Positions 1 through 64,000 of a DNA stretch of 64,000 bases are shown one piece after another. Below the pieces are notes generated by a model. The model was not told the origin of the DNA. It ran no database searches and was given only the letters and a program-made list of their open reading frames with translations. The position numbers were made by a program, and so were the translations under genes. The stretch is from assembly GCA_937929805.1 (NCBI GenBank), contig CALFUT010000005.1, positions 1 through 64,000 of the forward strand, written 5' to 3'. Every line of letters begins with the position of its first letter. Positions within the stretch are counted from its first letter, which is position 1. The stretch comes from an uncultured Pirellulaceae bacterium (GTDB lineage: Bacteria > Planctomycetota > Planctomycetia > Pirellulales > Pirellulaceae).

Positions 1-86
1 CCTGCATCCTGAAGCACCGCGTGAACCAGATGAGCCTCGGGGACATCCACTGCCGAGTAAACTTCCAGCGGTTGCGAGTCCGTCAT
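1..86 (-). CDS. DUF2007-like protein, N-terminal part only
   Basis: Only the first 28 codons are inside the window; the gene runs off the left edge. The start ATG is at 84-86. The visible residues include VYSAVDVPEAHLVHAVLQDA, the opening strand and helix seen in small DUF2007 ('putative signal transducing protein') proteins, where a short strand precedes an 'EAhlv..lL...GI' helix. It lies downstream of nrdR on the same strand with a gap of about 130 bp. Function of the family is unsettled, and the identification rests on a short stretch. Confidence 0.5.
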   Translation of the reverse strand, partial: MTDSQPLEVYSAVDVPEAHLVHAVLQDA

Positions 87-218
87 GATATCACCTTGTG
101 GGTTCGGTCAAAATTGTGACAGGATTTACAGGCTGAGCACGATCCGGAAATCCTGTTGAGCGTGCTCGCCCAGTTTAAAAACAAGCCGCAAAAAAAGCGA
201 GCCAAACGCAGGAAGCCA

Positions 219-719
219 CTACTTTTTCTTATGCTGCTTCTGTTCTTGCTTCAGTCGTTCGGTTTTCTCGCGGTCCAGAATCGGTTGGACTTCGTCTACG
301 AAATCATGGATGTCCTTGAATTGTCGATACACGCTGGCGAAACGGATGTAGGCCACGTCGTCCAGTTGCATCAGTTCTTTCATCACCTTCGTTCCAATGA
401 TGTCCGCTTCGATCTCAGATGAACTGTGCGAGTAAACATCACGGATAATTTTGGTGATCGCTTCTTCAACTTTGTCGGTCGGAATCGGTCGCTTCCAACA
501 AGCTCGTTCTAGGCCCTTGCGGATCTTGTCCGGCTGGAATCGTTCTCGTTCGCCGCCCTTTTTAACAACGCGAAGATCTAGTTCCGCGACACGCTCAAAC
601 GTGGTAAACCGTTTTGAACAAGCAAGGCATTCACGTCTTCGGCGAATGGCGTATCCTTCGTCGCCAGCACGCGAGTCGATCACCTTATCGTGGTCTTCTT
701 GGCAGTAAGGACATTTCAT
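219..719 (-). CDS. nrdR: Transcriptional repressor NrdR
   Basis: NrdR is the ATP/dATP-sensing repressor of ribonucleotide reductase genes. The 166-residue product starts with a zinc ribbon (Cys3, Cys6, Cys31, Cys34; MKCPYC and CLAC) followed by the family's RRRREC and FTTFE blocks. It continues into an ATP-cone domain from about residue 45 (VVKKGG, KIRKGLERAC) to about 140. Family members are usually 150-160 residues, so it is full length with a short Lys/Gln-rich tail. The ATG at 717-719 sits directly before the zinc ribbon, so the start is secure. No nrd structural genes are in the window, so its targets lie elsewhere. Confidence 0.95.
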   Translation of the reverse strand: MKCPYCQEDHDKVIDSRAGDEGYAIRRRRECLACSKRFTTFERVAELDLRVVKKGGERERFQPDKIRKGLERACWKRPIPTDKVEEAITKIIRDVYSHSSSEIEADIIGTKVMKELMQLDDVAYIRFASVYRQFKDIHDFVDEVQPILDREKTERLKQEQKQHKKK

Positions 720-774
720 AGACGGGGCTCAAATAGTTTTCGCTGGGTGGTTAGATCTCGTACGTCGAGATCGT

Positions 775-2163
775 TCAAGCGCGAAGGCAATGAGCGTTGG
801 CCATTGAGATTCCGCTCATCATGGCCCCGATGATACCAACAAAACCTTGATCCGTCCCGCATAAAAAGACGTTGTCGAGATGAGTTGTGCCATCAAGGAC
901 CTTGTCCGGGGCTCCATAGACGGCTCCGTTGTCATGCCAAGTAAACCGTTTGATGGTCGTTGGAGTAAAAACGTCGGTATCGATCACGTAAGAACGGAAA
1001 TCTGGCGTGAAGTTTACGCTGGCGGCGACGCTTCGATCGTACCATTTCAGTTTCGCCAGCCGGTATTCTTCCTCACTGAGCCCGTTCCAGCGATCAAAGT
1101 CCGCGATCGTGGTGATTCGGATCACGCCTTCAGGTAGTTTTCCGCTCTCATCCGGGTAGATGTAATTGTTGGGCGAGCAAACCACGCCCGTCCGCAGGTC
1201 GCACAAGTCTTCGGTGGGTCGTTCCCAATGAAACTTCTCTGAGTCGTTGTAAAAAACGATCGTGTCTTCGTTGCCAAGCGTTTCTGGTTGTCGGTCGAGC
1301 ACCGAGATCGATTCGATAAAAGTCAGCTGACCGGCCGTTCGAGGATCGGGTTCGCTACTGTCGCTGCACAGGCGTAAAGTTTCCAACCGACCGGCGGAGG
1401 AGAGGATTCGCTTGCCTTGCAATTCCGTCCCATCATCCAGTTCGATATTGACGGCCTGTTTTTGGTCGACGTGAATGGTTTTAACGCCACTGCGAAGTTT
1501 CAGTTCCCCACCAAGTGACCGAAAACGTTTGACAAGATTTTTCAGGATCAGCCGCACGCCTTTGTAGGGACGCGCGAAGCCTTCTAAGAAAATGCTGCGG
1601 AACATGATGCAGAACTGGCCCCACGCCATGTCGTGTTCGGCCGCGTTTCCGTACCACATCAGTGGGCAGAGGATCATCTCAATCAGCAATGGCTCGCTGA
1701 TCGTTTCGTTTAGAATTTTGCGGCCGGAAAGCTCGAACGATTCCTGATCCAGATCGTCGTAGTCGCTGATCTTTGCGACCAGTTGATCAAACTCGTCGAC
1801 GTTGTTTGGGAACTCTCGCCGTACTTCGCTACGCAAAAGTTCTAGGTCGTTGTCGAAACGAAGGTTGTGACCGGGGAACGCGATTCGTGATCCCTTTTGC
1901 GGGGCCAACGCGAAATCGTCCCACTTGAATCTCAGCTGACGCAGGATCCGAGCCAGCGGGCCCTTTTTGGCTCCCTTGGCCGTGAAGTTGGTGACCGCGT
2001 GTAGGCCGACATCGTAGTCGCGACCATTCATGCGGTAGAACGAGTTCAAGCCACCGATCGTGTAGTGCTTCTCAAGGATGCAAACTTTTTGATCGTAATG
2101 AGCCAGCCGGATTCCGGCCGCTAGACCAGACATCCCAGCGCCGATGATGATGGTGTCGTACAT
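775..2163 (-). CDS. FAD-dependent oxidoreductase, phytoene desaturase/CrtISO-like
   Basis: The 462-residue protein begins with a Rossmann dinucleotide-binding motif (IIGAGMSGLAAG, residues 6-17), an ILEKHYTIGGLNS segment that matches the FAD-ribose region of phytoene dehydrogenase and carotenoid isomerase proteins, and a C-terminal 'VFLCGTDQGFVGIIGAMMSG' FAD closure. It should reduce, oxidise or isomerise C=C bonds in a long hydrophobic chain. It is the last gene of a same-strand group with an acyl carrier protein and a ketosynthase, about 90 bp after the ACP gene, which points to an acyl-chain substrate rather than a free carotenoid. That assignment is inference; the fold and cofactor are well supported. 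Confidence 0.8.
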   Translation of the reverse strand: MYDTIIIGAGMSGLAAGIRLAHYDQKVCILEKHYTIGGLNSFYRMNGRDYDVGLHAVTNFTAKGAKKGPLARILRQLRFKWDDFALAPQKGSRIAFPGHNLRFDNDLELLRSEVRREFPNNVDEFDQLVAKISDYDDLDQESFELSGRKILNETISEPLLIEMILCPLMWYGNAAEHDMAWGQFCIMFRSIFLEGFARPYKGVRLILKNLVKRFRSLGGELKLRSGVKTIHVDQKQAVNIELDDGTELQGKRILSSAGRLETLRLCSDSSEPDPRTAGQLTFIESISVLDRQPETLGNEDTIVFYNDSEKFHWERPTEDLCDLRTGVVCSPNNYIYPDESGKLPEGVIRITTIADFDRWNGLSEEEYRLAKLKWYDRSVAASVNFTPDFRSYVIDTDVFTPTTIKRFTWHDNGAVYGAPDKVLDGTTHLDNVFLCGTDQGFVGIIGAMMSGISMANAHCLRA

Positions 2164-2254
2164 GGCGGACGCCGGAAAGTGATGTTGATCGAGCGGAGCG
2201 GAACGGCTTCTTGAGGAAAAACGGGTTCGGCTGCCGCTGCGTTTTGTAACCGAA

Positions 2255-2515
2255 TTACGTCGCGACGCAGTCGACCATTTTAGGCGTCAGGTAAGTCACG
2301 GTGCTGTGCATCGAATCGAGATTCGGATAATCCTCTTCGGGGACTTGGACGCGATAACGCTTGCGTAGCTCCATGACGATGTCCAAGAAGTCCATGCTGT
2401 CCAATTCCAGCTGATCACGGAAAGACACTTCGTCCTTCAGATCGCTAAGGTCTTCATCGGGAGCAATGTCGCCAAGAATATCAATAATTGCGTTGCGAAT
2501 TTCGGCGGGTGCCAT
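2255..2515 (-). CDS. Acyl carrier protein
   Basis: This is an 86-residue four-helix carrier protein. Ser40 in the motif ELDSMD is the expected 4'-phosphopantetheine attachment site (DSM rather than the common DSL). The flanking residues LDIVMELRKRY and VPEEDYPNL fit helices II and III of ACPs. It is 50 bp downstream of the ketosynthase gene and upstream of the flavoprotein on the same strand, so it probably serves that dedicated pathway rather than general fatty acid synthesis. No fabD, fabG or fabH lies next to it, which also argues against it being the housekeeping acpP. Confidence 0.88.
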   Translation of the reverse strand: MAPAEIRNAIIDILGDIAPDEDLSDLKDEVSFRDQLELDSMDFLDIVMELRKRYRVQVPEEDYPNLDSMHSTVTYLTPKMVDCVAT

Positions 2516-2564
2516 CGCGTGTTCTCCATCCTGATTGGTTACTATTTTTTGTCTGGGCGCGAAT

Positions 2565-3824
2565 TTACATCCGCTTGATGACTGTGGCCGAATTGATGCC
2601 CAGCATCCCGAACGAGTTGTTCAAAATGTAATCGACTCCATCCAGTTGCCGCGGCTGGTTCAGAACCAGCTGGTCCAACTTACACTCAGGGTCGATCTCA
2701 TCGACATTAATGGTGGCGTGAACGATGTTGTCATCGAAAGCCGCCAGATTTCCGGCCAATTCTAACGCACCGGCGGCTCCCATCGTATGCCCGATGAAGC
2801 TTTTTGTGTTGTTAATATAAGTTTTTTCGCAGTTCCCGAAAACTCGTCTGACAGCATCGCACTCCAACGCGTCTCCCATGCCGGTGCCGGTCGCATGAGT
2901 ACTGACGATATCAATGTCGTCGGCGTTGATACCCGCTTTTTTGAGCGCCATATTCATGCACTGAGCCTGACGTTCCGGGTTGGGAAGCACAAAGTCGGTG
3001 GCGTCGGTGTTAATCGCGTAACCGACAATCTCGCCAACGATGTTCGCTCCTCGAGCCTTCGCGTCAGAAAGTCGCTCCAGCGTGTACAGGCAACCGCCCT
3101 CGGCGACGACGATCCCGTTACGATTTTTATCGAACGGGCGTGACGCCTTGCTGGGGTCGGTGTGTTCGGCAAGAGCTCCTTGGCTGGCGAAGCCGGCAAA
3201 AATTCCAAAAGTATGAATGCTCTCTGAGACGCCACCCGCGATCGCAAAATCACACTCGCCCAATCGCAACATTTGCAGGCCCTGAATGATCCCCGCGTTG
3301 CCCGCCGCACACGCAGCGCCGATCGTGTAATGAGGCCCCGTGATCCCCATGTTCAACGCGATTTCGCCCGCCGGATTATTCGCGACCGTGCGAGGATTGT
3401 GGTGATGCGACCACGTCTTTACGTCGTAGTCGAATTGTTTGATCTCGTGGATTTCGCTTTCCGTTTCCACGTTTCCGTGTTCGGTCACGCCCACGTACAC
3501 GCCGACTCGATCGAGCGGCATGTTGTCCCATTCGATCCCCGCGCTGGCGATTGCCTCACGCGCACAATAAATCCCAACGCTACCGGCACGCGTTCCTCGC
3601 CGAGCATCGCGACGACTCTGATGACGTGTGGCCTCGAAGTCGCAGATCCCAGCTACCGTGTCGCCGAAGTAGCGGATGTTGTATTCGGTGACGCCGCTCT
3701 TACCGTTGAGCAAGTTCTCGCGGAACTCGGTCAGATTGTTCCCGTTGGGCGAAGTCAATCCGATGCCGGTAATGACAATTCGCTGATCGTCAGGCAGTTT
3801 TTCAGTTGAAGCAGGAGCGATCAT
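2565..3824 (-). CDS. Beta-ketoacyl-ACP synthase (KAS II/FabF-type)
   Basis: This condensing enzyme elongates an ACP-bound acyl chain with malonyl-ACP. The Cys-His-His triad is visible: Cys172 (GAACAAGNAG), His310 (STHATGTG) and His346 (SFIGHTMGAAG). The start chosen is ATG at 3822-3824, giving 419 residues beginning MIAPASTEKL; a further 10 upstream codons are open but precede any conserved sequence. The N-terminal block RIVITGIGLTSPNGNN is typical of KAS proteins. It heads a group with a dedicated ACP and a desaturase-like flavoprotein, with an OleD-like dehydrogenase upstream on the same strand. The exact chain it builds cannot be read from sequence. Confidence 0.9.
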   Translation of the reverse strand: MIAPASTEKLPDDQRIVITGIGLTSPNGNNLTEFRENLLNGKSGVTEYNIRYFGDTVAGICDFEATRHQSRRDARRGTRAGSVGIYCAREAIASAGIEWDNMPLDRVGVYVGVTEHGNVETESEIHEIKQFDYDVKTWSHHHNPRTVANNPAGEIALNMGITGPHYTIGAACAAGNAGIIQGLQMLRLGECDFAIAGGVSESIHTFGIFAGFASQGALAEHTDPSKASRPFDKNRNGIVVAEGGCLYTLERLSDAKARGANIVGEIVGYAINTDATDFVLPNPERQAQCMNMALKKAGINADDIDIVSTHATGTGMGDALECDAVRRVFGNCEKTYINNTKSFIGHTMGAAGALELAGNLAAFDDNIVHATINVDEIDPECKLDQLVLNQPRQLDGVDYILNNSFGMLGINSATVIKRM

Positions 3825-4244
3825 ACAGAGCAACGGGCCGCCGAAGCGTGCCAAGTGGTTAGGTGAAGCGAATGGGGGCTTTGGTCAATCCGGGCCGCTG
3901 GCGGAGCAATTGGACTTGGTGCTTGTGTTGCGAAAAACCGCGTTAGGAATCCCAACGCAACAATCGACAAATAGTAGTAACCGAGACCGGCCTGTTTGCC
4001 CGGCTTTTGGCCGCCCGAGTCCGTCAGTTTCTCGTTCCGCGAGTGCTTAATTTTGGCAGAGCCTACCGCCTTAAAATTATCTGTTTGAGGCCGGTTTGGC
4101 AACCGCTGCGACGTTTCGTACGGCGATCGGGCCAAGCATTTTTGTTGTGTGAAGGACGGCCCCCTTGAGCGTTTGGTCGTTGGGGCCTTGGGCCGGAAGG
4201 TGCTTCATGCATCGGGATTACCAACACGTTTACCGCTCGCACGA
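3825..4244. other. 420-bp gap between oleD-like gene and ketosynthase
   Basis: No recognisable gene lies here. A TTG-initiated open frame on the minus strand (3821-4135) overlaps the ketosynthase ATG by an ATGA, and it encodes one hydrophobic stretch (GYYYLSIVALGFL). It lacks a Shine-Dalgarno sequence and any recognisable homology, so it is not called. The gap probably holds the promoter for the ketosynthase-ACP-flavoprotein group. Confidence 0.4.
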
Positions 4245-5240
4245 TCAGGCTTGGCTCAGCAGCGAGGCCTGCAACAGCTTCATTCCCTCCGCGTTGGAGA
4301 TTTTAGGGTGGTAGCCGAAATCACGCTTGGCTCGCGAGATATCAAAATGGTGGTTCTTGGCAAGCTGTGCGGCCAAAAACCGAGTCATCCGGGGTTCGCG
4401 TTCAATGTTGAACAGTTCATGGTACGTCTCAAGTGCCGCACCAGTTCGCCAAGCCCATGGGAACGTGATCGATTGTCGCACCCGGGGCAGCCCGACCAAC
4501 CCAAGGATCTCATTGATCCAGCCCCAACAGTTGACCGGATCGTCCTGCGAGATGAAGTACGCGCTGCCGCAAACTGGCGAGTTCGGCTCGAGCGCTTCGG
4601 CTGCCAGCACGTGAGCGTCGGCGGCGTTTTCGACGTAGATCGTGTCGACCATATTCGAACCGTCCCCGACGCGTCGCAGCTGTCTGGATTTGGCTCTTTC
4701 GATCAGACGCGGTACGAGGTGACGATCGCCGGGCCCCCAGATTAAATGCGGTCGCAGCGAGCACGTCATGAGCTCGCGGTGGTCATCCATCTCAAGCACA
4801 TGCTGCTCGGCCAGCGCCTTGGAATGAGGATAATGCGCCAACCATTTTTTCGGATACGGCGCGGATTCGTCGATGTTGATCTGATGATCGCCGTTGAAGG
4901 TGACGCTGGGGCTGCTAGTGTAAACCAACCGTCGAACACTCGCACGCAAACACGCTTCGACCACGTTCCGCGTCCCCACGGTGTTGTTGCTGTGGTAGTG
5001 TTTCCACGACCCCCAAATGCCCGACACACTGGCCGTGTGGAAAACGACATCATGTCCCTCGAAGGCAGGGACGATATTTTCCAAGTTGCGAATGTCACCG
5101 TGCACGGTCTCGACACCCATCCCGATCAATGACTCGTCGCGTCGGCGAGACATGGCGGTGACTTCATGCCCGGCATCGATCAATTTTCGGACTAGGTGGG
5201 AACCAAGAAATCCGTTGGCACCGGTGACGAGTGCTTTCAT
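4245..5240 (-). CDS. NAD(P)-dependent 3-beta-hydroxysteroid/OleD-like dehydrogenase
   Basis: This is an extended short-chain dehydrogenase of 331 residues. ATG at 5238-5240 begins directly with MKALVTGANGFLG, the Rossmann motif; upstream codons are open but carry no domain. The catalytic Ser (about 109-110, YTSSPSV), Tyr137 and Lys141 (YPHSK) are present. Several blocks (LRPHLIWGPGD, VGDGSNMVDTIYV, AYFISQ, EPPMTRFL-like EPRMTRFL) match the OleD reductase of olefinic-hydrocarbon biosynthesis, which reduces a beta-ketoacid made by OleA-type condensation. OleA, OleB and OleC are not in the window, so OleD function is inferred from motifs and from the neighbouring ketosynthase/ACP genes. Confidence 0.78.
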   Translation of the reverse strand: MKALVTGANGFLGSHLVRKLIDAGHEVTAMSRRRDESLIGMGVETVHGDIRNLENIVPAFEGHDVVFHTASVSGIWGSWKHYHSNNTVGTRNVVEACLRASVRRLVYTSSPSVTFNGDHQINIDESAPYPKKWLAHYPHSKALAEQHVLEMDDHRELMTCSLRPHLIWGPGDRHLVPRLIERAKSRQLRRVGDGSNMVDTIYVENAADAHVLAAEALEPNSPVCGSAYFISQDDPVNCWGWINEILGLVGLPRVRQSITFPWAWRTGAALETYHELFNIEREPRMTRFLAAQLAKNHHFDISRAKRDFGYHPKISNAEGMKLLQASLLSQA

Positions 5241-5642
5241 GAAATGTGACGTGGGACTGAGATGAATGAGTGACCAAGATGTGTCGCGATATTGTACGCG
5301 AAAAACATGGCTCGGCGAACCACGTGACGCCCTGCTCCGCGACGAAAAAGGCGTCCGTTTTTCTTTGGTAAGGGGTGGGGAGCGAAGGAATGCCAGTGAA
5401 ATCACTTTCCAATTTCGGATAGGCCATTTCCTTGAGCCGGAAAGCGCTTTCGATTCGAAGAACCGAGCGAAAGGTTTTCCCAAGGCGATGCCTTGGGCTG
5501 ACATAAAGCTGGGCCTTCGGCCCGAGTGGTTTAGCTGAACGGAGCGACAGCGTCACGAATGGTGCTTGGCGAATATCCCCCGGTTCTCCAAGCTGGTCGT
5601 GCTGCCAAGACGAAAGTCGAATTCCATTCCGGCCCGATTCTT
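5241..5642. other. 400-bp gap with a palindromic repeat
   Basis: No gene is supported between bpt and the oleD-like gene. The one clear structure is the palindromic element at 5479-5523, described separately. Open frames here on the plus strand lack recognisable domains. Confidence 0.5.
5479..5523. repeat. REP-like double hairpin
   Basis: Two adjacent perfect hairpins lie here. The first has an 8-bp stem, CCCAAGGC (5479-5486) with GCCTTGGG (5490-5497), around a GAT loop. The second is GGGCC (5511-5515) with GGCCC (5519-5523) around TTC. The pair, joined by about 13 nt, has the form of short intergenic palindromic repeats. No second copy occurs in this window, so the repeat family is inferred from its form. 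Confidence 0.55.
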
Positions 5643-6359
5643 CTACGTCAAAAACTCTTGCCAGACACCCTCAATCAAACGCTCATTGGGCAGAAATCGA
5701 GCTTTGTAGTTCATGTGGGGCGAGCCCTCAACAAAGTAGCCCAAGTACAGATGCTTTAGTCCGTGAGTTTGGCAGTAACGAATCTGGTTGAGTAGCGAGT
5801 AGGTCCCCAGTCCGAGGTGACTCTGGCCCGGATCGTAAAACGTGTAGACGGCAGAGATCGAATCGTTGCCTTGGTCGCAGATCGCGACTCCGACTAGGCG
5901 GTCCTTAAGCCAATAGCTGAACTCGAACGAGTCAAAACAGCTGCGAACAAAGCCCCAGCTGTATTCCTCAAGGTCGATATCATGGTCCCCTTTGGCAAGG
6001 CCACGTTCTTCCCGATGCCGGTTGAACAGGTCCAATCGCGTTTGGTCTGCAATCAGCCGACTGCGCCGGATGGTCAGATGGCGATCGCCCCGATTGAGAA
6101 CCCGCCGGTGGTTTCGACTGAACGAAAAATTTTCGACGCGAATCCGAATCGGTTCGCATGCTCGACAACCCGGACACTGAGTTTCATAGATAAACTCGCC
6201 TGTTCGACGATGGCCCAGCTCAAGCCGAACGTCCGCTTGGTGGCCTGTAATCCGAGCGCTCGGCATACGTAGCGGCATCCGAGCAATCTTGCCCTCGAGG
6301 TATGGGCACGGCTCGGTTTCATCGATGATGATAATGTCGTTGGCGGAGTTCGGTTTCAT
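5643..6359 (-). CDS. bpt: Aspartate/glutamate leucyltransferase (bacterial N-end-rule transferase)
   Basis: Bpt-type enzymes transfer leucine (or arginine in ATE relatives) from aminoacyl-tRNA to N-terminal Asp or Glu, marking proteins for ClpAP. The protein (238 residues from ATG 6357-6359) shows the ATE N-terminal domain, with PCPYLEGKIARMPLRMP and the cysteine cluster QCPGCRACEPIRI. It then shows the ATE C-terminal GNAT-like core, with SAVYTFYDP, LGTYSLLNQI and YLGYFVEGSPHMNYKARFLP. A longer reading from 6497 adds 46 residues without family similarity. It stands alone between dnaB and the lipid group. Confidence 0.92.
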   Translation of the reverse strand: MKPNSANDIIIIDETEPCPYLEGKIARMPLRMPSARITGHQADVRLELGHRRTGEFIYETQCPGCRACEPIRIRVENFSFSRNHRRVLNRGDRHLTIRRSRLIADQTRLDLFNRHREERGLAKGDHDIDLEEYSWGFVRSCFDSFEFSYWLKDRLVGVAICDQGNDSISAVYTFYDPGQSHLGLGTYSLLNQIRYCQTHGLKHLYLGYFVEGSPHMNYKARFLPNERLIEGVWQEFLT

Positions 6360-6593
6360 CGAACGCTCGATCGAATCGCGAATTGAAATTAGCCTAGTCG
6401 CATAGCTCGCACAGCAAGTGTTCTCGCCACCGCGACCAGCAGTGGCCAACATTAAGTGCCTCTTAATGATCGCGCTTCGGCGTTCAGGGTCAAGCAATTT
6501 CTAAGAAAAAATTTGGGGCTTCCAAATCGCCACTAAATTGAAGTCCCTCCGCCGACTTACCCGTTCGCGATGAACCCCCTCGATGGAACAATT

Positions 6594-8039
6594 TCAGAAC
6601 GTGGCAGGTTGAGCATAATCATCGAATGCGTGATGTCGCTCGGGCGCTTTGTTTTCGAATCGAGTGAAATCTCGGAACCAGTTCAGTTCGACGTCACCCG
6701 TTGGGCCGTTACGTTGCTTCTCGATAATGATCTGAGCTTCTGTTTCGTCACCTTCGTAGTCTTTGTCACCCTTGTGATAGTAACTTTCGCGATGGACGAA
6801 CATCACCACGTCGGCATCTTGCTCAATCGCGCCTGATTCACGTAGGTGGCTAAGCTTCGGGCGGTGATCTCGCGAGTCTTCGGCCTGACGATTCAGCTGA
6901 GAAAGACACAAGATGGGGGTTTTCAGTTCACGCGCTAAACCCTTGAGCCGTCGGGCGATCTTGGCGACCTGTTCCTGCCGCGGATCGTTGGCGCTGTCAG
7001 GCTGAATCAGCTGAAGGTAATCGATCACCACCAAGCCCAATGAACCTTGATTGCGTTTGATCCGACGGGCTGCACCCGCGATTTCGGACACGTTGCGTGT
7101 CGGCGAGTCATCGATAAACAAAGGAACGGAACTAAGTTCGCCGGAAATTTTGACCAGCCGCTTGCGATCGTCGGCTCCCAGCGAGCCATTTTTCAAACGA
7201 TGCCCGTTGACCTTGGCGACTGAACAAAGCATCCGCTCGATCAATTCGATTGCCGCCATTTCCAAACTGATGAACAACGTTGGGGCGCGTGATTTGGTAA
7301 CCACATTTTCGCAGATGTTCATCGCGAACGCGGTCTTTCCCATCGATGGACGAGCAGCAAGGATCACCAGTTCCGATCCGTGCAGTCCACCGGTCATACG
7401 ATCGAGGTCCGTGAAGCCGGTTTCGACAGTTCCTTCTTGCTGTTCGCCCTTCAGACGAGCTTCCACTCGATCCATCGCCAGTTCCAAGACTTCGTCGATC
7501 TGAGACAGGTTGCTCGACTGCCGACTCTCGCGAATCGCAAACACCTTCTGCTCGGCTTCATTCAGCAACGCATCGGGATCCGTTTCGGGCAGAAAGGCAT
7601 CGGACAACAGGTCCGAACAAGTCGAAATCAAGTTTCGGGCGGTCGCCTTGCTCCGCACGATGTTGGCGTAGTAGTTAGCATGAGCCGCGTGAGGAACGCT
7701 TTCGAAAATCTCGGCCATCGCCGCAGCGCCGCCGACCAGTTCGTAAGCGTTTTTGGATTTCAGTCGCTCGCGAAGCAACAGCAAGTCAATCTTCTGACCG
7801 CTGGAGTGCATGTCCATGATATTTTCGAACAGCACCCGATGAGCTTCATCATGAAAGTCTTCTGGTTTGAGCAGATTAACGATGTCATCGCACGTTTCGG
7901 GCATCAACATCATGCTACCCAACACGCCAACCTCGGCCTCCATGCTGAACGGCGGTTCGCGGTCGATTAGGTCCCGCTTCTCTTTGCGCTTTTTTCTTCG
8001 CCGGGAGCTTGTGAAGTTGTCTGTGTGAGGTTGATCCAT
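6594..8039 (-). CDS. dnaB: Replicative DNA helicase DnaB
   Basis: DnaB is the hexameric 5'-3' helicase of the replisome. The 481-residue product has the N-terminal dimerisation domain (PPFSMEAEVGVLGSMM, LKPEDF, VLFENI) and the RecA-like C-terminal domain with Walker A (ARPSMGKTAFAM), Walker B (LVVIDYLQLI) and the arginine-finger region (LSHLRESGAIEQDADVVMFVHR). The ATG at 8037-8039 is preferred; an open stretch of 21 codons upstream has no similarity and overlaps the intergenic region. A basic RRRKKRKEKR segment precedes the conserved part. It follows rplI, from which it is separated by a terminator, so it probably has its own promoter in 8040-8220. Confidence 0.96.
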   Translation of the reverse strand: MDQPHTDNFTSSRRRKKRKEKRDLIDREPPFSMEAEVGVLGSMMLMPETCDDIVNLLKPEDFHDEAHRVLFENIMDMHSSGQKIDLLLLRERLKSKNAYELVGGAAAMAEIFESVPHAAHANYYANIVRSKATARNLISTCSDLLSDAFLPETDPDALLNEAEQKVFAIRESRQSSNLSQIDEVLELAMDRVEARLKGEQQEGTVETGFTDLDRMTGGLHGSELVILAARPSMGKTAFAMNICENVVTKSRAPTLFISLEMAAIELIERMLCSVAKVNGHRLKNGSLGADDRKRLVKISGELSSVPLFIDDSPTRNVSEIAGAARRIKRNQGSLGLVVIDYLQLIQPDSANDPRQEQVAKIARRLKGLARELKTPILCLSQLNRQAEDSRDHRPKLSHLRESGAIEQDADVVMFVHRESYYHKGDKDYEGDETEAQIIIEKQRNGPTGDVELNWFRDFTRFENKAPERHHAFDDYAQPATF

Positions 8040-8221
8040 CGTGTCGCTCTGAAACGTCAAAAGTTCGAAGGTGAATCTTATTGCTTTTGGGAAAATGAGC
8101 AAGCGTTACCAACATCGCTGATAGCCAAAGCGGTCGCATGAGGCAGCCATAACACTGTTTAGCAGAACAATTCCGAAGCAAAGGCTAGCGAATGTACAGA
8201 GCCATTTCCTTCACTCTAGCG

Positions 8222-8262
8222 CATAAAAAATGGCTGACATGTGGATAACAGGTCAGCCATTT
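8222..8262 (-). terminator. Rho-independent terminator after rplI
   Basis: On the minus strand an 11-bp perfect stem, AAATGGCTGAC (8252-8262 complement) with GTCAGCCATTT (8228-8238 complement), closes a 13-nt loop. It is followed by a run of T ending in TTTTTTATGC. It sits 26 bp after the rplI stop and before dnaB, so it would end the rpsF-ssb-rplI transcript. Confidence 0.8.
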
Positions 8263-8287
8263 GTTGTGATTGTGTCAGGGACAAAAA

Positions 8288-8824
8288 CTATGCGTTTTCG
8301 TCGACGGTTGGAACGACCCAAACCTTGAGGTCGGCTTCGATTTCCTGATGCAGGTGGACCTTGACGGTGTACAAGCCTAGCTCCTTGAGCACACCTTCCA
8401 AGCGAATCTGGTCAGAAGTGACCGTGATATCCAACGCTTTGAGAGCGTCAACGATCTCAGGTGCGCCAACGCTACCGTACAGGTGACCTTCTTCGTTCGC
8501 ATTCGCTTCGATGGTGATGCTTTGCTTAGCGATGTGCTTGGCGTGATCACGCAACGACTTCAAACGAGCGGTTTCGATTTCCTGAAGCTTGACTTTATGC
8601 TTGTCGACCATCCGTTTGTGATGATCGCTGGCGATAGTTGCGAGCCCCTGAGGCAACAAGTAGTTGTTTGCAAAGCCAGCTCGGACTTCAACAACTTCGC
8701 CTTGTTTGCCTAGGTGGTCGACCGATTGGATCAACAGCAGCTCAATTCCGCCGTTCTTGCCACGTGGCAGTCGTGAATAGCTAGAGCGATTACGTTTTTG
8801 CTTTTTCGTTTTTGTACTGGGCAT
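8288..8824 (-). CDS. rplI: 50S ribosomal protein L9
   Basis: This is the L9 protein of the large subunit. The 178 residues have a basic N-terminal extension of about 25 residues (KTKKQKRNRSSYSRLPRGKNGG) before the canonical start of the N-terminal domain (ELLLIQSVDHLGKQGEVVEVRAGFANNYLLPQGLA). The rigid helix (residues about 70-100) and C-terminal domain (EEGHLYGSV...EIVDAL, KELGLYTVKVHLH) follow. Most L9 proteins are about 150 residues, so the extension is notable. The ATG is at 8822-8824. It follows ssb by 67 bp in the rpsF-ssb-rplI group. Confidence 0.95.
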   Translation of the reverse strand: MPSTKTKKQKRNRSSYSRLPRGKNGGIELLLIQSVDHLGKQGEVVEVRAGFANNYLLPQGLATIASDHHKRMVDKHKVKLQEIETARLKSLRDHAKHIAKQSITIEANANEEGHLYGSVGAPEIVDALKALDITVTSDQIRLEGVLKELGLYTVKVHLHQEIEADLKVWVVPTVDENA

Positions 8825-8891
8825 CGATCGGTCTCGAGAAAAATGTATCGTGTTCGTTGAATGAAATTAATCGTTTTATTGATTTAGAATG

Positions 8892-9341
8892 TTAGAACGG
8901 GACATCGTCGTCCGGCGGAGCACCTTGGCTTGCTCCAGAATACGCTTGTTGATTTTCTGCTGTCTTCTGAGGGGCACTGCTGCTCTGGTTTCCGGAGCCT
9001 CCAGAAGATCCACCAGACCGGCCACCCAGCATTTGAAGCTTTTCAGCGACGACTTTGACCTTGCTTCGTTTTTTGCCTTCTTGTTCCCAAGTTTCTTGCT
9101 TCAGTCGACCCTCGATTAGAACCGAGGAACCCTTGCTAAGGTACTCGCCGGCGATTTCGGCCAGTCGTCCCCACAAAGTGACGTCGAAGAAATTGGCCTC
9201 ATCCACCCACTGGTCATTCCGCTTCACACGCTCGTTGACGGCAAGCCCAACGTCTGTCACGGCAGTTCCCTGCGGCGTGTAGCGAAGTTCGACATCGCGA
9301 GTCAAATTGCCGACAAGGACAACGCGGTTAAAACTGGCCAT
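8892..9341 (-). CDS. ssb: Single-stranded DNA-binding protein
   Basis: The 149-residue product has the OB fold of bacterial SSB ([58 protein letters not shown]) in residues 1-105. A Gly/Ser/Gln-rich linker follows, and the acidic C-terminal tip DDDVPF recruits partner proteins. ATG is at 9339-9341. It lies between rpsF and rplI on the same strand; the rpsR gene often found between ssb and rplI is absent. Confidence 0.96.
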
Positions 9342-9533
9342 GATGAAATCCTCCTCAAACTCTTCAAACGACTGAGTAATCGCTAAACAATAGCCGTTCG
9401 ACTTGTTTGACGATTAAGTGGCGAAAACTTTGGGTTCGTGAAATCAAACGAGTTACTTATTACTTGGCGAATGCTAAACCAGAAAATTAAGTCAGACGCC
9501 GAAGGGTGGGCGGTCGAATCCGCCGCTGTCTTA

Positions 9534-9935
9534 TTAAGTTGCCGCCGGTTCTGCAGCTTCTTTTGTCTCCTCAGTTGCTTCCTCAGCCACGGCAGCTTCA
9601 GGATTTTCACCTTTGGCGACAGCAACCATCGGATCAACCAAACGCGGGTCAAGCTTGACAGCCAAATGACGCAAGATGCTGTCATTCAGTTGGCAGGCTC
9701 GATTGAATTTGGCCAAGTTGGTACTTTCAACGCGAACGTAGGAAAGCCAGTAGGTACCTTTGCGGTGCCCGTTGATTGGGTAGGCGAGCTTTTGCTCGTT
9801 CCACAATCGGCTAGCAAGCAATTCGCCGCCAGCGGACTTCACGATTTCTTCAACCGTGTTTCCAGTCGCCGCAGGATTGCGAGCATGGGCGTTCGCACTG
9901 AAAATAAACATGCACTCGTAAACTGTCTCAGCCAC
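9534..9935 (-). CDS. rpsF: 30S ribosomal protein S6
   Basis: This is ribosomal protein S6 of 133 residues. The ferredoxin-like core is visible (ETVYECMFIFSAN, VEEIVKSAGGELLASRLWNEQKLAYPINGHRKGTYWL as separate blocks, and the LNDSILRHLAVKLD segment). An acidic Ala/Glu tail (EEATEETKEAAEP) ends the protein. The start is GTG at 9933-9935, supported by an AAGGA Shine-Dalgarno about 9-10 nt upstream. It follows pth and precedes ssb by about 190 bp. Confidence 0.95.
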   Translation of the reverse strand: MAETVYECMFIFSANAHARNPAATGNTVEEIVKSAGGELLASRLWNEQKLAYPINGHRKGTYWLSYVRVESTNLAKFNRACQLNDSILRHLAVKLDPRLVDPMVAVAKGENPEAAVAEEATEETKEAAEPAAT

Positions 9936-9999
9936 GTTCCAACTTCCTTATTCAGGTTTTCCGGTATCTTGTGTTCTTAAATCGATTGCCGCGAGCGAT

Positions 10000-10653
10000 T
10001 TATTGCTCGGCGGCGGGTGGTTCGAGATTCCCGATTTTTCGGTCGTCTCTGTTTTTGTCTTGTTTCTTGTTTTCCTTCTTCGCTTTCGAGGGATCGCCGT
10101 TGAAATGGTTCATGGCCGTTTGAGGCCCGTCGCTTATCCACGTTTCAACTGCATCCGCCGCTCGAGCGATTCCAACCTCAAGGTCAGCGGCGTCTTCGGG
10201 TGTAAATTTACCCAAGACAAAATCCGCTGCATCCCAACCGCTTGGAACTTTGCCGATTCCAATTCGCAATCGGCAAAAATTTTGATGACCGAGCCGTTGG
10301 ATAATGTCCTTTAGCCCGTTCTGACCGCCCGCCGAACCACTCTTGCGAATCCGCAGCCGAGCAAGTTCAAGGTTTAGGTCATCGCAAATGACCAACAGGT
10401 CTTCTGCTTCACATTTGTAAAAATCAATCGCTGCTTTAACGCTTTGACCACTTAAATTCATGTAGGTCAAAGGCGAAAGCAAAATCACTTTCTCGTTCTT
10501 AAATCTCGTTTCGGCGACTTCGGCGTTGAATTTTGAACGGGGCTTATCCACTTCAAATCGCTTCGCCAGCGTCGCCAGTACCTCAAACCCAACGTTATGC
10601 CGAGTTCCGTGGTACTTACTGCCCGGATTTCCGAGCCCAACAATCAGCTTCAT
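10000..10653 (-). CDS. pth: Peptidyl-tRNA hydrolase
   Basis: Pth releases tRNA from prematurely dropped peptidyl-tRNA. The 217-residue protein has the motifs MKLIVGLGNPGSKYHGTRHNVGFE (catalytic His in TRHNVG; Asn in GNPG), SPLTYMNLSGQSV, the DDLNLELARLRIR block with its catalytic Asp, and SAGGQNGLKDI. The C-terminus adds about 25 mostly charged residues beyond the usual 190. ATG at 10651-10653 lies 14 bp after the rplY stop, so the two genes are probably cotranscribed. Confidence 0.96.
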   Translation of the reverse strand: MKLIVGLGNPGSKYHGTRHNVGFEVLATLAKRFEVDKPRSKFNAEVAETRFKNEKVILLSPLTYMNLSGQSVKAAIDFYKCEAEDLLVICDDLNLELARLRIRKSGSAGGQNGLKDIIQRLGHQNFCRLRIGIGKVPSGWDAADFVLGKFTPEDAADLEVGIARAADAVETWISDGPQTAMNHFNGDPSKAKKENKKQDKNRDDRKIGNLEPPAAEQ

Positions 10654-10667
10654 AGGTTAACAGCCGA

Positions 10668-11294
10668 TTACTCGTCGCCCGACTCCTCTTTTTTCTCGCC
10701 AATGACTTCTGGTTCTGAAGGTGCTTCTCCGTCGTCGTCTGCTTCTCCAGCCGCTGCGGTTGGAGCGTTGCACGTGACGATCACATCGGTTGCTTCGCCA
10801 GCCAGTTCCGCACCTACGGGAAGCTCGACGTTTGCGGCTGTCAAAGACTGGTCCAGTTCCAAATCATTGATCTTTAGTGTGAGCATGTCGACGACTTTGT
10901 CGGCCGGGCAAACAATGGTCAGCTCGTGAAGCAAGTGAGAAACGACACCGCCGTTCTTTGTTCCGGGCGCGTCACCCTTGAGTTCGACCGGAAGGGTAAC
11001 TTCCACTTTCTCTGTCGCGTCGATGCGAGTCAAATCGACGTGCAGGATCGAGCTACCAAAAGCGTCCCACTGCACTTCCTTAATCAATGCACCTTCTGAG
11101 ACGGCTCCTTTGAGTTCCACAATGTGGCCGCCATGACCGACGACGCGATCAATCTCTTTTTTCGCCAAAGTCAACGAGACGCACTCCTCACCATGTCCGT
11201 AAAGGACGGCAGGAATCTTGCCCGATTTTCGCAGGCGTTTCATGCGAAGCGTTCCGGTTGTGTCGCGAGCTTCGACGTTCAATAAGTCTGCCAC
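10668..11294 (-). CDS. rplY: 50S ribosomal protein L25 (general stress protein Ctc type)
   Basis: The 208-residue protein is the long TL5/CTC form of L25. It has an N-terminal 5S rRNA-binding domain (LNVEARDTTGT, RKSGKIPAVLYGHGE) and a C-terminal beta domain (LPVELKGDAPGTKNGGVV, LVNVELPVGAE-like segment). A strongly acidic tail ends it (EADDDGEAPSEPEVIG). The start is GTG at 11292-11294. It heads the rplY-pth pair. Confidence 0.94.
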   Translation of the reverse strand: MADLLNVEARDTTGTLRMKRLRKSGKIPAVLYGHGEECVSLTLAKKEIDRVVGHGGHIVELKGAVSEGALIKEVQWDAFGSSILHVDLTRIDATEKVEVTLPVELKGDAPGTKNGGVVSHLLHELTIVCPADKVVDMLTLKINDLELDQSLTAANVELPVGAELAGEATDVIVTCNAPTAAAGEADDDGEAPSEPEVIGEKKEESGDE

Positions 11295-11941
11295 TGTCTA
11301 ACCTTATTCTCTTATTCCGTTGTGTTCAAAATGATTGAATCTCAATCAATCGCTGAGACCTGCCGATCAAAACCCTGCGGCAACGTTATTTGGTCTCAAA
11401 CGTGACGCTTTCTCTGTTTGGCCTCGATGCGAAGCGGTCGAAAATGTTCGTCCAAGTGCCTCCATCGCCCGTTTCAAATCGACCTGTGAACAGGGAGAAT
11501 CTCTAGGGCCCAAAAGCCGCCTTATCGGCAAACATCCGTGTCGGCAGGACAATTTCATTTTAGAATCGAGAGATTCTCCCAGAATCGATTGAATTCGCAA
11601 GCCCATTTGCTGATAAAGCTCGGAAAATACGCAGGATTCAGGCTCGATCGATCCTTGACGGTTGACGCTAAAGCCTACGTTGAACTAGAAACGGTCGCTT
11701 GGCACAAAGGTAGGGGCAGGAAGCGTTTCGCGAGTCCAGCCTTTGCCGCGCAGGTAAGTCGCATGGGCAAGTGGTATGGGGAAGGCGCGAGGGCTATTTT
11801 GGGGCACATCGCAAAAACCGGCGTTCGGCGGCAAACGTCGAGTGTTTTTAATGGCCGTCCCTAATGGCCGTCACTGACGCATTTTGAGTGCTTCAGTTTA
11901 GAGCGTCTCAGGTTACAAAGTGGAAGGATAGGAAAACAGGA
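11295..11941. other. 650-bp intergenic region between rplY and GroES-like gene
   Basis: This divergent intergenic region should contain the promoters of rplY (minus) and the GroES-like gene (plus). No gene is supported. Its one clear structure is the long-range inverted repeat at 11493-11580, listed separately. Confidence 0.5.
11493..11580. repeat. 12-bp inverted repeat enclosing 64 bp
   Basis: GGGAGAATCTCT (11493-11504) is exactly complementary to AGAGATTCTCCC (11569-11580). Read on the minus strand it lies about 200 bp upstream of the rplY GTG, so it could be a basal stem of a leader RNA. The enclosed sequence also contains the smaller GC-rich blocks CCGCCTTATCGGC and GCCGACACGG. No known riboswitch or ribosomal leader is recognised. 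Confidence 0.5.
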
Positions 11942-12301
11942 ATGGCCAAGAAGCCAGAAAGCGGTAAGAAGCGTGCTCCAAAGTTCGAGTACGTGGAACC
12001 GATCGGATTTCGCGTGCTTGTCCGCAAGGATGACCCAAAACGCGAGACAAAGGGAGGTATTGCGCTTCCGGACGCTGCCGAGATCCCGACGATCACCGGG
12101 CGGATCGTAACGATCTCCGCCGCCATCGAGAACGATGAAGATGTTCCATTGCGGCAGTATGATAAGGTTCTGTTTCACCCGAAGAACGCCATTCCGGTCG
12201 ATTTTGAATCAGATAATCAGTTGTTCGTGGTGCCCGTTGAGGATGTGGTCGCCGTTTTTCGCCGTGACGCGCCTCGAAAAACGGACTCGGATGAAGGTTG
12301 A
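11942..12301 (+). CDS. Co-chaperonin GroES family protein, stand-alone
   Basis: The 119-residue protein has the Cpn10 fold. It shows GFRVLVRKDDP at the start of the barrel, a mobile-loop-like segment (KRETKGGIALPDAAEI), TGRIVTI, and a final strand (LFVVPVEDVVAVF). Lys-rich N-terminal residues (MAKKPESGKKRAPKF) and an RRDAPRKTDSDEG tail make it longer than the usual 95-100 residues. ATG at 11942 was chosen because the conserved part starts about 20 residues later and upstream codons are unrelated. There is no groEL beside it, so this is likely an extra GroES paralogue. Its partner cannot be told from the window. Confidence 0.82.
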   Translation: MAKKPESGKKRAPKFEYVEPIGFRVLVRKDDPKRETKGGIALPDAAEIPTITGRIVTISAAIENDEDVPLRQYDKVLFHPKNAIPVDFESDNQLFVVPVEDVVAVFRRDAPRKTDSDEG

Positions 12302-12337
12302 GGACAGCTGAGAGTACAAGACCACGGACAAGGATCT

Positions 12338-12364
12338 GGGGAACGCTCTGCTCTATCGTTCCCT
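12338..12364 (+). terminator. Possible terminator after the GroES-like gene
   Basis: A 7-bp stem GGGAACG (12339-12345) and CGTTCCC (12357-12363) with an 11-nt loop lies 37 bp after the stop codon. The T-run after it is poor (TTAAGATT), so it is weak as an intrinsic terminator. Confidence 0.3.
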
Positions 12365-12407
12365 TAAGATTATCCCCGCCGAGCCAAGCCCGCGTGTCGC
12401 GTGACGT

Positions 12408-12785
12408 TCAAGGCGTGGAACTCTGCGGTTGGGTCTTGATGCGTTCGATTCTATTATTGAACCCGTTCTGGCGTGAATATGCGTCAGGCAGCGTTGCCGC
12501 AAAGGTAACCAAAAGTATCAAGTGAATCAAAAGAGCAAACCGCCCGGCGTTTGGGGCACGCGAATGATTGCGCACGCGATAGCGATACCAGAGGAGCGTG
12601 CTGGCGGCCACGGATCCGAGAAAGATCAACCGATTTGTGAAATGCTGACCATTGAGGAGCAACAAGAAGCAAGTGCCGACAAACAACAAGATTCCGGTTA
12701 ACAATCGCGGAGGCGATGGATGATCGGTGATCGCAGTCTCTGCGGCGACCGTCGATGGTGCAACGTAGCGGTGTTCGTCAACCAT
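12408..12785 (-). CDS. Small membrane protein, unknown function
   Basis: This 125-residue protein is not recognised. It has a soluble N-terminus of about 27 residues, then hydrophobic helices at about 29-46 (LLTGILLFVGTCFLLLL), 50-65 (LIFLGSVAASTLLWY) and 83-100 (FALLIHLILLVTFAATLP), and a basic C-terminus. The ATG is at 12783-12785, only 23 bp after the prs stop on the same strand, so it is probably cotranscribed with prs. The regular membrane pattern supports a real gene. Confidence 0.55.
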   Translation of the reverse strand: MVDEHRYVAPSTVAAETAITDHPSPPRLLTGILLFVGTCFLLLLNGQHFTNRLIFLGSVAASTLLWYRYRVRNHSRAPNAGRFALLIHLILLVTFAATLPDAYSRQNGFNNRIERIKTQPQSSTP

Positions 12786-12808
12786 TGGAATGCGATGCGT
12801 CCGATACT

Positions 12809-13753
12809 CTACGCTTGAAAGATCGAGCTGATTGATTCGTGATGATGAATTCGCTTGATCGCTTCCCCAAGCATCGGCGCTACGCTTAAGACGTGCATGT
12901 TGGGTAGCATTTTCTCAGGAGGTACCGGAATCGAGTCCGTCACGACGATGCTGTCCAGCGGCGCGTTCCGCAGACGCTCAATCGCGGGGCCCGCCAGCAC
13001 GCCATGAGTCGCCGCGACGTGAATCTGAGCGGCACCTTTCCGTTTGACCAAATCTGCGGCTCCGCAAATCGAGCCCGCCGTGCTAATCATGTCGTCGAAC
13101 ATCAAGGCAACCTTGCCCTCAATCGGCCCGCCGATAATCGTCTCTTGGGAAACCGTGTCGGCAGACAGTCGACGCTTGTCGATAATCGCAAGTTGACCGC
13201 CCAGACGCTTTGCGTGGCCAACCGCTCGTTTGATGCTTCCCTCATCCGGACTGACAATAACGAGGTCCTCTTTGGGGATATTCAAGCTACGAAAGTGGTC
13301 GGTCAATACCTTGCCGGCGTACATGTGATCGACCGGCACATCGAAAAAACCCTGAATTTGTGCCGCGTGCAAGTCCATCGCAAGGACTCGATCGGCACCA
13401 GCCCGAGTGATCATGTTGGCGACCAATTTGGCCGTGATCGGAACACGACCTTCGTCCTTTCGATCCTGTCGAGCGTAACCATAGTACGGAATGACAGCCG
13501 TGATTCGTTCCGCACTGGCCCGCATGCAGGTGTCGATCATGATCAACAGTTCCATCAGCGTATCGTTGACCGGTGGGCAGGTCGGTTGGACCAAAAACAC
13601 GTCTCGCCCGCGCACGTCCTCGATCTTGCAGTGGATTTCCCCGTCTACAAACGTTTCAAACTTGCACGATGCGAGTTCCAGTTTCAGGAAGTCGCAGATG
13701 CTTTGCGAAAGGACCGGGTTGCCGCGTCCACTAAAGATTTTAAGTTCCGGCAT
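12809..13753 (-). CDS. prs: Ribose-phosphate pyrophosphokinase
   Basis: Prs makes PRPP from ribose 5-phosphate and ATP. The 314-residue protein shows the class I features ELKIFSGRGNP, FVDGEIHCKIEDVRGRDVFLVQP, the YYGYARQDRKDEGRVPITAK ATP/regulatory block, MDLHAAQIQGFFDVPVDH, and the PRPP-binding loop ALMFDDMISTAGSI. ATG at 13751-13753 directly precedes PELKIFSG; two extra upstream codons are possible. It lies downstream of the GlmU-like gene with a gap of about 90 bp, an order (glmU-prs-rplY-pth) seen in many bacteria. Confidence 0.96.
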   Translation of the reverse strand: MPELKIFSGRGNPVLSQSICDFLKLELASCKFETFVDGEIHCKIEDVRGRDVFLVQPTCPPVNDTLMELLIMIDTCMRASAERITAVIPYYGYARQDRKDEGRVPITAKLVANMITRAGADRVLAMDLHAAQIQGFFDVPVDHMYAGKVLTDHFRSLNIPKEDLVIVSPDEGSIKRAVGHAKRLGGQLAIIDKRRLSADTVSQETIIGGPIEGKVALMFDDMISTAGSICGAADLVKRKGAAQIHVAATHGVLAGPAIERLRNAPLDSIVVTDSIPVPPEKMLPNMHVLSVAPMLGEAIKRIHHHESISSIFQA

Positions 13754-13846
13754 CAGCATGAAAGTTTGTCCGAAGAAGCTTTTGTCTGTGAGAGAATCTT
13801 GAAACGCGTTCGTTTCGCAGAAGACGACTTTCTACGCCGACCTGCG

Positions 13847-14590
13847 TTAGTTGCCTGCCGACTTCATGGCGGCTTCGACATCCGCTAGGTGCTCGACCGT
13901 GTTCACGCTAAGCGCCTCGATGGGCTTAAGCACCGGCAAGGCTCGAACGTCTTGTCCGTCTTTCAGCAGGATCGCCGGCAGGTCGGTAATATAGTACTCC
14001 TGCTGTTTGTTGTCGGAAGTCAATTGGTCCAACGCACTCAGCATTTTCTGGCAGTCAAACACATAGGTGCTCATGTTGACTTCGGCGACCTTGCGTTGCT
14101 CGTCCGTTGCGTCTTTCTCTTCGACGATTTCTGTAAAGTTGCCATCGGCGTCGCGAATAATCCGCCCCAAACCGGTGGGGTTCTCATGGATGAGGCTTCC
14201 CAGCAAGCACGCCGGCTTGTTGGCTGAAAAATCATCCAGCAGCGTCTTGATCGATTCCGATTGCAGCATCGGAGAATCTCCGGCCACGATCACGACCGGG
14301 CCGTCATGAGATTTCAGCTGCTCACGGCACATCATTACCGCGTGACCGGTGCCCAGCTGTTCCGATTGAGTCGCAAAGTCAACGTCGTCCTGAGATCCCA
14401 AACGTTCTCGCACCAATTCTTCCTTGTAGCCGACGACCGCCAGTACTTTTTTGACTCCCGCGGTGCGAAGTGAATCGAGAACGTATTCGATCAGCGGTCT
14501 GCCGTTGGCTTCGCAAAGCACTTTCGGCAGTTCAGATTTCATCCGAGTGCCTTTTCCGGCAGCCAGAACAACGGCGAGTGGAGCGTCCAT
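13847..14590 (-). CDS. GlmU-type uridylyltransferase domain protein lacking the acetyltransferase domain
   Basis: The 247-residue protein is a sugar-nucleotide transferase of the GlmU N-terminal type. It shows the signature LAAGKGTRMKSELPKVL (residues 10-26), TQSEQLGTGHAV, VAGDSPML with the metal-binding Asp, and GLGRIIRD. It ends at about residue 247, so the left-handed beta-helix acetyltransferase domain of bifunctional GlmU (about 450 residues) is missing, with no broken remnant downstream. It would make UDP-GlcNAc from GlcNAc-1-P and UTP, with acetylation supplied elsewhere. Location next to prs is the classic glmU position. Confidence 0.85.
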   Translation of the reverse strand: MDAPLAVVLAAGKGTRMKSELPKVLCEANGRPLIEYVLDSLRTAGVKKVLAVVGYKEELVRERLGSQDDVDFATQSEQLGTGHAVMMCREQLKSHDGPVVIVAGDSPMLQSESIKTLLDDFSANKPACLLGSLIHENPTGLGRIIRDADGNFTEIVEEKDATDEQRKVAEVNMSTYVFDCQKMLSALDQLTSDNKQQEYYITDLPAILLKDGQDVRALPVLKPIEALSVNTVEHLADVEAAMKSAGN

Positions 14591-14768
14591 GATTCGGTGT
14601 GTGGGTGGGGATTAAAGTCTTGGTTTGGTCAGAATCGGCATTGAAACGCCCGAGCTTTCGCTCAAGCAGCACCGAACTCGCGTATAGTAATCGGAACAAG
14701 GGCGTTTCACGAGCCCTCGTCGCCATCTTGCCCAATGTGACGCCGGTTCGGCGTGCCACCGCGTCTTT

Positions 14769-15452
14769 TTAGTTGCCAAGTTTCGCGGGAAGATGCCGAT
14801 GTTTAATCCACTTCAAAACTTCGGGTGAATCGAGCCGATCGACGACCGCGTCCGCGTGTGAGTAATCCTGATCTCGGCTGAATTCGGTTGGAATGGCGAC
14901 GGTGAAGGCGCCCGCCGCAACGGCTGCACGACTGCCGAACACGCTATCCTCAAGCACCAACATGGAATCGGCAGCCACTCCCAGTTTGTCGCCCGCCGTT
15001 AGGTAAACTTCTGGATCTGGTTTTCCATTCGTGACGTCCTCTGCGGTTAGGACAAATTGGAAGCCGGGCTGCAAACCAAAATGGCCCAGCGCTCGATCGG
15101 CGAAGTTCCGATGGCTGCTGGTGGCGACGGCCCGAGGCAACCCCGCATCGTCGATCGCGGCAAGTAGCGTTTTCAAGCCGGGCATCATCTCAATCTTCTC
15201 TGGCAGCAAGGTTTGAAAGATTTGGTCCGTTTCAGTTTGAAGTTGCTCGACCGAGTCATCCAGATTGCAGTGATCGATCATCACGGCGAACGCTTTTTTT
15301 CCCGGCAGCCCCATCATGGCCAGCTTTAACTCACGGGTGAATTTTTGCCCGCGTGGTTCAAGCAATCGTTCTCCCGCAAGGTTGTAAAGGTCTTCGGTGT
15401 TAAACATCAGACCGTCCATGTCAAAGACGACGGCGTTCAGAGGAGAATTCAA
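14769..15452 (-). CDS. HAD-superfamily phosphatase, beta-phosphoglucomutase-like
   Basis: This is a HAD hydrolase with the DxD motif (VVFDMDGLMFNTEDL, Asp11 and Asp13), ATSSHR (motif II), NGKPDPEVYLTA (motif III Lys) and VLEDSVFGSRAAVAAGA (motif IV), plus a helical cap between motifs I and II. This is the beta-PGM/GPH subfamily. The start chosen is TTG at 15450-15452, because an AAAGG Shine-Dalgarno lies 6 nt upstream and the length (227) suits the family. A GTG at 15513-15515 would add 21 residues with no ribosome-binding site. The physiological substrate is unknown. Confidence 0.82.
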   Translation of the reverse strand: MNSPLNAVVFDMDGLMFNTEDLYNLAGERLLEPRGQKFTRELKLAMMGLPGKKAFAVMIDHCNLDDSVEQLQTETDQIFQTLLPEKIEMMPGLKTLLAAIDDAGLPRAVATSSHRNFADRALGHFGLQPGFQFVLTAEDVTNGKPDPEVYLTAGDKLGVAADSMLVLEDSVFGSRAAVAAGAFTVAIPTEFSRDQDYSHADAVVDRLDSPEVLKWIKHRHLPAKLGN

Positions 15453-15548
15453 AAAGGACCTTTCGAGAAGAAACAAAACGAAACGCCGGCGCGAACTAGG
15501 TTCTCGTCCCAACACAAGCCCGAAGCCACAGCGAGTGAGCTGCGAGAT

Positions 15549-16091
15549 TTAGCCGCGCTTTTCACGGAACCGTGATTCATGCCCTAGCAGCCATTGTTTG
15601 TGGTTGATTCCACCGGCATACCCACCTGTTGAACCGTCGGCACGGATGACTCGATGGCACGGGATCATAATCGCAATTCGATTATGGCCGTTGGCGGACC
15701 CGATTGCTCGACATGCCTTCGGAGCAGCAATTCGCCGGCCAAGCTCCTGATAACTGACGGTTTCACCGTACGGAATTCGGGTTAACTCACGCCAGACGGA
15801 TTCCCGGAACGGGCTGCCCTTGATTTTCAGACGCACTGAAAAATTTGTCAGATCCCCGCCAAAATATGCGTCCAATTCTTGCTGAGCCAATCGAAGAACG
15901 GCATTGGACTCGTCCACGATCGGACGCGAGTCAATCAAGCCGAGCGTTTTCAGTTGACCGTCCAAATCTTTGCGAGTCCTAAACTCCAGCAGCGACAGCT
16001 CGTTGTCATCGGCGATCGCCAGCATTGCGCCCAGCGGAGTCGTGAGCATCTGGCGGCAAAGGTAATCGGGGAAAACGGCGGTTGCAGACAT
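15549..16091 (-). CDS. ogt: Methylated-DNA-[protein]-cysteine S-methyltransferase
   Basis: This is a suicide DNA-repair protein that moves the methyl group of O6-methylguanine to its own cysteine. The acceptor Cys145 is in the IPCHRVI motif. The preceding helix-turn-helix region (IPYGETVSYQELGRRIAAPKACRAIGSANGHN) is typical, and the GGYAGGINHKQWLL tail matches family members. An N-terminal ribonuclease-like domain (residues 8-90) gives a normal length of 180. ATG at 16089-16091. It is divergent from proB. Confidence 0.94.
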   Translation of the reverse strand: MSATAVFPDYLCRQMLTTPLGAMLAIADDNELSLLEFRTRKDLDGQLKTLGLIDSRPIVDESNAVLRLAQQELDAYFGGDLTNFSVRLKIKGSPFRESVWRELTRIPYGETVSYQELGRRIAAPKACRAIGSANGHNRIAIMIPCHRVIRADGSTGGYAGGINHKQWLLGHESRFREKRG

Positions 16092-16235
16092 GCCAGGATT
16101 CTATCGAGTTTTCAGTTTTCGAAACACTATGCGGCTTCGGGTCGTTGAAAATCGACCGATTGAGTACAGTATGAAGCTCCGTGCGGCATCGTTGATGCCG
16201 ATTCGCTCAGTTGTTCGTTTGCATCCATCGCAGAA

Positions 16236-17363
16236 ATGACCGGAAAACTATCCAACTATCGACGTATCGTCGTCAAAATCGGCTCGGCGCTGCTGGTCGA
16301 TCTGGAGTCCGGGGTTCGCCGTACGTGGCTCGAGTCGTTGGCTGCCGATTTGGGAGCGATCTGGGAACGCGGCGGCGAGATCATTATCGTTTCGTCAGGT
16401 TCCATCGCGTTAGGGCGGCGGCAGATGAGCACGCACGATGCGTCGCTTGCGGGACGAGCTTTAAAGCTTGAGGAAAGCCAAGCGGCTGCTGCGATTGGGC
16501 AGATTGCATTGGGCCGAGTCTGGTCAGAGATGCTGGGCGACTACGGGATGCAAGCCGGGCAAATTTTGTTGACGTTAGGTGACACGGAAGAACGTCGGCG
16601 GTACTTAAATGCTCGCGATACCATTGGTCAGTTGCTTGCGTGGCGTTCCGTACCGATCATCAACGAAAACGATACCGTCGCCACCAACGAAATTCGCTAC
16701 GGCGACAACGATCGGCTTGCGGCCCGAGTGGCCTCGATGATGGATGCGAATCTATTGGTGTTGCTTTCTGATATCGACGGACTGTACACCGCCCCGCCTA
16801 GCGAAGATCCGAACGCGAAGCTTCTGGAGACGGTCGATGCGATCACTCCGGAGATTGAGGCGATGGCGGGCGAGAGTGCGTCAGTGATTTCTAGTGGCGG
16901 TATGCGGACGAAGATCGCCGCTGCGAAGATTGCGACTCAGGCGGGCACAGAAATGGTCATCGCGTCCGGCAAGGTGGCTCATCCGCTTAAGGAGCTAGAT
17001 CAAGGAGGGCGCAGTACGTGGTTTGCTGCGTCAAAGAACCCGATCAACAATCGCCGGCGCTGGATTGCCGGCACGCTTGAGACATCGGGTGCGCTGACCA
17101 TCGACGCCGGTGCCATCACGGCACTCAAGTCGGGCAAAAGTCTTTTGCCCGCAGGCGTGACGGATGTCAAAGGAGGATTTTCTCGCGGCGACACCGTTCT
17201 AATTTTGGATTCAGGCGGCAGAACGATCGGTCGCGGGCTAGTAGAATACGATTTCGAAGATGCCAAAAAATCGAAGGGACGGTCCAGTGACGAGTTGACC
17301 AAATCGCTGGGCGAAAGTTATCGCTCAGTTTTAATCCACCGAGATGACATGGTGATTGAGTAA
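16236..17363 (+). CDS. proB: Glutamate 5-kinase
   Basis: ProB phosphorylates glutamate in the first step of proline synthesis. The amino acid kinase domain is clear ([87 protein letters not shown]). A C-terminal PUA domain starts at about residue 280 ([21 protein letters not shown]). The total of 375 residues is normal for the kinase-PUA form. It is followed by proA after about 80 bp, making a proBA operon. Confidence 0.96.
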
Positions 17364-17444
17364 GCCTGAAGCCTAGTTTGAACTTTACGCAGTACAGTTA
17401 ACAGTCGCCAATTTGTGGCTGAAAAGTTTTTAAAGCAAAAAAAC

Positions 17445-18728
17445 ATGACAACGACTTCCCAAGAAACATCCGTTGCCGAAGTGATGGCCGACGTGGGCAC
17501 ACGTGCTCGAGCCGCCGCGCGGCAGATCGCAAATGCGTCGACGGAGCAAAAACAAGACGCGCTGCGAGCGTCCGCGAAGCAGTTGGACTCAAACCGTGCT
17601 GCGATTCTTGCCGCCAACGCGAAGGATATGGAAGCGGGAAAGTCTTCCGGCCTTTCCAAAGCGATGCTGGATCGTCTGAAATTGGATGACAAGCGTATCG
17701 ATGGAATTCGCGACAGTTTGCTCGCGATCGCGGAGCTGGCTGATCCCGTTGGACAGATCATTAGCGAATGGGATCGTCCCAACGGATTGAAAATCGAACG
17801 AGTCCGTTGTCCACTCGGGGTGATTGGCGTGATCTTTGAGAGCCGCCCCAACGTGACGGCCGACGCTGGAGCCCTTTGCTTGATGGCAGGCAATGCAGTG
17901 ATCTTGCGAGGCGGCAGCGATTCGTTTCACAGTTCCGGTGCGATTCACGGGTGCATGGTCGATGGCTTAAAGGATGCGGGCTTATCGGCCGACATCGTGC
18001 AGTTGGTTCCGACAACCGATCGAGCCGCCGTAGGCGAATTACTGGCCGGACTTGGTGGAAACGTTGACGTCATTGTTCCACGTGGCGGCAAGGGATTGGT
18101 CGGCCGCGTTCAAAACGAAGCTCGCGTGCCTGTGTTTGCTCATCTGGAAGGCATTTGTCACGTCTACGTGGATGGGGCAGCTGAACTAAAAATGGCGACC
18201 GAGATTGTTCTCAATGCAAAAATGCGTCGTACAGGAATTTGCGGAGCAGCCGAAACGCTCCTGATCGATCGCGCGGTAGTTGATAGCCATCTAAAACCAA
18301 TTGCGGATGCATTGACGGCGGAGGGCTGCGAACTTCGAGGCGACGAACAAGTTTGCAAAGTTGTTGGCGAAGCCAAGCATGCGACGGAGGAGGACTGGTC
18401 CGCCGAATATCTGGACTCGATTCTCTCGGTCAAGATTGTGGACGGCGTTGACGAAGCAATCGCTCACGTTCAAAAGTATTCATCTTCTCATACCGAGGCA
18501 ATCGTGACCAACGATGCCGAGGTCGCTGAGCGTTTTCTCAATGAGATCGATTCTGCGATCTTGCTGCACAATGCTTCGACTCAGTTTGCCGATGGCGGTG
18601 AATTTGGCATGGGTGCCGAAATTGGAATCGCGACGGGAAAGATGCACGCGCGTGGTCCGATTGGTGTTGAGCAACTCACCAGCTTTAAATACCGCGTTCG
18701 TGGCAGCGGACAAACTCGCCCAAAGTAA
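17445..18728 (+). CDS. proA: Gamma-glutamyl phosphate reductase
   Basis: ProA reduces glutamyl 5-phosphate to the semialdehyde with NADPH. The 427 residues show the family blocks [48 protein letters not shown] and the catalytic cysteine in [14 protein letters not shown], as well as [28 protein letters not shown] near the end. ATG at 17445 (MTTTSQETS) was preferred to a start 10 codons earlier because the latter has no additional conserved sequence. It is coupled to proB. Confidence 0.96.
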
Positions 18729-18947
18729 GTTTTTCCTGCGGTGTAGGAATTTTGCTTGGCTGCATGCACCGTGTTCGCGGTGTTCAGGTAAATCAAAATT
18801 TGCAGCGACTGGAAGACAGCATTTCCAAGTGTGGTATCTTGGGGGCAATCTTGGCCCAAGCAATCGACGGACGGTTGCTGCCGTGTGATAGGCTTGCCGC
18901 GCATGGGTCAAACTTGAACTGTACCCTGTCTACCGTCAACTTTCGCA

Positions 18948-21281
18948 ATGTCTTCCGATCGCACGCAACACCAGTCGTCTGCTGACTTGCAGAAAACTCG
19001 AGATCTGAGTCTCGAGCCAACACGGCCACCGGCTGACGTGCCGGGGTACACATTGCAGAAGTTTCTCGGTAGCGGCGCGTACGGAGAAGTTTGGGCGGCG
19101 ATCGATAAGAAAACCGGACGGCGCGTGGCGATCAAGTTTTACACGCGTAGATCGAGTTCGGATGTCAAGTTGTTGGCCGCCGAGGTCCAGAAACTGGTTG
19201 TGTTGGCGGCCGATCGCTACGTCGTTCAATTGCTGGACGTTGGTTGGGATGCTGATCCTCCGTATTACGTGATGGATCTAATCGAACACGGTTCTTTGGA
19301 GCAACGGTTGCGGGGTGGAGATGGGATGCCGGTCACCGAAGCGGTCGAACTATTCACCGAGATCGCCACCGGGATGATGCACTTGCACGGAAAAGGAATC
19401 CTGCATTGCGATTTGAAACCCGGAAACGTCTTACTTGATCAGGACGGCAAACCACGAGTCGCCGACTTTGGCCAATCACGCTTGAGCACCGATGAAACGC
19501 CGGCCTTGGGGACGCTTTATTACATGGCTCCAGAACAAGCGGATCTTGAGGCATTGCCGGATGCCAAGTGGGATGTCTATGGATTGGGTGCTCTGCTGTA
19601 CAGCATGTTGACGGGGAAGCCGCCATATCAGTCGACCGGTCTGACCAACAAGATTGAATCGTCAGTCGACATCGTGGAGCGTTTGGCCGAGTACCGTAGT
19701 GCGATCATGAACGCACCAATGCCCACCGATCATCGAAACGTGCCGGGCGTTGATCGCGCGTTGGCAGACATCATTGATCGTTGTATCACTCCCAAGCCGT
19801 CGCAGCGGTTTGACAGCATTCAAAGTGTGCTGTTCGCCTTGCGCCAGCGTGAAATGGCTCGGGCTCGGCGACCGGTGATGATGTTGGGGTTGTTGGGTCC
19901 ACTGTTGTTGACAACCGTTGTGACGCTGTTTGGTTGGTGGGCGTTTCGCGAGGCGGTCGCGCGCACCGACATCGCGATTACCAAGAAAGCGGTCGAGAGC
20001 AACGCATTCGCGGCGAAACTTGCTGCCCGATCGGCGTCGGAGCAAATTGACGAGTACTTTCAAGTCGTCATCGAGTTGACTCAGGATGAAGATTTTCTGG
20101 AGGCGTACGACTCGTTTCTGGACGACGAACAGGCGCAGCGGCTGGCTGCGCAAGTATCCCATCCGAAGTTGAATACAAAACAGAATTTTAAGCCTCGTCA
20201 GGATTTCATCCGCAACGATTCTAGGAAAGCACTCCAACCATTTTTGACCAAACGGATGTTCGACCGTACCGGAAAGTACCCGTACGCGGCTAGTTGGGTG
20301 GTGTTGGATCGATCCGGAAATCAGGTGGCTTCCGTCTTCCGTGGTATGAATACCACCTTAGGTAAAAACTACTCGTACCGAACTTACTTTACGGGTCTCG
20401 ACCGTGATCTGACGTCGCCGAGCGAAGATGGTGCGATCGAGTATCGTGTCAAGGATGAGCCATCGAAGCGGCAGATCATCGACCACGCCCACTTGTCGGC
20501 GGTTTTCTCCAGCCGCCAGTCCAACACTTGGAAGATCGGTTTTTCGGCACCCATTTTGTTGGATGGAAAGGTCTTGGGAGTAGTCTTGGTCACCGAAGAG
20601 CTGGGTAATTTTATCGAGTTCGAAGATGGAGAGACTCAATACGCCATGTTGGTTGACGCTCGTGAGGGTGATTACACCGGCGCAATTCTAGAACACCCAC
20701 TGTTCAAGTCGATCATCAAACGAGGCGAGCGTGTACCAGACGAGCTAACGAGAGCGCGGGTCGACGTATCGGCTAATTTGGGTGACGAAGAGATTCGTGA
20801 TCCGATCGGCACAGCTGCCAAAGATCTAGACGGCCAACCGTCGATCTACGATCGGGAGGGACTGGCCGCTTGGGCGCCGGTAACGGTAAATGAAATGCTG
20901 GTCGCCGCGATTGACTCGCTGCCGGCCTCTGATGACGTGACACCGAACGATTTCAACGCAAGTTCCTCGGGGCGTGAAGCAATTGCCCAGAAGCGTGTGA
21001 ATACTGGCTTGCACGTGGTCGCGGTCGAGGACAAAAATGACGTGATCAAGCCGGCTCACGAGCTGGGGCAGAGACTAGGCTGGCTCTCGTTGGCTGCTCT
21101 GATGTTATTGCTGATGGTCGCCTTGGGGATGTGGTTTCTGGTCAACCAAATGCTTAAAGAGTCGCGAGAACGAATGGCTAGAGCCTTCACTGGCTCGGGA
21201 ACGACCGGCGCCGATTCGTTCATGGACCTGCCGACCTTGGCTCAAACGCATGACGCGAACAAGACTGAGGTTCGTCCCTAG
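18948..21281 (+). CDS. Transmembrane Ser/Thr protein kinase with extracellular Cache-like sensor
   Basis: The 777-residue receptor kinase has an N-terminal Hanks-type domain (residues 34-295). It shows the glycine loop GSGAYGEVW (41-49), Lys63 in VAIK, catalytic Asp155 in HCDLKPGN, DFG at 173-175 and APEQ at 194-197. TM1 lies at about 305-328. An extracytoplasmic region of about 380 residues resembles a double-Cache sensor (YAASWVVLDRSGNQVASV, SYRTYFTGLDRD, WKIGFSAPILLDGKVLGVVLV), and TM2 is at about 707-731. The catalytic loop has Cys in place of Arg (non-RD). The ligand is unknown. It is downstream of proA by about 220 bp and has no obvious operon partner. Confidence 0.9.
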   Translation: MSSDRTQHQSSADLQKTRDLSLEPTRPPADVPGYTLQKFLGSGAYGEVWAAIDKKTGRRVAIKFYTRRSSSDVKLLAAEVQKLVVLAADRYVVQLLDVGWDADPPYYVMDLIEHGSLEQRLRGGDGMPVTEAVELFTEIATGMMHLHGKGILHCDLKPGNVLLDQDGKPRVADFGQSRLSTDETPALGTLYYMAPEQADLEALPDAKWDVYGLGALLYSMLTGKPPYQSTGLTNKIESSVDIVERLAEYRSAIMNAPMPTDHRNVPGVDRALADIIDRCITPKPSQRFDSIQSVLFALRQREMARARRPVMMLGLLGPLLLTTVVTLFGWWAFREAVARTDIAITKKAVESNAFAAKLAARSASEQIDEYFQVVIELTQDEDFLEAYDSFLDDEQAQRLAAQVSHPKLNTKQNFKPRQDFIRNDSRKALQPFLTKRMFDRTGKYPYAASWVVLDRSGNQVASVFRGMNTTLGKNYSYRTYFTGLDRDLTSPSEDGAIEYRVKDEPSKRQIIDHAHLSAVFSSRQSNTWKIGFSAPILLDGKVLGVVLVTEELGNFIEFEDGETQYAMLVDAREGDYTGAILEHPLFKSIIKRGERVPDELTRARVDVSANLGDEEIRDPIGTAAKDLDGQPSIYDREGLAAWAPVTVNEMLVAAIDSLPASDDVTPNDFNASSSGREAIAQKRVNTGLHVVAVEDKNDVIKPAHELGQRLGWLSLAALMLLLMVALGMWFLVNQMLKESRERMARAFTGSGTTGADSFMDLPTLAQTHDANKTEVRP

Positions 21282-21324
21282 CGCGAGTCAGCCTGTTCGG
21301 CAGACATTTGGACAGATGGCGGGC

Positions 21325-22521
21325 TCAGTCTTTCGCGGATCGGATTGTAAACAGCCCCAGTTCCGGCATGCTGTTCCACCGAATGGGTTTCTCGGCGGAG
21401 ACTCCTCGGCTGACGTGCATCAACATCTTTCCAATTTGAAACGTGCCCGCCGCGTAACGAAGGCCGTAGCGACTCGGCGCGATGATGGGCCCCACAACGG
21501 GGAAGGAAATCTGGCCGCCATGGTTGTGGCCTGCGAACATCAGATCGAACTCGAAGGGCCGAGCCCACTTCAACTGATCGGGGCTGTGGCTGATCAGTAT
21601 TTTCATGCTGGCGTGCGGTTCAGGCGTAGTCGTCGTTTGCTGGGCAGAGGAATTGGCGGACAGCGGCAGGTACTCGGCTCCCGAAAACCACGGAAGCTCG
21701 TTACCCGCAATCTGAACAGTGACTCCATTGATTTCCAAGGTTCGCCAAATCCCACCCACATGAATCAGTCCAGCCGCTTTCAGACGTTGGCACAGATCGT
21801 CAACATCCCCGACTCGCAAATCATGGTTTCCAAGTACGAAGTAGCAACCGTGTTTCGATTTCAAAGCACCAAAGATTGAATCGATCCACTCAAGGCATTC
21901 GGGTTTGTCGACTAGGTCACCAGAAATAATCACCAGATCCGGTTCAAACGAATTGGCTCGGGCAACTACTTGCTCGAAAAATCGTCGATCGACATAGCCA
22001 GTAAGATGAAAATCGGAAAGATGCGCGATCTTCAATCCATCGAGCGATTGCGGCACATTCAACTGGACCGTTAGACGATCGACGGACAGATTTAGAGTCT
22101 CGTTTATCGGTAGTTTGCCAAGAAGTTGAGCCAGATTTCCATGCAGCAAGTTGGTGCCGTCGTGGGATTCGATTCGCTTGCGGCTTTCAGAGAACTCGAT
22201 GACCGCCGCTGGTCGTTTGGGCGAAAGTTTTCGAGACATCCACAACAGTACCGTGGGGATTGCGATCAACGAAGTTACAACTGAGTACGCTCGTCCGGCG
22301 ACGTTGCTTCCGATTAACGTGAAGGCATTGTCTCCTCCGCCGATCCAACCGATCAGTTGCCACATGGCGAAGAAAACGGGGAACACCAAAAACAGCAGCA
22401 CAAGGATCTCGGATGACTTTCGAGCCCATCGTACCAACGCGGTAGAGTGAAGAAAGTTGAACGTGGCGCACCAGAGACCCACGTGTCCGATAAAGGAAAT
22501 TCCCCAGTAGACGAATTGCAT
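21325..22521 (-). CDS. Membrane-anchored calcineurin-like metallophosphoesterase
   Basis: The 398-residue protein begins with three or four hydrophobic helices (residues 5-105) and ends with a metallophosphoesterase domain of the YkuE/YaeI type. Metal ligands are visible in LSDFHLTG, ISGDLVDKPE, LGNHDLRVGD, ISHSPDQL and AGHNHGGQ. It probably cleaves a phosphodiester or pyrophosphate at the membrane; YaeI-like relatives act on lipid A precursor intermediates, but the substrate here is not determinable. ATG at 22519-22521. It converges with the kinase gene, leaving a 43-bp gap. Confidence 0.88.
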   Translation of the reverse strand: MQFVYWGISFIGHVGLWCATFNFLHSTALVRWARKSSEILVLLFLVFPVFFAMWQLIGWIGGGDNAFTLIGSNVAGRAYSVVTSLIAIPTVLLWMSRKLSPKRPAAVIEFSESRKRIESHDGTNLLHGNLAQLLGKLPINETLNLSVDRLTVQLNVPQSLDGLKIAHLSDFHLTGYVDRRFFEQVVARANSFEPDLVIISGDLVDKPECLEWIDSIFGALKSKHGCYFVLGNHDLRVGDVDDLCQRLKAAGLIHVGGIWRTLEINGVTVQIAGNELPWFSGAEYLPLSANSSAQQTTTTPEPHASMKILISHSPDQLKWARPFEFDLMFAGHNHGGQISFPVVGPIIAPSRYGLRYAAGTFQIGKMLMHVSRGVSAEKPIRWNSMPELGLFTIRSAKD

Positions 22522-22604
22522 GTTGGGCCGAAGGTGGAAGTGATGACGCTGGACTCATTCGATAACATCGACCGAATCCAGCAGGGCGAACAGATCGCTT
22601 GCAA

Positions 22605-24329
22605 TCACTTGGCAGGAGACTGGGCGTCACGAGTCACGGTCGCCTGAACAATCTCTAGCAACTGATCGAGGCGGAATGGCTTAAACAGCACTGCGTTGGC
22701 TCGCAAGCCCGCCTGCCGAGCTTTCACGATCGAATGTCCCGGATCGTAACCGAATCCAGTCATCAGAATCAACGGCGGATCTTCGACCAGCTGTTTCAAT
22801 TGGATCAACAAGTCGTATCCACCAATATCCGGTAGGCGAATGTCAGCAATAATCGCGTCGTAGGGCGAGTCAGTCGTCTTGCAAGACTGCACCATCAGAA
22901 TCGCCTCATGTCCCTCATGAGCCGTCTCTACCACGCAACCGGCTCGCTCGAGCAGGCAATGTGCGGAGGTGCGAACTTGTTCGTCGGCGTCAATGACCAA
23001 GATGCGTTTGTCGGCAAGTTCCGGACGCTGCTCGGATCGAACGATGAATCTGCGATCCGAATCGGGGACGGCTTCTCGACCAATCTGGTGGATGTGTTTT
23101 TTGACCTCTCGCGCATGAGTCAGAATCGCTCGCAGACGCTCTGTGACGTCAGGGTCGTGGCCGATGTAGCTTTCGATGGCGTGAACGGTGTCGTTGAGAA
23201 TCTCGTCCAGCGGAAGCGCGACGGCATCACGGATCGCTTCCACGCTTTCCAAGGTCGCGTTACTGCGTTGAGCATCAAGTAACCGCAGCGTGTTCAGTGA
23301 AACGGCAATGTCATCCGCAAAAGCCTCGATGAACCTTAGATCCGACTCGTCAAAGGCTCGCGGGTTGGGGCTTTCAACATTGAAAGAACCGATGACTTGG
23401 TCGCCCAATTTCAGCGGAACGGTTAACGAGCTTTTCGCTCCTACGAGGCCATCTAGATACAGTGGGTCGTTCGTGGTGTCTTCACACAAATAGCTGGTGC
23501 CGGTCGCCACGACAAACCCTGTGACTCCATTGCCCTTGGCTTCTGCCTTGAGCGGTCGGCCCCGTCCTTCGTCCGAGTTGATACCGTAGGACAGCAGGAT
23601 GGGAAGGTCCGTGGAGTCCGGGCTGAGCAACCGAATCTCAACAACGTCATACTTCAGAAGATCCAGCGCGAAGTGAAGGATGTTCTCTTTCAGCAGGTCG
23701 ATCCGCTGCTCGACATCCATCTGATAAATTTCTTCAGGACGGAGGTCCGCCAGTCCGTTGCCGGCTGAGTGCAAGGCATCGAGTTTCTGTCGATGATTGT
23801 GGGCGACGGTCGTGTCGGCCATGGTGACCACGACGTTTTTGCACTGGCCATCAGGGCCAACAATCGGGACAGCCTTCAACGTGAAAAAACGATCCCCGCA
23901 CGACAGCAGCGATTCGAACTCTTCGCCCGTTCCGATCGCTGATCGAATCGGGCTTGCCTCGGGACCAACGATCGCGGAATCACCGATGGCTTCATAAAAA
24001 TCAAGGCCCGCCATGTTTGGGTTATCAAACCAACTGGCAAGCCTTTTGTTTACTCTGATTACGATTCCCTGATCGTCCAACAGCGCGACACCATCAGGCA
24101 TCAGCTTCAGGATCTCCGCACTATGGACCATCCCGGAAATGGCGTCGTTGCACGATTCTTGGTCGACGAAATAGACACCATCGTACGACTCATCAGCCAG
24201 CCGTTGAAGAGCTTCTTGCGTGCTGGCGGCCACGGTGACCTCGCACTTCGAGCCATCGAAATCAAGATCGGGCTGATTCGAGAATTCAGGACATCTTTTA
24301 ATGCAAAGTACTTTTCGCACGGCGTTCAA
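22605..24329 (-). CDS. PAS-GAF-receiver signalling protein without a kinase domain
   Basis: The 574-residue protein reads, in order, as a degenerate receiver-like N-terminus (1-60), a PAS domain (about 70-175, EILKLMPDGVALLDDQGIVIRVNK), a GAF domain (about 200-350, GVTGFVVATGTSYLCEDTTNDP, SSLTVPLKLGDQVIGSFNVES), a helical segment (about 365-430) and a receiver domain (about 445-565). The receiver has the phospho-acceptor Asp in IIADIRLPDIGGYD and Lys in VLFKPFRLDQL. No HATPase or output domain follows, so it is likely a relay or adaptor protein. The start is uncertain: TTG at 24327-24329 or GTG at 24318-24320, neither with a good ribosome-binding site. Confidence 0.82.
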   Translation of the reverse strand: MNAVRKVLCIKRCPEFSNQPDLDFDGSKCEVTVAASTQEALQRLADESYDGVYFVDQESCNDAISGMVHSAEILKLMPDGVALLDDQGIVIRVNKRLASWFDNPNMAGLDFYEAIGDSAIVGPEASPIRSAIGTGEEFESLLSCGDRFFTLKAVPIVGPDGQCKNVVVTMADTTVAHNHRQKLDALHSAGNGLADLRPEEIYQMDVEQRIDLLKENILHFALDLLKYDVVEIRLLSPDSTDLPILLSYGINSDEGRGRPLKAEAKGNGVTGFVVATGTSYLCEDTTNDPLYLDGLVGAKSSLTVPLKLGDQVIGSFNVESPNPRAFDESDLRFIEAFADDIAVSLNTLRLLDAQRSNATLESVEAIRDAVALPLDEILNDTVHAIESYIGHDPDVTERLRAILTHAREVKKHIHQIGREAVPDSDRRFIVRSEQRPELADKRILVIDADEQVRTSAHCLLERAGCVVETAHEGHEAILMVQSCKTTDSPYDAIIADIRLPDIGGYDLLIQLKQLVEDPPLILMTGFGYDPGHSIVKARQAGLRANAVLFKPFRLDQLLEIVQATVTRDAQSPAK

Positions 24330-24721
24330 ATCCGGACGTGAGGCTCAGGCAGCGAAGATGTTTAATCATGGGCCCTTGCCCACTCGAAAGCAAGGTGGAA
24401 GTCAGCAAAACCTCTCAAACTTCTTCATCATGAAAACACTCCTTTCGGATCAGTTGGGTCAGGAACCATGAAACGATTTAGCAAGTGGGTGGAAAGTGTT
24501 ACCAACAGTCACCGCGGTTGAACGCACCTGTGGAAGTCACCGGTTGGTGGAATCATCGTTTCAGGCGGCCGAGTTGAACTGACGCAATACCGGATAGAAC
24601 GTGATGCTCGACACGTGCGGCAAGATGGCGTACCTTCTGCCGGTTTAATGGCAGGTAGAATCACTCGCGATATCGTCAGGTTGCATTGAGGTTCGTAAAG
24701 CGACGCGTTTAAGTAGCCGCG
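24330..24721. other. 390-bp intergenic region
   Basis: No gene or RNA is recognised. It should hold the promoter of the PAS-GAF-receiver gene. A short palindrome (GGGCCCTTGCCC, from 24369) is the only local symmetry noted. Confidence 0.4.
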
Positions 24722-25159
24722 TCACTCGCCGATATCCTCGTTCCACAGCTCTGGATGATCGGCGATGAACTGTTGCATCAGCTCAATGCAACGGGGATCG
24801 TCAAGAATTTTAAGACTCGCGCCGCGGCTGCGGACGTAATCTTCAGGGCCCTGAAAAGTTTTGTTTTCTCCGGCCACAATTCTCGGGATTTTGTACAACA
24901 AAGCCGCTCCGCTACACATGTCGCACGGTGAGAGCGTTGAATAGAGCGTGGACTTTGCGTACTGCGACGCCGTCAGTCGTCCCGCGTTCTCGAGGCAATC
25001 CATCTCCGCATGCAGAATCGCGCTACCGCCCTGCACTCTTCGGTTGTGCCCTCGCCCGACAATCTTGTTATCGATCACCAGCACCGATCCGATCGGAATT
25101 CCACCTTCGGCCAGCCCCTGCTCGGCTTCTTCGATTGCTGCGGATAAGAACTCGTTCAT
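24722..25159 (-). CDS. Cytosine deaminase, yeast-type (CDA fold)
   Basis: The 145-residue protein is a zinc deaminase with HAE (in SAILHAEMDCLENAGRL) and PCDMC (TLSPCDMCSGAALL) as zinc ligands and catalytic Glu. It follows yeast FCY1 closely as I recall that sequence: GGIPIGSVLV, GRGHNRR, IPRIVAGENKTFQGPEDYVRSRG, and the terminal WNEDIGE. It would convert cytosine to uracil, unlike bacterial CodA, which is an amidohydrolase. ATG at 25157-25159 (MNEFLSAA) is preferred; longer readings add non-conserved residues. The tRNA adenosine deaminase TadA is the alternative, but the C-terminal lid residues favour cytosine deaminase. Confidence 0.85.
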   Translation of the reverse strand: MNEFLSAAIEEAEQGLAEGGIPIGSVLVIDNKIVGRGHNRRVQGGSAILHAEMDCLENAGRLTASQYAKSTLYSTLSPCDMCSGAALLYKIPRIVAGENKTFQGPEDYVRSRGASLKILDDPRCIELMQQFIADHPELWNEDIGE

Positions 25160-25342
25160 GCTTCGCCTCGCTAAGTTTGAGTGGCAAGTGTTGCACCCCG
25201 CCAACATCTGTTTATCGACCACGAAATATACGAAAGACTCCATAATCGTGCACGCGATTTCTCGCCTTTTGTGGTTTTCTTCGATAGAAAACGTATCTCT
25301 ATTCCTGGCGCGTACGGTCTTGAAACACGTTACAATATTCCT

Positions 25343-26491
25343 ATGGCGAAAAAGAAAAAGGGAAAACGAACCGTTCGTGCGGTGTTTCGAAAGCGGTACG
25401 ACGGACGGACTCGTAAGAAAGACTTCACGCGCGAGTTCGCGGATGATGCGGACGGTTTAGAGAAAGAGTCAAGCGGCGAGCGGGTTTCCGGAAAGGGCAA
25501 ATTGACTCGCAAGCGAACGGTCGCCGGAGCCACCAGCGACGAGGAGCAAGCGGGATTTCAGATCGACCTGCAAGTTGATCCAGAACTCTGCCGCCAAGGA
25601 CGAGTGCTTCGAGTTCATGGCTTGACCAGTATCGTTCAGGCCGGAGACGACCAATACGAATGCACGGTTCGAGGAATCTTGAAATCGCTGGCGACTGAAC
25701 TTCAGCACGTCGTGGTCGCCGGGGATTCGGTCACGATTCAGCTGCAGGCCGAAGGCACTGATGCGAATCAGGCCGTGATCGTTCGCGTCGAGCCTCGTCG
25801 CAATTTCATCAGTCGAACCAGTCGGCAGCGGCAGCAGATCATTGTTTCCAACGTCGACCAAGTGTTTATCGTTTCCAGTGCAGCCGAGCCAACGTTGAAA
25901 CCCAACTTGGTGGATCGATTGCTGGTCTCGGCCGAGAAAGCGGGGATCCGCCCGGTGGTTGTGATCAACAAAGTGGACCTTGTCGACCCTGCGGACCTTC
26001 AACCGGTCGTTGGCGTGTGGGCTCAGCTTGGTTACGGCGTGCTGTTAACCTCGACGGAAACCGGGCTTGGGATCGAACGATTGCGAAATTGGGTAACGGG
26101 AAAGGACTCGGTGGTGACTGGCCAAAGTGGCGTTGGAAAGTCTTCATTGCTTAACGCGATCGAGCCCGGGTTGCAGCTTCGCGTTGGCGTTGTCAGTTCA
26201 GAAAACAGCAAGGGCCGGCATACGACGACCGCCGCCAGCTTAATTGCGTTGGCGGACGGAGGGCATCTGATCGACACGCCCGGCATTCGCTCGTTTCAAT
26301 TGTGGGACGTGATCCCGGAGGAAGTCGGCGGGTATTTTCGCGACATCCGGCCTTTCATCAACGACTGCCGCTTTCCCGATTGCACGCATACTCACGAAGA
26401 AGACTGCAACGTCAAATGGGCGGTCGCCGACGGAAAACTTGATGCACGAAGGTATGAGAGTTATTGTCAGATGCGAGAGAATGATTTTTAG
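25343..26491 (+). CDS. rsgA: Ribosome small-subunit biogenesis GTPase RsgA
   Basis: RsgA (YjeQ) is a circularly permuted GTPase that checks late 30S assembly. The 382-residue protein has a basic N-terminus (MAKKKKGKRTVRAVFRKR), an OB-fold (residues about 75-160), then the permuted G motifs in order G4 NKVD, G1 GQSGVGKSS and G3 DTPGIRSF, and the C-terminal zinc knuckle (NDCRFPDCTHTHEEDC). The ATG at 25343 begins the conserved Lys-rich segment; a longer reading is possible but unsupported. It is divergent from the cytosine deaminase gene. Confidence 0.96.
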   Translation: MAKKKKGKRTVRAVFRKRYDGRTRKKDFTREFADDADGLEKESSGERVSGKGKLTRKRTVAGATSDEEQAGFQIDLQVDPELCRQGRVLRVHGLTSIVQAGDDQYECTVRGILKSLATELQHVVVAGDSVTIQLQAEGTDANQAVIVRVEPRRNFISRTSRQRQQIIVSNVDQVFIVSSAAEPTLKPNLVDRLLVSAEKAGIRPVVVINKVDLVDPADLQPVVGVWAQLGYGVLLTSTETGLGIERLRNWVTGKDSVVTGQSGVGKSSLLNAIEPGLQLRVGVVSSENSKGRHTTTAASLIALADGGHLIDTPGIRSFQLWDVIPEEVGGYFRDIRPFINDCRFPDCTHTHEEDCNVKWAVADGKLDARRYESYCQMRENDF

Positions 26492-26560
26492 TTGCGCCGC
26501 GAAGTTGCTTGTGACAAGAGATGATGTCCTACGCTGGCTATGTTTGGAGTGCTTAATCCG

Positions 26561-26605
26561 TGAGGGCGTAACTCGTGACGGCGTAGCGCGGGAGGGCGTA
26601 GCGTG
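26561..26605. repeat. Three tandem 15-bp repeats
   Basis: Three consecutive 15-mers follow the pattern KGASGGCGTARCKYG: 26561-26575, 26576-26590 and 26591-26605. They run directly into the palindromic element at 26606-26686. They are noncoding as far as can be seen. Confidence 0.55.
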
Positions 26606-26686
26606 GGAGGGTGAGGCTCCGCCCGAGCCAAACGGAGGAATAAGTTCAAGCATCCCAAGCGGCTCGGACGGAGCCTTCCTATCCCG
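26606..26686. repeat. Dispersed palindromic repeat, copy 1
   Basis: GGCTCCGCCCGAGCC (26615-26629) is complementary, with one mismatch, to GGCTCGGACGGAGCC (26661-26675). The flanks GGGAGGGTGA and TTCCTATCCC extend the pairing. A second copy with the same arms is at 52715-52793, which marks this as a dispersed element. It lies between rsgA and the barrel gene. Confidence 0.7.
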
Positions 26687-26693
26687 GATTGTC

Positions 26694-27755
26694 TCAGTAG
26701 CTGGTGCTTAACTGGATCAAAAACGTGCTGGCCAAGGGGACTTCGAGCGTCTCGTTTTGGAATTCTAAATCACGCGAAAACGCGTAGCCGATCGAGAGCG
26801 AGTTCTTTCTTCCGATCGAAAACGACTTGCCCGGTTCAGGAGTTGGACGCGACTGCAAACCGAATAGCACTCGCCAGTCGCCGTAGCTTAATTGGTCGTC
26901 GACTCCGTCGGTTCGTTCGACGCCCCAAGTGTTTCCGCTCAGGCCGATTCCCAAATAAGTCCATCGCTGCCGCTGGCCATCGTCAGATAACAAATAGTTG
27001 GCCTTGATCGTCGGCAGCGTCAAATCAAAGCGATGTCGTTCCGTCGGTTGCCAGATGGCTCCAAATGCTGGCAGCACCGGCAGGTCACGTCGCCCCAAGG
27101 CAATTGCGCCGAATGTCCACTTCCATTGCGGGCTACTTTCGTAGATCCCGAACGCTCCACCCCGAAACTGCCACGCGTCACTGGAGGTGTTGTCGTGATC
27201 GGTAGAAAACGCAGTTCCCAACATCGTGCGAACGGCCCAACGATCGTTGATGCGTCGGACCGATGATACTCCAATCGAGTACGTGTAGAGATCATCCGGC
27301 AGGCCGAACTGATCGGCGGCGAACAGGTTCGTGTAATCAAATCCGATTTTAACAATCGGTGGCGGGCTGCCAAAACCTCTCAGCAGTGGAGCCTTGATGC
27401 TAACGCCAGATGTTGAAAGCCCGGCGTCCGGATCGCTTAGCCATTCCGTTCGGAGCCCAATCGGAATGCCACGAGGCCGGCCGCTTGTTGGGGGCGGCAC
27501 GTCGGCTTGAGCCCCAAAGTGGTTGGCATCAAGTGGAAACGGATCGCTTTCCACTCGGTAGCGAAGTTGATCGGAATAGGAATTGTCAGACGCATCAAAA
27601 AAGTCGGCCGAAGCTTCGGATACTTGGGTGGTTTGGAATCGCTGCGGATAACCAGAAAGCTGTTGGCGGGCACAGCATTCGCGCGAACTGATCGTCATCG
27701 CGATGATGAAGAAAATGAAAACGAATTGGCTGCGGGTAAGGCTGCGAACGGGCAT
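26694..27755 (-). CDS. Outer-membrane beta-barrel protein (DUF6268-like)
   Basis: The 353-residue product has a signal peptide (basic MPVRSLTRSQ, hydrophobic FVFIFFIIAMTI, cut near CCA). About 60 polar residues follow, then alternating beta strands with aromatic ends (LFAADQFGLPDDLYTYSIGV, WAVRTMLGTAF, WTYLGIGLSGNTWGV, SLSIGYAFSRDLEF). The C-terminus is LIQLSTSY, ending in an aromatic residue as barrel proteins do. It resembles the DUF6268 barrels frequent in planctomycetes. ATG at 27753-27755 is chosen because the upstream alternative is a TTG without a ribosome-binding site. Role unknown. Confidence 0.7.
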   Translation of the reverse strand: MPVRSLTRSQFVFIFFIIAMTISSRECCARQQLSGYPQRFQTTQVSEASADFFDASDNSYSDQLRYRVESDPFPLDANHFGAQADVPPPTSGRPRGIPIGLRTEWLSDPDAGLSTSGVSIKAPLLRGFGSPPPIVKIGFDYTNLFAADQFGLPDDLYTYSIGVSSVRRINDRWAVRTMLGTAFSTDHDNTSSDAWQFRGGAFGIYESSPQWKWTFGAIALGRRDLPVLPAFGAIWQPTERHRFDLTLPTIKANYLLSDDGQRQRWTYLGIGLSGNTWGVERTDGVDDQLSYGDWRVLFGLQSRPTPEPGKSFSIGRKNSLSIGYAFSRDLEFQNETLEVPLASTFLIQLSTSY

Positions 27756-28180
27756 CAAGCTTCCTGGTACGTGCAAAACAAGAACAGCTTATGGCAAACT
27801 GCGTGCAAGCCAGCAAGGTTAACTGCAAGCACACAACTGAATGCGTTCGCTCGAACCCAAGAGCCACTAAATCGCCCGTTTCGCCTAAGTCCATTCAATA
27901 CGACCGTTTACATGCGACAGTTTTTTGGTTGGAAATGCCCAAGCTGTGGAAGGCAGAGTCCAAGCGGGGTCCGAATCTTTGGCTCGTGATGGTCTTGCAC
28001 CAACCATTCGTCAGGCAGCGGCGTGAAATGGAAAACACAGCGGCACGGAGCACAATGAGTTCGGCAGCATGGCTCTCTGTGAGCTCTGTGCCTCCGTGTT
28101 TCAAATTTACGATCAGGAACTTGCAAGCTAACTAACTGAGGCGGTCATGTTTTTGTGAAACCTGCGAAATTAGTCGAGAC
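27756..28180. other. 425-bp intergenic region containing a repeat
   Basis: No gene is supported here. It separates the barrel gene and the nucleotidyltransferase gene, both on the minus strand. The identifiable content is the imperfect inverted repeat at 28032-28101. Confidence 0.45.
28032..28101. repeat. Imperfect inverted repeat with 'cacggag' arms
   Basis: The left arm (AAAACACAGCGGCACGGAGCAC) is broadly complementary to the right arm (GAGCTCTGTGCCTCCGTGTTT), separated by about 25 nt. It is of the same general type as the 'aacgcggaggcgcag' elements at 43638-43896. Confidence 0.45.
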
Positions 28181-28729
28181 CTACAGTGCCTCGCCCTTCA
28201 ACTGTTCCAACAACTCGGTCGTGCCGTGCTGGTCGGTCCAGTGGCGGACATAGTTCCAGTCGAGTGAATCCCCTGAAACGCTGAGTACGTTGACGATGTC
28301 GTCTTGGTCCTTTCGCCGAGCCCATCGGAGCTTCTGAATGATGACATCCTCCACAGTCGGAATCCATGTTTCGACATCGAGTTCAAGGATGATATGACGC
28401 TGCTTGCGGGCAAACCGCTCTTGGTGATGTGAGTCTTTACCAAGCCGGAAAAGCTCAATATCAAACCCTGATTCGACGTGCGTTACGACGTTTCGAGTCG
28501 ACCCCGTAAACCCTTCCAGCATCATCTGGCGGTCGAGCGAAAATCCGGAATCCAGATGACTGCAAAATTCAGCGACTGAGACATCTTTGAACTCAACAAC
28601 AATGTCCGCATCCTTGGTCGCTCGCGGGACGCCATAAGCATTGCTGGAAAACGCACCGACAAGCATGTGATCGATCCCAAGCTCGGATAGTTTGGAAAGT
28701 ACGTGAGCAGTCGCTTGTTCACCATTCAT
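28181..28729 (-). CDS. Nucleotidyltransferase-like protein
   Basis: The 182-residue protein has a minimal nucleotidyltransferase core: VGAFSSNAYGVPRATKDADIVVE places the DxD metal pair at Asp40 and Asp42, and a third acidic strand DIELFRLG follows. The helical C-terminal part (VEDVIIQKLRWARRKDQDDIVNVL) matches proteins of the AbiEii/DUF6036-type group. Members often act with a small partner as toxin-antitoxin or defence pairs. It is 27 bp downstream of a small helical gene on the same strand. The toxin role is inference. Confidence 0.75.
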   Translation of the reverse strand: MNGEQATAHVLSKLSELGIDHMLVGAFSSNAYGVPRATKDADIVVEFKDVSVAEFCSHLDSGFSLDRQMMLEGFTGSTRNVVTHVESGFDIELFRLGKDSHHQERFARKQRHIILELDVETWIPTVEDVIIQKLRWARRKDQDDIVNVLSVSGDSLDWNYVRHWTDQHGTTELLEQLKGEAL

Positions 28730-28756
28730 TGGAGAAGGCTCCAGCTTAGTCGGTTA

Positions 28757-29047
28757 TTAATGCAGCTGATCACCAGCGTTGCCGTTGCAAGTTTCGACGA
28801 TCGTGTAGACATTTTTTTCTTCACAAGTTTTCTGTGCGGCCAAAAGCTGTAAAAACCGTTCATGAATCTCGTTTTCACTCAGTTCAGGATTCTTCGTGCG
28901 AATACCTGCTTTGATGCGTTCCCGTACTTGATCAAACAGCCTTACGCCATCAAACAACTTGTCTCCGACCGGCTGCAGTTTCGCCCGTTCCACTTTAGAT
29001 CGTTGGATTGAGTCTTGCAGTTTCTTGATTTCCGGATCGACGTTCAT
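28757..29047 (-). CDS. Small helical protein paired with nucleotidyltransferase
   Basis: This 96-residue protein is predicted to be almost entirely helical and charged (MNVDPEIKKLQDSIQRSKVE, FDQVRERIKAGIRTKNPELSENEIHERFLQLL). The block 'aGIR..nPELSE.Ei..R' recurs in small unannotated proteins encoded just before nucleotidyltransferases. It shares an operon with the gene at 28181. Function is unknown; it may be the antitoxin or a substrate-binding partner. Confidence 0.65.
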   Translation of the reverse strand: MNVDPEIKKLQDSIQRSKVERAKLQPVGDKLFDGVRLFDQVRERIKAGIRTKNPELSENEIHERFLQLLAAQKTCEEKNVYTIVETCNGNAGDQLH

Positions 29048-29145
29048 GGCGAGCGGCAGTCGTTAAATGGAATAGGTGATGGATGCTTTGGGGAGAGCCA
29101 AAATTATATCATAGTGACATGCTGGCGGCGAACTTTACGTTTTGG

Positions 29146-30114
29146 TCACGCCAGCGATTTCCGCATCAACATGCCCTCGGCCACCTGCTCAAAACCAAGC
29201 TTATGAAACACGCCCATCGATGCCTCGTCCGACTGACGCGCCTGAGCCTCGACTAGGCCGATACCGTTTTGCATTAACCTGCGAAGGGACTCACCGACTA
29301 AAAACGTCGCCAAGCCGGTGCGTTGGAGGTCCGGCGATACGGCTAAATCGTAGAGCCCTTTTGCGGGGCCTCCCCACTGGCTGGCCATTGGCTCGATGTC
29401 CCAATAGGAAACGGTGCCACATTCTTGCGGGCTGGTTTTGCTGGCGATCGTGAACCGGTCTCGATCTGCTCCGCCCAACGTGCAACTCTCCCACCAAGAG
29501 CGTTCCATCGGGTCGCCATCGGCGCTGATCACGTATTCGCGTCGTAGCTTCATCTGGTTTCGGTTGACGATTGTGCGAAAACCAGTCAGCGATCGTTCGA
29601 GCACGCAGATCTTATCATGCGGCTCGAAGCCGGCGGCCAGAAACGCATCCAAGGTCACTCGGTCGGGTGCCATCACGCCCGGGATCCGGCTGCCTCCGTA
29701 AAGGCCCAAGTAAAATGGAGAGCGTGGAAAATGGCCGCCCACATGAGCGATCGTGGATCCTTGGCTGGTAAGATACTGACACGCATGATTCAGCAACCCA
29801 GCGGCCACTTCTTGTTGTCGATCGTCGGGAACCATTTTGAGTTGGCAGACGATTCCGGTCGAATGATCCAAATCGTCCAGTCGTTCGTTCACCGAAAAGC
29901 TGGCGTGCACGAAACCCAATGGTTTGGGCTGATCGCCCGAGCGGTCGACGGCCAGAAACATTCCGTGACGATCGAAGTATTGCTTCGAGAAAATATGCTG
30001 CTCAAGCAATTCTGGGTTCACCCGCGATATTTGGCTGCGGAACGTTGGCTGCTGGTTCCAGATTTCGGCAACCAGCGGAGGGTCCGTGTTTAGAAACGAG
30101 CGGTATTCAATCAC
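29146..30114 (-). CDS. GNAT family N-acetyltransferase, duplicated fold
   Basis: The 322-residue protein looks like a double GNAT. The N-terminal half has the opening strand MIEYRSFLNTDPPLVAEIW and VGGHFPRSPFYLGLYGG. The C-terminal half has the full acetyl-CoA signature (YDLAVSPDLQRTGLATFLVGESLRRL with the R/Q-x-x-G-x-A loop). MGVFHKLGFEQVAEGMLMRK ends it in typical GNAT fashion. The start is GTG at 30112-30114, without a clear Shine-Dalgarno. The substrate cannot be inferred, and the neighbours give no clue. Confidence 0.82.
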   Translation of the reverse strand: MIEYRSFLNTDPPLVAEIWNQQPTFRSQISRVNPELLEQHIFSKQYFDRHGMFLAVDRSGDQPKPLGFVHASFSVNERLDDLDHSTGIVCQLKMVPDDRQQEVAAGLLNHACQYLTSQGSTIAHVGGHFPRSPFYLGLYGGSRIPGVMAPDRVTLDAFLAAGFEPHDKICVLERSLTGFRTIVNRNQMKLRREYVISADGDPMERSWWESCTLGGADRDRFTIASKTSPQECGTVSYWDIEPMASQWGGPAKGLYDLAVSPDLQRTGLATFLVGESLRRLMQNGIGLVEAQARQSDEASMGVFHKLGFEQVAEGMLMRKSLA

Positions 30115-30434
30115 GGGAACACGTTTTCAATGGATTAGGCAATCGCATTTAGCACTCGCCAAGGAATAAATGAACGATTTGAGCACACGAAACCCAAATG
30201 TTTGCCTGCCCGATCGTTGAACAAGTCGATACGGTATTGTTTCGCGAGTACTCTGTTCGGTGATTGAAACGTTGGCTGGAGACTTTGAATTGGCTTCCAT
30301 ATGCCACAACAAGTTTGAGCCGCCAGCAGTGGTGACTTTGTGCTGACCGTCTTCCAGATCATCGTAACAAAACCTCTATCGTGGACTAAGCCCACGTGCG
30401 CGATCGCTTGAATCAAGGATCAGAATCTTTCGTG
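30115..30434. other. 320-bp intergenic region
   Basis: No gene, RNA or repeat is recognised. Short open frames on both strands here lack recognisable domains. It should hold the promoter for the GNAT gene. Confidence 0.4.
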
Positions 30435-31364
30435 TCAGGCAGCTTTCGTCGCCTTGCTTCGGTTTTTCTTTGTCTTGCGAACCGGTTTCTCTTTCCAGCG
30501 TCGGTGGAGCCACCAAAATTGTTCGGGATCTTTGCGGATCGCATCAGCCAGTCGGTCGTTGTACCACTGAGTCAACCGAGTCACATCCTTCAGTTCGTCT
30601 GGCATGTCCAGCGGATCGGTGACTCCTGTGCAGCCGATCTCAAAGTGCAGCGGTTTCTCCGTATGCTTGGTATAGCTGACCATCATCGGCGCGTTTCCAC
30701 TTAATGTGAAAAGCGCGACGGCTTTGTGACAGGATGCTGGCCTGCCCAGAAAGTCGACCCAGCAGCCTTTGTTGCCCGCGTGCTGATCTCCCAGCAGCGT
30801 CAGAATGCCTCCACTGTCCATGACTTCCTGCACCATCGTCGCACTGCCCTCTTTGGGAAGCAGGAACTGTCCGTTGAAGCTACGAAAGCGATTGATGAAG
30901 TCGTTTAGGTACGGATTGTCCAGCGTCCGAGCCACCGTGTAGCTGGGCATTCCAAGCAAGCCCGTGACGTACCCGCCCATTTCGAAATTGCCAAAATGCC
31001 CCGAGACAGCGACCAACGGCCGGTAGTCGATCAGGTATTTGGTCATCAGAACTTTGTCGCGGATGTGAACATATTTCCGCCAATTGGAGTCATGAATCCG
31101 CCGCGGTGCGTGGGCCACTTCGCACGCCATCAGGAACAAGTGGTACCACATCTCGATGGCCATTTCGCGGATGCGTTCGTTGGTCGCGTCCGGGTACACG
31201 CCCAGAATGTTGTCGCGGATGATTTTTCTGCGAAAGCCAACGACATCGGTCACCAACCACGCCAGCCACCGACAGACTCGAGCGCACATTTCGATCGGCA
31301 GGATCTGGATCACGCACAGGATCGCCTGCAGCAATAGCGCCTCAAGTCGTTTCTTCAGCTGCAC
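30435..31364 (-). CDS. Lysophospholipid/lipid A acyltransferase (LpxL-like)
   Basis: The 309-residue protein has an N-terminal hydrophobic anchor (LLQAILCVIQILPIEMC) and the LpxL/HtrB catalytic motif HX4E (His123, Glu128 in SGHFGNFEMG). Other family blocks are ARTLDNPYLNDFINRFR, GGILTLLGDQHAGNKGCWVDFLGRPA and WYNDRLADAIRKDPEQFWWLHRRWK. It would add a secondary acyl chain to lipid A or a related lipid at the inner membrane. The C-terminus is very basic. The start is GTG at 31362-31364. Confidence 0.88.
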   Translation of the reverse strand: MQLKKRLEALLLQAILCVIQILPIEMCARVCRWLAWLVTDVVGFRRKIIRDNILGVYPDATNERIREMAIEMWYHLFLMACEVAHAPRRIHDSNWRKYVHIRDKVLMTKYLIDYRPLVAVSGHFGNFEMGGYVTGLLGMPSYTVARTLDNPYLNDFINRFRSFNGQFLLPKEGSATMVQEVMDSGGILTLLGDQHAGNKGCWVDFLGRPASCHKAVALFTLSGNAPMMVSYTKHTEKPLHFEIGCTGVTDPLDMPDELKDVTRLTQWYNDRLADAIRKDPEQFWWLHRRWKEKPVRKTKKNRSKATKAA

Positions 31365-31597
31365 GTGGTTCTCAATCCGTTGAGGTGGTTTTTGTTATGT
31401 GTCGGAGGATGATTTGCTGGGCATGGAAAGTCAAAAAGTCATTCCGTGCCTTCGCTGAATCTCCATTGTGCCAACAATCTTGAATTCTTGAAATACGAGA
31501 TTGAGGCGGCATTGGGCGGACCAAGTTGATTGGATCCGATCCTTGGGCCACGCGGAAATATCCGCAATGTTCAGCGCTTTGCTGATGTGCGGCATCT

Positions 31598-32098
31598 CTA
31601 ATTCGCTTTGCTCGAATTTAGCAAACGCTTTTTCCACGCGTCGTACTTTCTGACCGCGAAACTGATCAACAAAAACGATCCGAGCGTGATGGCGATGCAA
31701 ATCCCGATGTTTCCGACTAAGTTGGCGACATTCCATCGCCGTTGCTCGCCCGTCACGGCCGGGATGGGCCAACTGTACAGCCGCCTGCTGAAAAACAATT
31801 TCGGCTTCTCTTCGAGATCGCGTTCTAGATAGACCAACGGCCAACCGTGATGACTGGTCGACAGCAAACGCTCTTCATTGGTCAATGAACCCGCATGAGT
31901 GGCTCGGTCGAGGTTCACGATCGCCAGCAAGCCCGCGACAAGGCTGGCGAGTGTCATGGCGATCAAAACGTGCCGATCGTCACGTTGGTGCAGCGGCTGA
32001 CTTGCAGCTTGAGCAGCGCGTTCCCGTTCGCGGCGGGCGCGTTCTCGCCGCGCCTTCTTATCTTCCTTGCGCTTCTGGGATCGTTTAGAGGCTGTCAT
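31598..32098 (-). CDS. Membrane protein with basic N-terminal helix, unknown function
   Basis: The protein (166 residues) opens with a very charged helix (KRSQKRKEDKKARRERARRER). It has hydrophobic helices at about 45-62 (VLIAMTLASLVAGLLAIVNL) and 127-147 (NIGICIAITLGSFLLISFAV), with a polar loop of about 60 residues between them. The start is ATG at 32096-32098; a TTG one codon earlier is less likely. It is not recognised. The coherent two-helix topology supports a real gene. Confidence 0.6.
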   Translation of the reverse strand: MTASKRSQKRKEDKKARRERARRERERAAQAASQPLHQRDDRHVLIAMTLASLVAGLLAIVNLDRATHAGSLTNEERLLSTSHHGWPLVYLERDLEEKPKLFFSRRLYSWPIPAVTGEQRRWNVANLVGNIGICIAITLGSFLLISFAVRKYDAWKKRLLNSSKAN

Positions 32099-32180
32099 CA
32101 AGGCAGCTTATCATAATTTTGATTGCCGATGGTCTAGGCGTTGGATCAACTAGGCGATCGGAAGTTCATGCCACGAGCGT

Positions 32181-34127
32181 TTACCTGCTGTCGTCAAGCA
32201 ACGTGAGTCTTCCCTTGTCGCAGTCTGGGCAGACCTCTCCACCTTTGCCTCGACAAACTTCGCATGTGTCAATCTCGGTATTCGAGCGAAGGATGGGGGT
32301 GCCGTGAATCGGATCGGTTCCGACCTGCCGAGTAACCTTGTGAGACACTCCACCTTTGTGACACCTCCGGTTGGGGCAATCAACATACCCCTTGCCCGAA
32401 CAACGCATGCAGACAAGGTCTGGGTAGAGCCTTTTTTCCCGCAGCGTGGCAAGTTTGACAAGCTTAAGTTGCGTCACATCGGATCGGAATCGCGACGATG
32501 CGCTTCTGGTAACCAGACTGGTTGGAGGAATCCAAGATTTGATCAGCATGACAGAGCCCCGAACACTTTCTACCAACTCCTGATTGCTTGAATAGGGCTT
32601 TTGGTTCACTTCTGGATAGACTAGGTCGGGAGCGGCGACGTTCAAAAATTCCTTGACCGCTTTGTTGGAAACGGAAACCCCTTCTCTGATGTGGCGAATC
32701 CTCAACCAATGACTACCAAGCAAGCCGTATTTTCGATAGTCTCTCCTCGCAAACGTAATTCCAACGACGTTTCCACTCATGTCGACCGTCGGACCACCGC
32801 TGTTTCCTAACGCCACTTGATTGGTAGAAAAAAACCAAGGCTGTTCCGTGTCGTAGCGGATAAATTTTCCGCTGGCCGCAGCAAGGTGCTCCCCGCGTGA
32901 ATCGATTTCCGGAAAGCCAAGTACCGCAATCGGCTGATCGTCGTCCAGCGGTTCTAAGTTCAGCGGCAATGGGACGGCATCCATTGGTTGGTCCAGCTTG
33001 ATCAAAGCGAGGTCTTCCTCGTTTACAGCTGACCATTTGATGATAGAACCGCCAACGAGGCGTGGTTTGCCGTCGGTTTGGTATTGAGTAATCGTGTACG
33101 ACAATGAATTGTCTGCCGACTGAACTACGTGTCGGTTGGTGAGCATCAGTTCGGGCGAGATCAGAACTCCAGAGCCGCTGCAATACTCGGAATAGCCGCG
33201 ATCGGCAAGCTGCTTCTCGCTGCTAAAAACTGCTCCTCCAAGTTGGTTTCGCTTTGAGTGGGCAGTGGCCAGAGCCGCGCCACCACCTTGGATGAACCGG
33301 TCGAGTTGCGAGACTGACATCGGTTCATCCCACTTAAGCGAGTAGAGAAATCGGGTGGGCACTTTTCCACCCGGGCTGGCCGGGGCTTTGCGAGCGAGAA
33401 TGCCAACCAGTTTCTTTCGATTGTCACCGTTGAAGCTAATATAACTGCCATGGTCGCGAGTCACCTCCATTAGCAAGGTTGCGTTGTGGTAGATGCTGAA
33501 AGGCACTCCGGAATCGGTTGTTCCTTCAGACAGGAACTTAACCGCCGTGTTACCTTTTCGTGCTTTCAAGGCGCTGATGGCAAGATTGTTGCTAATTGAG
33601 GTAGCCGTTTGTGGGTGGAAACCGTCGCCAAGTATCTTTCGAGCACCGCGAATGGAATTTTGTGCTCGTTTGAAATATCGATCTGCTTTTTTGTAGTCGC
33701 CCATTTCTGACGCGTAGGCAAGTCCGGTCATCATTGAAGCGTAAGGACTTTCCGGGTGCTGTTTGCTGATCTCTTCGACAATCTCGATGACCGCAGCCGG
33801 GCTTTCGCTAAAACGTTCCAAATGAGGAAGCACCAGATCGTACTGAGTTCGCTCACGTTCAATAATCTCCATGCCTTCGACAAACATTTGATCTTTGGCG
33901 CATAGCTTTTCCAGCGGAACTTCCCTCGCGTCGCCACTGTCTGTTTTGAGCAGAACCGAATCCTCAGATCGACCGACATAAGTTGCTTCGACGGTGAACT
34001 TTCCGGACGCGGAATTCCACGTGCGGCGGTAATTGTCCGCCGAGAAACAGGCGGAGGAGAATAGGAATTGGCATGCAAGAACGTATGCCAACGCGCGCAA
34101 AAGTTTAAAAAGCCTTGAAGCCTGCAT
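32181..34127 (-). CDS. Exported trypsin-like serine protease with SHD1 and cysteine-rich C-terminal domains
   Basis: The 648-residue protein has a signal peptide (LLRALAYVLACQFLFSSACFSA). An SHD1-like SH3 fold (about 34-90, RTWNSASGKFTVEATYVG, DAREVPLEKL) and a TPR-like helical region (about 95-230) follow. The trypsin-fold protease has the triad His333 (TNRHVV), Asp372 (EEDLALIKLD) and Ser443 (GNSGGP). The last 60 residues carry paired CxxC motifs (CMRCSGKGYVDC, CEVCRGKGGEVCPDC), as in the zinc-finger of DnaJ. The start ATG is at 34125-34127, just before the signal peptide. A role in envelope protein quality control is inferred. Confidence 0.85.
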   Translation of the reverse strand: MQASRLFKLLRALAYVLACQFLFSSACFSADNYRRTWNSASGKFTVEATYVGRSEDSVLLKTDSGDAREVPLEKLCAKDQMFVEGMEIIERERTQYDLVLPHLERFSESPAAVIEIVEEISKQHPESPYASMMTGLAYASEMGDYKKADRYFKRAQNSIRGARKILGDGFHPQTATSISNNLAISALKARKGNTAVKFLSEGTTDSGVPFSIYHNATLLMEVTRDHGSYISFNGDNRKKLVGILARKAPASPGGKVPTRFLYSLKWDEPMSVSQLDRFIQGGGAALATAHSKRNQLGGAVFSSEKQLADRGYSEYCSGSGVLISPELMLTNRHVVQSADNSLSYTITQYQTDGKPRLVGGSIIKWSAVNEEDLALIKLDQPMDAVPLPLNLEPLDDDQPIAVLGFPEIDSRGEHLAAASGKFIRYDTEQPWFFSTNQVALGNSGGPTVDMSGNVVGITFARRDYRKYGLLGSHWLRIRHIREGVSVSNKAVKEFLNVAAPDLVYPEVNQKPYSSNQELVESVRGSVMLIKSWIPPTSLVTRSASSRFRSDVTQLKLVKLATLREKRLYPDLVCMRCSGKGYVDCPNRRCHKGGVSHKVTRQVGTDPIHGTPILRSNTEIDTCEVCRGKGGEVCPDCDKGRLTLLDDSR

Positions 34128-34323
34128 GATTGCCTCGGGAAGTGGTGCAAGATCGACAGGCGTGCAGTATACGCAAAGCGCAAAGAAATTAAAAATGCAC
34201 TTTTCCAATCGCCTAACGTCTCAATGCCAGTGAACATCGGCTGGGATAGATGTTAAGAACGTTTTCGCCATTGCGACCGGTTAATTTTGACATGGCCGGT
34301 TCAAATTTCGACGAGAAAATCGT

Positions 34324-35415
34324 CTACGCTTTCTTCGCGTTCTTCTTTGCCTTCAGCACAGGGTCCTTAGCAAGAGGCAGCTGAACGGCCTTGCCGGTTT
34401 CTGCCGCTTTGTAGATGGCAAGAATGACTTCGACGCTGCGGCGACCTTCTGGTCCGTCCACGGCGGGTGCGGTGCCCTTTTTGATCGCTTTGATGACGTC
34501 ACGAAACTGGGTTGCGTGAGCCTCGTGCCCGATCGCAGACGGATCCGCAGCACCACCGCCGGTTTCGGTCATCGCACCGTACTCCGCCGCGATCTTTTTG
34601 TCCTTCGCGGTCATTTTTGCAAACTCCCACGTCTTGATATCTTCTTCTTCAATCGTGGCCGAACCATGACTGCCATGCAGCTCGATCTTTTTGAGGGCTC
34701 CCGGAAAGGCAGCAGTGGTTGCTTCGATCACTCCAAGTGCGCCGCTTTCAAATTTCAGCGCGGCAGTTGCCACGTCTTCCACTTCAATTCGCTCGTGAGC
34801 CAGCGTCGCCGTCTGGGCCGAAATCTCGGCGACTGGTCCCATCAGCCACACCAAAAGGTCGACGCTGTGAATCGCTTGGTTCATCAACGCACCGCCGCCA
34901 TCGAGTGCCCATGTTCCTCGCCAAGCACCGCTGTCGTAGTACTCTTGAGTCCGAAACCATTTGACGTACGAGTCACCCAAAGTCAGTCGGCCGAACTTGC
35001 CTTTGTCGACCGCCTCTTTGAGCAACTGACTTGACTTATGAAATCGAGAAGGAAACAAAGTCGAAAGAACAACTTTGTTCTTTTTGCAGGCTTCGATGAT
35101 TTTATCGCAACGCTTGAGCGTGATCTCCAGAGGCTTTTCAACGATGACGTGCTTGCCGGCATTGGCGGCTGCGACGGCCGGCTCCATATGAGCGCCGCTG
35201 GGCGTGCAGATGCTTACAACATCCACTTTTGGATCGGCCAGCATCGCCTCAAGGTCATCGTAGGCGGTGATTCCGTGTTCATCGGCGAACGCAGTTGCAG
35301 ATTCGCCTCGGCGATCAAAACACGCGACCATTTTTGCACCCGCGACATCCGCGAGAGCTTTCGCGTGAAAATGAGAGATCATTCCACAGCCAACAATTCC
35401 GAATCCGAGTGCCAT
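34324..35415 (-). CDS. Gfo/Idh/MocA family oxidoreductase
   Basis: The 363-residue NAD(P)-dependent dehydrogenase has the Rossmann motif GIVGCGMISHFHAKAL at its N-terminus, the VSICTPSGAHMEPAVAAANAGKHVIVEKPLE block with the catalytic Lys of EKP, and the C-terminal alpha/beta domain (GGGALMNQAIHSVDLLVWLMG with its catalytic His). A Lys-rich tail closes it. Members oxidise sugars or inositols; planctomycetes carry many. No catabolic partner lies beside it, so the substrate is unknown. Confidence 0.9.
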   Translation of the reverse strand: MALGFGIVGCGMISHFHAKALADVAGAKMVACFDRRGESATAFADEHGITAYDDLEAMLADPKVDVVSICTPSGAHMEPAVAAANAGKHVIVEKPLEITLKRCDKIIEACKKNKVVLSTLFPSRFHKSSQLLKEAVDKGKFGRLTLGDSYVKWFRTQEYYDSGAWRGTWALDGGGALMNQAIHSVDLLVWLMGPVAEISAQTATLAHERIEVEDVATAALKFESGALGVIEATTAAFPGALKKIELHGSHGSATIEEEDIKTWEFAKMTAKDKKIAAEYGAMTETGGGAADPSAIGHEAHATQFRDVIKAIKKGTAPAVDGPEGRRSVEVILAIYKAAETGKAVQLPLAKDPVLKAKKNAKKA

Positions 35416-35533
35416 TAGAGTCGTTTCCTATCGATGATTTACTGAAAGGTGTTTGAAAACCAGATTCTTAGTCCCGCTGCGCAAGATCAAGTCGTCCTCA
35501 ATCGGGACGCTCATGTTAGTCGCTGATTCCCGG

Positions 35534-36673
35534 TCACGGAAGATCTCCCGTTTCTCCCGTCAGAATTTGCATCGTCAGCCAGAAGACGCTGTAGCCATTG
35601 TTTAGCATGTGCAAACCGATGCATGGCAACAGGCTTCCCGTTCGTTGATACAGGTAGCCCAGCAACAGGGAAAATCCAAACAGCGGGATGGGTGCGAGCC
35701 CCTGCCCAAGGTGCATCAATGCGAAGACCAGCGAAGTGACCACAATCGCGGTCCAATTGACGACCGGGTCGTGAACCGGATTTGCAGCGGGCGACACTTT
35801 GTTGATCTGGGCGAGAGTTTCTTTCGGCCCGGAATGAACCGTGGCTGCGTATGGGTTTGCGTCACCGCTGAGGTTTGAGCCACGGTCGAAATCAACTTTT
35901 TGGGCGGCCTCTGTTTCAACGATCGATCCGTTGCTTCGGGTTTCTGATTGCTCTGATTCAAGAACATGTTCAACCCGCTCGACCGCCTGAGTCCACTCGG
36001 GGTCGGTCGGGTTGTACCAACCTCCTTTGATCGACGCAGCAAATGCTCGTGGACGAAACGAGACCCTCTGCAGCCAATTTTGCATCCACCCCCGGAAGAC
36101 AATTTCTTCACCGATCGGAGCCGCAACCACCGCCGCCAACCAAACTGCGACCACGGTGAAAGGAGTCGCCTCTTCCACCATCGCATCCATCGCCGGATGC
36201 TTGTACTCGACCAACAGCGAGAGCAACGTCTGAAGCACCAGCACAACCGGAGCGGCCAACAAGAAGCCCACGAATGCAAGTTTTAGATCGATGCGAACAA
36301 AGTCCTCGTACCAACCGGCGACTCGCACGTCTTTGTATCGCAAAATGAGGATCGCCATCCCCAATGCGACCGCAATCATCTGTGCAATTCCGGCGATCAA
36401 CATCAGCACCATCATCTGACTACCGCTAACCGATTCAAGGCTTCCGATTTCCACGCCGGATATTTGCGAGAAAACGTTGACGGCCAGAATTTGCGACGTC
36501 AACCAGATCGACAACAGCACAATCAAGTCAATCAATCCCATTGGCGACGCGAGTTGTGGCCGACTTTCAAGGAGGGGTTTGTTCTGTCGGTATCGAGAAT
36601 AAATCGACCGCCAAATTGGGACGCTCGCTATAAAAATCAGCGCCATGCAGACGTAAAATGCGGTCGCGACCAT
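35534..36673 (-). CDS. CPBP family intramembrane glutamic endopeptidase
   Basis: The 379-residue membrane protein has about eight hydrophobic helices. It shows the abortive-infection/CAAX protease motifs EExxxR (Glu189, Glu190, Arg194 in GEEIVFRGW), FxxxH (FALMHLGQ) and a final HMLNN. Motifs 1 and 2 are separated by an unusually long polar insert (about residues 205-305, rich in Glu, Ser and Asn), which will be cytoplasmic or periplasmic. Family roles include prenyl-protein processing and membrane signalling. It precedes pgsA on the same strand in position but is not tightly linked. Confidence 0.88.
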   Translation of the reverse strand: MVATAFYVCMALIFIASVPIWRSIYSRYRQNKPLLESRPQLASPMGLIDLIVLLSIWLTSQILAVNVFSQISGVEIGSLESVSGSQMMVLMLIAGIAQMIAVALGMAILILRYKDVRVAGWYEDFVRIDLKLAFVGFLLAAPVVLVLQTLLSLLVEYKHPAMDAMVEEATPFTVVAVWLAAVVAAPIGEEIVFRGWMQNWLQRVSFRPRAFAASIKGGWYNPTDPEWTQAVERVEHVLESEQSETRSNGSIVETEAAQKVDFDRGSNLSGDANPYAATVHSGPKETLAQINKVSPAANPVHDPVVNWTAIVVTSLVFALMHLGQGLAPIPLFGFSLLLGYLYQRTGSLLPCIGLHMLNNGYSVFWLTMQILTGETGDLP

Positions 36674-36783
36674 GAAGCGGGCTCGATTATTTGCTGAACA
36701 AGAATGAGGAAAAGAAAACGCAGGCCGAACAAAATGAAAGGCGATTCAAGCGGCTTCGACGGATCGCAATTGCTTTCGAAAAA

Positions 36784-37419
36784 TCAGCCTTCGCCGTCCT
36801 GCCCCGGCCGCAGTGTGGCTGCTGCGATCTGAACGTATAGCCAACCGGAATGTACGGTCGAAATCACGGACGCCCACGTGGAAACGATCACCGTCGCGAA
36901 TAGCCAAGTCGGAATCGGTTGCTCGGGGGACTCGTGTTGCAGTGCCAACGCGACCAAGCAGGCACCCACGGCAATGCACTGGAACCACATTTTTAGTTTG
37001 CCAGCCATCTTCGCCGAGAAGTCTCCGCCCGCTCCTTCGATCATCGACCTCAACACCGTCACCAAAAGTTCTCGACCCACCACGACGACCGCCATCCAGC
37101 CAGCGATCTGAGCGTACCACGGAAACCGCCCGTTCATCTCGACGGCCAACAAGATGTAGACGCCACAAACCAGAATCTTGTCACAGAACGGATCAAGGAC
37201 TCGGCCAAGTTTGGTCACTTGATTGTATTTTCGGGCGTACCAGCCATCGACCCAATCAGTTCCGGCAGCGATCACGAACGCAATCAACGCCGCCCAATAT
37301 TGCTGCATGGGGATCAAGGCGAAGACCACAAACGACAGCACCAGTCGAGCCGCCGAGATCTTGTTGGGAACGTTCCAGATTTCATCTTGAGCTTCATTGC
37401 TTCGATTTTGATCGTTCAC
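36784..37419 (-). CDS. pgsA: CDP-diacylglycerol-glycerol-3-phosphate 3-phosphatidyltransferase
   Basis: PgsA makes phosphatidylglycerol phosphate from CDP-DAG. The CDP-alcohol phosphotransferase motif D-x2-DG-x2-AR-x8-G-x3-D-x3-D is complete between Asp55 and Asp80 (DWVDGWYAR, GRVLDPFCDK). Four to five transmembrane helices cover the rest of the 211 residues. The start is GTG at 37417-37419, with a GGAGG Shine-Dalgarno 4 nt upstream. Its end lies about 110 bp from the CPBP gene start. Confidence 0.92.
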   Translation of the reverse strand: MNDQNRSNEAQDEIWNVPNKISAARLVLSFVVFALIPMQQYWAALIAFVIAAGTDWVDGWYARKYNQVTKLGRVLDPFCDKILVCGVYILLAVEMNGRFPWYAQIAGWMAVVVVGRELLVTVLRSMIEGAGGDFSAKMAGKLKMWFQCIAVGACLVALALQHESPEQPIPTWLFATVIVSTWASVISTVHSGWLYVQIAAATLRPGQDGEG

Positions 37420-37690
37420 CGGACCTCCACTGTTTGCGCATCGAGTTTATTCGTTCGCACTTTAACATTGTATCTTTGTATGTTATCGATGCAGTTTAAG
37501 CCTTTCCGCTTCGGGGTCCAACTGGATGTGAGCAAACTGTCCACGCGGCGATTGACGGCGGTTCAGTCGGCTCAGTCAGTCGTGTCCGTTGAATTTTCTT
37601 GAAAACTGTTAGGATACATCGTTCGAACATGTGATCGTTCGGCATCGCAATCGCGAAAAGTTTTAAAACTTGAGTTTCAAGGAGCCCAAA
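37420..37690. promoter_or_regulatory. Divergent promoter region, pgsA / TerB-like gene
   Basis: The 270-bp divergent space must hold both promoters. On the plus strand TTGAAT (37589-37594) and GATACA (37613-37618) have an 18-bp spacer and could be -35 and -10 elements for the TerB-like gene. This is a weak visual match. Confidence 0.25.
37679..37684 (+). promoter_or_regulatory. Shine-Dalgarno AAGGAG
   Basis: AAGGAG lies 6 nt before the ATG at 37691. It decides that start over an in-frame codon 7 residues upstream. Confidence 0.8.
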
Positions 37691-38422
37691 ATGGACGCCA
37701 ACCAACTACTCGAAAACCTGTTGCAGTCTGCCAAAACGATTGCCGAAGACGGAAAGACATACGCTTCGGAAGGCCTAGGCATTGCCAAAGAACAATTGGC
37801 GGAGCTAAAGGAGCGAATCGAACTTGAGATTCCTGAAGCCGGTCCGGAACGTGACGCGATGCTGAAGAATCTTGGCGTTGGAGCCGCGGCCGGCGGCTTG
37901 CTGGCGTTGCTGGTTGGAACCAAGGGCGGACGCAAAGTGCTATCGCCTGCCGTCAAGCTTGGGTCGCTTGGTGCCTTGGGGGCAATTGGCTACAAGGTTT
38001 ACAACGAATGGCAAAAACAAAACCAGTTGTCTGAAGCCGGTAATCCGATCGCCAATCTGGCCGGTCCGGCGGTCAACGACCGCAGCGTTGCGATTCTTCG
38101 CGCGATGATCATGGCGGCTCAAGCGGACGGCGTGATTGACGAAGAAGAGAAGAAAAAGATCGCCCTTCAAATCGATGAAGCTGGTTTCTCGGCGGAGGTT
38201 CATGACCTTTTGATCCCAGAACTGGAAAAGGCGGTGGATCTGGATGCCTTGGCCAAAGCCGCTGACAGTAGCTCGGCGGCCGTCGAGATGTATCTGGCTT
38301 CGCTGACGGTCGTGGACGTGCAGAACGCGGACGAGCGATCGTATCTTGATCGTTTGAGCACGGCTCTCGGCATCGATCCGCTGCTGCAACGCGAGCTAGA
38401 ACTGGCCGCCATGACGGCTTAG
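37691..38422 (+). CDS. DUF533/TerB-like protein
   Basis: The 243-residue protein has an N-terminal amphipathic helix (MDANQLLENLLQSAKTI) and a glycine-rich hydrophobic stretch (GVGAAAGGLLALLVGTKGG, then GALGAIGYKVYNEW). The C-terminal TerB-like helical domain begins at about residue 130 (AILRAMIMAAQADGVIDEEEKKKI), with acidic residues typical of the TerB metal-binding pattern. This is the DUF533 architecture of E. coli YebE. Function is unknown; association with the inner membrane is likely. The start is set by the AAGGAG upstream. Confidence 0.85.
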   Translation: MDANQLLENLLQSAKTIAEDGKTYASEGLGIAKEQLAELKERIELEIPEAGPERDAMLKNLGVGAAAGGLLALLVGTKGGRKVLSPAVKLGSLGALGAIGYKVYNEWQKQNQLSEAGNPIANLAGPAVNDRSVAILRAMIMAAQADGVIDEEEKKKIALQIDEAGFSAEVHDLLIPELEKAVDLDALAKAADSSSAAVEMYLASLTVVDVQNADERSYLDRLSTALGIDPLLQRELELAAMTA

Positions 38423-38472
38423 TCACGATGGCTTAGTGAAGTGCCATCGAAACGAAAGCCAATTGGATCGAC

Positions 38473-38610
38473 ATGATTGAAACGGAAGATCCGAATCCTC
38501 ACATCGAGAGCGCGAGCTCGAAAGTCTTGCGCGTTGGGTTCGTGATTATTGCGTTTGCCGGGTACATCGGGCTCGATGTCCTAACGCCTTGCTGCTTTGA
38601 CATTCTCTGA
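38473..38610 (+). CDS. Possible 45-residue single-helix membrane protein
   Basis: An ATG-initiated frame of 45 codons encodes an acidic N-terminus (MIETEDPNPHIESASS) and one hydrophobic helix (VLRVGFVIIAFAGYIGLDVL), ending in CCFDIL. It sits 50 bp after the TerB-like gene on the same strand and converges on the DUF2314 gene. No strong Shine-Dalgarno is present, so the call is tentative. Confidence 0.35.
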   Translation: MIETEDPNPHIESASSKVLRVGFVIIAFAGYIGLDVLTPCCFDIL

Positions 38611-38636
38611 CACTTTTGTTGTTTTCTTGGCAGCCA

Positions 38637-39482
38637 TCATTCTTTCGCTGAGGGTTTGCCACCTTGTTGTTTCAGGAAGGTGTAGGCCCGCTTCCAGCCC
38701 AGTGATCTGGCGAAATCGATGGCGGTGTGGCCCTTGTTCGACTTTGAGTTGACCTTCGCGCCGCATTCTAAGAGGGCCTTGATGCCCATGACGGAACCGC
38801 TCAAAGCCATTTGATGCAGCATGTTCAAACCGTTGTCCGCAAGCTCCGACACAGCACCCGGATTGGAGGCGACCATCTTTTTGATTTCTGGCGCCATGTT
38901 GGCAGCCATCGGATGCTCGCGTTTCTGAAGAACGTCATCCGGTACTGGTTGGGGCCCGGCTGACTTTCCAAAACCGAAAAAACCCTTCTTCTTTTTGACT
39001 TCTTCTTCCTGAAACCAGCTTGCCGGAGCGACGTGAACTTTGGCCGGGTCTCCGAAATCCAAACCCCAAGCTTCGTCGTGCTGCTTGCGTTCCCTCTTAC
39101 CCATCTGCTTACGAATCGCATTGACCGAGAATCCGCCGTAAGCAACTCCGTCGATTGCATACAACCAGTCCGTTATGCCCTTAACCGGAACCTTGACGGC
39201 ATCGCCCTGCTTGATGGACTTGAGCCAGTTCGGCTCATTCAGCAGCCGACCGGTCAGCGAGTAGCCATCGAAGTTCACTTCATTGACCCACATCACTTCG
39301 GCGGGAGTTTCCTTGTCGTCAGTAAACGCAACTTTGAATACAGCCAGATCCAAACCGGGAACGATTCGACGATAGTCCCAAGATAGTTCGCGCCAAAAGT
39401 ATCGAAACGTTGCTTTGGCGCGCTTGGTGGCCGCTTCAATTGCCGGATTGTCGTCTTTATGAATAGTGACTTTCGCCATCAT
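38637..39482 (-). CDS. DUF2314 domain protein with C-terminal ankyrin repeats
   Basis: The 281-residue protein starts with a DUF2314-like domain (residues 1-140: AKATFRYFWRELSWDYRRIVPGLDLAVFKVAF, EVMWVNEVNFDGYSLTGRLLNEP). A Lys/Phe-rich linker (KKKKGFFGFGKS) follows. Two ankyrin-type repeats end the protein (ELADNGLNMLHQMALSGSVMGIKALLECGAKVNSKSNKGHTAIDFARSLGW). It is probably cytoplasmic and protein-binding. Two ATG codons are adjacent at the start. Function is unknown. Confidence 0.82.
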   Translation of the reverse strand: MMAKVTIHKDDNPAIEAATKRAKATFRYFWRELSWDYRRIVPGLDLAVFKVAFTDDKETPAEVMWVNEVNFDGYSLTGRLLNEPNWLKSIKQGDAVKVPVKGITDWLYAIDGVAYGGFSVNAIRKQMGKRERKQHDEAWGLDFGDPAKVHVAPASWFQEEEVKKKKGFFGFGKSAGPQPVPDDVLQKREHPMAANMAPEIKKMVASNPGAVSELADNGLNMLHQMALSGSVMGIKALLECGAKVNSKSNKGHTAIDFARSLGWKRAYTFLKQQGGKPSAKE

Positions 39483-39921
39483 CGCGCCTCAGAAGTGGTG
39501 GGTACTGTTGCGCCCTGATTATATCAAAAGGGTCAGCGTCAGTGGAACTTTTTACCCGCGAGTGGTTTCGCCATGCTTGTTGACGAACGCGCCGCACGCC
39601 GGAAACTGGAGACGGAAACAGGGAAAGGTCCAATAACAACCCGCCTTGGTCACGGCGACAGTCGCTGAATTTCTGATCGGAAGTGGCTCATAACTGCTGA
39701 TCTCGCCTGGCTCGCTGACGGCGAGTCACTAAAACGCAGAGCGACACAGTCGCTCTGCATTTAAAACTGTGTCGCTTGGCGAAGCTGCCGACCCCGAATG
39801 GATACAGAACGGAATTCGGGAAAGTTTGCGTTATTTCATCCAAGTGGGCTGCGGCGTGATTATGGTGGAATTTGCTCGTCACTCTCTCCTGATGCATAAA
39901 ATCCTCAACGAAGGCTCAACG
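39483..39921. other. 440-bp intergenic region with overlapping hairpins
   Basis: It lies between the divergent DUF2314 and secreted-protein genes. No gene is supported, though the frame of the secreted protein remains open back to 39769. The notable structure is the pair of mutually exclusive hairpins at 39736-39776. Confidence 0.45.
39736..39776. repeat. Overlapping alternative hairpins
   Basis: GCAGAGCGAC (39736-39745) pairs perfectly with GTCGCTCTGC (39749-39758). AGCGACACAGT (39740-39750), which overlaps the first stem, pairs perfectly with ACTGTGTCGCT (39766-39776). Only one can form at a time. The second arm ends 146 nt before the ATG at 39922. Confidence 0.6.
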
Positions 39922-40590
39922 ATGCAGACCCACCAGCGCGCCACTACCTCGATTCTTGTTCCGCTCGTTTTGTTCTTCGGCTTCCACGCACAATCGTTTG
40001 GTCAGCACTACGGTCAGGTCACGGCTGGGGACACCGTTTTCCAAGACGCCACCTTCCACTCGATACCATTAGCGCATGTCAACGCAATTCCAAACGCAAA
40101 TGAATTTGCGAACGGCCACGTGATGGATTCGGGCTTCATGTCGTCGAACCCAACTGTCTTACCGATCATTGCGCCAGCCGAGACTTACCCGGTGACGGTT
40201 CCCGCTCCGATGGTTGACCCAATCATGGTTGCTCACCCGATCAACGTTGATTCATACGTTGTTGGCCAGCAGATCCCCGTCAGTGTCGGCCAAGAATACC
40301 CCGTCGGTGCCGCCCAAGAATTCCCCATCGTTGCTGATGAACTCGGCGTCGCGCAGCGACCATCGACGCCAGAAATTCAATACATCAACGGCGTTCCGAC
40401 CATCTTTAGCTCGGACGTCGATTACGCCGGACCGGGCGACATGCGGACTCACTTGTGGAACGATCACAAGCAGGAAATGGAGGCGTATGGATTCACTCGT
40501 GCACAAGTTGAGTCCATGTCCTTACAAACGGCGCAGAAGTGGCACAACTTTTTTCATGGATCCGAAGGGTTGCCTAGCGAAAAGCAATAG
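39922..40590 (+). CDS. Secreted protein of unknown function
   Basis: The 222-residue product has a signal peptide (TSILVPLVLFFGFHAQSFGQ). A low-complexity Val/Pro-rich middle follows (PVTVPAPMVDPIMVAHPINV, QIPVSVGQEYPVG repeated as QEFPIV). The C-terminal block of about 50 residues (MRTHLWNDHKQEMEAYGF, VESMSLQTAQKWHNFFHG) looks helical. ATG at 39922 directly precedes the signal peptide. It is not recognised; planctomycetes encode many such small exported proteins. Confidence 0.6.
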   Translation: MQTHQRATTSILVPLVLFFGFHAQSFGQHYGQVTAGDTVFQDATFHSIPLAHVNAIPNANEFANGHVMDSGFMSSNPTVLPIIAPAETYPVTVPAPMVDPIMVAHPINVDSYVVGQQIPVSVGQEYPVGAAQEFPIVADELGVAQRPSTPEIQYINGVPTIFSSDVDYAGPGDMRTHLWNDHKQEMEAYGFTRAQVESMSLQTAQKWHNFFHGSEGLPSEKQ

Positions 40591-40603
40591 GTTCTTGGAA
40601 CGC

Positions 40604-43309
40604 TTAGCTCAAGCTGCTCCGGATGGCCGATATCACTTCTTCGCTTGAGCTGGCCGCACGCAATGCCTCAAGGAAATCCGGTTTTTGGCAGAGCCTTGAA
40701 ATCGCCGCCAAAATCTTCAAGTGAGTCTGCCGGTTGTTGGGCGAGTCCGTTGTGAAGAACAGCACGTCAACCTTTTCGCCATTGTTGGTGTCGTAGTCGA
40801 TCGGCTGCTTCATGGTCAGAATCGCGATGGCCGAGTCGCCGCTTGATGCTTGCGCGAGAGTGGCGTGCGGAATCGCGATACCGCCCCCGACGGCCGTGTT
40901 CTGCAATTGTTCCCGTTCCCACAGCCCGGTCGTGATCATGATCGGGCTAATTTCTGGGTAATGCCGAGCCAGCAAATCGGTCGCCAGTCGGAAGACCTGT
41001 TCTTTTTTGGTCTCGTCCACATTCACGCTGATGCAGTTTTCATCGACGAACTGCAGGATGTCAAATTCTTTCTCGACCGGAAGTTTCGCAATGTCGAATT
41101 GTTCATGAGTCCTTTGAGCGGGCGTCTTCAGCCACAACACGGAGCACTCGGCGGCACGTGTCAGTTGATCTTTTGCGGTCCCAAAGAGCCGACCACTTAG
41201 CGTTCGATTGGGCGCGGCGCCCATGATCATCAGGTCGTAGCCCGATGTGGCGTCTTGGATGGTTTGCAGTTCGTCTTCGCCTTGTAGGACGACGGCTTTC
41301 GTCGGGCTGACGCATAAATCGCGAAGCTGGTCGATGTAGTCGGCGCGGGCGGTCGAGTTAATCGCTTCATCACCGTCGCGTTCAAAACAGATGAAGTTCA
41401 ACTCGGCTTGGTAAATCTGCGCAAGATGGTCGGCGGTGGCGACGACCAAAGAATCGTGTGGACCGGGTTCAGCGAACACCAAAATTTGCCGGATGTAGCG
41501 AACGCCCGCGTCTTTGAAAACCGCAAGGTTGCAGTCAAGGTGATCTTGCAGCCAGCCGAGCGGATTCTGGAACGTGATTCCAAACCGGCGTCGTCCGGCA
41601 GCTTCCATGACGACCCATTCGCAGTCAAGACGCGTTGCAACCTTGTGAATGGTGCCGACCACGTCGCGAGTGACCATTTTGTCGTACTTCAAATCGACTT
41701 GCTCGACCTCGGCCATGGTGTGAATTCGGCGGCTCATGGCTTCGGTGTGCAGGTCTTCGTCCAGCGCGTCCGAAAGTTCAATTTGCTCGGGGATCACGGA
41801 CAGGTGCAGGACTTCAAGCGTTCGGCCGTGAGCGAGTGAGGCTCCCATCTCGACCAGCGTTTCGGGTGATCGTTCGCTTCCAAATAGTGGGACTACCACC
41901 GACGCGGTGCCTCCAAGTCCACTGTCTTCCGTTACCAACTGTTCGCGCGTCGATACACTTGGGCGACCTCCACCGACCAGCAGATCTCTCCGCCGGCCCA
42001 TTTTCTCAACCACTCCCTTGCGAGAGGTTTGATGGCGGCCATAGCCAAAGTAAGACATCGCTCCTACCAGCACGACGCAACCGATGGCAAACAGGCTGGT
42101 CCAGCTCATCGCGTATAACAGCACGATACCGCTCAGGATCCCCAGAATCTGCAGGTACGGATACCAAGGCGACCGAAAGCCGGGCTTGTACCATTCGCTG
42201 GCGATTTCTCGCAGGACGATCACCGTTCCGCACACAAACATGAACGCCAAAATCATGAACGCGCTGGCCAGTTTCGCGATCTGCTCGACCGGCAGGAACA
42301 GAATGCTGACCCCCATCACCGCGGCTGTCAGAAGAATACTTGTGACGGGCGTCATATAAGTGGGGTGGATTTTTTGGATCGCATCGGGCAGCAATTGATC
42401 TCGGCTCATCGCGAACGGGAATCGAGACGCGGCCAAGAGCCCCGCGACGGCCATCGAAACCATCGTCACCACAGCGAACATCGCCGCAACCGTCCCCGCC
42501 GTTTTTCCACCAATGATGTTTGCCAACGTGTAGATCGGATGCAGGTCGGGTTTGTCGGTGCCTTCAAAATGAGTCAGATCATGGACCGGCACATTGGTAA
42601 CCAGAACAAAAACGACAAACACGTAGATGCACATCACCGAGAACCACGAAATCATGATTCCAAGAGGAAGGTTTCGATCGGGATTTTTGACTTCTTCCGC
42701 AATGGCCGCCACTTTGGTGACACCGGCGTATGAAACATAAACGAAAGCGGTCGCCGCAAGGAAGCCATTGAAGCCTTTGCTGAGTCCGCCTTCCAAGAAT
42801 TCCATGTTGGCGCTTCCTAGGCCAATGAAGGACAGGATTAACAAAGCGATCAAGACACCGCTAAGTACAAATTTCTGCATCTTGCTGATGATGCTGACGC
42901 CCATCACGTTAAGAACCGTGATCGCAACCAGCAGCGCAAGCGAGACGGGCTTGAGGGGCACATCGACCAGCACCGAAAGGTAGGCGCTGAAGCCGACCAG
43001 CGCGAAGGCGCTTTTTAGAAGCAAGGACAACCACAATCCAATGCCGGAGATCGTTCCCGCGAGCGGACCGAAAGTTCGTTCAAGGTAAACATAGGTTCCG
43101 CCTGATGTAGGCATCGCTGTGGCCAATTCAGATTTTGACAGCGCAGCCGGTAGCACGGTCAGGCCGGCGACCAGATAGGCCAGCCAGACCATCGGCCCAG
43201 TTTTCGCAGCGGCCAGTCCGGGCAGCACGAAAATACCACTACCCAGCATGGCCGAGATACTAATTGCGACCACGGCGCCGAGTCCAAGACGTCGTTCCAG
43301 AGTTTTCAT
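40604..43309 (-). CDS. APC-family transporter fused to universal stress and PTS EIIA-type domains
   Basis: The 901-residue protein begins with an APC-superfamily permease of about 12 helices (residues 1-440; ISISAMLGSGIFVLPGLAA, SELATAMPTSGGTYVYLERTFGP). Two universal-stress-protein-like domains follow (about 470-610 and 610-740; VVPLFGSERSPETL, VLVFAEPG and YDLMIMGAAPN). The C-terminal PTS EIIA domain of the fructose/nitrogen class has its phospho-acceptor His815 (GGGIAIPHATL). The EIIA part suggests transport gated by PTS phosphorylation. ATG at 43307-43309 begins with KTLERRLGLG; 24 upstream codons are open but unconserved. Confidence 0.9.
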   Translation of the reverse strand: MKTLERRLGLGAVVAISISAMLGSGIFVLPGLAAAKTGPMVWLAYLVAGLTVLPAALSKSELATAMPTSGGTYVYLERTFGPLAGTISGIGLWLSLLLKSAFALVGFSAYLSVLVDVPLKPVSLALLVAITVLNVMGVSIISKMQKFVLSGVLIALLILSFIGLGSANMEFLEGGLSKGFNGFLAATAFVYVSYAGVTKVAAIAEEVKNPDRNLPLGIMISWFSVMCIYVFVVFVLVTNVPVHDLTHFEGTDKPDLHPIYTLANIIGGKTAGTVAAMFAVVTMVSMAVAGLLAASRFPFAMSRDQLLPDAIQKIHPTYMTPVTSILLTAAVMGVSILFLPVEQIAKLASAFMILAFMFVCGTVIVLREIASEWYKPGFRSPWYPYLQILGILSGIVLLYAMSWTSLFAIGCVVLVGAMSYFGYGRHQTSRKGVVEKMGRRRDLLVGGGRPSVSTREQLVTEDSGLGGTASVVVPLFGSERSPETLVEMGASLAHGRTLEVLHLSVIPEQIELSDALDEDLHTEAMSRRIHTMAEVEQVDLKYDKMVTRDVVGTIHKVATRLDCEWVVMEAAGRRRFGITFQNPLGWLQDHLDCNLAVFKDAGVRYIRQILVFAEPGPHDSLVVATADHLAQIYQAELNFICFERDGDEAINSTARADYIDQLRDLCVSPTKAVVLQGEDELQTIQDATSGYDLMIMGAAPNRTLSGRLFGTAKDQLTRAAECSVLWLKTPAQRTHEQFDIAKLPVEKEFDILQFVDENCISVNVDETKKEQVFRLATDLLARHYPEISPIMITTGLWEREQLQNTAVGGGIAIPHATLAQASSGDSAIAILTMKQPIDYDTNNGEKVDVLFFTTDSPNNRQTHLKILAAISRLCQKPDFLEALRAASSSEEVISAIRSSLS

Positions 43310-43637
43310 GATGGCGGGGCAATCGGGAGACGTATTCTGACAACGTTCTACCCATCGAAACGCCATTGCGAAACGGGGCACGTTGTCGGGGTTCGTGGCA
43401 ACGGTCCAAACCGTTTACAGTCCGAAACCGCAACGAAAGGAGCTGGTGCGAACTCGAACAGCAAGGTTTTAAGCATCGTCAGGTAAAACTTACGTTTGTA
43501 GTTTACGTTATTTTAGTGGTTCTCGGCTACGGGAATGTTCCTCACCAACCTCAGGTCGGATCTAGGCAACGGCATCGGTGTGGTCGAGGCTCAAGAATGA
43601 CGGCCGGGCGGCACGAAGTAATATTCAATGCGGTAAC

Positions 43638-43730
43638 TTTTTGAAACGCGGAGGCGCTTTTTGAAACGCGGAGGCGCAGAGAGCGCGGAGGATGCGCGGA
43701 CAGAATCTCTGCGTCCTCAGCGCCTCAGCG
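43638..43730. repeat. Palindromic repeat copy A with 20-bp tandem duplication
   Basis: The 20-mer TTTTTGAAACGCGGAGGCGC occurs twice back to back (43638-43657 and 43658-43677). The second begins a 68-bp palindromic unit (43663-43730) whose ends GAAACGCGGAGGCGC and GCGCCTCAGCG are complementary. The 68-bp unit recurs at 43829-43896. Confidence 0.75.
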
Positions 43731-43828
43731 TTTTAATTTTTGTCGTTGTCGTCGGTAGGTGGTCTGAGTCTCGCAGTCTCCAACACGACGGGATGTGGCA
43801 GAGTGTCATGTTTGGGGGCGTAAGTTAT

Positions 43829-43896
43829 GAAACGCGGAGGCGCAGAGAGCGCAGAGGATGCGTGGACAGAATCTCTGCGTCCTCGGCGCCTCAGCG
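43829..43896. repeat. Palindromic repeat copy B
   Basis: This 68-bp unit differs from copy A at only a few positions (for example GCGCAGAGG for GCGCGGAGG, GTGGAC for GCGGAC, CCTCGG for CCTCAG). Same orientation, about 100 bp after copy A. Confidence 0.75.
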
Positions 43897-44006
43897 ATTC
43901 TATCTCTCGCCACAGACGAGTATCACCCTCGAGTGTTCCCCTCACGGCAGTCAGTCAGACGCGAGCGATGATCAAAAGGTCAACTACCCGTTCAAGACTC
44001 AGCGTG

Positions 44007-44321
44007 TCACAGATGCATCGGGATCGAGCGGACTCGTTCATTATCTGCGGGCGGCTCAGGGGGTTCGATCCAAGGGATCTCTTGCCCGGCCGCGTGCAGT
44101 TCCATCACCTGCGCCTTGAACGCCTGAGTGACTTTGCTCAGCACAAATCGCTCTGACGCACCGCGTGATTCGATTCCCGCCAGATTGGCGACACGGCCGA
44201 TCACGCTACCGTCTTCGTCGGTGTGAACGTAAACCAAGCATGCATAAGTGGGAACGCTAGGCTGAGCATCGCCTGTGATGTTTAGCGAATTTGAGTGGTT
44301 GGGATCCGATGTCATGTTCAT
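44007..44321 (-). CDS. Conserved small protein, HicB-like fold possible
   Basis: This 104-residue protein is not firmly recognised. The core (YACLVYVHTDEDGSVIGRVANLAGIESRGASERFVLSKVTQAFKAQV in separate segments) alternates a strand, a 'DEDG' turn, a strand and a helix. That resembles the HicB antitoxin domain (beta-strand, 'pG...G.t..EA...' helix). It has no HicA beside it. It follows rimO by 12 bp and is probably cotranscribed. The function is unknown. Confidence 0.55.
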   Translation of the reverse strand: MNMTSDPNHSNSLNITGDAQPSVPTYACLVYVHTDEDGSVIGRVANLAGIESRGASERFVLSKVTQAFKAQVMELHAAGQEIPWIEPPEPPADNERVRSIPMHL

Positions 44322-44333
44322 CAGCCAGAAAGG

Positions 44334-45815
44334 TTACCCAATAACCGGCAGGCCAGCGGCTTTGCTGGTGCTCTTGCGTGACGGAGCACCGACGGCGACG
44401 GCGATCAGATCGTAGTTTTGGAACGTGACGACCTCGCACGGCACGATGTCACCCGGTTGCAGTTCGTCCTCGGTTTGAGTGACAAAAACGGCTCCGTCAA
44501 CGTCCGGTGCGTCGCCTTTGCTGCGTCCGATCCAGGCACCCGGTTGTTCGGCGACGGGCTGGTCGATGATCACATCGATCGTTTTGCCGACTTGCGATTC
44601 GTTGTATTCGAACATGACCTGTTGCTGGACCGCCATCAAGCGATCGCGGCGATCGTTTTTGACTTCATCGTCAAGGTGTTCTTTCATCTTGGCCGCTGGT
44701 GTGTCGGGCTCGAACGAGTAAGTGAATACACCCATGCGTTCGAACTTGTGTTTTTTCGTAAAGTCGACCAGCACTTGAAACTGTTCCTCGGTTTCGCCCG
44801 GGAAGCCAACGATGAAAGTCGTGCGAAGAACAAGGTTCGGCAGCAGTTCTCGCATGCGAACGATCTGAGCCTCGGTCTGTTCAAAGTTTACGCGGCGCGA
44901 CATTCGCTTGAGCATCGTGTTGTCCGCGTGTTGCAGCGGCATGTCGATGTACGGCACGATTTTATCGCAAGCGGCAATCGTCTTGAGCAATTTGTCGTCG
45001 ATGTACATCGGGTAGAAGTACATCAGGCGAATCCAGTCGAGTCCTTCGACCGCGTTCAGTTTCTCTAGCAGTTCGGCCAACCGGGGCTCGCCGTACATGT
45101 CCATGCCGTAGTACGTCGTGTCTTGAGCTACGATGATCAGTTCGCGGACGCCGCTGTCGGCCAGTTGTTGAGCCTCGGCGATGACTTCTTCCATCGGCTT
45201 AGTCGCGTGTTTGCCTCGCATTTTTGGAATCGCACAGAAAGTGCACAGCCGATCGCAGCCTTCGGAGATTTTTAGATAAGCAAAATGCTTGGGCGTGATT
45301 TGCAAGCGGTCTTGATCGGGGAGTGCTCGAATGGGAGCCGGTTGGAAGACGCTACGTTGTTCTTCTAGGTCTCCAACCAATCGGTCGGCCACGTCGGTGA
45401 TGGACTCGCGGCCGAAGACGCCAACCAGCGAGTCGATCTCGGGGCGGTCCTCAAGCAACTGTTCTTTCTGACGCTCGGCCAAGCAACCAGACACGATGAC
45501 GCCCTTGGTCTTGCCGGCTTTTTTAAGCTCCAGCATCTCATCGATCGCGCCGAAGGATTCGGTACGAGCCTCTTCGATGAAGCCGCACGTGTTGACGACC
45601 ACAAAATCGCTTCCGACCGGATCGGCAACCAATTCGTAGCCGTCGATCTTTAGCAGACCCATCATGCGTTCGCTGTCGACGGTGTTTTTGGGACAGCCTA
45701 GGCTGATGAACGCGTAGCTGCCTTTGTAGTCAGCGGTTTCGGGCAATTTTTTAAATTCAGTGGCCAACGTAAATCTCAACCGTGGTAGGTGCTGCGAAAT
45801 TGGACCGCTCATCAT
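44334..45815 (-). CDS. rimO: Ribosomal protein S12 methylthiotransferase RimO
   Basis: RimO is a radical-SAM enzyme that methylthiolates an Asp of ribosomal protein S12. The 493-residue product has the N-terminal UPF0004 domain (FISLGCPKNTVDSERMMG, VVVNTCGFIEEARTES, GCLAER) with cluster-binding cysteines. The radical-SAM domain carries CxxxCxxC (EGCDRLCTFCAIPKMRG), and a TRAM domain ends it (MFEYNESQVGKTIDVIID). About 25 residues precede the conserved start, so the exact start (two adjacent ATGs) is uncertain. Confidence 0.94.
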   Translation of the reverse strand: MMSGPISQHLPRLRFTLATEFKKLPETADYKGSYAFISLGCPKNTVDSERMMGLLKIDGYELVADPVGSDFVVVNTCGFIEEARTESFGAIDEMLELKKAGKTKGVIVSGCLAERQKEQLLEDRPEIDSLVGVFGRESITDVADRLVGDLEEQRSVFQPAPIRALPDQDRLQITPKHFAYLKISEGCDRLCTFCAIPKMRGKHATKPMEEVIAEAQQLADSGVRELIIVAQDTTYYGMDMYGEPRLAELLEKLNAVEGLDWIRLMYFYPMYIDDKLLKTIAACDKIVPYIDMPLQHADNTMLKRMSRRVNFEQTEAQIVRMRELLPNLVLRTTFIVGFPGETEEQFQVLVDFTKKHKFERMGVFTYSFEPDTPAAKMKEHLDDEVKNDRRDRLMAVQQQVMFEYNESQVGKTIDVIIDQPVAEQPGAWIGRSKGDAPDVDGAVFVTQTEDELQPGDIVPCEVVTFQNYDLIAVAVGAPSRKSTSKAAGLPVIG

Positions 45816-46480
45816 ACCAGAGTGACCTGAATTTCAAGGCGAAACGCATGGTTTATCACCGCGAAAGGTGACTTTCAGGTTGGGTTAATGCGGGAATTGA
45901 GTCGTGGGGTGTTCAGTTAAAGGCTTGATGGTGGAAAGCTGAAACTGCTTTCGTTGATAGTCCGGGTCATTGCCGTGCCAAACCTTGAGTGCCGGTGGGC
46001 GTAGGAAGACCGCTTATTGCCGTGCGAGTTGCGGTTCGTAGGGCTCACAAACTAGGAATGCCCGATGGAAAAGTGCTTCGCTGATTGTAAGGATCTGGCG
46101 ACACTAGTTTAGAGCGAATGTTGTGGCGGTTGATTGCCAAGTGTACAGCAAATCGTGCTTGCGGTTGCAAAAGTTTCTGCCAACAGCACTCGTTGTTTTC
46201 GTTCGCTCAACACGGGGAAGCATTCGATACGGATTGCTAGAGCAAGGTTGCCTCGTTTTTAACCCGCGGTAGAGTTCCTCCGTCTCTACTTGTCTGAACC
46301 ACTTTTCGTTTTGGTTGTTCGATACGGTGAGCTGTTGCCTTTGGTAACTAGTAGGCACCGATTGAGGACAACTCCTACCGACAGAGCGTTCTTGCGTCAC
46401 CAGCAGAACTCTTTTCCTTTTCCTATCAGGTGATGTCCGCTGAGTTCTTAGCGTATTGCCGGCACAATCGGGAGACTTTC
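45816..46480. other. 665-bp intergenic region
   Basis: No gene, RNA or repeat is recognised between rimO and the exported dockerin-type protein, which are divergent. A weak 98-codon frame at 46104-46400 on the minus strand has no recognisable content. The region probably holds two promoters. Confidence 0.4.
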
Positions 46481-48370
46481 ATGACAAAGTTAGAGACTCG
46501 TTGGGTGTGGTTTTCGTTCGTTTTGTTCGCGTTGCTGGAGCTGTCTGCAAGCGATGCGAACGGAATGCAGGCCAAAATTGAACCGATCGCTGTGGCTGGC
46601 ACGGCGCCCCGAGGGGTATCGAGTGTTCCGATAAGAAGATTCGAATCGATGAGCTACAGCGGTTCCGGCCTTTTTGGACTGACAGTTTTAAGCGAACTGT
46701 CGGGCAGTTCGGTCAATGAGACCAATGACCACTTGTTAATCGGCGCCGGGTTCGACTTTAGAGCTCGTGAGGGAGACGTCGCCAGAGGGGCTCCCGCGGG
46801 CATACGCTTTGGACAAATTGATCCGAACTTTGTGTCGGACGGTGCCGACACCTTTTTTCGTTCCACGCTTATCGGAGAACAACCTGACGACGTGGGAGTA
46901 TTCTCAAACTGGACTCTTATCGCACGCACAGGGGACGCGGTACCGGAGACGGAGCCCGGAACGACCTTTGCCGATATATCAACTTTTCAGTCAAAAGGTT
47001 CACGCGTTTTTGGTCCCTCGGTCTTTGTTCGAGTTGAACTAAGTGGCCCAGCGATCAATGACAGTAACTCGCAGGCACTGTACGACCTGCAAGATGGCAC
47101 GTCACGACTCATCGCCCGCGCGGGTGATCAAGTACCCTCCGTCCCGGATGGAGTGAGATTTGCGTCGTTCGAAGTTCCAACAAGCCACAATGTTTTCGTC
47201 GCTACTCTCGTCGGCCCCGGGGTTGATGAGTCGAACGATGAAGTGGTGATCCGCCGGTCACGCACACAGCTCGTACTGGTTGCGAGGGAGGGTGACAACG
47301 TAGGTGAAACCGGTGTGTTGGGAGCAATCAACTCGATTGGCTATACACCGGCTGAGGGAATTGCTTTTAGAGCAGCGGTAAATTTTGGTGCGATGGAAGG
47401 CAGCGGGATTTTCTTTGGCTCGTCTGGAAGTGCGTTTGCTCTGACTGGTAGGATCGCGCCGGGGACATCAGGTGAGGCTCGATTTTTGAGCTTCGGCAAA
47501 CCAACTCTGAATGCACAAGGGACATCGGTAGCATTCGTTGCAGATCTTGATGGATGCCACGCCGGGCAAGCGATTTATGTTTATGGTTTTGGCGGCCCCG
47601 AACTGATTGTGCGAACTGGCGAACGCTTTACAAACGTCGACGCCGATGTGGCGATCAGTTCATTCGCGTCGGAGTCACTGATCTTTTCTGGTAGTCGAAT
47701 CGCGTGCGTGGCCTTCTTGGATGGTGAGGGAGTAGACGAGAGCAACAATATGGGGCTGATTGCCACCAATCGGTATGGCGACATGGTTCTGATCGCTCGG
47801 ACCGGTAATGCGATTGATGTGAGTCTAAGCTCAACTTCAGAAGACGTTCGAGTGATTCGAGGCATTCACTTTGATGCTGGCCGTCGATTGCAGTTGGTAG
47901 ATGTTGAAACACTCGCGTTTGAGTTGAGTTTTACCGACGGCGGAAATGGTATCTTTGTTGCCAATCCCTTGGGCCCGGTCGGCGACTTTGATTCTGATCA
48001 CGACGTTGATCGCGATGATATCGATTTGTATTCAGAGATTCTTGGTCAGCCTGCCTCTGTTAACCGTCGACTTGATTTAGATGGTGACGGAACGATCGCG
48101 TTGGCAGATCACGATCAACTGATTGAGCGGTTCTTACAAACGAGCAATGGTGTTGGGTCTCTCGTTGGCGACATCAATCTGGATGGAAGGGTTACCGTGC
48201 TAGGGGACGGGTTCACTTTGGTCTTAAACTTGAACGTCTTAGGTGAAGCCGGATACGCCAACGGTGACTTGAATGCTGACGGACGAGTTAACGTGTTGGG
48301 CGATGCGTTTCGTTTGGTGGCGAATCTCGGTTTGAGTGCGTCCGCTTCGGACGCCGCACGGCAGCAATGA
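46481..48370 (+). CDS. Exported repeat protein with dockerin-like C-terminus
   Basis: The 629-residue protein has a signal peptide (WVWFSFVLFALLELSASDANG). It then carries about five imperfect repeats of roughly 70 residues, each with a core like LIARTGDAVPETEPGTTFADI or LIARAGDQVPSVPDGVRFASF, likely a beta-propeller. EF-hand-like pairs follow near the C-terminus: GDFDSDHDVDRDDIDLY, then GDINLDGRVTVLGDGF and GDLNADGRVNVLGDAFRLVANLG. These Ca-binding loops match those of the next gene. ATG at 46481 has a GGGAG Shine-Dalgarno 6 nt upstream. It is exported, but its role is unknown. Confidence 0.78.
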   Translation: MTKLETRWVWFSFVLFALLELSASDANGMQAKIEPIAVAGTAPRGVSSVPIRRFESMSYSGSGLFGLTVLSELSGSSVNETNDHLLIGAGFDFRAREGDVARGAPAGIRFGQIDPNFVSDGADTFFRSTLIGEQPDDVGVFSNWTLIARTGDAVPETEPGTTFADISTFQSKGSRVFGPSVFVRVELSGPAINDSNSQALYDLQDGTSRLIARAGDQVPSVPDGVRFASFEVPTSHNVFVATLVGPGVDESNDEVVIRRSRTQLVLVAREGDNVGETGVLGAINSIGYTPAEGIAFRAAVNFGAMEGSGIFFGSSGSAFALTGRIAPGTSGEARFLSFGKPTLNAQGTSVAFVADLDGCHAGQAIYVYGFGGPELIVRTGERFTNVDADVAISSFASESLIFSGSRIACVAFLDGEGVDESNNMGLIATNRYGDMVLIARTGNAIDVSLSSTSEDVRVIRGIHFDAGRRLQLVDVETLAFELSFTDGGNGIFVANPLGPVGDFDSDHDVDRDDIDLYSEILGQPASVNRRLDLDGDGTIALADHDQLIERFLQTSNGVGSLVGDINLDGRVTVLGDGFTLVLNLNVLGEAGYANGDLNADGRVNVLGDAFRLVANLGLSASASDAARQQ

Positions 48371-48691
48371 TTCCCACATTGATCGGCCGCGAAACACAGC
48401 ACGTGAATTTTGGTGACATGCTGTTTTGAGAATGTAGTCTATGAGCGACGATAGGTGTGCGATTACCTGCTGTCGCTCGGCGACTCGTTGGTTATGGGGC
48501 TGGAAAGCCCAGACTGAAGTCTGGGGCTAGATTCGGTCGTCGCTGTGCGACTGTGCCGGTTCAGTTATGCCACGAAAATCACTTAGGAAATTGCGGACAA
48601 AACGATCTTCTGCCTAGAGAATCATGTTGTAGCAGGCGAGTGTAACGGATCATAATGGACGGCTGATCCTTGGCCTCATCAGGAAAGAACC
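48371..48691. other. 320-bp intergenic region with a palindrome
   Basis: No gene is supported. It contains the palindrome at 48506-48528 and the ribosome-binding site of the following gene (AGGAAAG, 48681-48687). Confidence 0.45.
48506..48528. repeat. Short palindrome AGCCCAGAC / GTCTGGGGCT
   Basis: AGCCCAGAC (48506-48514) and GTCTGGGGCT (48519-48528) form a stem with a one-base bulge and a TGAA loop. This form is typical of dispersed REP-like elements in planctomycetes; no second copy is in the window. Confidence 0.45.
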
Positions 48692-51145
48692 TTGTCCAAA
48701 AATCGCAAACGCAAAACCGGCCGTTGTTCGGAAAATCAGCTGAGCTTTGAGCAGTTTGAGCCGCGTCAGTTATTGGCTACGTTTGCTGTGACTAGCAACG
48801 CCGATTCGGGTGCAGGATCCTTGCGTGACGCAATCACTCAAGCCAATGCCGCGTCAGGTGCGGACACGATTACATTCGACGCGACGGTTTTCACCGGCGG
48901 CGATGACAGCTTGATCCGCTTGACCAGTGGCGAGTTGGAGATCACTGATTCGCTGACGATCGATGGTTCGATGGGTGTCGATGTGACGATCACGGGCGAT
49001 GCCAACGACGACGACATTACGGACGTGGCAAACATAACCGATGTGGCAGCCAGCTTTGGCGGAACTACCGGCACGGCGGATGATCTGTTGGACGACAACT
49101 CGCGGGTGTTGAATTTTTCGGGCGATACAGGTGACTTGAATATTACGGGCCTTGTAATTACCGGAGGTCGAACATCGGAGAGCGGGGGTGGGATCTTCTC
49201 CTCGTCACCGAGTGGGCTTGTGATCAGTAGTAGCCTGATACGCGGAAACAGCGTTCATGGATCTGTTTTTTCGGACGGAGGAGGTGGTGTGCTGTCATCC
49301 TCGAATCTGCAATTGGTCGATAGTGAAGTTAGTAATAATAGTGTCGTTGTGACGAATGGGGGTTCGTTTGGAGGTGGCGGAGTCCGAACATTGTTTGGAA
49401 ACGTCAGCTTGGTTCGCAGCGTTGTTCAAGACAACACGGTTGCGACGGCAGGTGCGGAAAGGTTCGGTACCCCCGAGGGCGGAGGGGTCTTTTCAAGTGG
49501 TGGGATGACTTTTTCTGGTTTCGGTTCAGTGGAGCTGATTGGCAGTACCGTAATTGGGAACTCAGTAAGTGGCTCAGGAACTTTCGCGTTTGGCGGCGGT
49601 ATTTCGGTAAAATTTGCGACTGTCTCGGTTGTCGATAGCACCGTCAGTCGTAACAGCGTTTCCGGGGCTACTGCGACCGGCGGCACGACGGTAGGCGGCG
49701 GTGGAATCGACGGCTTCGGAAGCAGCGCGTATGTAGTCAACAGTACAATTAGCTTGAATTCACTTTCAGGAAGAATTGGCTCTGGCGGCGCGTTTTTTGC
49801 CAATGGCGATGAAGTCACGGTTCTAAATAGCACAATTGTGGGAAATTCTGTGACCGCATCTGGAGGTGTTTTTAGTCGTGGACTTGGGGGTGGGGTGTCC
49901 GTTGGCAGCAACAGTAATGGTTCAGATCCAACGACCACGATTCGCAATTCAATCGTCGCGGGTAACATTGACGATGGCTCCGCTCCTGACCTAAGGCATG
50001 CATCGGACGCACCGCTGTTGATCGAGAATAGCTTGATTGGTGTTGGCGAGAACTTGGATGGCATCGTTGTCGATGTAGGAAACCAAATTGGTAGTTTTGC
50101 CAGCCCGATTGATCCGTTGATCGGGTTATTGGCAGACAATGGTGGACCGACACTGAGCCACGCGTTACTTCCCGGCAGTCCGGCGATTGATGCAGGTGAT
50201 CCGATGTTTGATGTGAATGGGCTCGATGGAATTGTCGGTACGGAAGACGATGTTCTGTTTGACCAGCGCGGGCTTGGGTTTGATCGTGTGCTTGGTGGCC
50301 GCGTGGACATCGGAGCAGTTGAGGTCGGTGTCACGCCGATTGCTGCTCCCAGAGTCGTCCTAAACAAATTCGATGAGGTTGGCGTGTTGGCTCGCCCTGA
50401 TTTGTGGCGAACCTTGGCGGTGACTTTTGATAGCGATGTGTCAATCACGGCTGACGCTCTTGCTTTGAACAATGATACGCTGGGCGGGGTTCCAGTCGAC
50501 ATAAGCCAAGCGACGTTCGAATACGACGCGACGACATTCACGGCAACTTGGGCCTTTGATTCAACAGATCCGTTGCCTGCCGCGTTTTACACTTTTACGT
50601 TGGAAGCCAGTTTGATTTCAGCCAATGGATTTCAGCTTGATGGTGACCGCGACGGCGTCGGCGGCGATGACTTGGTTGGGCAGCACTACGTTGCGTTGCC
50701 GGGCGATGCGAACTTGGATGGTCGTGTGGATGTGCTGGGAGACGGGTTCGAGTTGGTTGGCAACTTAGGAACGTTCATTGGCGGGGTATGGGCCGATGGC
50801 GATTTCAATGGTGACGACAAGGTCGATGTGCTGGGTGATGCTTTCATTTTGGTTGCCAATTTAGGCCAGTCGGTGATTCCGCCTGCCGCGGCAGCCAGTG
50901 AATCGTTTGCTGCGACAAGAACCAAAACAAACATCACATTATTGCAACTGCCGACAGGCTCGTTTGCCCCAGCCCTCCTAGGTTTGCCGACTGCCGGTAT
51001 TCGAGAGGATGCCGACGACGATGAACGCTCAGTCGGGACAAAACCCGAACTTGAAGTCACAGAGAGCCTTCAGTTGGCGGGTGACCAAACGCGAGACCTT
51101 GCTTTCGAAGCGGAGTTTTTTGAGTTTGACTCAATCTTGGGCTAG
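48692..51145 (+). CDS. Large exported beta-helix protein with FEPRQLL motif and dockerin-like tail
   Basis: The 817-residue protein starts at TTG (48692), supported by AGGAAAG 5 nt upstream. Its N-terminus carries the planctomycete LEPRxLL-type export motif (FEQFEPRQLLATF). A right-handed parallel beta-helix follows (about 40-470), with the choice-of-anchor Q pattern (NADSGAGSLRDAITQANA, ADTITFD) and Gly/Ser/Asn-rich rungs (NSTISLNSLSG). The C-terminal part has a Big-like region and paired EF-hand loops (GDANLDGRVDVLGDGFELV, GDFNGDDKVDVLGDAFILVANLG). It is presumed surface-attached or exported; the ligand is unknown. Confidence 0.82.
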   Translation: MSKNRKRKTGRCSENQLSFEQFEPRQLLATFAVTSNADSGAGSLRDAITQANAASGADTITFDATVFTGGDDSLIRLTSGELEITDSLTIDGSMGVDVTITGDANDDDITDVANITDVAASFGGTTGTADDLLDDNSRVLNFSGDTGDLNITGLVITGGRTSESGGGIFSSSPSGLVISSSLIRGNSVHGSVFSDGGGGVLSSSNLQLVDSEVSNNSVVVTNGGSFGGGGVRTLFGNVSLVRSVVQDNTVATAGAERFGTPEGGGVFSSGGMTFSGFGSVELIGSTVIGNSVSGSGTFAFGGGISVKFATVSVVDSTVSRNSVSGATATGGTTVGGGGIDGFGSSAYVVNSTISLNSLSGRIGSGGAFFANGDEVTVLNSTIVGNSVTASGGVFSRGLGGGVSVGSNSNGSDPTTTIRNSIVAGNIDDGSAPDLRHASDAPLLIENSLIGVGENLDGIVVDVGNQIGSFASPIDPLIGLLADNGGPTLSHALLPGSPAIDAGDPMFDVNGLDGIVGTEDDVLFDQRGLGFDRVLGGRVDIGAVEVGVTPIAAPRVVLNKFDEVGVLARPDLWRTLAVTFDSDVSITADALALNNDTLGGVPVDISQATFEYDATTFTATWAFDSTDPLPAAFYTFTLEASLISANGFQLDGDRDGVGGDDLVGQHYVALPGDANLDGRVDVLGDGFELVGNLGTFIGGVWADGDFNGDDKVDVLGDAFILVANLGQSVIPPAAAASESFAATRTKTNITLLQLPTGSFAPALLGLPTAGIREDADDDERSVGTKPELEVTESLQLAGDQTRDLAFEAEFFEFDSILG

Positions 51146-51326
51146 GCCAATGGTGGCTGGTCGCGAGGCCAGAAGCTGCGCCGTCCCGAGGAATGGAAGC
51201 ATTCAAAAGTTTTGGCAGTATGCAACGATCGGTGCCCTTGATTGGATATTTAGTATCACTTTGTTAGGATCGTGACGGTCGACTTTGACCACAACCCTGT
51301 GATTACTACTCTGAGAGAGAAGTTCC

Positions 51327-51725
51327 GTGCGTGAAATCAACCTTGCCCGTCTTATCGCCTCGGCTGCGTTTACGGCAGCTTGCTCGTTTGCATCTCTGTT
51401 CTTCGTTGGTTGCGATTTGGGAACGTACAGCGAGCGGGTTCAGAGCAACGGCGGTAAGTTGCCGATGACAACCGTTTCTGAGGATTCGGGTTCCGCATCT
51501 AAGGACGCGTCATCTGGATCTGACGCGAAGGCAGCTGGTTCGGACTCGAAGCGGGCTGGCTCGGAATCGAAAGACGCTGGCTCAGGCAAGAAGAATTCCG
51601 ATGCCGGTTCGGCGGCGAAGAAGCCGACGTCTTTATCTGACATCAAGGAAGCCACGGCAGCAAAACGAGCCAGAGAGTCAGAGGCCGAAGGCAGGGCAAG
51701 GGCGGCCACTGAACAGGGGCGCTAG
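51327..51725 (+). CDS. Small lipoprotein with Ser/Asp/Lys-rich low-complexity body
   Basis: The 132-residue product has a lipoprotein signal (ARLIASAAFTAACSFASLFFVGC, lipobox F-V-G-C at Cys29). The mature part is low complexity, with imperfect repeats of GSDSK/AGSESK type (about residues 50-95), and a charged helical end (IKEATAAKRARESEAEGRARA). The start is GTG at 51327, with a GAGAGAGAAG stretch upstream. It is not recognised. It could be a spacer-type envelope protein. Confidence 0.6.
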   Translation: MREINLARLIASAAFTAACSFASLFFVGCDLGTYSERVQSNGGKLPMTTVSEDSGSASKDASSGSDAKAAGSDSKRAGSESKDAGSGKKNSDAGSAAKKPTSLSDIKEATAAKRARESEAEGRARAATEQGR

Positions 51726-51832
51726 TGCTCTCGCAAGCCGCTCTTTATCGGTTGAGTCTTGACTGAATTGGTTTCGGCGTTTCGTTGAATTGTTTTTCGT
51801 TAGTTTGAAGTTTCAAGCCGCAGGTGCAATCG

Positions 51833-52423
51833 ATGGAATACCCTCTAAGTCTCAGCTTTAAGATTATGGCATTGGCACCGCAGATTTTTGTGCGGGATGC
51901 TTCGGGCGAAATCGTCTGCTATGTGAAGCAGAAAATGTTCAAGCTCAAGGAAGCCGTCACCGTCTTCACCGATCAGACGCAAACTCAAGTGCTGTGCGAG
52001 ATCAAAGCGGATCGGATGATTGATTGGTCAGCCAATTACCACTTTTACGACGTCAACGGCGAGACTTTTGGCAGCGTGCGGCGAAAGGGAATGCGGTCTT
52101 TGTGGCGAGCTAGGTATGAAGTCTTCGACGAATCGGGCGTTCACGTGTCGACGATCTCTGAGGAAAACCCGTCCGCCAAAATTTTCGATAGCTTGCTGGG
52201 TGAGATCCCAATTATTGGCATTCTGACCGGCTACCTTTTCCACCCACGATACGTTCTGTCGGCGGCGGTTGATGATTCACCGAAAATGAAGTTGGAAAAG
52301 CAGTCGGCTTTGTGGGAAGGCAAGTACAAGCTGGAACGTATGTACGACTACGACGATGTGGATGAGCTTCGCGGATTGATGGCGTTCATGATGATGACGC
52401 TGCTGGAACGCCGGCGGGGATGA
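51833..52423 (+). CDS. LURP-one-related (tubby-like fold) protein
   Basis: The 196-residue protein matches the LURP-one-related/scramblase-like beta-barrel family: MALAPQIFVRDASGEIVCYVKQKMFKLKEAVTVF, TQVLCEIKADRMIDWSANYHFYDVNGETFGSVRRKG and EVFDESG as successive strand pairs. The C-terminal helix is hydrophobic (DELRGLMAFMMMTLLERRR). ATG at 51833 is chosen; a GTG nine bases upstream is possible. Family members bind lipids or membranes; function in bacteria is not established. Confidence 0.8.
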   Translation: MEYPLSLSFKIMALAPQIFVRDASGEIVCYVKQKMFKLKEAVTVFTDQTQTQVLCEIKADRMIDWSANYHFYDVNGETFGSVRRKGMRSLWRARYEVFDESGVHVSTISEENPSAKIFDSLLGEIPIIGILTGYLFHPRYVLSAAVDDSPKMKLEKQSALWEGKYKLERMYDYDDVDELRGLMAFMMMTLLERRRG

Positions 52424-52881
52424 TCGGCGGCGGGAAGGGGTCTGAGCACAGTGAGGTTGAGCCGAAGGGCTGTGCCCCTAGATTTTGACGGTGATCGCCA
52501 ACCCAAGCTTTGGGTCGTGACGATGCAAGACGATGACTTGAAACGCTGGCAGAATTGTTGATAATTTGGTGCAGCTGAAGAACCTACTTGTACCGCTTTT
52601 TGTGTCAATTATGTCTGGCATCAATGCCCAGCACGGAGAGCATTTCTGGTAGGATCCAGCTGGACAGTGCCAGTTTTTCGATTTCCCCGTTGTTTCAAGA
52701 CGCGGCGTCTTCGGGAAGGTGAGGCTCCGCCCGAGCCTTGCGGGGCAAGAAGCTCACGCAACCAAGTGGTGCGGACGGAGCCTTCCCCTCCCGAGCATCG
52801 GGTCCATTGGGTAAAGTCGGGGCTGGCCAATTGTTTTTACGACCACAAGTCACCTGACGTTCCCCCGGAATAGTTGCCACG
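52424..52881. other. 460-bp intergenic region with a dispersed repeat
   Basis: No gene is supported. The region contains copy 2 of the palindromic element (52715-52793) and the promoter for the ABC operon that starts at 52882. Confidence 0.45.
52715..52793. repeat. Dispersed palindromic repeat, copy 2
   Basis: GGCTCCGCCCGAGCC (52723-52737) is identical to the left arm of the copy at 26606-26686, and GCGGACGGAGCC (52771-52782) matches its right arm. The middle differs in sequence and length, so the arms are what is conserved. Confidence 0.7.
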
Positions 52882-53616
52882 ATGAGCGAAGATGGTTTGA
52901 TGATCGAGGCCAAAGGCCTCTGTAAGTTTTATGGACCGTTTGCAGCGGTCAACGAAGTCAGTTTCACCGTGCCTCGCCGGCAGGTTTGCGCCTTCTTGGG
53001 CCCCAACGGTGCTGGAAAGTCGACGACGATGAAGCTGTTGACGGGTTTTCTGGCGCCGACCCGAGGCTCAGTTCGTATCGCCGGCCACAGCATGGATACG
53101 GCTCGCATTGAGGGCAGTCGTCATATTGGTTACTTGCCCGAAAACGGCCCGCTGTACGAGGAAATGACACCTCGCGGCGCTTTGAAGTACCTTGCCGGAG
53201 CTCGCGGTCTTTCGTCGGCTCAAAAAAGAGACCGGACGGCGTTCGTCGTTGAAAAATGCGACCTTGAAGAGGTGTGGAACAAGCCGATCAGCAAGCTGTC
53301 TCGCGGTTTTCGCCAGCGAGTCGGAATGGCTCAGGCGTTGTTGCACGACCCCGACGTGTTAATCTTGGACGAACCGACCAGTGGTCTCGATCCGAACCAA
53401 CTGGTCGGCATCCGCAAGTTGATTCGCGAGCTGGGCGACACCAAAACGGTCCTGCTGTCGACTCATATTCTGCAGGAGGTCGAAATCCTGTGCAGCCGGG
53501 TGATTTTGATCGATCAAGGTCGCATCGTGTTCGATGACTCGATCGATCAAATGGGCCAGCGGGAGCAGATGGAGCAGAAGTTCCACTCGCTAACCAAGTT
53601 TGCGGCGGCGACTTAG
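52882..53616 (+). CDS. ABC transporter ATP-binding protein (GldA-like)
   Basis: The 244-residue ATPase has Walker A (GPNGAGKST), Q-loop (YLPENGPLYEEMT), signature (LSRGFRQRVGMAQAL), Walker B (VLILDEPTSGLD) and the switch His (LLSTHIL). It is the ATPase of an ABC-2 exporter and heads a three-gene operon with the GldF/GldG-type permease (54 codons of gap) and a DUF4340 protein, the arrangement of the gliding-motility-type system. The substrate is unknown. Confidence 0.92.
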   Translation: MSEDGLMIEAKGLCKFYGPFAAVNEVSFTVPRRQVCAFLGPNGAGKSTTMKLLTGFLAPTRGSVRIAGHSMDTARIEGSRHIGYLPENGPLYEEMTPRGALKYLAGARGLSSAQKRDRTAFVVEKCDLEEVWNKPISKLSRGFRQRVGMAQALLHDPDVLILDEPTSGLDPNQLVGIRKLIRELGDTKTVLLSTHILQEVEILCSRVILIDQGRIVFDDSIDQMGQREQMEQKFHSLTKFAAAT

Positions 53617-53770
53617 TGAGAAGTCGTTTAACTTCAACGACCGCTTGGCCGTGTTCTTTGTGATTGGTTCGTAACGTTGAGTTATCGGTAAGCTGCTTTC
53701 AGTTTTTGAATTTTAGATTTCTTTGGTGGCGGATTTTTCCCGCCTTGGTCACGTTAGAGAGTGAACATCC

Positions 53771-56644
53771 ATGATTCGTTGGCATGTTGTTTCAGCGGTA
53801 TTTTGGCGTAACGTCAAACAGTATTTCTCCGGAGTGCTGGGCTATTTGTTCATTGTGGTTTTCGTCACCGTATGCGCTGTGATGGCGTTCAGCCCTCAGT
53901 TTTTTGCGGACAACTTGGCGAACCTTGATCAATTGAGCCGCTGGTTTCCGATGCTGCTGCTGTTCTTTGTCCCCGCGATCACGATGTCGGTTTGGGCCGA
54001 TGAAAAACGGCAGGGGACCGATTCGATTCTGTTTACGCTGCCCGCTTCGGATCTGGACATTTTGCTGGGCAAGTACCTTTCGGTTGCGGCGGTGTACACC
54101 GTTGCGCTGTTGTTTTCGATGACGCAGTTGATCGTCCTTGCACTGGTCGGCAGTCCTGACTGGGGAGTCATCGCAACCACCTACGTCGGCTACTGGTTGG
54201 CAGGTCTGGCTCTTTTGTCGGTGGGGATGTTCGCGTCTTCGTTGACCGGCAGTTCGTCGGTCGCCTTCGTGCTGGGAGCCCTGTTCTGTGCGGTTCCGGT
54301 TTTGATCGGGACTTACTTTCGCGGCTTTGCGGGCATTGAGCGATTGGGCTTTGAGTGGAACCTGCGAGACTTCACGCTGGGGCTAATTCCTTTGACGAAC
54401 GTGATCTATTTTGTTTCGTTAACGCTGCTGATGCTGTACTTGAACTTGGTCGTGGTTGGCGAGCGTCATTGGCGAAGGGGGGAGCAATCAAGTCTGCTGA
54501 CTCAGTTCGCGATTCGAGCCGCTTCGTTGGCGGTCGGGCTGTTGGCGTTTAACTATCTGTGCGGCAATGCGATTTCCAGCACTTGGTCACGAACCGATCT
54601 GACGAACGAAAAACTTTACACGCTGGATGACGCGACCGTCGAAACGCTGCAAAAGGTAAAAGAAGACGATCAGCTAGTGACCGTTCAGGCGTTTGTCAGC
54701 CGAGATGTGCCGCGGAAGTTCGTCAACACGAAGAAGCAGCTGGAAGGCTTGTTGCGACAGTTCGATGAGTACGGCGGTCAAAACGTTGATGTGCGTTACG
54801 TTGATGTGACTCCCAACAGCCAAGCGGAAATTGATGCGAGATTTGTCGGGGTTGAGCCGGAATCGGATCGGTCCGAGGTCGGTGGCCGGATGGTCGAACA
54901 GGATGTGTTCTTGGGCGTGAACATTTTCAGCCCGAACTCGGACGTGACGCTGCCGTTTCTGGGGGAAGGTGCTTCTCTGGAGTACGAACTGAGTCGCTCG
55001 ATTGCCACGGTCGCCGAAAAGTCGGACAAGCTGACGATCGGGATCCTCGAAACGGATGCTCATTTTGGTGGCCCCGAAATGGATGGACGCCGAATTCCTT
55101 GGGCTTACAATTCGGCTCTTGAAGAACTCAAAAAACAGTTTGCCATCAAATACATTGAGGCGAGCGATCTGCCGGATTACTTGCCTGCCAATGAAGCGGA
55201 CGAAGATGATTCGGTATCTGATCAGGAGTCCGACGAAGCGGCCAAGTCATCCAAAAAGACGGCTCCGAATGTTCTGATTGTTGCCGATCCAAGCAGCCTC
55301 GATCAGGCGGGGATGACGTCGCTGGTTAGCTATCTGAAAGCGGGAAACAAGGCGGTTATTCTTGCCGATCCCCTGCCCTTTTTCTGGACGTATCAGAATC
55401 CGACCGGCTTAGGTGTTTTGAACGCGCCGCGGCAGCCAAGGATTCCGCCTCAGTCGCAATACGCTGACATTCTTACCAGCAGCATGGCACCGAAAGCCGA
55501 CGCTGGTCGCGCGACGGCGTTGCTGGACTTGTTGGGGATCGAATGGGACAACGGCCGCACGGCTTGGGGAATCTCTGATCCGCATCCGGGATTCAAGGGT
55601 GAATGGCCAGGGTACTTGGGCAATAGCTGGCCCGAGTACTACGGTCCGTATGAAAAAGCGTTCGTCTACGTGCGAGATCATGGCGGCTCGGTCGCGTTCA
55701 ATGCCGACAGCAATATTTCCAACGGATTGAACGAACTGTTGATGTTCTATCCGGGATCCGTGAAGCCGAAAAAAGATTCCGGGCTAACGTTTACTCCGCT
55801 GGCAACGTTGGGGCCTGATTCGGGAACAACAGACTGGGAGTTTTTGACGAAAACTCCGACTCAACAGGTGCGGATGTTTGATCCTCGAACGGGGCAGATG
55901 TCAGTCGATGAAGAACCGGCTCGCAGTCAGATCACCGGCGGGAATTTGGTTGTGATTGATCCGTTACCTCGAAAATCGGTCATCGATGCAGATGAGCATG
56001 TTGTTGCCGCGCGGATCACGGGCGAAGGGGACAGCGGCGTTGATGTGGTGTTTGTCACGGACGCCGACTTCGTTTCTGACTTGACCGAACAGCAGGAGGA
56101 AGGGCTTGATCAGCGATTGGACAACCTTGCGTTCTTGCAAAATGCGATCGAGGTTTTGGCGGGCAACGAAGATTTTGTGCGATTGAGAAATCGTCGCACA
56201 AAGCCTAGGACATTGGTCAAGCTAGAATCGATCATCGAAACCTACAAAGCGGCTCGCACCGTCCAGCAGCAGGAAGCCGAAACTGAGATTCGTGATGAGC
56301 TAGAAGCCGAGCAGGAAAAGCTGACCAAAGCGACAGAGAAAATCGAAGACAACGAATCGCTTAGCTTCTTCCAGAAGATGCAGCGGACCTCGCAGGAGGC
56401 GTCCGATGCTCAGCGGCGGTTCGATCTTCGCAAGAAGAAACTTGACCGTCAGCTGACGCAAAAGATTGCGAAACTGGAAACCGAGGAGCAAAACAAAATC
56501 TCTCGGTTGGAAAACGCGGTCCGATACGCGTCCATTTTCGCTGCTCCATTGCCTGCGTTGTTGCTGGGTGTTTTCGTGCTGGCCAAACGCCGTAAGAACG
56601 AACAGAAAAACATCGCTCCCGAGCGTCGAGTTGAAGAAGCGTAG
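53771..56644 (+). CDS. ABC-2 permease fused to GldG-type auxiliary domain
   Basis: The 957-residue protein fuses a six-helix ABC-2 permease (about 1-240; FWRNVKQYFSGVLGYLFIVVFV, ADEKRQGTDSILFTLPASD) to a GldG-type extracytoplasmic auxiliary domain (about 260-790; NEKLYTLDDATVETLQKVKED, NVLIVADPSSL, VILADPLPFF). A C-terminal coiled coil (about 820-915, Glu/Lys/Gln-rich) and a final transmembrane helix (IFAAPLPALLLGVFVL) end it. GldF and GldG are usually separate genes. The auxiliary domain has an acidic Ser-rich insert near residues 480-495. Confidence 0.9.
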   Translation: MIRWHVVSAVFWRNVKQYFSGVLGYLFIVVFVTVCAVMAFSPQFFADNLANLDQLSRWFPMLLLFFVPAITMSVWADEKRQGTDSILFTLPASDLDILLGKYLSVAAVYTVALLFSMTQLIVLALVGSPDWGVIATTYVGYWLAGLALLSVGMFASSLTGSSSVAFVLGALFCAVPVLIGTYFRGFAGIERLGFEWNLRDFTLGLIPLTNVIYFVSLTLLMLYLNLVVVGERHWRRGEQSSLLTQFAIRAASLAVGLLAFNYLCGNAISSTWSRTDLTNEKLYTLDDATVETLQKVKEDDQLVTVQAFVSRDVPRKFVNTKKQLEGLLRQFDEYGGQNVDVRYVDVTPNSQAEIDARFVGVEPESDRSEVGGRMVEQDVFLGVNIFSPNSDVTLPFLGEGASLEYELSRSIATVAEKSDKLTIGILETDAHFGGPEMDGRRIPWAYNSALEELKKQFAIKYIEASDLPDYLPANEADEDDSVSDQESDEAAKSSKKTAPNVLIVADPSSLDQAGMTSLVSYLKAGNKAVILADPLPFFWTYQNPTGLGVLNAPRQPRIPPQSQYADILTSSMAPKADAGRATALLDLLGIEWDNGRTAWGISDPHPGFKGEWPGYLGNSWPEYYGPYEKAFVYVRDHGGSVAFNADSNISNGLNELLMFYPGSVKPKKDSGLTFTPLATLGPDSGTTDWEFLTKTPTQQVRMFDPRTGQMSVDEEPARSQITGGNLVVIDPLPRKSVIDADEHVVAARITGEGDSGVDVVFVTDADFVSDLTEQQEEGLDQRLDNLAFLQNAIEVLAGNEDFVRLRNRRTKPRTLVKLESIIETYKAARTVQQQEAETEIRDELEAEQEKLTKATEKIEDNESLSFFQKMQRTSQEASDAQRRFDLRKKKLDRQLTQKIAKLETEEQNKISRLENAVRYASIFAAPLPALLLGVFVLAKRRKNEQKNIAPERRVEEA

Positions 56645-56754
56645 GCGACTGGGGCGATCGCCGCGAACACGTCGACCCTTTGTGTTTGATGTGACTCAGC
56701 GGCAACACAATCATTCGAAATCAATTCAACTGTTTGAAGTTTGATATTTCAATC

Positions 56755-59067
56755 ATGCAAGAATCTACCAAGACTAAAGCTTTTGTTGGCGGCGCGGCCC
56801 TGATGGTGGTTGCCGCGCTCGTCAGTCACTTTGCCAATCAGCCGCGATCGGCCGATGACTTCGCGAACGTTGGCGAGCCATTCTTTGAGAACTTTAATTC
56901 CAGTTCGCAGGCCAGCTCGCTGGAAGTCGTCGCGGTTGATCCGGAAACGGTCCAGCGAAATCGTTTCAAAGTTGCCAAAGTGGACGGCCTGTGGCGAATT
57001 CCCTCGCACGAAGACTATCCGGCTGAAGCTTCGGCCCGTTTGGCGACTACGGCTTCATCCATCATTGGAATCGAACGCGAATCTTTGGCCGGTCGAGGCA
57101 CAAAAGACTTTAAGCGATTGGGCGTGGTGGATCCGCTAAGCGAAGAAATTGACGATCCGGAAGAGGTCGGGCAACGAATTACGCTCAAGGACGATAACGA
57201 TGAAACGTTGGCGGATTACATCGTTGGCAAGCAGGTTGAAGATGTAGCGCTTTCGGCCACCGATCGCCCGTTTGAAAGTGGTCAGAACCGGCAGACGTAT
57301 TTCTACGTTCGCCATGCCGAAGAACAGCAGACATACATCGTGCCGCTAAAGCTGGACCTATCTACAAAGTTCTCGGACTGGATTGACCCGGATCTGCTAC
57401 GGTTTGAGACGTCAGATCTCAGTCAGATCACCATCCGCAATTACTCGTTGACGGAGGAGATCGCCGGCAATCCTCTGATTCCTCAACGCGCGCTTAAGAA
57501 AAAGGACGGCGACATTCTGGCGCTGACGAAGTCTGATTCGAATGCTTGGGAGCTTGCCGGTGTGGAAGAAGCGATCGAAGAGTTCGACGCTGCGGCGGTG
57601 ACGGAGATGATCGGTGTGCTGGACGAACTTCAAATCGAAGATGTTCGTCAGAAGCTAACCTTGCAAGGAAAGCAGCTGCTTACACCCGACTTGAAAGTCA
57701 ACGAAGACCCTGAGCTAATGAAAAATCGCGGGGAGTTTGGCCGAGCGATCTCGCAGTTGGTGGCGGAACTGGAGGAAAAGGGGTTTAACCTCGCAGGGAC
57801 GCAGCAGCAATTGGAACTGGTTTCCAACCAAGGTGAAATTGAGTTTGGAACCAACGAAGGCATGCGTTACACGCTGTACGTCGGTGCTCCGTTTGAAGAG
57901 GGGGACGCCGAGATCAAGGTTGCCGGTGCGGTTGATTCGGCGGAAGGCGACGAATCGGATGAGTCAAAAGAATCATCAGAGGAGAGTGATGGAGGTGCAG
58001 ACGACGCGGCAGCTGAGTCCGACGGTGGGACTGAGGACGAAGAAGCGGACGACGAAGATGACACAAAGAGTCGCTACATGCTGGTTCGGGTCGCCTTCGA
58101 TCAGTCGCTTTTGACCGATCAGCCAGAGAAGCCGACAAAGCCGGAAGAGCCACAGAAGCCTGAAGGGTACACGCCACCGCCAGCTGCTGAGGATGATGCA
58201 GATGCGGCAGATGTCGACGCAGACGGCAAAAACAAGAGCAGTGCCGATGCGGTTGAGGAAAGCTCAGGCGAGTCGTCCGATGAAGACAAGGAAGCGGAAG
58301 AAGACGGCGAAGCCGCTGAGGGCAAAGATTCTGACAAGGCGGACTCGAAAGGTGAGTCTGACGGTTCAAAAGAAGAGCCAACTCGATCGCCCGAGTTCGC
58401 TGCCTACGATGCCGCGATGGAAGATTATGAACAGGCAATGGTTGACTACGAACTTGCGCTGACGCGGTACAAAGATGACCAAGAAGATTTTGGAGAACGC
58501 GTTGAAACGGCCAAGAAACTGGAAGCTGAATTGAACGAGCGATTTGGCGATTGGTACTACGTGATCTCAGGCGAAAACCTGAAGGCATTGCAAGTAAGTC
58601 GCAGCGATCTTGTCACCAAGAAAAAGCCACCGGTGGCACCCGGCGGCAAAGTGCCCAGTGCCCTGCCCGATCGCCCCGATATCTCGTTCGATGGTGTGCC
58701 GGATGAGGTTCAAGTTGATCCGGCTGATGATGCTGATGCAGCGGCGGCATCATCCGATGCGAATGCCGAAACGGAGATGAAGCCAGACTCCCCTGAGCCA
58801 AGTGCCGATGTCGAGCAGCCAGAAACAACGCCTGCCGCAGAGCCTGCGCCTGAACCTTCGGGAAGTCCGTCGACGGAGCCGCCAGTTGAAACTCCAGCCG
58901 AACCAGTCGCGGAGCCAGCAGTTCCGGTAGAGAACGCGGGTGGTGAAGTGGTCGAACCAGCGACCGATGTCCCGCCCGCAGATCCGATTCCCTCGACACC
59001 AACCGCCCCGCCAACGCCAGCGGACGGAGTGCCCTCGGTCGAACCGGTTGGTGAACCCTCTCCATAG
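56755..59067 (+). CDS. DUF4340 protein with acidic and proline-rich inserts
   Basis: The 770-residue protein has an N-terminal membrane helix (AFVGGAALMVVAALVSHFA) and DUF4340 beta-rich repeats (VVAVDPETVQRNRFKVAKVDGLWRIPSHEDY, ADYIVGKQVEDV). A strongly acidic region follows (about 395-445 and 480-560, Glu/Ser/Asp/Ala). The last 130 residues are Pro/Ala/Glu-rich (EPAPEPSGSPSTEPPVETPAEP). ATG at 56755 was taken; an upstream TTG is less likely. It is the third gene of the Gld-type ABC operon, probably the substrate-contact partner. Confidence 0.85.
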   Translation: MQESTKTKAFVGGAALMVVAALVSHFANQPRSADDFANVGEPFFENFNSSSQASSLEVVAVDPETVQRNRFKVAKVDGLWRIPSHEDYPAEASARLATTASSIIGIERESLAGRGTKDFKRLGVVDPLSEEIDDPEEVGQRITLKDDNDETLADYIVGKQVEDVALSATDRPFESGQNRQTYFYVRHAEEQQTYIVPLKLDLSTKFSDWIDPDLLRFETSDLSQITIRNYSLTEEIAGNPLIPQRALKKKDGDILALTKSDSNAWELAGVEEAIEEFDAAAVTEMIGVLDELQIEDVRQKLTLQGKQLLTPDLKVNEDPELMKNRGEFGRAISQLVAELEEKGFNLAGTQQQLELVSNQGEIEFGTNEGMRYTLYVGAPFEEGDAEIKVAGAVDSAEGDESDESKESSEESDGGADDAAAESDGGTEDEEADDEDDTKSRYMLVRVAFDQSLLTDQPEKPTKPEEPQKPEGYTPPPAAEDDADAADVDADGKNKSSADAVEESSGESSDEDKEAEEDGEAAEGKDSDKADSKGESDGSKEEPTRSPEFAAYDAAMEDYEQAMVDYELALTRYKDDQEDFGERVETAKKLEAELNERFGDWYYVISGENLKALQVSRSDLVTKKKPPVAPGGKVPSALPDRPDISFDGVPDEVQVDPADDADAAAASSDANAETEMKPDSPEPSADVEQPETTPAAEPAPEPSGSPSTEPPVETPAEPVAEPAVPVENAGGEVVEPATDVPPADPIPSTPTAPPTPADGVPSVEPVGEPSP

Positions 59068-59168
59068 AATATGGTGTTCTCCGAACGGTCATCAAAGTTC
59101 ACTCGCCCGTCCAAAGCAAGTGAAGTGAAAGGCGTTCGATAGTCTTTCGCAAAGTCGAAAACGAAATC

Positions 59169-59723
59169 CTAATCGCATTTTTTGTTTTGCGAGGAAGGTG
59201 GCATCGTTGTCACCAATTCAACAATCTCGTTGGCGCTGGGGCGGTCGTGAGGGTGTTGGCTTGGATGAAACAGCCGGATGATGCCCTTCGGATCGATCAC
59301 GATGTCACCGCCAAGCTGCCGGATATCCTTGCCCTTTTTCCCGGGAAAGCCGCCGCTGAAAATGTCGCCCAGATACCGCATGATCCGCAACGGGCTCGCC
59401 AAACTCCATAAATTGCCTTTCTCCATGGTGTAGGCGTGATACAGTTTGAATTGAGGATCTAGCAACAAGGGCCAATCCAAGTCAAACGTCTTCCGGTAAT
59501 CGCCAGCCAATTCCGGGCTGTCGAACGTTACGACTTTCACGTCTGCAAATGCTGCGAGTTTCGATTCGAATTCACGCAACTGCGTGAGGTGCCGACGGCA
59601 CGGCGGTCAGCCAAGGTGGCGGTGAAATAACAACACCAACCAGCGGCCGCGGCTGTCTTCAAGGCGATGTTGGTTGCCTTCGGAGTCTAGAAGATCAAAA
59701 GGGATTGCGGGTTTGCCAAGCAT
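59169..59723 (-). CDS. Candidate selenoprotein: AhpC/TSA (SelU/PRXL2-like) peroxiredoxin-like protein
   Basis: From ATG at 59721-59723 a frame runs MLGKPAIPFDLLDSEGNQHR... to LLFHRHLG, meets one in-frame TGA (59607-59609, codon 39), then continues PPCRRHLTQLREFESKL to a TAG/TAA-type stop at 59169. Read as Sec, it gives U39-P-P-C42 exactly where AhpC-TSA_2/SelU-type proteins have CxxC or UxxC (pattern 'LvlFfRHlGC..CR.hl..L'). The downstream part matches the family (DPQFKLYHAYTM, QLGGDIVIDPKG, HDRPSANEIVELV). The total of 184 residues is normal. A SECIS-like hairpin begins 19 nt after the TGA. The alternative is a nonsense mutation. Confidence 0.82.
59572..59587 (-). promoter_or_regulatory. Candidate bacterial SECIS hairpin
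   Basis: On the minus strand TCACGC (59587-59582) pairs perfectly with GCGTGA (59577-59572) around an AGTT loop (59581-59578). The stem starts 19 nt after the TGA and the loop about 25 nt after it. G is the second loop base. This fits the loose bacterial SECIS rule (hairpin within about 16-37 nt of UGA, G in the first two loop bases). Confidence 0.55.
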
Positions 59724-59801
59724 GATTTTTCGCTTCAAAAGGAGTCGGTGAAATCTGACGACAGCTGGCCGGACACTGCTGCCCAAGCATTGACCTCTAC
59801 C

Positions 59802-61172
59802 CTAAACCGGGTTGAGCAAGCGAATGGCAACGGTGACGTAGATCAGAATTCCCAAAATATCGACGATGCCGGCGACAAAGGGATTGCTCATCATGGCCGG
59901 GTCCCAGCCGAGTTTTTCAAAAACAAGAGGAAGTACCGAACCCGTCAGCGTGCCACACATCACCACCAACAGTAGCGTCAGCGGAACCACCAGCGTCGCG
60001 TAGGGCCCCAGCGCTTGATCGTTGGGCACGAACAGAAAGCACGCTGCAAATCCCATCAAGGCCAACCCGCCACCCAATAGCACTCCCATTTTAAGCTCGC
60101 GAATCATCACCCGCCGGTAATCTTGCAGCGTGATATGGCCTCGCGAAAGCGCGGTGATAATCAACGTGGCGCTTTGGCTGCCCGAGTTTCCGCCACTACT
60201 GATGACTAGCGGGATGAATGGCACTAGCCACGCCCACGTTTCGAATGGTTCTTCAAATCGCTGCAATGCAAACGCCGTCATCAGCGCGAAGAAGAACAGC
60301 ACGGCCAACCAGATGCCTCGTTTCCACGTCAGTGTGAAGACGGAAGTCTGCAAGTAGGTTTCGTCCAACGGGTCGACCGCCGCGCTGCGGTGAGCGTCTT
60401 CGGTGGCTTCTTCTCGCATCACGTCGATCACGTCATCGTGCGTGATGATCCCAAGAATCCTGCGCTCGGGGCCAACAACGGGAATGGCCAGCAGGTCCAT
60501 TCGTGCCACATGATTGGCAACGTCTTCTTGGTCGTCCGAGACGCGCACCGCGATCAGATCTGTCTCCATGATCTCCGACAACAGGCGGTCCGGATTTCTC
60601 ATGCTTGTTAGCAACTGTCTTGCTGACACGAGCCCTCGCAGGTGGTCCTCATCGTCAACGACGTAGACATAGTAGATGGTTTCGTAGTCTTCGGATTGCC
60701 GACTGATCTCCTCCATCGCCTGACTCACGGTCAAGGTTTCAGACACCTTCGCAAAGTCGGTGGTCATCACCGCGCCGGCGGTTCCTTCTGGGTATTGGCT
60801 TAGACGCAGGAAGTCGCGACGTTCCTCGACCGGCATTCGCTGAAGAATGTCATCCAATACCGTGTCATCAACTTCTTGCAGCAGGTCGACGCGGTCGTCG
60901 GGAGAAAGTTGAGCGACCATTTTGGCCAGTTGCTCTCGGTCCTGTGTTTCGATGATGGCGATCTGGCGATGGGTTTCGACGTACGAAAACACATCCACTT
61001 GGGTCGTAATGTCTGCATGAGCCAAAACATGCCAAAGCTCGTCGTTGTTCAATCCCGCCATGAAGTCGGCAGTCCGTGAAGGGTGCAACGCGGTGCAGAA
61101 CTCGGCCATCTCCTGCGCGTTGCCGGTGGCCAGCATCTCGCGAAGTTCAGGAAGAAAAAGTGTATTGACCAT
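59802..61172 (-). CDS. mgtE: Magnesium transporter MgtE
   Basis: The 456-residue protein has the MgtE N-domain (about 1-130; LRQ...DPADxAxxL-type repeats, here LHPSRTADFMAGLN, VDLLQEVDD, LQRMPVEERRDFLRL). A tandem CBS pair follows (about 130-260; GLVSARQLLTS, AIPVVGPERRILGIITHDDVIDV). Five transmembrane helices end it, with the pore motif (PLVISSGGNSGSQSATLIITALSRG) from about 320. ATG at 61170-61172 (MVNTLFLPEL) was chosen. It is a Mg2+ channel gated by cytosolic Mg2+. Confidence 0.94.
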   Translation of the reverse strand: MVNTLFLPELREMLATGNAQEMAEFCTALHPSRTADFMAGLNNDELWHVLAHADITTQVDVFSYVETHRQIAIIETQDREQLAKMVAQLSPDDRVDLLQEVDDTVLDDILQRMPVEERRDFLRLSQYPEGTAGAVMTTDFAKVSETLTVSQAMEEISRQSEDYETIYYVYVVDDEDHLRGLVSARQLLTSMRNPDRLLSEIMETDLIAVRVSDDQEDVANHVARMDLLAIPVVGPERRILGIITHDDVIDVMREEATEDAHRSAAVDPLDETYLQTSVFTLTWKRGIWLAVLFFFALMTAFALQRFEEPFETWAWLVPFIPLVISSGGNSGSQSATLIITALSRGHITLQDYRRVMIRELKMGVLLGGGLALMGFAACFLFVPNDQALGPYATLVVPLTLLLVVMCGTLTGSVLPLVFEKLGWDPAMMSNPFVAGIVDILGILIYVTVAIRLLNPV

Positions 61173-61324
61173 GGCGGTCACCTTGGATGGGAGCGAAGCT
61201 TGGAACTGAGCCAAGCGGACTTGGTCTGAAAAATTATGTTGAACGGTACGTCAGAAAAGATACGTCACAATTTTCCCGATCGTCGACAAAAGTCAGAAGC
61301 CGACTTGGGAGCAGAGAATGTCCT

Positions 61325-62464
61325 TTATGCTTTCGTGGCGATCAGCCGGTCTAGCTCGGATTTCAGTTTCGGCAAGATTTCATCATAGCCGAAAGCCCCG
61401 AGAGCTTCTGTTCCCTTTTTAAGATTGACGACCTTGGGGCCGCACCAGAGACCAAGGTCCGCATCGTCCGTTTCGCCTGGCCCGTTGACTCGGCAACCCA
61501 TCACGGCGATCGTGATCGCATGCTCTTTGGCGTACTGAGTCATCTCGCGCACTTTTTCAGCGAGTTCTACGAAGGCCTCGTTTTCAACTCGGGAACAGCT
61601 GGGGCAAGAAATGATGTTCAGGGAATTGAGATTGAAGTCGACAACGCTGCGGACTCGTCCGGCATAAATATCGTTGATGATTCCACGGCCCGCATCGATT
61701 TCTTCGCCCTTGCGGTTGTTAGGCACCGTCAATGAAACGCGAACCGTGTCGCCAATGCCTCGCCCGATCAGTTGCTCGAACGCGATTCGAGTTTTGATGA
61801 CTCCATCTGGCGGCATGCCCGCTTCGGTGACTCCTAGGTGCAACGGGATATCGGGGCGAGCTCCAGCGAAACGGGTGTTGGCTTCGACCACCTTGGCCGG
61901 GTCGCTGTCCTTAAGGGAAACGCAGTAGCGAGTGAAATCAATCGAGTCCAAAAAATCACAATGCTCGAGCGCCGATTCGAGCATCGGAGAAATCGAATCC
62001 TCGGCGTCGAACTTTTCCTTTTTGGCTGGGTCAACGCTGCCGCAATTGACTCCGACACGCATCGCACAGTCATGGTCTGCGGCGATCCCGGCGAGGTAGC
62101 GGACTTTCTCCTGCCATGGCTTAGCCGTTTCGTGATGGTAAAGATGCCCCGGGTTGTAACGGATTTTGTCCACGTGCGGTGCGACGATTTCGGCCAATCG
62201 GTAGTTCTCTTGCAGGTCGACCGAAAGATTGGCCGTCGTCTGTTTTCTGATTTCCGCCAGCGCGGCCGCGTCTTTTTTGCTGTCGACCGCGATTCGCACG
62301 ACATCAGCGCCGGCGTCCTGCATCAATTGAACAAGCGCTACGGTGGCCGAAACGTCCGTCGTTTTGGTGGCCGTCATTGATTGAACTGCGATCGGATTAT
62401 TTGCTCCGATGCTGATCGTCCCAATTTTTACTGCGCGAGTCGGATTTCGCGTGATTTCTACCAT
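61325..62464 (-). CDS. ispG: 4-hydroxy-3-methylbut-2-enyl diphosphate synthase
   Basis: IspG (GcpE) is the iron-sulfur enzyme of the penultimate MEP-pathway step in isoprenoid synthesis. The 379 residues show [33 protein letters not shown] at the start of the TIM barrel. The [4Fe-4S] ligands are in [14 protein letters not shown] and [18 protein letters not shown]. The linker domain end (GTEALGAF) is also present. ATG at 62462-62464. The plus-strand trmL gene starts about 140 bp away, divergently. Confidence 0.96.
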
Positions 62465-62605
62465 CGGAGCGCCTTATGTCGGTTTTGGAGCGACCATTTT
62501 GATTGATCGTGGGGCTGCTTACAATGTCGCCGTCAAGGAATGTGATCGTTCGTTCCTGATTAGATCATTATTTCTTTTTTCGACTCATAGAGAGCGACTT
62601 TTCGA

Positions 62606-63130
62606 GTGAATTATCAACCGAGACTAAACATCGTTCTTTATCAGCCGGAAATTCCCGGAAACACCGGTGCGGTGGGCCGGACTTGCGTGGCGTTGGAAGC
62701 CAAGCTTTGGCTGGTTCGGCCGTTGGGCTTTCGCATTGACGAAAAAACGCTCCGCCGTGCAGGTTTGGACTACTGGAAATACCTTGAGTGGGAGGTCGTT
62801 GATCATTGGGATCAGCTATTGGAACGATTGGCCGACACCTCCCGCAGTTCGTCTGAATTGGGCACAAGCGATGGTTCCGTCAAATCGAAGCCAAACCTGT
62901 GGTTGTATTCCCGCTTCGCGACCCAATCGTTCACAGATGTTTCGTATGCACGAGGCGATACACTGGTCTTTGGATGTGAGACATCCGGCCTGCCAGAATC
63001 GATCACAACGGTCCATTCGGAAAAACTGTTACGAATTCCGACTGGTCAGCATGTAAGGAGCCTGAATTTATCTTGCTCGGTTGGCGTCGCGGGTTTCGAA
63101 GCGAGTCGCCAAATCGGTGGGCTGGAGTAG
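62606..63130 (+). CDS. trmL: tRNA (cytidine(34)-2'-O)-methyltransferase TrmL
   Basis: TrmL is a SPOUT-class methyltransferase that 2'-O-methylates the wobble base of tRNA-Leu. The 174-residue protein has the N-terminal NIVLYQPEIPGNTGAVGRTC motif. The trefoil-knot motifs are VFGCETSGLPESI and IPTGQHVRSLNLSCSVGVAGFEASRQ. The start is GTG at 62606-62608, within FSSTREK-like context without a strong Shine-Dalgarno. It is followed by the tRNA-Met gene about 100 bp later on the same strand, possibly cotranscribed. Confidence 0.94.
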   Translation: MNYQPRLNIVLYQPEIPGNTGAVGRTCVALEAKLWLVRPLGFRIDEKTLRRAGLDYWKYLEWEVVDHWDQLLERLADTSRSSSELGTSDGSVKSKPNLWLYSRFATQSFTDVSYARGDTLVFGCETSGLPESITTVHSEKLLRIPTGQHVRSLNLSCSVGVAGFEASRQIGGLE

Positions 63131-63231
63131 GCGGAAAAGTGATTGAAGAATGTGCCGACAAAATCATCCGATAAATTTCCAAATCGGTCGCTTTGGGCTC
63201 GACACCGATTCGCAGATAGCTACTATATCGG

Positions 63232-63305
<74 letters not shown>

Positions 63306-63380
63306 CTTTTTTAAACGATTCGAAAGTCTACGTTTAAGTTATCTGCCGTCAGTCGGCTGCGACGGCAATGATGAGAGCCA

Positions 63381-63415
63381 AAGGGGTAAGTCCTATTGCG
63401 ACTTACCCCTTTTTT
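63381..63415 (+). terminator. Rho-independent terminator after tRNA-Met
   Basis: AGGGGTAAGTC (63382-63392) pairs perfectly with GACTTACCCCT (63400-63410) around a 7-nt loop, followed by TTTTT (63411-63415) and TC. A strong intrinsic terminator for transcripts reading rightward from trmL and the tRNA. Confidence 0.88.
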
Positions 63416-63539
63416 CATTTTCTCAGACGCACTCCGCGTCATCTCTTTTGATCGCCTCAGGGTCGTCGGTTCGTGTTTTGTGAATTGGATATCGCGGTAC
63501 TTTGACTGTCATAGATTCGGATTTTTGGGAGCAGATCAC

Positions 63540-64000
63540 TTAGTTGGTGGCGTTATTATCATCAGGCAAACGCGACGCTTGTGCTCTCAAGATATTTGAA
63601 AGTGATTCTTTTTTAGTTGGATCAAGATCAACTGCGACATTTTGATTCTCATCGGGATCGTGGGCATGATCATAGTATTCGGTCGCGACCGTCTTATTGG
63701 ACTCAACATTGATCCATTCGGTGTATCGAGCGTCGGTGACCTTCAGGCTGTAGCCAATGATGTCCCCGCCTTTTTTTCGTGACCGTTTGTATTGGCTGAA
63801 CGCGTGTTCGGGGCGTTTGACATCATCGTTCGGATCGGTATTGAGCAGGCTTTGCAGGCTAACACCTTCGCAGGTCGAAGGTGTTTCGATTCCCGTCAGT
63901 TCGCAAATGGTCGGAAAGATGTCAATCAGTTCGACCATTGAATTGCAAACGGTGCCGCCAGCAATTCCACCGGGCATTCTGACAATCATCGGGACGCGCG
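63540..64000 (-). CDS. Sulfatase (arylsulfatase/iduronate-sulfatase-like), C-terminal part
   Basis: The gene runs off the right edge; the codons before ATG 63989 (R-V-P) stay in frame. The last 150-odd residues show the sulfatase C-terminal region: VPMIVRMPGGIAGG, VELIDIFPTICELTGIETPSTCEGVSLQSLL, and the closing 'YDHAHDPDENQNVAVD' block typical of planctomycete type I sulfatases (YDl..DP.E..Nla). The catalytic CxPSR region lies outside the window. Such enzymes desulfate sulfated polysaccharides, which planctomycetes use widely. Confidence 0.9.
   Translation of the reverse strand, partial: RVPMIVRMPGGIAGGTVCNSMVELIDIFPTICELTGIETPSTCEGVSLQSLLNTDPNDDVKRPEHAFSQYKRSRKKGGDIIGYSLKVTDARYTEWINVESNKTVATEYYDHAHDPDENQNVAVDLDPTKKESLSNILRAQASRLPDDNNATN

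Follow-up and report, generated by a model that had tools for sequence, protein, structure and literature searches.

A minus-strand reading frame in a 64,000-nucleotide stretch of DNA from an uncultured Pirellulaceae bacterium (the window, meant here at its full length) is interrupted by a TGA codon at its redox motif. This raises the question whether the TGA marks a broken gene, the end of a short product or a selenocysteine (Sec) codon.

The reading frame and its TGA codon

The sequence-only reading had described two halves of a gene that lie in one frame and join at a redox motif. We found the same arrangement: 38 codons lead from the ATG to the TGA, P-P-C follows directly and the frame continues to the TAG with this TGA as its single interruption (Table 1). 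With Sec at the TGA the 184-aa product has the N-terminus MLGKPAIPFDLLDSEG and contains FHRHLG-U-PPC. Its ATG start is matched by the two nearest homologues (L024 and L025), both of which have MIGQPAVPF. It had also been expected that a gene caller would begin at the TTG at 59579 and lose the active site, and the mechanical ORF list indeed gives solely 59169..59579, with a TTG start and 136 aa. As this TTG straddles the loop end of the candidate SECIS element described below, the gene-caller start is an accident of that element. Ordinary annotation would cut the gene short or call it broken, exactly at the site that makes it an enzyme.

TGA is no general sense codon in the window. Among the 29 long ORFs that were found mechanically within it (at least 250 aa, little overlap), 11 end with TGA, 11 with TAG and 7 with TAA.

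Table 1. Coordinates of the gene, its sequence elements and its upstream neighbour in the window
Feature	Position	Strand	Remarks
Complete CDS	59169..59723	minus	ATG 59723-59721 to TAG 59171-59169; 184 residues with putative Sec39 (U-P-P-C); homologues match over about the full length
In-frame TGA, codon 39, read as Sec	59607..59609	minus	TGA in 83/84 distinct FHRHL sequences (window's included), TGC in 1
Cys42 (TGC), second residue of UxxC	59598..59600	minus	Cys in 82/83 FHRHL Sec sequences, TGA in 1
Leu49 (TTG), end of SECIS loop and stem	59577..59579	minus	False start in the ORF list; TTG in 81/81 Leu
Candidate bSECIS hairpin	59572..59587	minus	6 bp stem, loop AGUU 59581-59578, 25 nt from UGA to loop; folding and covariation
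mgtE magnesium transporter, upstream neighbour	59802..61214	minus	TIGR00400, 346.7 bits; 78 bases before the ATG

Conservation of the TGA codon and of a SECIS-type hairpin

Homologues with C or U at codon 39 had been named as possible support for Sec decoding, and both kinds exist. Among 60 related genomes, its own included, all 21 aligned full or near-full sequences (window's included) have U39 and C42; in a 22nd genome (G006) the gene apparently lies in two contig pieces, with the TGA in the first. A search of genome contigs with the window protein as single sequence gave 49 stretches with the pattern, none of which was confirmed as a relative, and an alignment (A1) was therefore used as query. 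Among the best 80 of the 92 relatives found in this way in the contig collection, 79 have TGA at the site and one (L138) has TGC. Since many of the named and the unnamed loci stem from identical contigs, duplicates were removed. The resulting set of distinct FHRHL sequences, which were taken with 105 bases of context and for which L023-L047 were accepted only with U at the site, has TGA in 83 of 84 (window's included) and TGC in one. Left out were L040 and L109 (contig ends), L044 (a fragment), L133 (a mis-hit) and the non-FHRHL loci L045, L046 (Cys, RHAGCTFC) and L047. In the scan of 109 loci the motif had to have U or C at the site; L081 was overlooked and L133 mis-hit, and both proved on manual reading to have TGA there.

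By record title or rank, the FHRHL TGA forms belong to Planctomycetota, Acidobacteriota, Thermodesulfobacteriota, Myxococcota, Pseudomonadota, Verrucomicrobiota (one locus) and Hydrogenedentota (one locus); nearly all named loci are metagenome-assembled genomes. Apart from L138, Cys was seen in 21 distant members. In a quick LG+G4 tree, drawn with a midpoint root, the FHRHL branch holds 84 Sec rows and 1 Cys row and a distant FLRH-type branch 21 Cys and 4 Sec rows. On this tree the Sec/Cys label has to switch 5 times, with at least 3 of the switches on starred branches. Distant peroxiredoxin-like relatives from planctomycetes (L045, L047, L066, L072, L078, L079 and L081) also have TGA at a comparable site, in motifs such as RHIGUVFC, RQFGUAFC and RHFGUPFC. 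Two rows with two TGA codons each (L024 and L034) were considered as UxxU forms and rejected, the second TGA being the terminator. A marine Planctomycetaceae homologue (L149:3085-3096) reads U-L-P-U, with two TGA codons 9 bases apart and one GCAGUUGC hairpin downstream; it is a lone sequence, in which an error is possible.

The RNA that follows the UGA folds into a hairpin of -8.9 kcal/mol in the window, and the window sequence folded alone is moderately better than its shuffles (z -1.85). An Rfam search of positions 58500-60500 (E≤5) gave no SECIS and one chance match. The 83 FHRHL Sec sequences align without gaps across 42 bases from the UGA, with at most 7 bp of stem enclosing an AGUU loop (nt 26-29); 81 of them, and L133 as well, have the core GCAGUUGC. 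In place, the 7-bp stem pairs in 94.1% of the cells and has a covariation score of 0.520, versus 17-69% and at most 0.142 when it is slid by 1-3 columns, a control that retains the relatedness of the sequences but which a structure drawn from these same sequences tends to outscore.

The first base of codon 47 and the third base of codon 50 pair, G-U allowed, in 78 of the 83 genes (shuffle mean 38.9, maximum 56, n=5000; shuffle contrasts here and below are inflated by relatedness). Where codon 50 is a CGN Arg codon, with a synonymous third base, the pair with codon 47 is kept in 57 of 60 genes (shuffle mean 26.4, maximum 41, n=20000), or in 36 of 60 when only Watson-Crick pairs are counted (mean 13.1, maximum 25, n=20000). 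This pairing of a synonymous site is the strongest point for an RNA element. Pairs changed on both sides numbered 4 and showed no contrast with shuffles (4.0) or slid versions (up to 5), and the 16 further pair types were not clearly distinct either (shuffles 13.7, slid up to 15). Leu49 is encoded by TTG in every gene that has Leu there, with Val (GTG) in the two others, while TTG makes up 3-31% at seven other Leu sites. As a natural experiment the homologues are clean: covariation between a synonymous position in one codon and a second codon holds a SECIS hairpin together.

We then applied the bSECIS rules as they are published in PMC13188914. At the fixed place (18-nt fold) the window gene and 72 of the 83 FHRHL Sec genes conform to the rules and none of 22 Cys genes does; since 21 of these Cys genes come from the distant FLRH-type branch, this contrast between Sec and Cys is partly one between branches. 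Of the 11 FHRHL Sec genes that do not conform, nine have the AGUU loop on a stem that is weaker or shorter and two (L067 and L160) lack the core, which is likewise absent from all 22 Cys genes. Because the fixed-place test favours the FHRHL branch, it was repeated with a hairpin accepted at any place within the range of the rules. Conforming hairpins were then found in 76/83 FHRHL Sec genes, in 7/8 other Sec-like genes (L013, L045, L047, L066, L072, L078, L079 and L081, of which only L079 fails) and in 4/22 Cys genes, the lone FHRHL Cys gene (L138) again failing. Among the eight other Sec-like genes the core occurs in L072 only, so the core marks the FHRHL branch and the in-range hairpin marks Sec genes.

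These patterns allow a tentative suggestion, to which we give somewhat less than even odds: the FHRHL-U-x-x-C form may be close to Sec-obligate, having kept Sec and a near-invariant GCAGUUGC core across about seven phyla, with the RNA constraining codons 47-50, Cys rare and the L149 lineage perhaps shifted to U-x-x-U. Many bacterial Sec families show Cys forms more often than this subfamily does. If the suggestion is true, Sec may do chemistry here that Cys cannot. The strictness with which Sec and the SECIS core are kept is possibly under-appreciated.

Selenocysteine machinery and alternative readings

A search for selA, selB, selC and selD in the same genome had been proposed as a check, and all were found. 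In this draft of 4.22 Mb (74 contigs, 95.6% complete) there are matches for selA (E 1.7e-145), selB (357.3 bits, cut-off 242), selD (267.1 bits) and tRNA-Sec (70.1 bits, cut-off 47; reported by ARAGORN as tRNA-SeC tca), which sit on different contigs. The genome has ten AhpC-TSA matches, eight of them without a stop and two with one TGA, namely the window gene and C38:16304-16687. The latter lies in a second candidate selenoprotein gene (L013, C38:16214-16855, minus strand), the product of which would be an exported-looking peroxiredoxin-like protein with W-U-P-F-C; the hairpin after its TGA satisfies the bSECIS rules, and manual reading showed U at the corresponding WUPFC/WUPIC site in two matches from outside this genome (L173 and L176). 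Selenoproteins in planctomycetes have been reported (PMC4807772).

Across the phylum, the family was found in 80 of 392 sampled genomes (E≤1e-15), 40 with TGA inside the match and 40 without, where any family match with an internal TGA was counted as TGA form and the site itself was checked in part (TGA position in 9 of the 40 TGA-form genomes, Cys in 21 of the 40 others). SelB (E≤1e-70) is present in 36 of the 40 TGA-form genomes versus 10 of the 40 others (Fisher p 3.6e-9, inflated by relatedness), and the four TGA-form genomes without SelB all have full-length SelA matches. Within the genus, SelB (E≤1e-60) was found in 25 of 28 genomes. The exceptions, without SelB at this threshold, are G004, which shows no match to the window gene either, and two genomes with the TGA form, G002 (89% complete, weak SelA-like matches only) and G023 (71% complete, a SelA fragment). 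As both of these genomes are incomplete, we read their gaps as missing contigs. Six SelB-bearing genomes (G005, G009, G011, G013, G021 and G027) gave no close homologue, Sec or Cys; these are drafts that may miss the gene.

A pseudogene or sequencing error, in which an original TGC or TGT became TGA by mutation or miscall, is a natural thought for a draft in 74 contigs and a codon one base away from those for Cys. It is refuted by the many independent assemblies in which the codon is TGA (83 of 84 distinct FHRHL sequences), the covariation in the hairpin also speaks against it, and we give it practically no weight. Equally negligible is the idea of two products, a 38-residue peptide ending at the TGA and a separate protein from TTG 59579. 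Such an ORF does stand in the mechanical list, but its TTG lies inside the hairpin and has been retained as the Leu codon of a conserved Q-L, protein conservation is unbroken across the TGA, and the downstream piece would have neither the redox motif nor the initial strands of the predicted fold.

Very improbable, if slightly less so, is a UGA at which a suppressor or near-cognate tRNA inserts Cys or Trp, or which is read through at a low level without Sec. This would suit G002, which has the TGA form and neither SelB nor a convincing SelA. Against it stand the full Sec machinery in the gene's own genome, SelB or, in the remaining four, SelA in all 40 TGA-form genomes of the phylum, a bSECIS-type hairpin with a G in its loop, and the 11 of 29 long ORFs in the window that terminate at TGA.

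Our preferred reading, with a probability of about 0.96, is that the gene is a genuine selenoprotein gene, in which Sec insertion at UGA 39 would be directed by a SECIS element and would yield a thiol oxidoreductase of peroxiredoxin fold. The U-P-P-C motif with Sec39 that the sequence-only reading proposed is very probably correct, supported as it is by the conserved TGA, the SECIS-type hairpin and the sel genes. The gene adds a well-supported case of Sec use in uncultivated Pirellulaceae.

Predicted fold, proposed catalysis and relation to known selenoproteins

Judged from the sequence features above, the ribosome would insert Sec at UGA 39 with the help of Sec-tRNA-Sec and SelB, directed by the hairpin with its AGUU loop in codons 48-49, 25 nt past the UGA. 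The product would be a SelL-related redox protein, a thiol oxidoreductase with a predicted peroxiredoxin fold. Its best curated match is the NCBIfam model NF040769, 'SelL-related redox protein' (159 bits, cut-off 120, residues 5-169 of 184), which gives 166-192 bits on three other Sec homologues and 157 on the Cys homologue L138. This model takes Cys and Sec forms alike, whereas the clade of the window gene consists of 84 Sec rows and 1 Cys row. In Pfam, AhpC-TSA (PF00578; 61.4 bits, cut-off 26) matches residues 3-150 and spans U39-P-P-C42. The family label AhpC-TSA_2/SelU (PRXL2) that had been given to the protein is partly supported: PF13911 scores above its cut-off (42.3 bits, cut-off 27), but NF040769 and PF00578 fit better, and the best PF13911 stretch (54-151) leaves the redox motif outside.

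The predicted structure has a peroxiredoxin fold (pLDDT 87.9). Among solved chains it most resembles Bcp4 (Z 20.1), 9usa (Z 19.2) and AhpE (Z 19.2), three that lie within 1 Z unit and count as a tie. The 9usa chain is human prostamide synthase, which we take to be PRXL2B; it has a C44/C47 pair and superimposes with an rmsd of 2.4 over 157 residues, and the Bcp and AhpE peroxiredoxins tie with it. By sequence, the PDB gave weak matches to thioredoxin-family proteins and peroxiredoxins only (best E 0.00095). Residue 39 directly precedes helix 40-50 in the model, presumably where the peroxidatic residue of a peroxiredoxin fold lies. The typical peroxidatic motif of peroxiredoxins, PxxxTxxC, is absent from the window protein, in which residues 32-39 are L-F-H-R-H-L-G-U without Pro or Thr. 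Given this absence and the place of residue 39 before the helix, we think that the protein may function as a UxxC thiol oxidoreductase or peroxidase. The nucleophilic attack would probably come from Sec39 and the resolving step from Cys42, in a cycle that may run via a selenenylsulfide. A thioredoxin-type reductant would reset the enzyme, and the substrate could be a peroxide or a disulfide.

The neighbouring mgtE is, as far as tested, not part of the system. Neither mgtE, ispG nor the ORF at 56734 was found beside the 80 named loci (ORFs of at least 120 aa, flanks of up to 3 kb per side). The 12 largest clusters of flanking ORFs include the gene itself (79 loci) and a cluster of 43 loci that resembles an antisense shadow of the gene; the others cover at most 8 loci each, so no operon points to a partner.

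SelL is characterized by a UxxU diselenide motif. The window protein is related to it by the name of its NCBIfam model, and the L149 homologue has U-L-P-U; the window protein itself would have U-P-P-C, not UxxU, and by this motif it is not SelL proper. SelL has been described as a peroxiredoxin-like protein of prokaryotes and aquatic eukaryotes (PMC2398784). Peroxiredoxin-like thiol:disulfide oxidoreductase selenoproteins (pfam00578, with UxxC or UxxU) are listed in PMC9312934, and a protein of this kind is listed for Geobacter sulfurreducens and G. metallireducens in PMC1794560; the sections concerned name no planctomycete members. Three Geobacter-titled loci (L123, L127 and L141) carry the subfamily of the window gene, and L123 is among those scanned with NF040769. 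The window gene shares the Pfam domain and the UxxC motif with this published class, to which it is likened by description, and it is a very well supported new addition to it.
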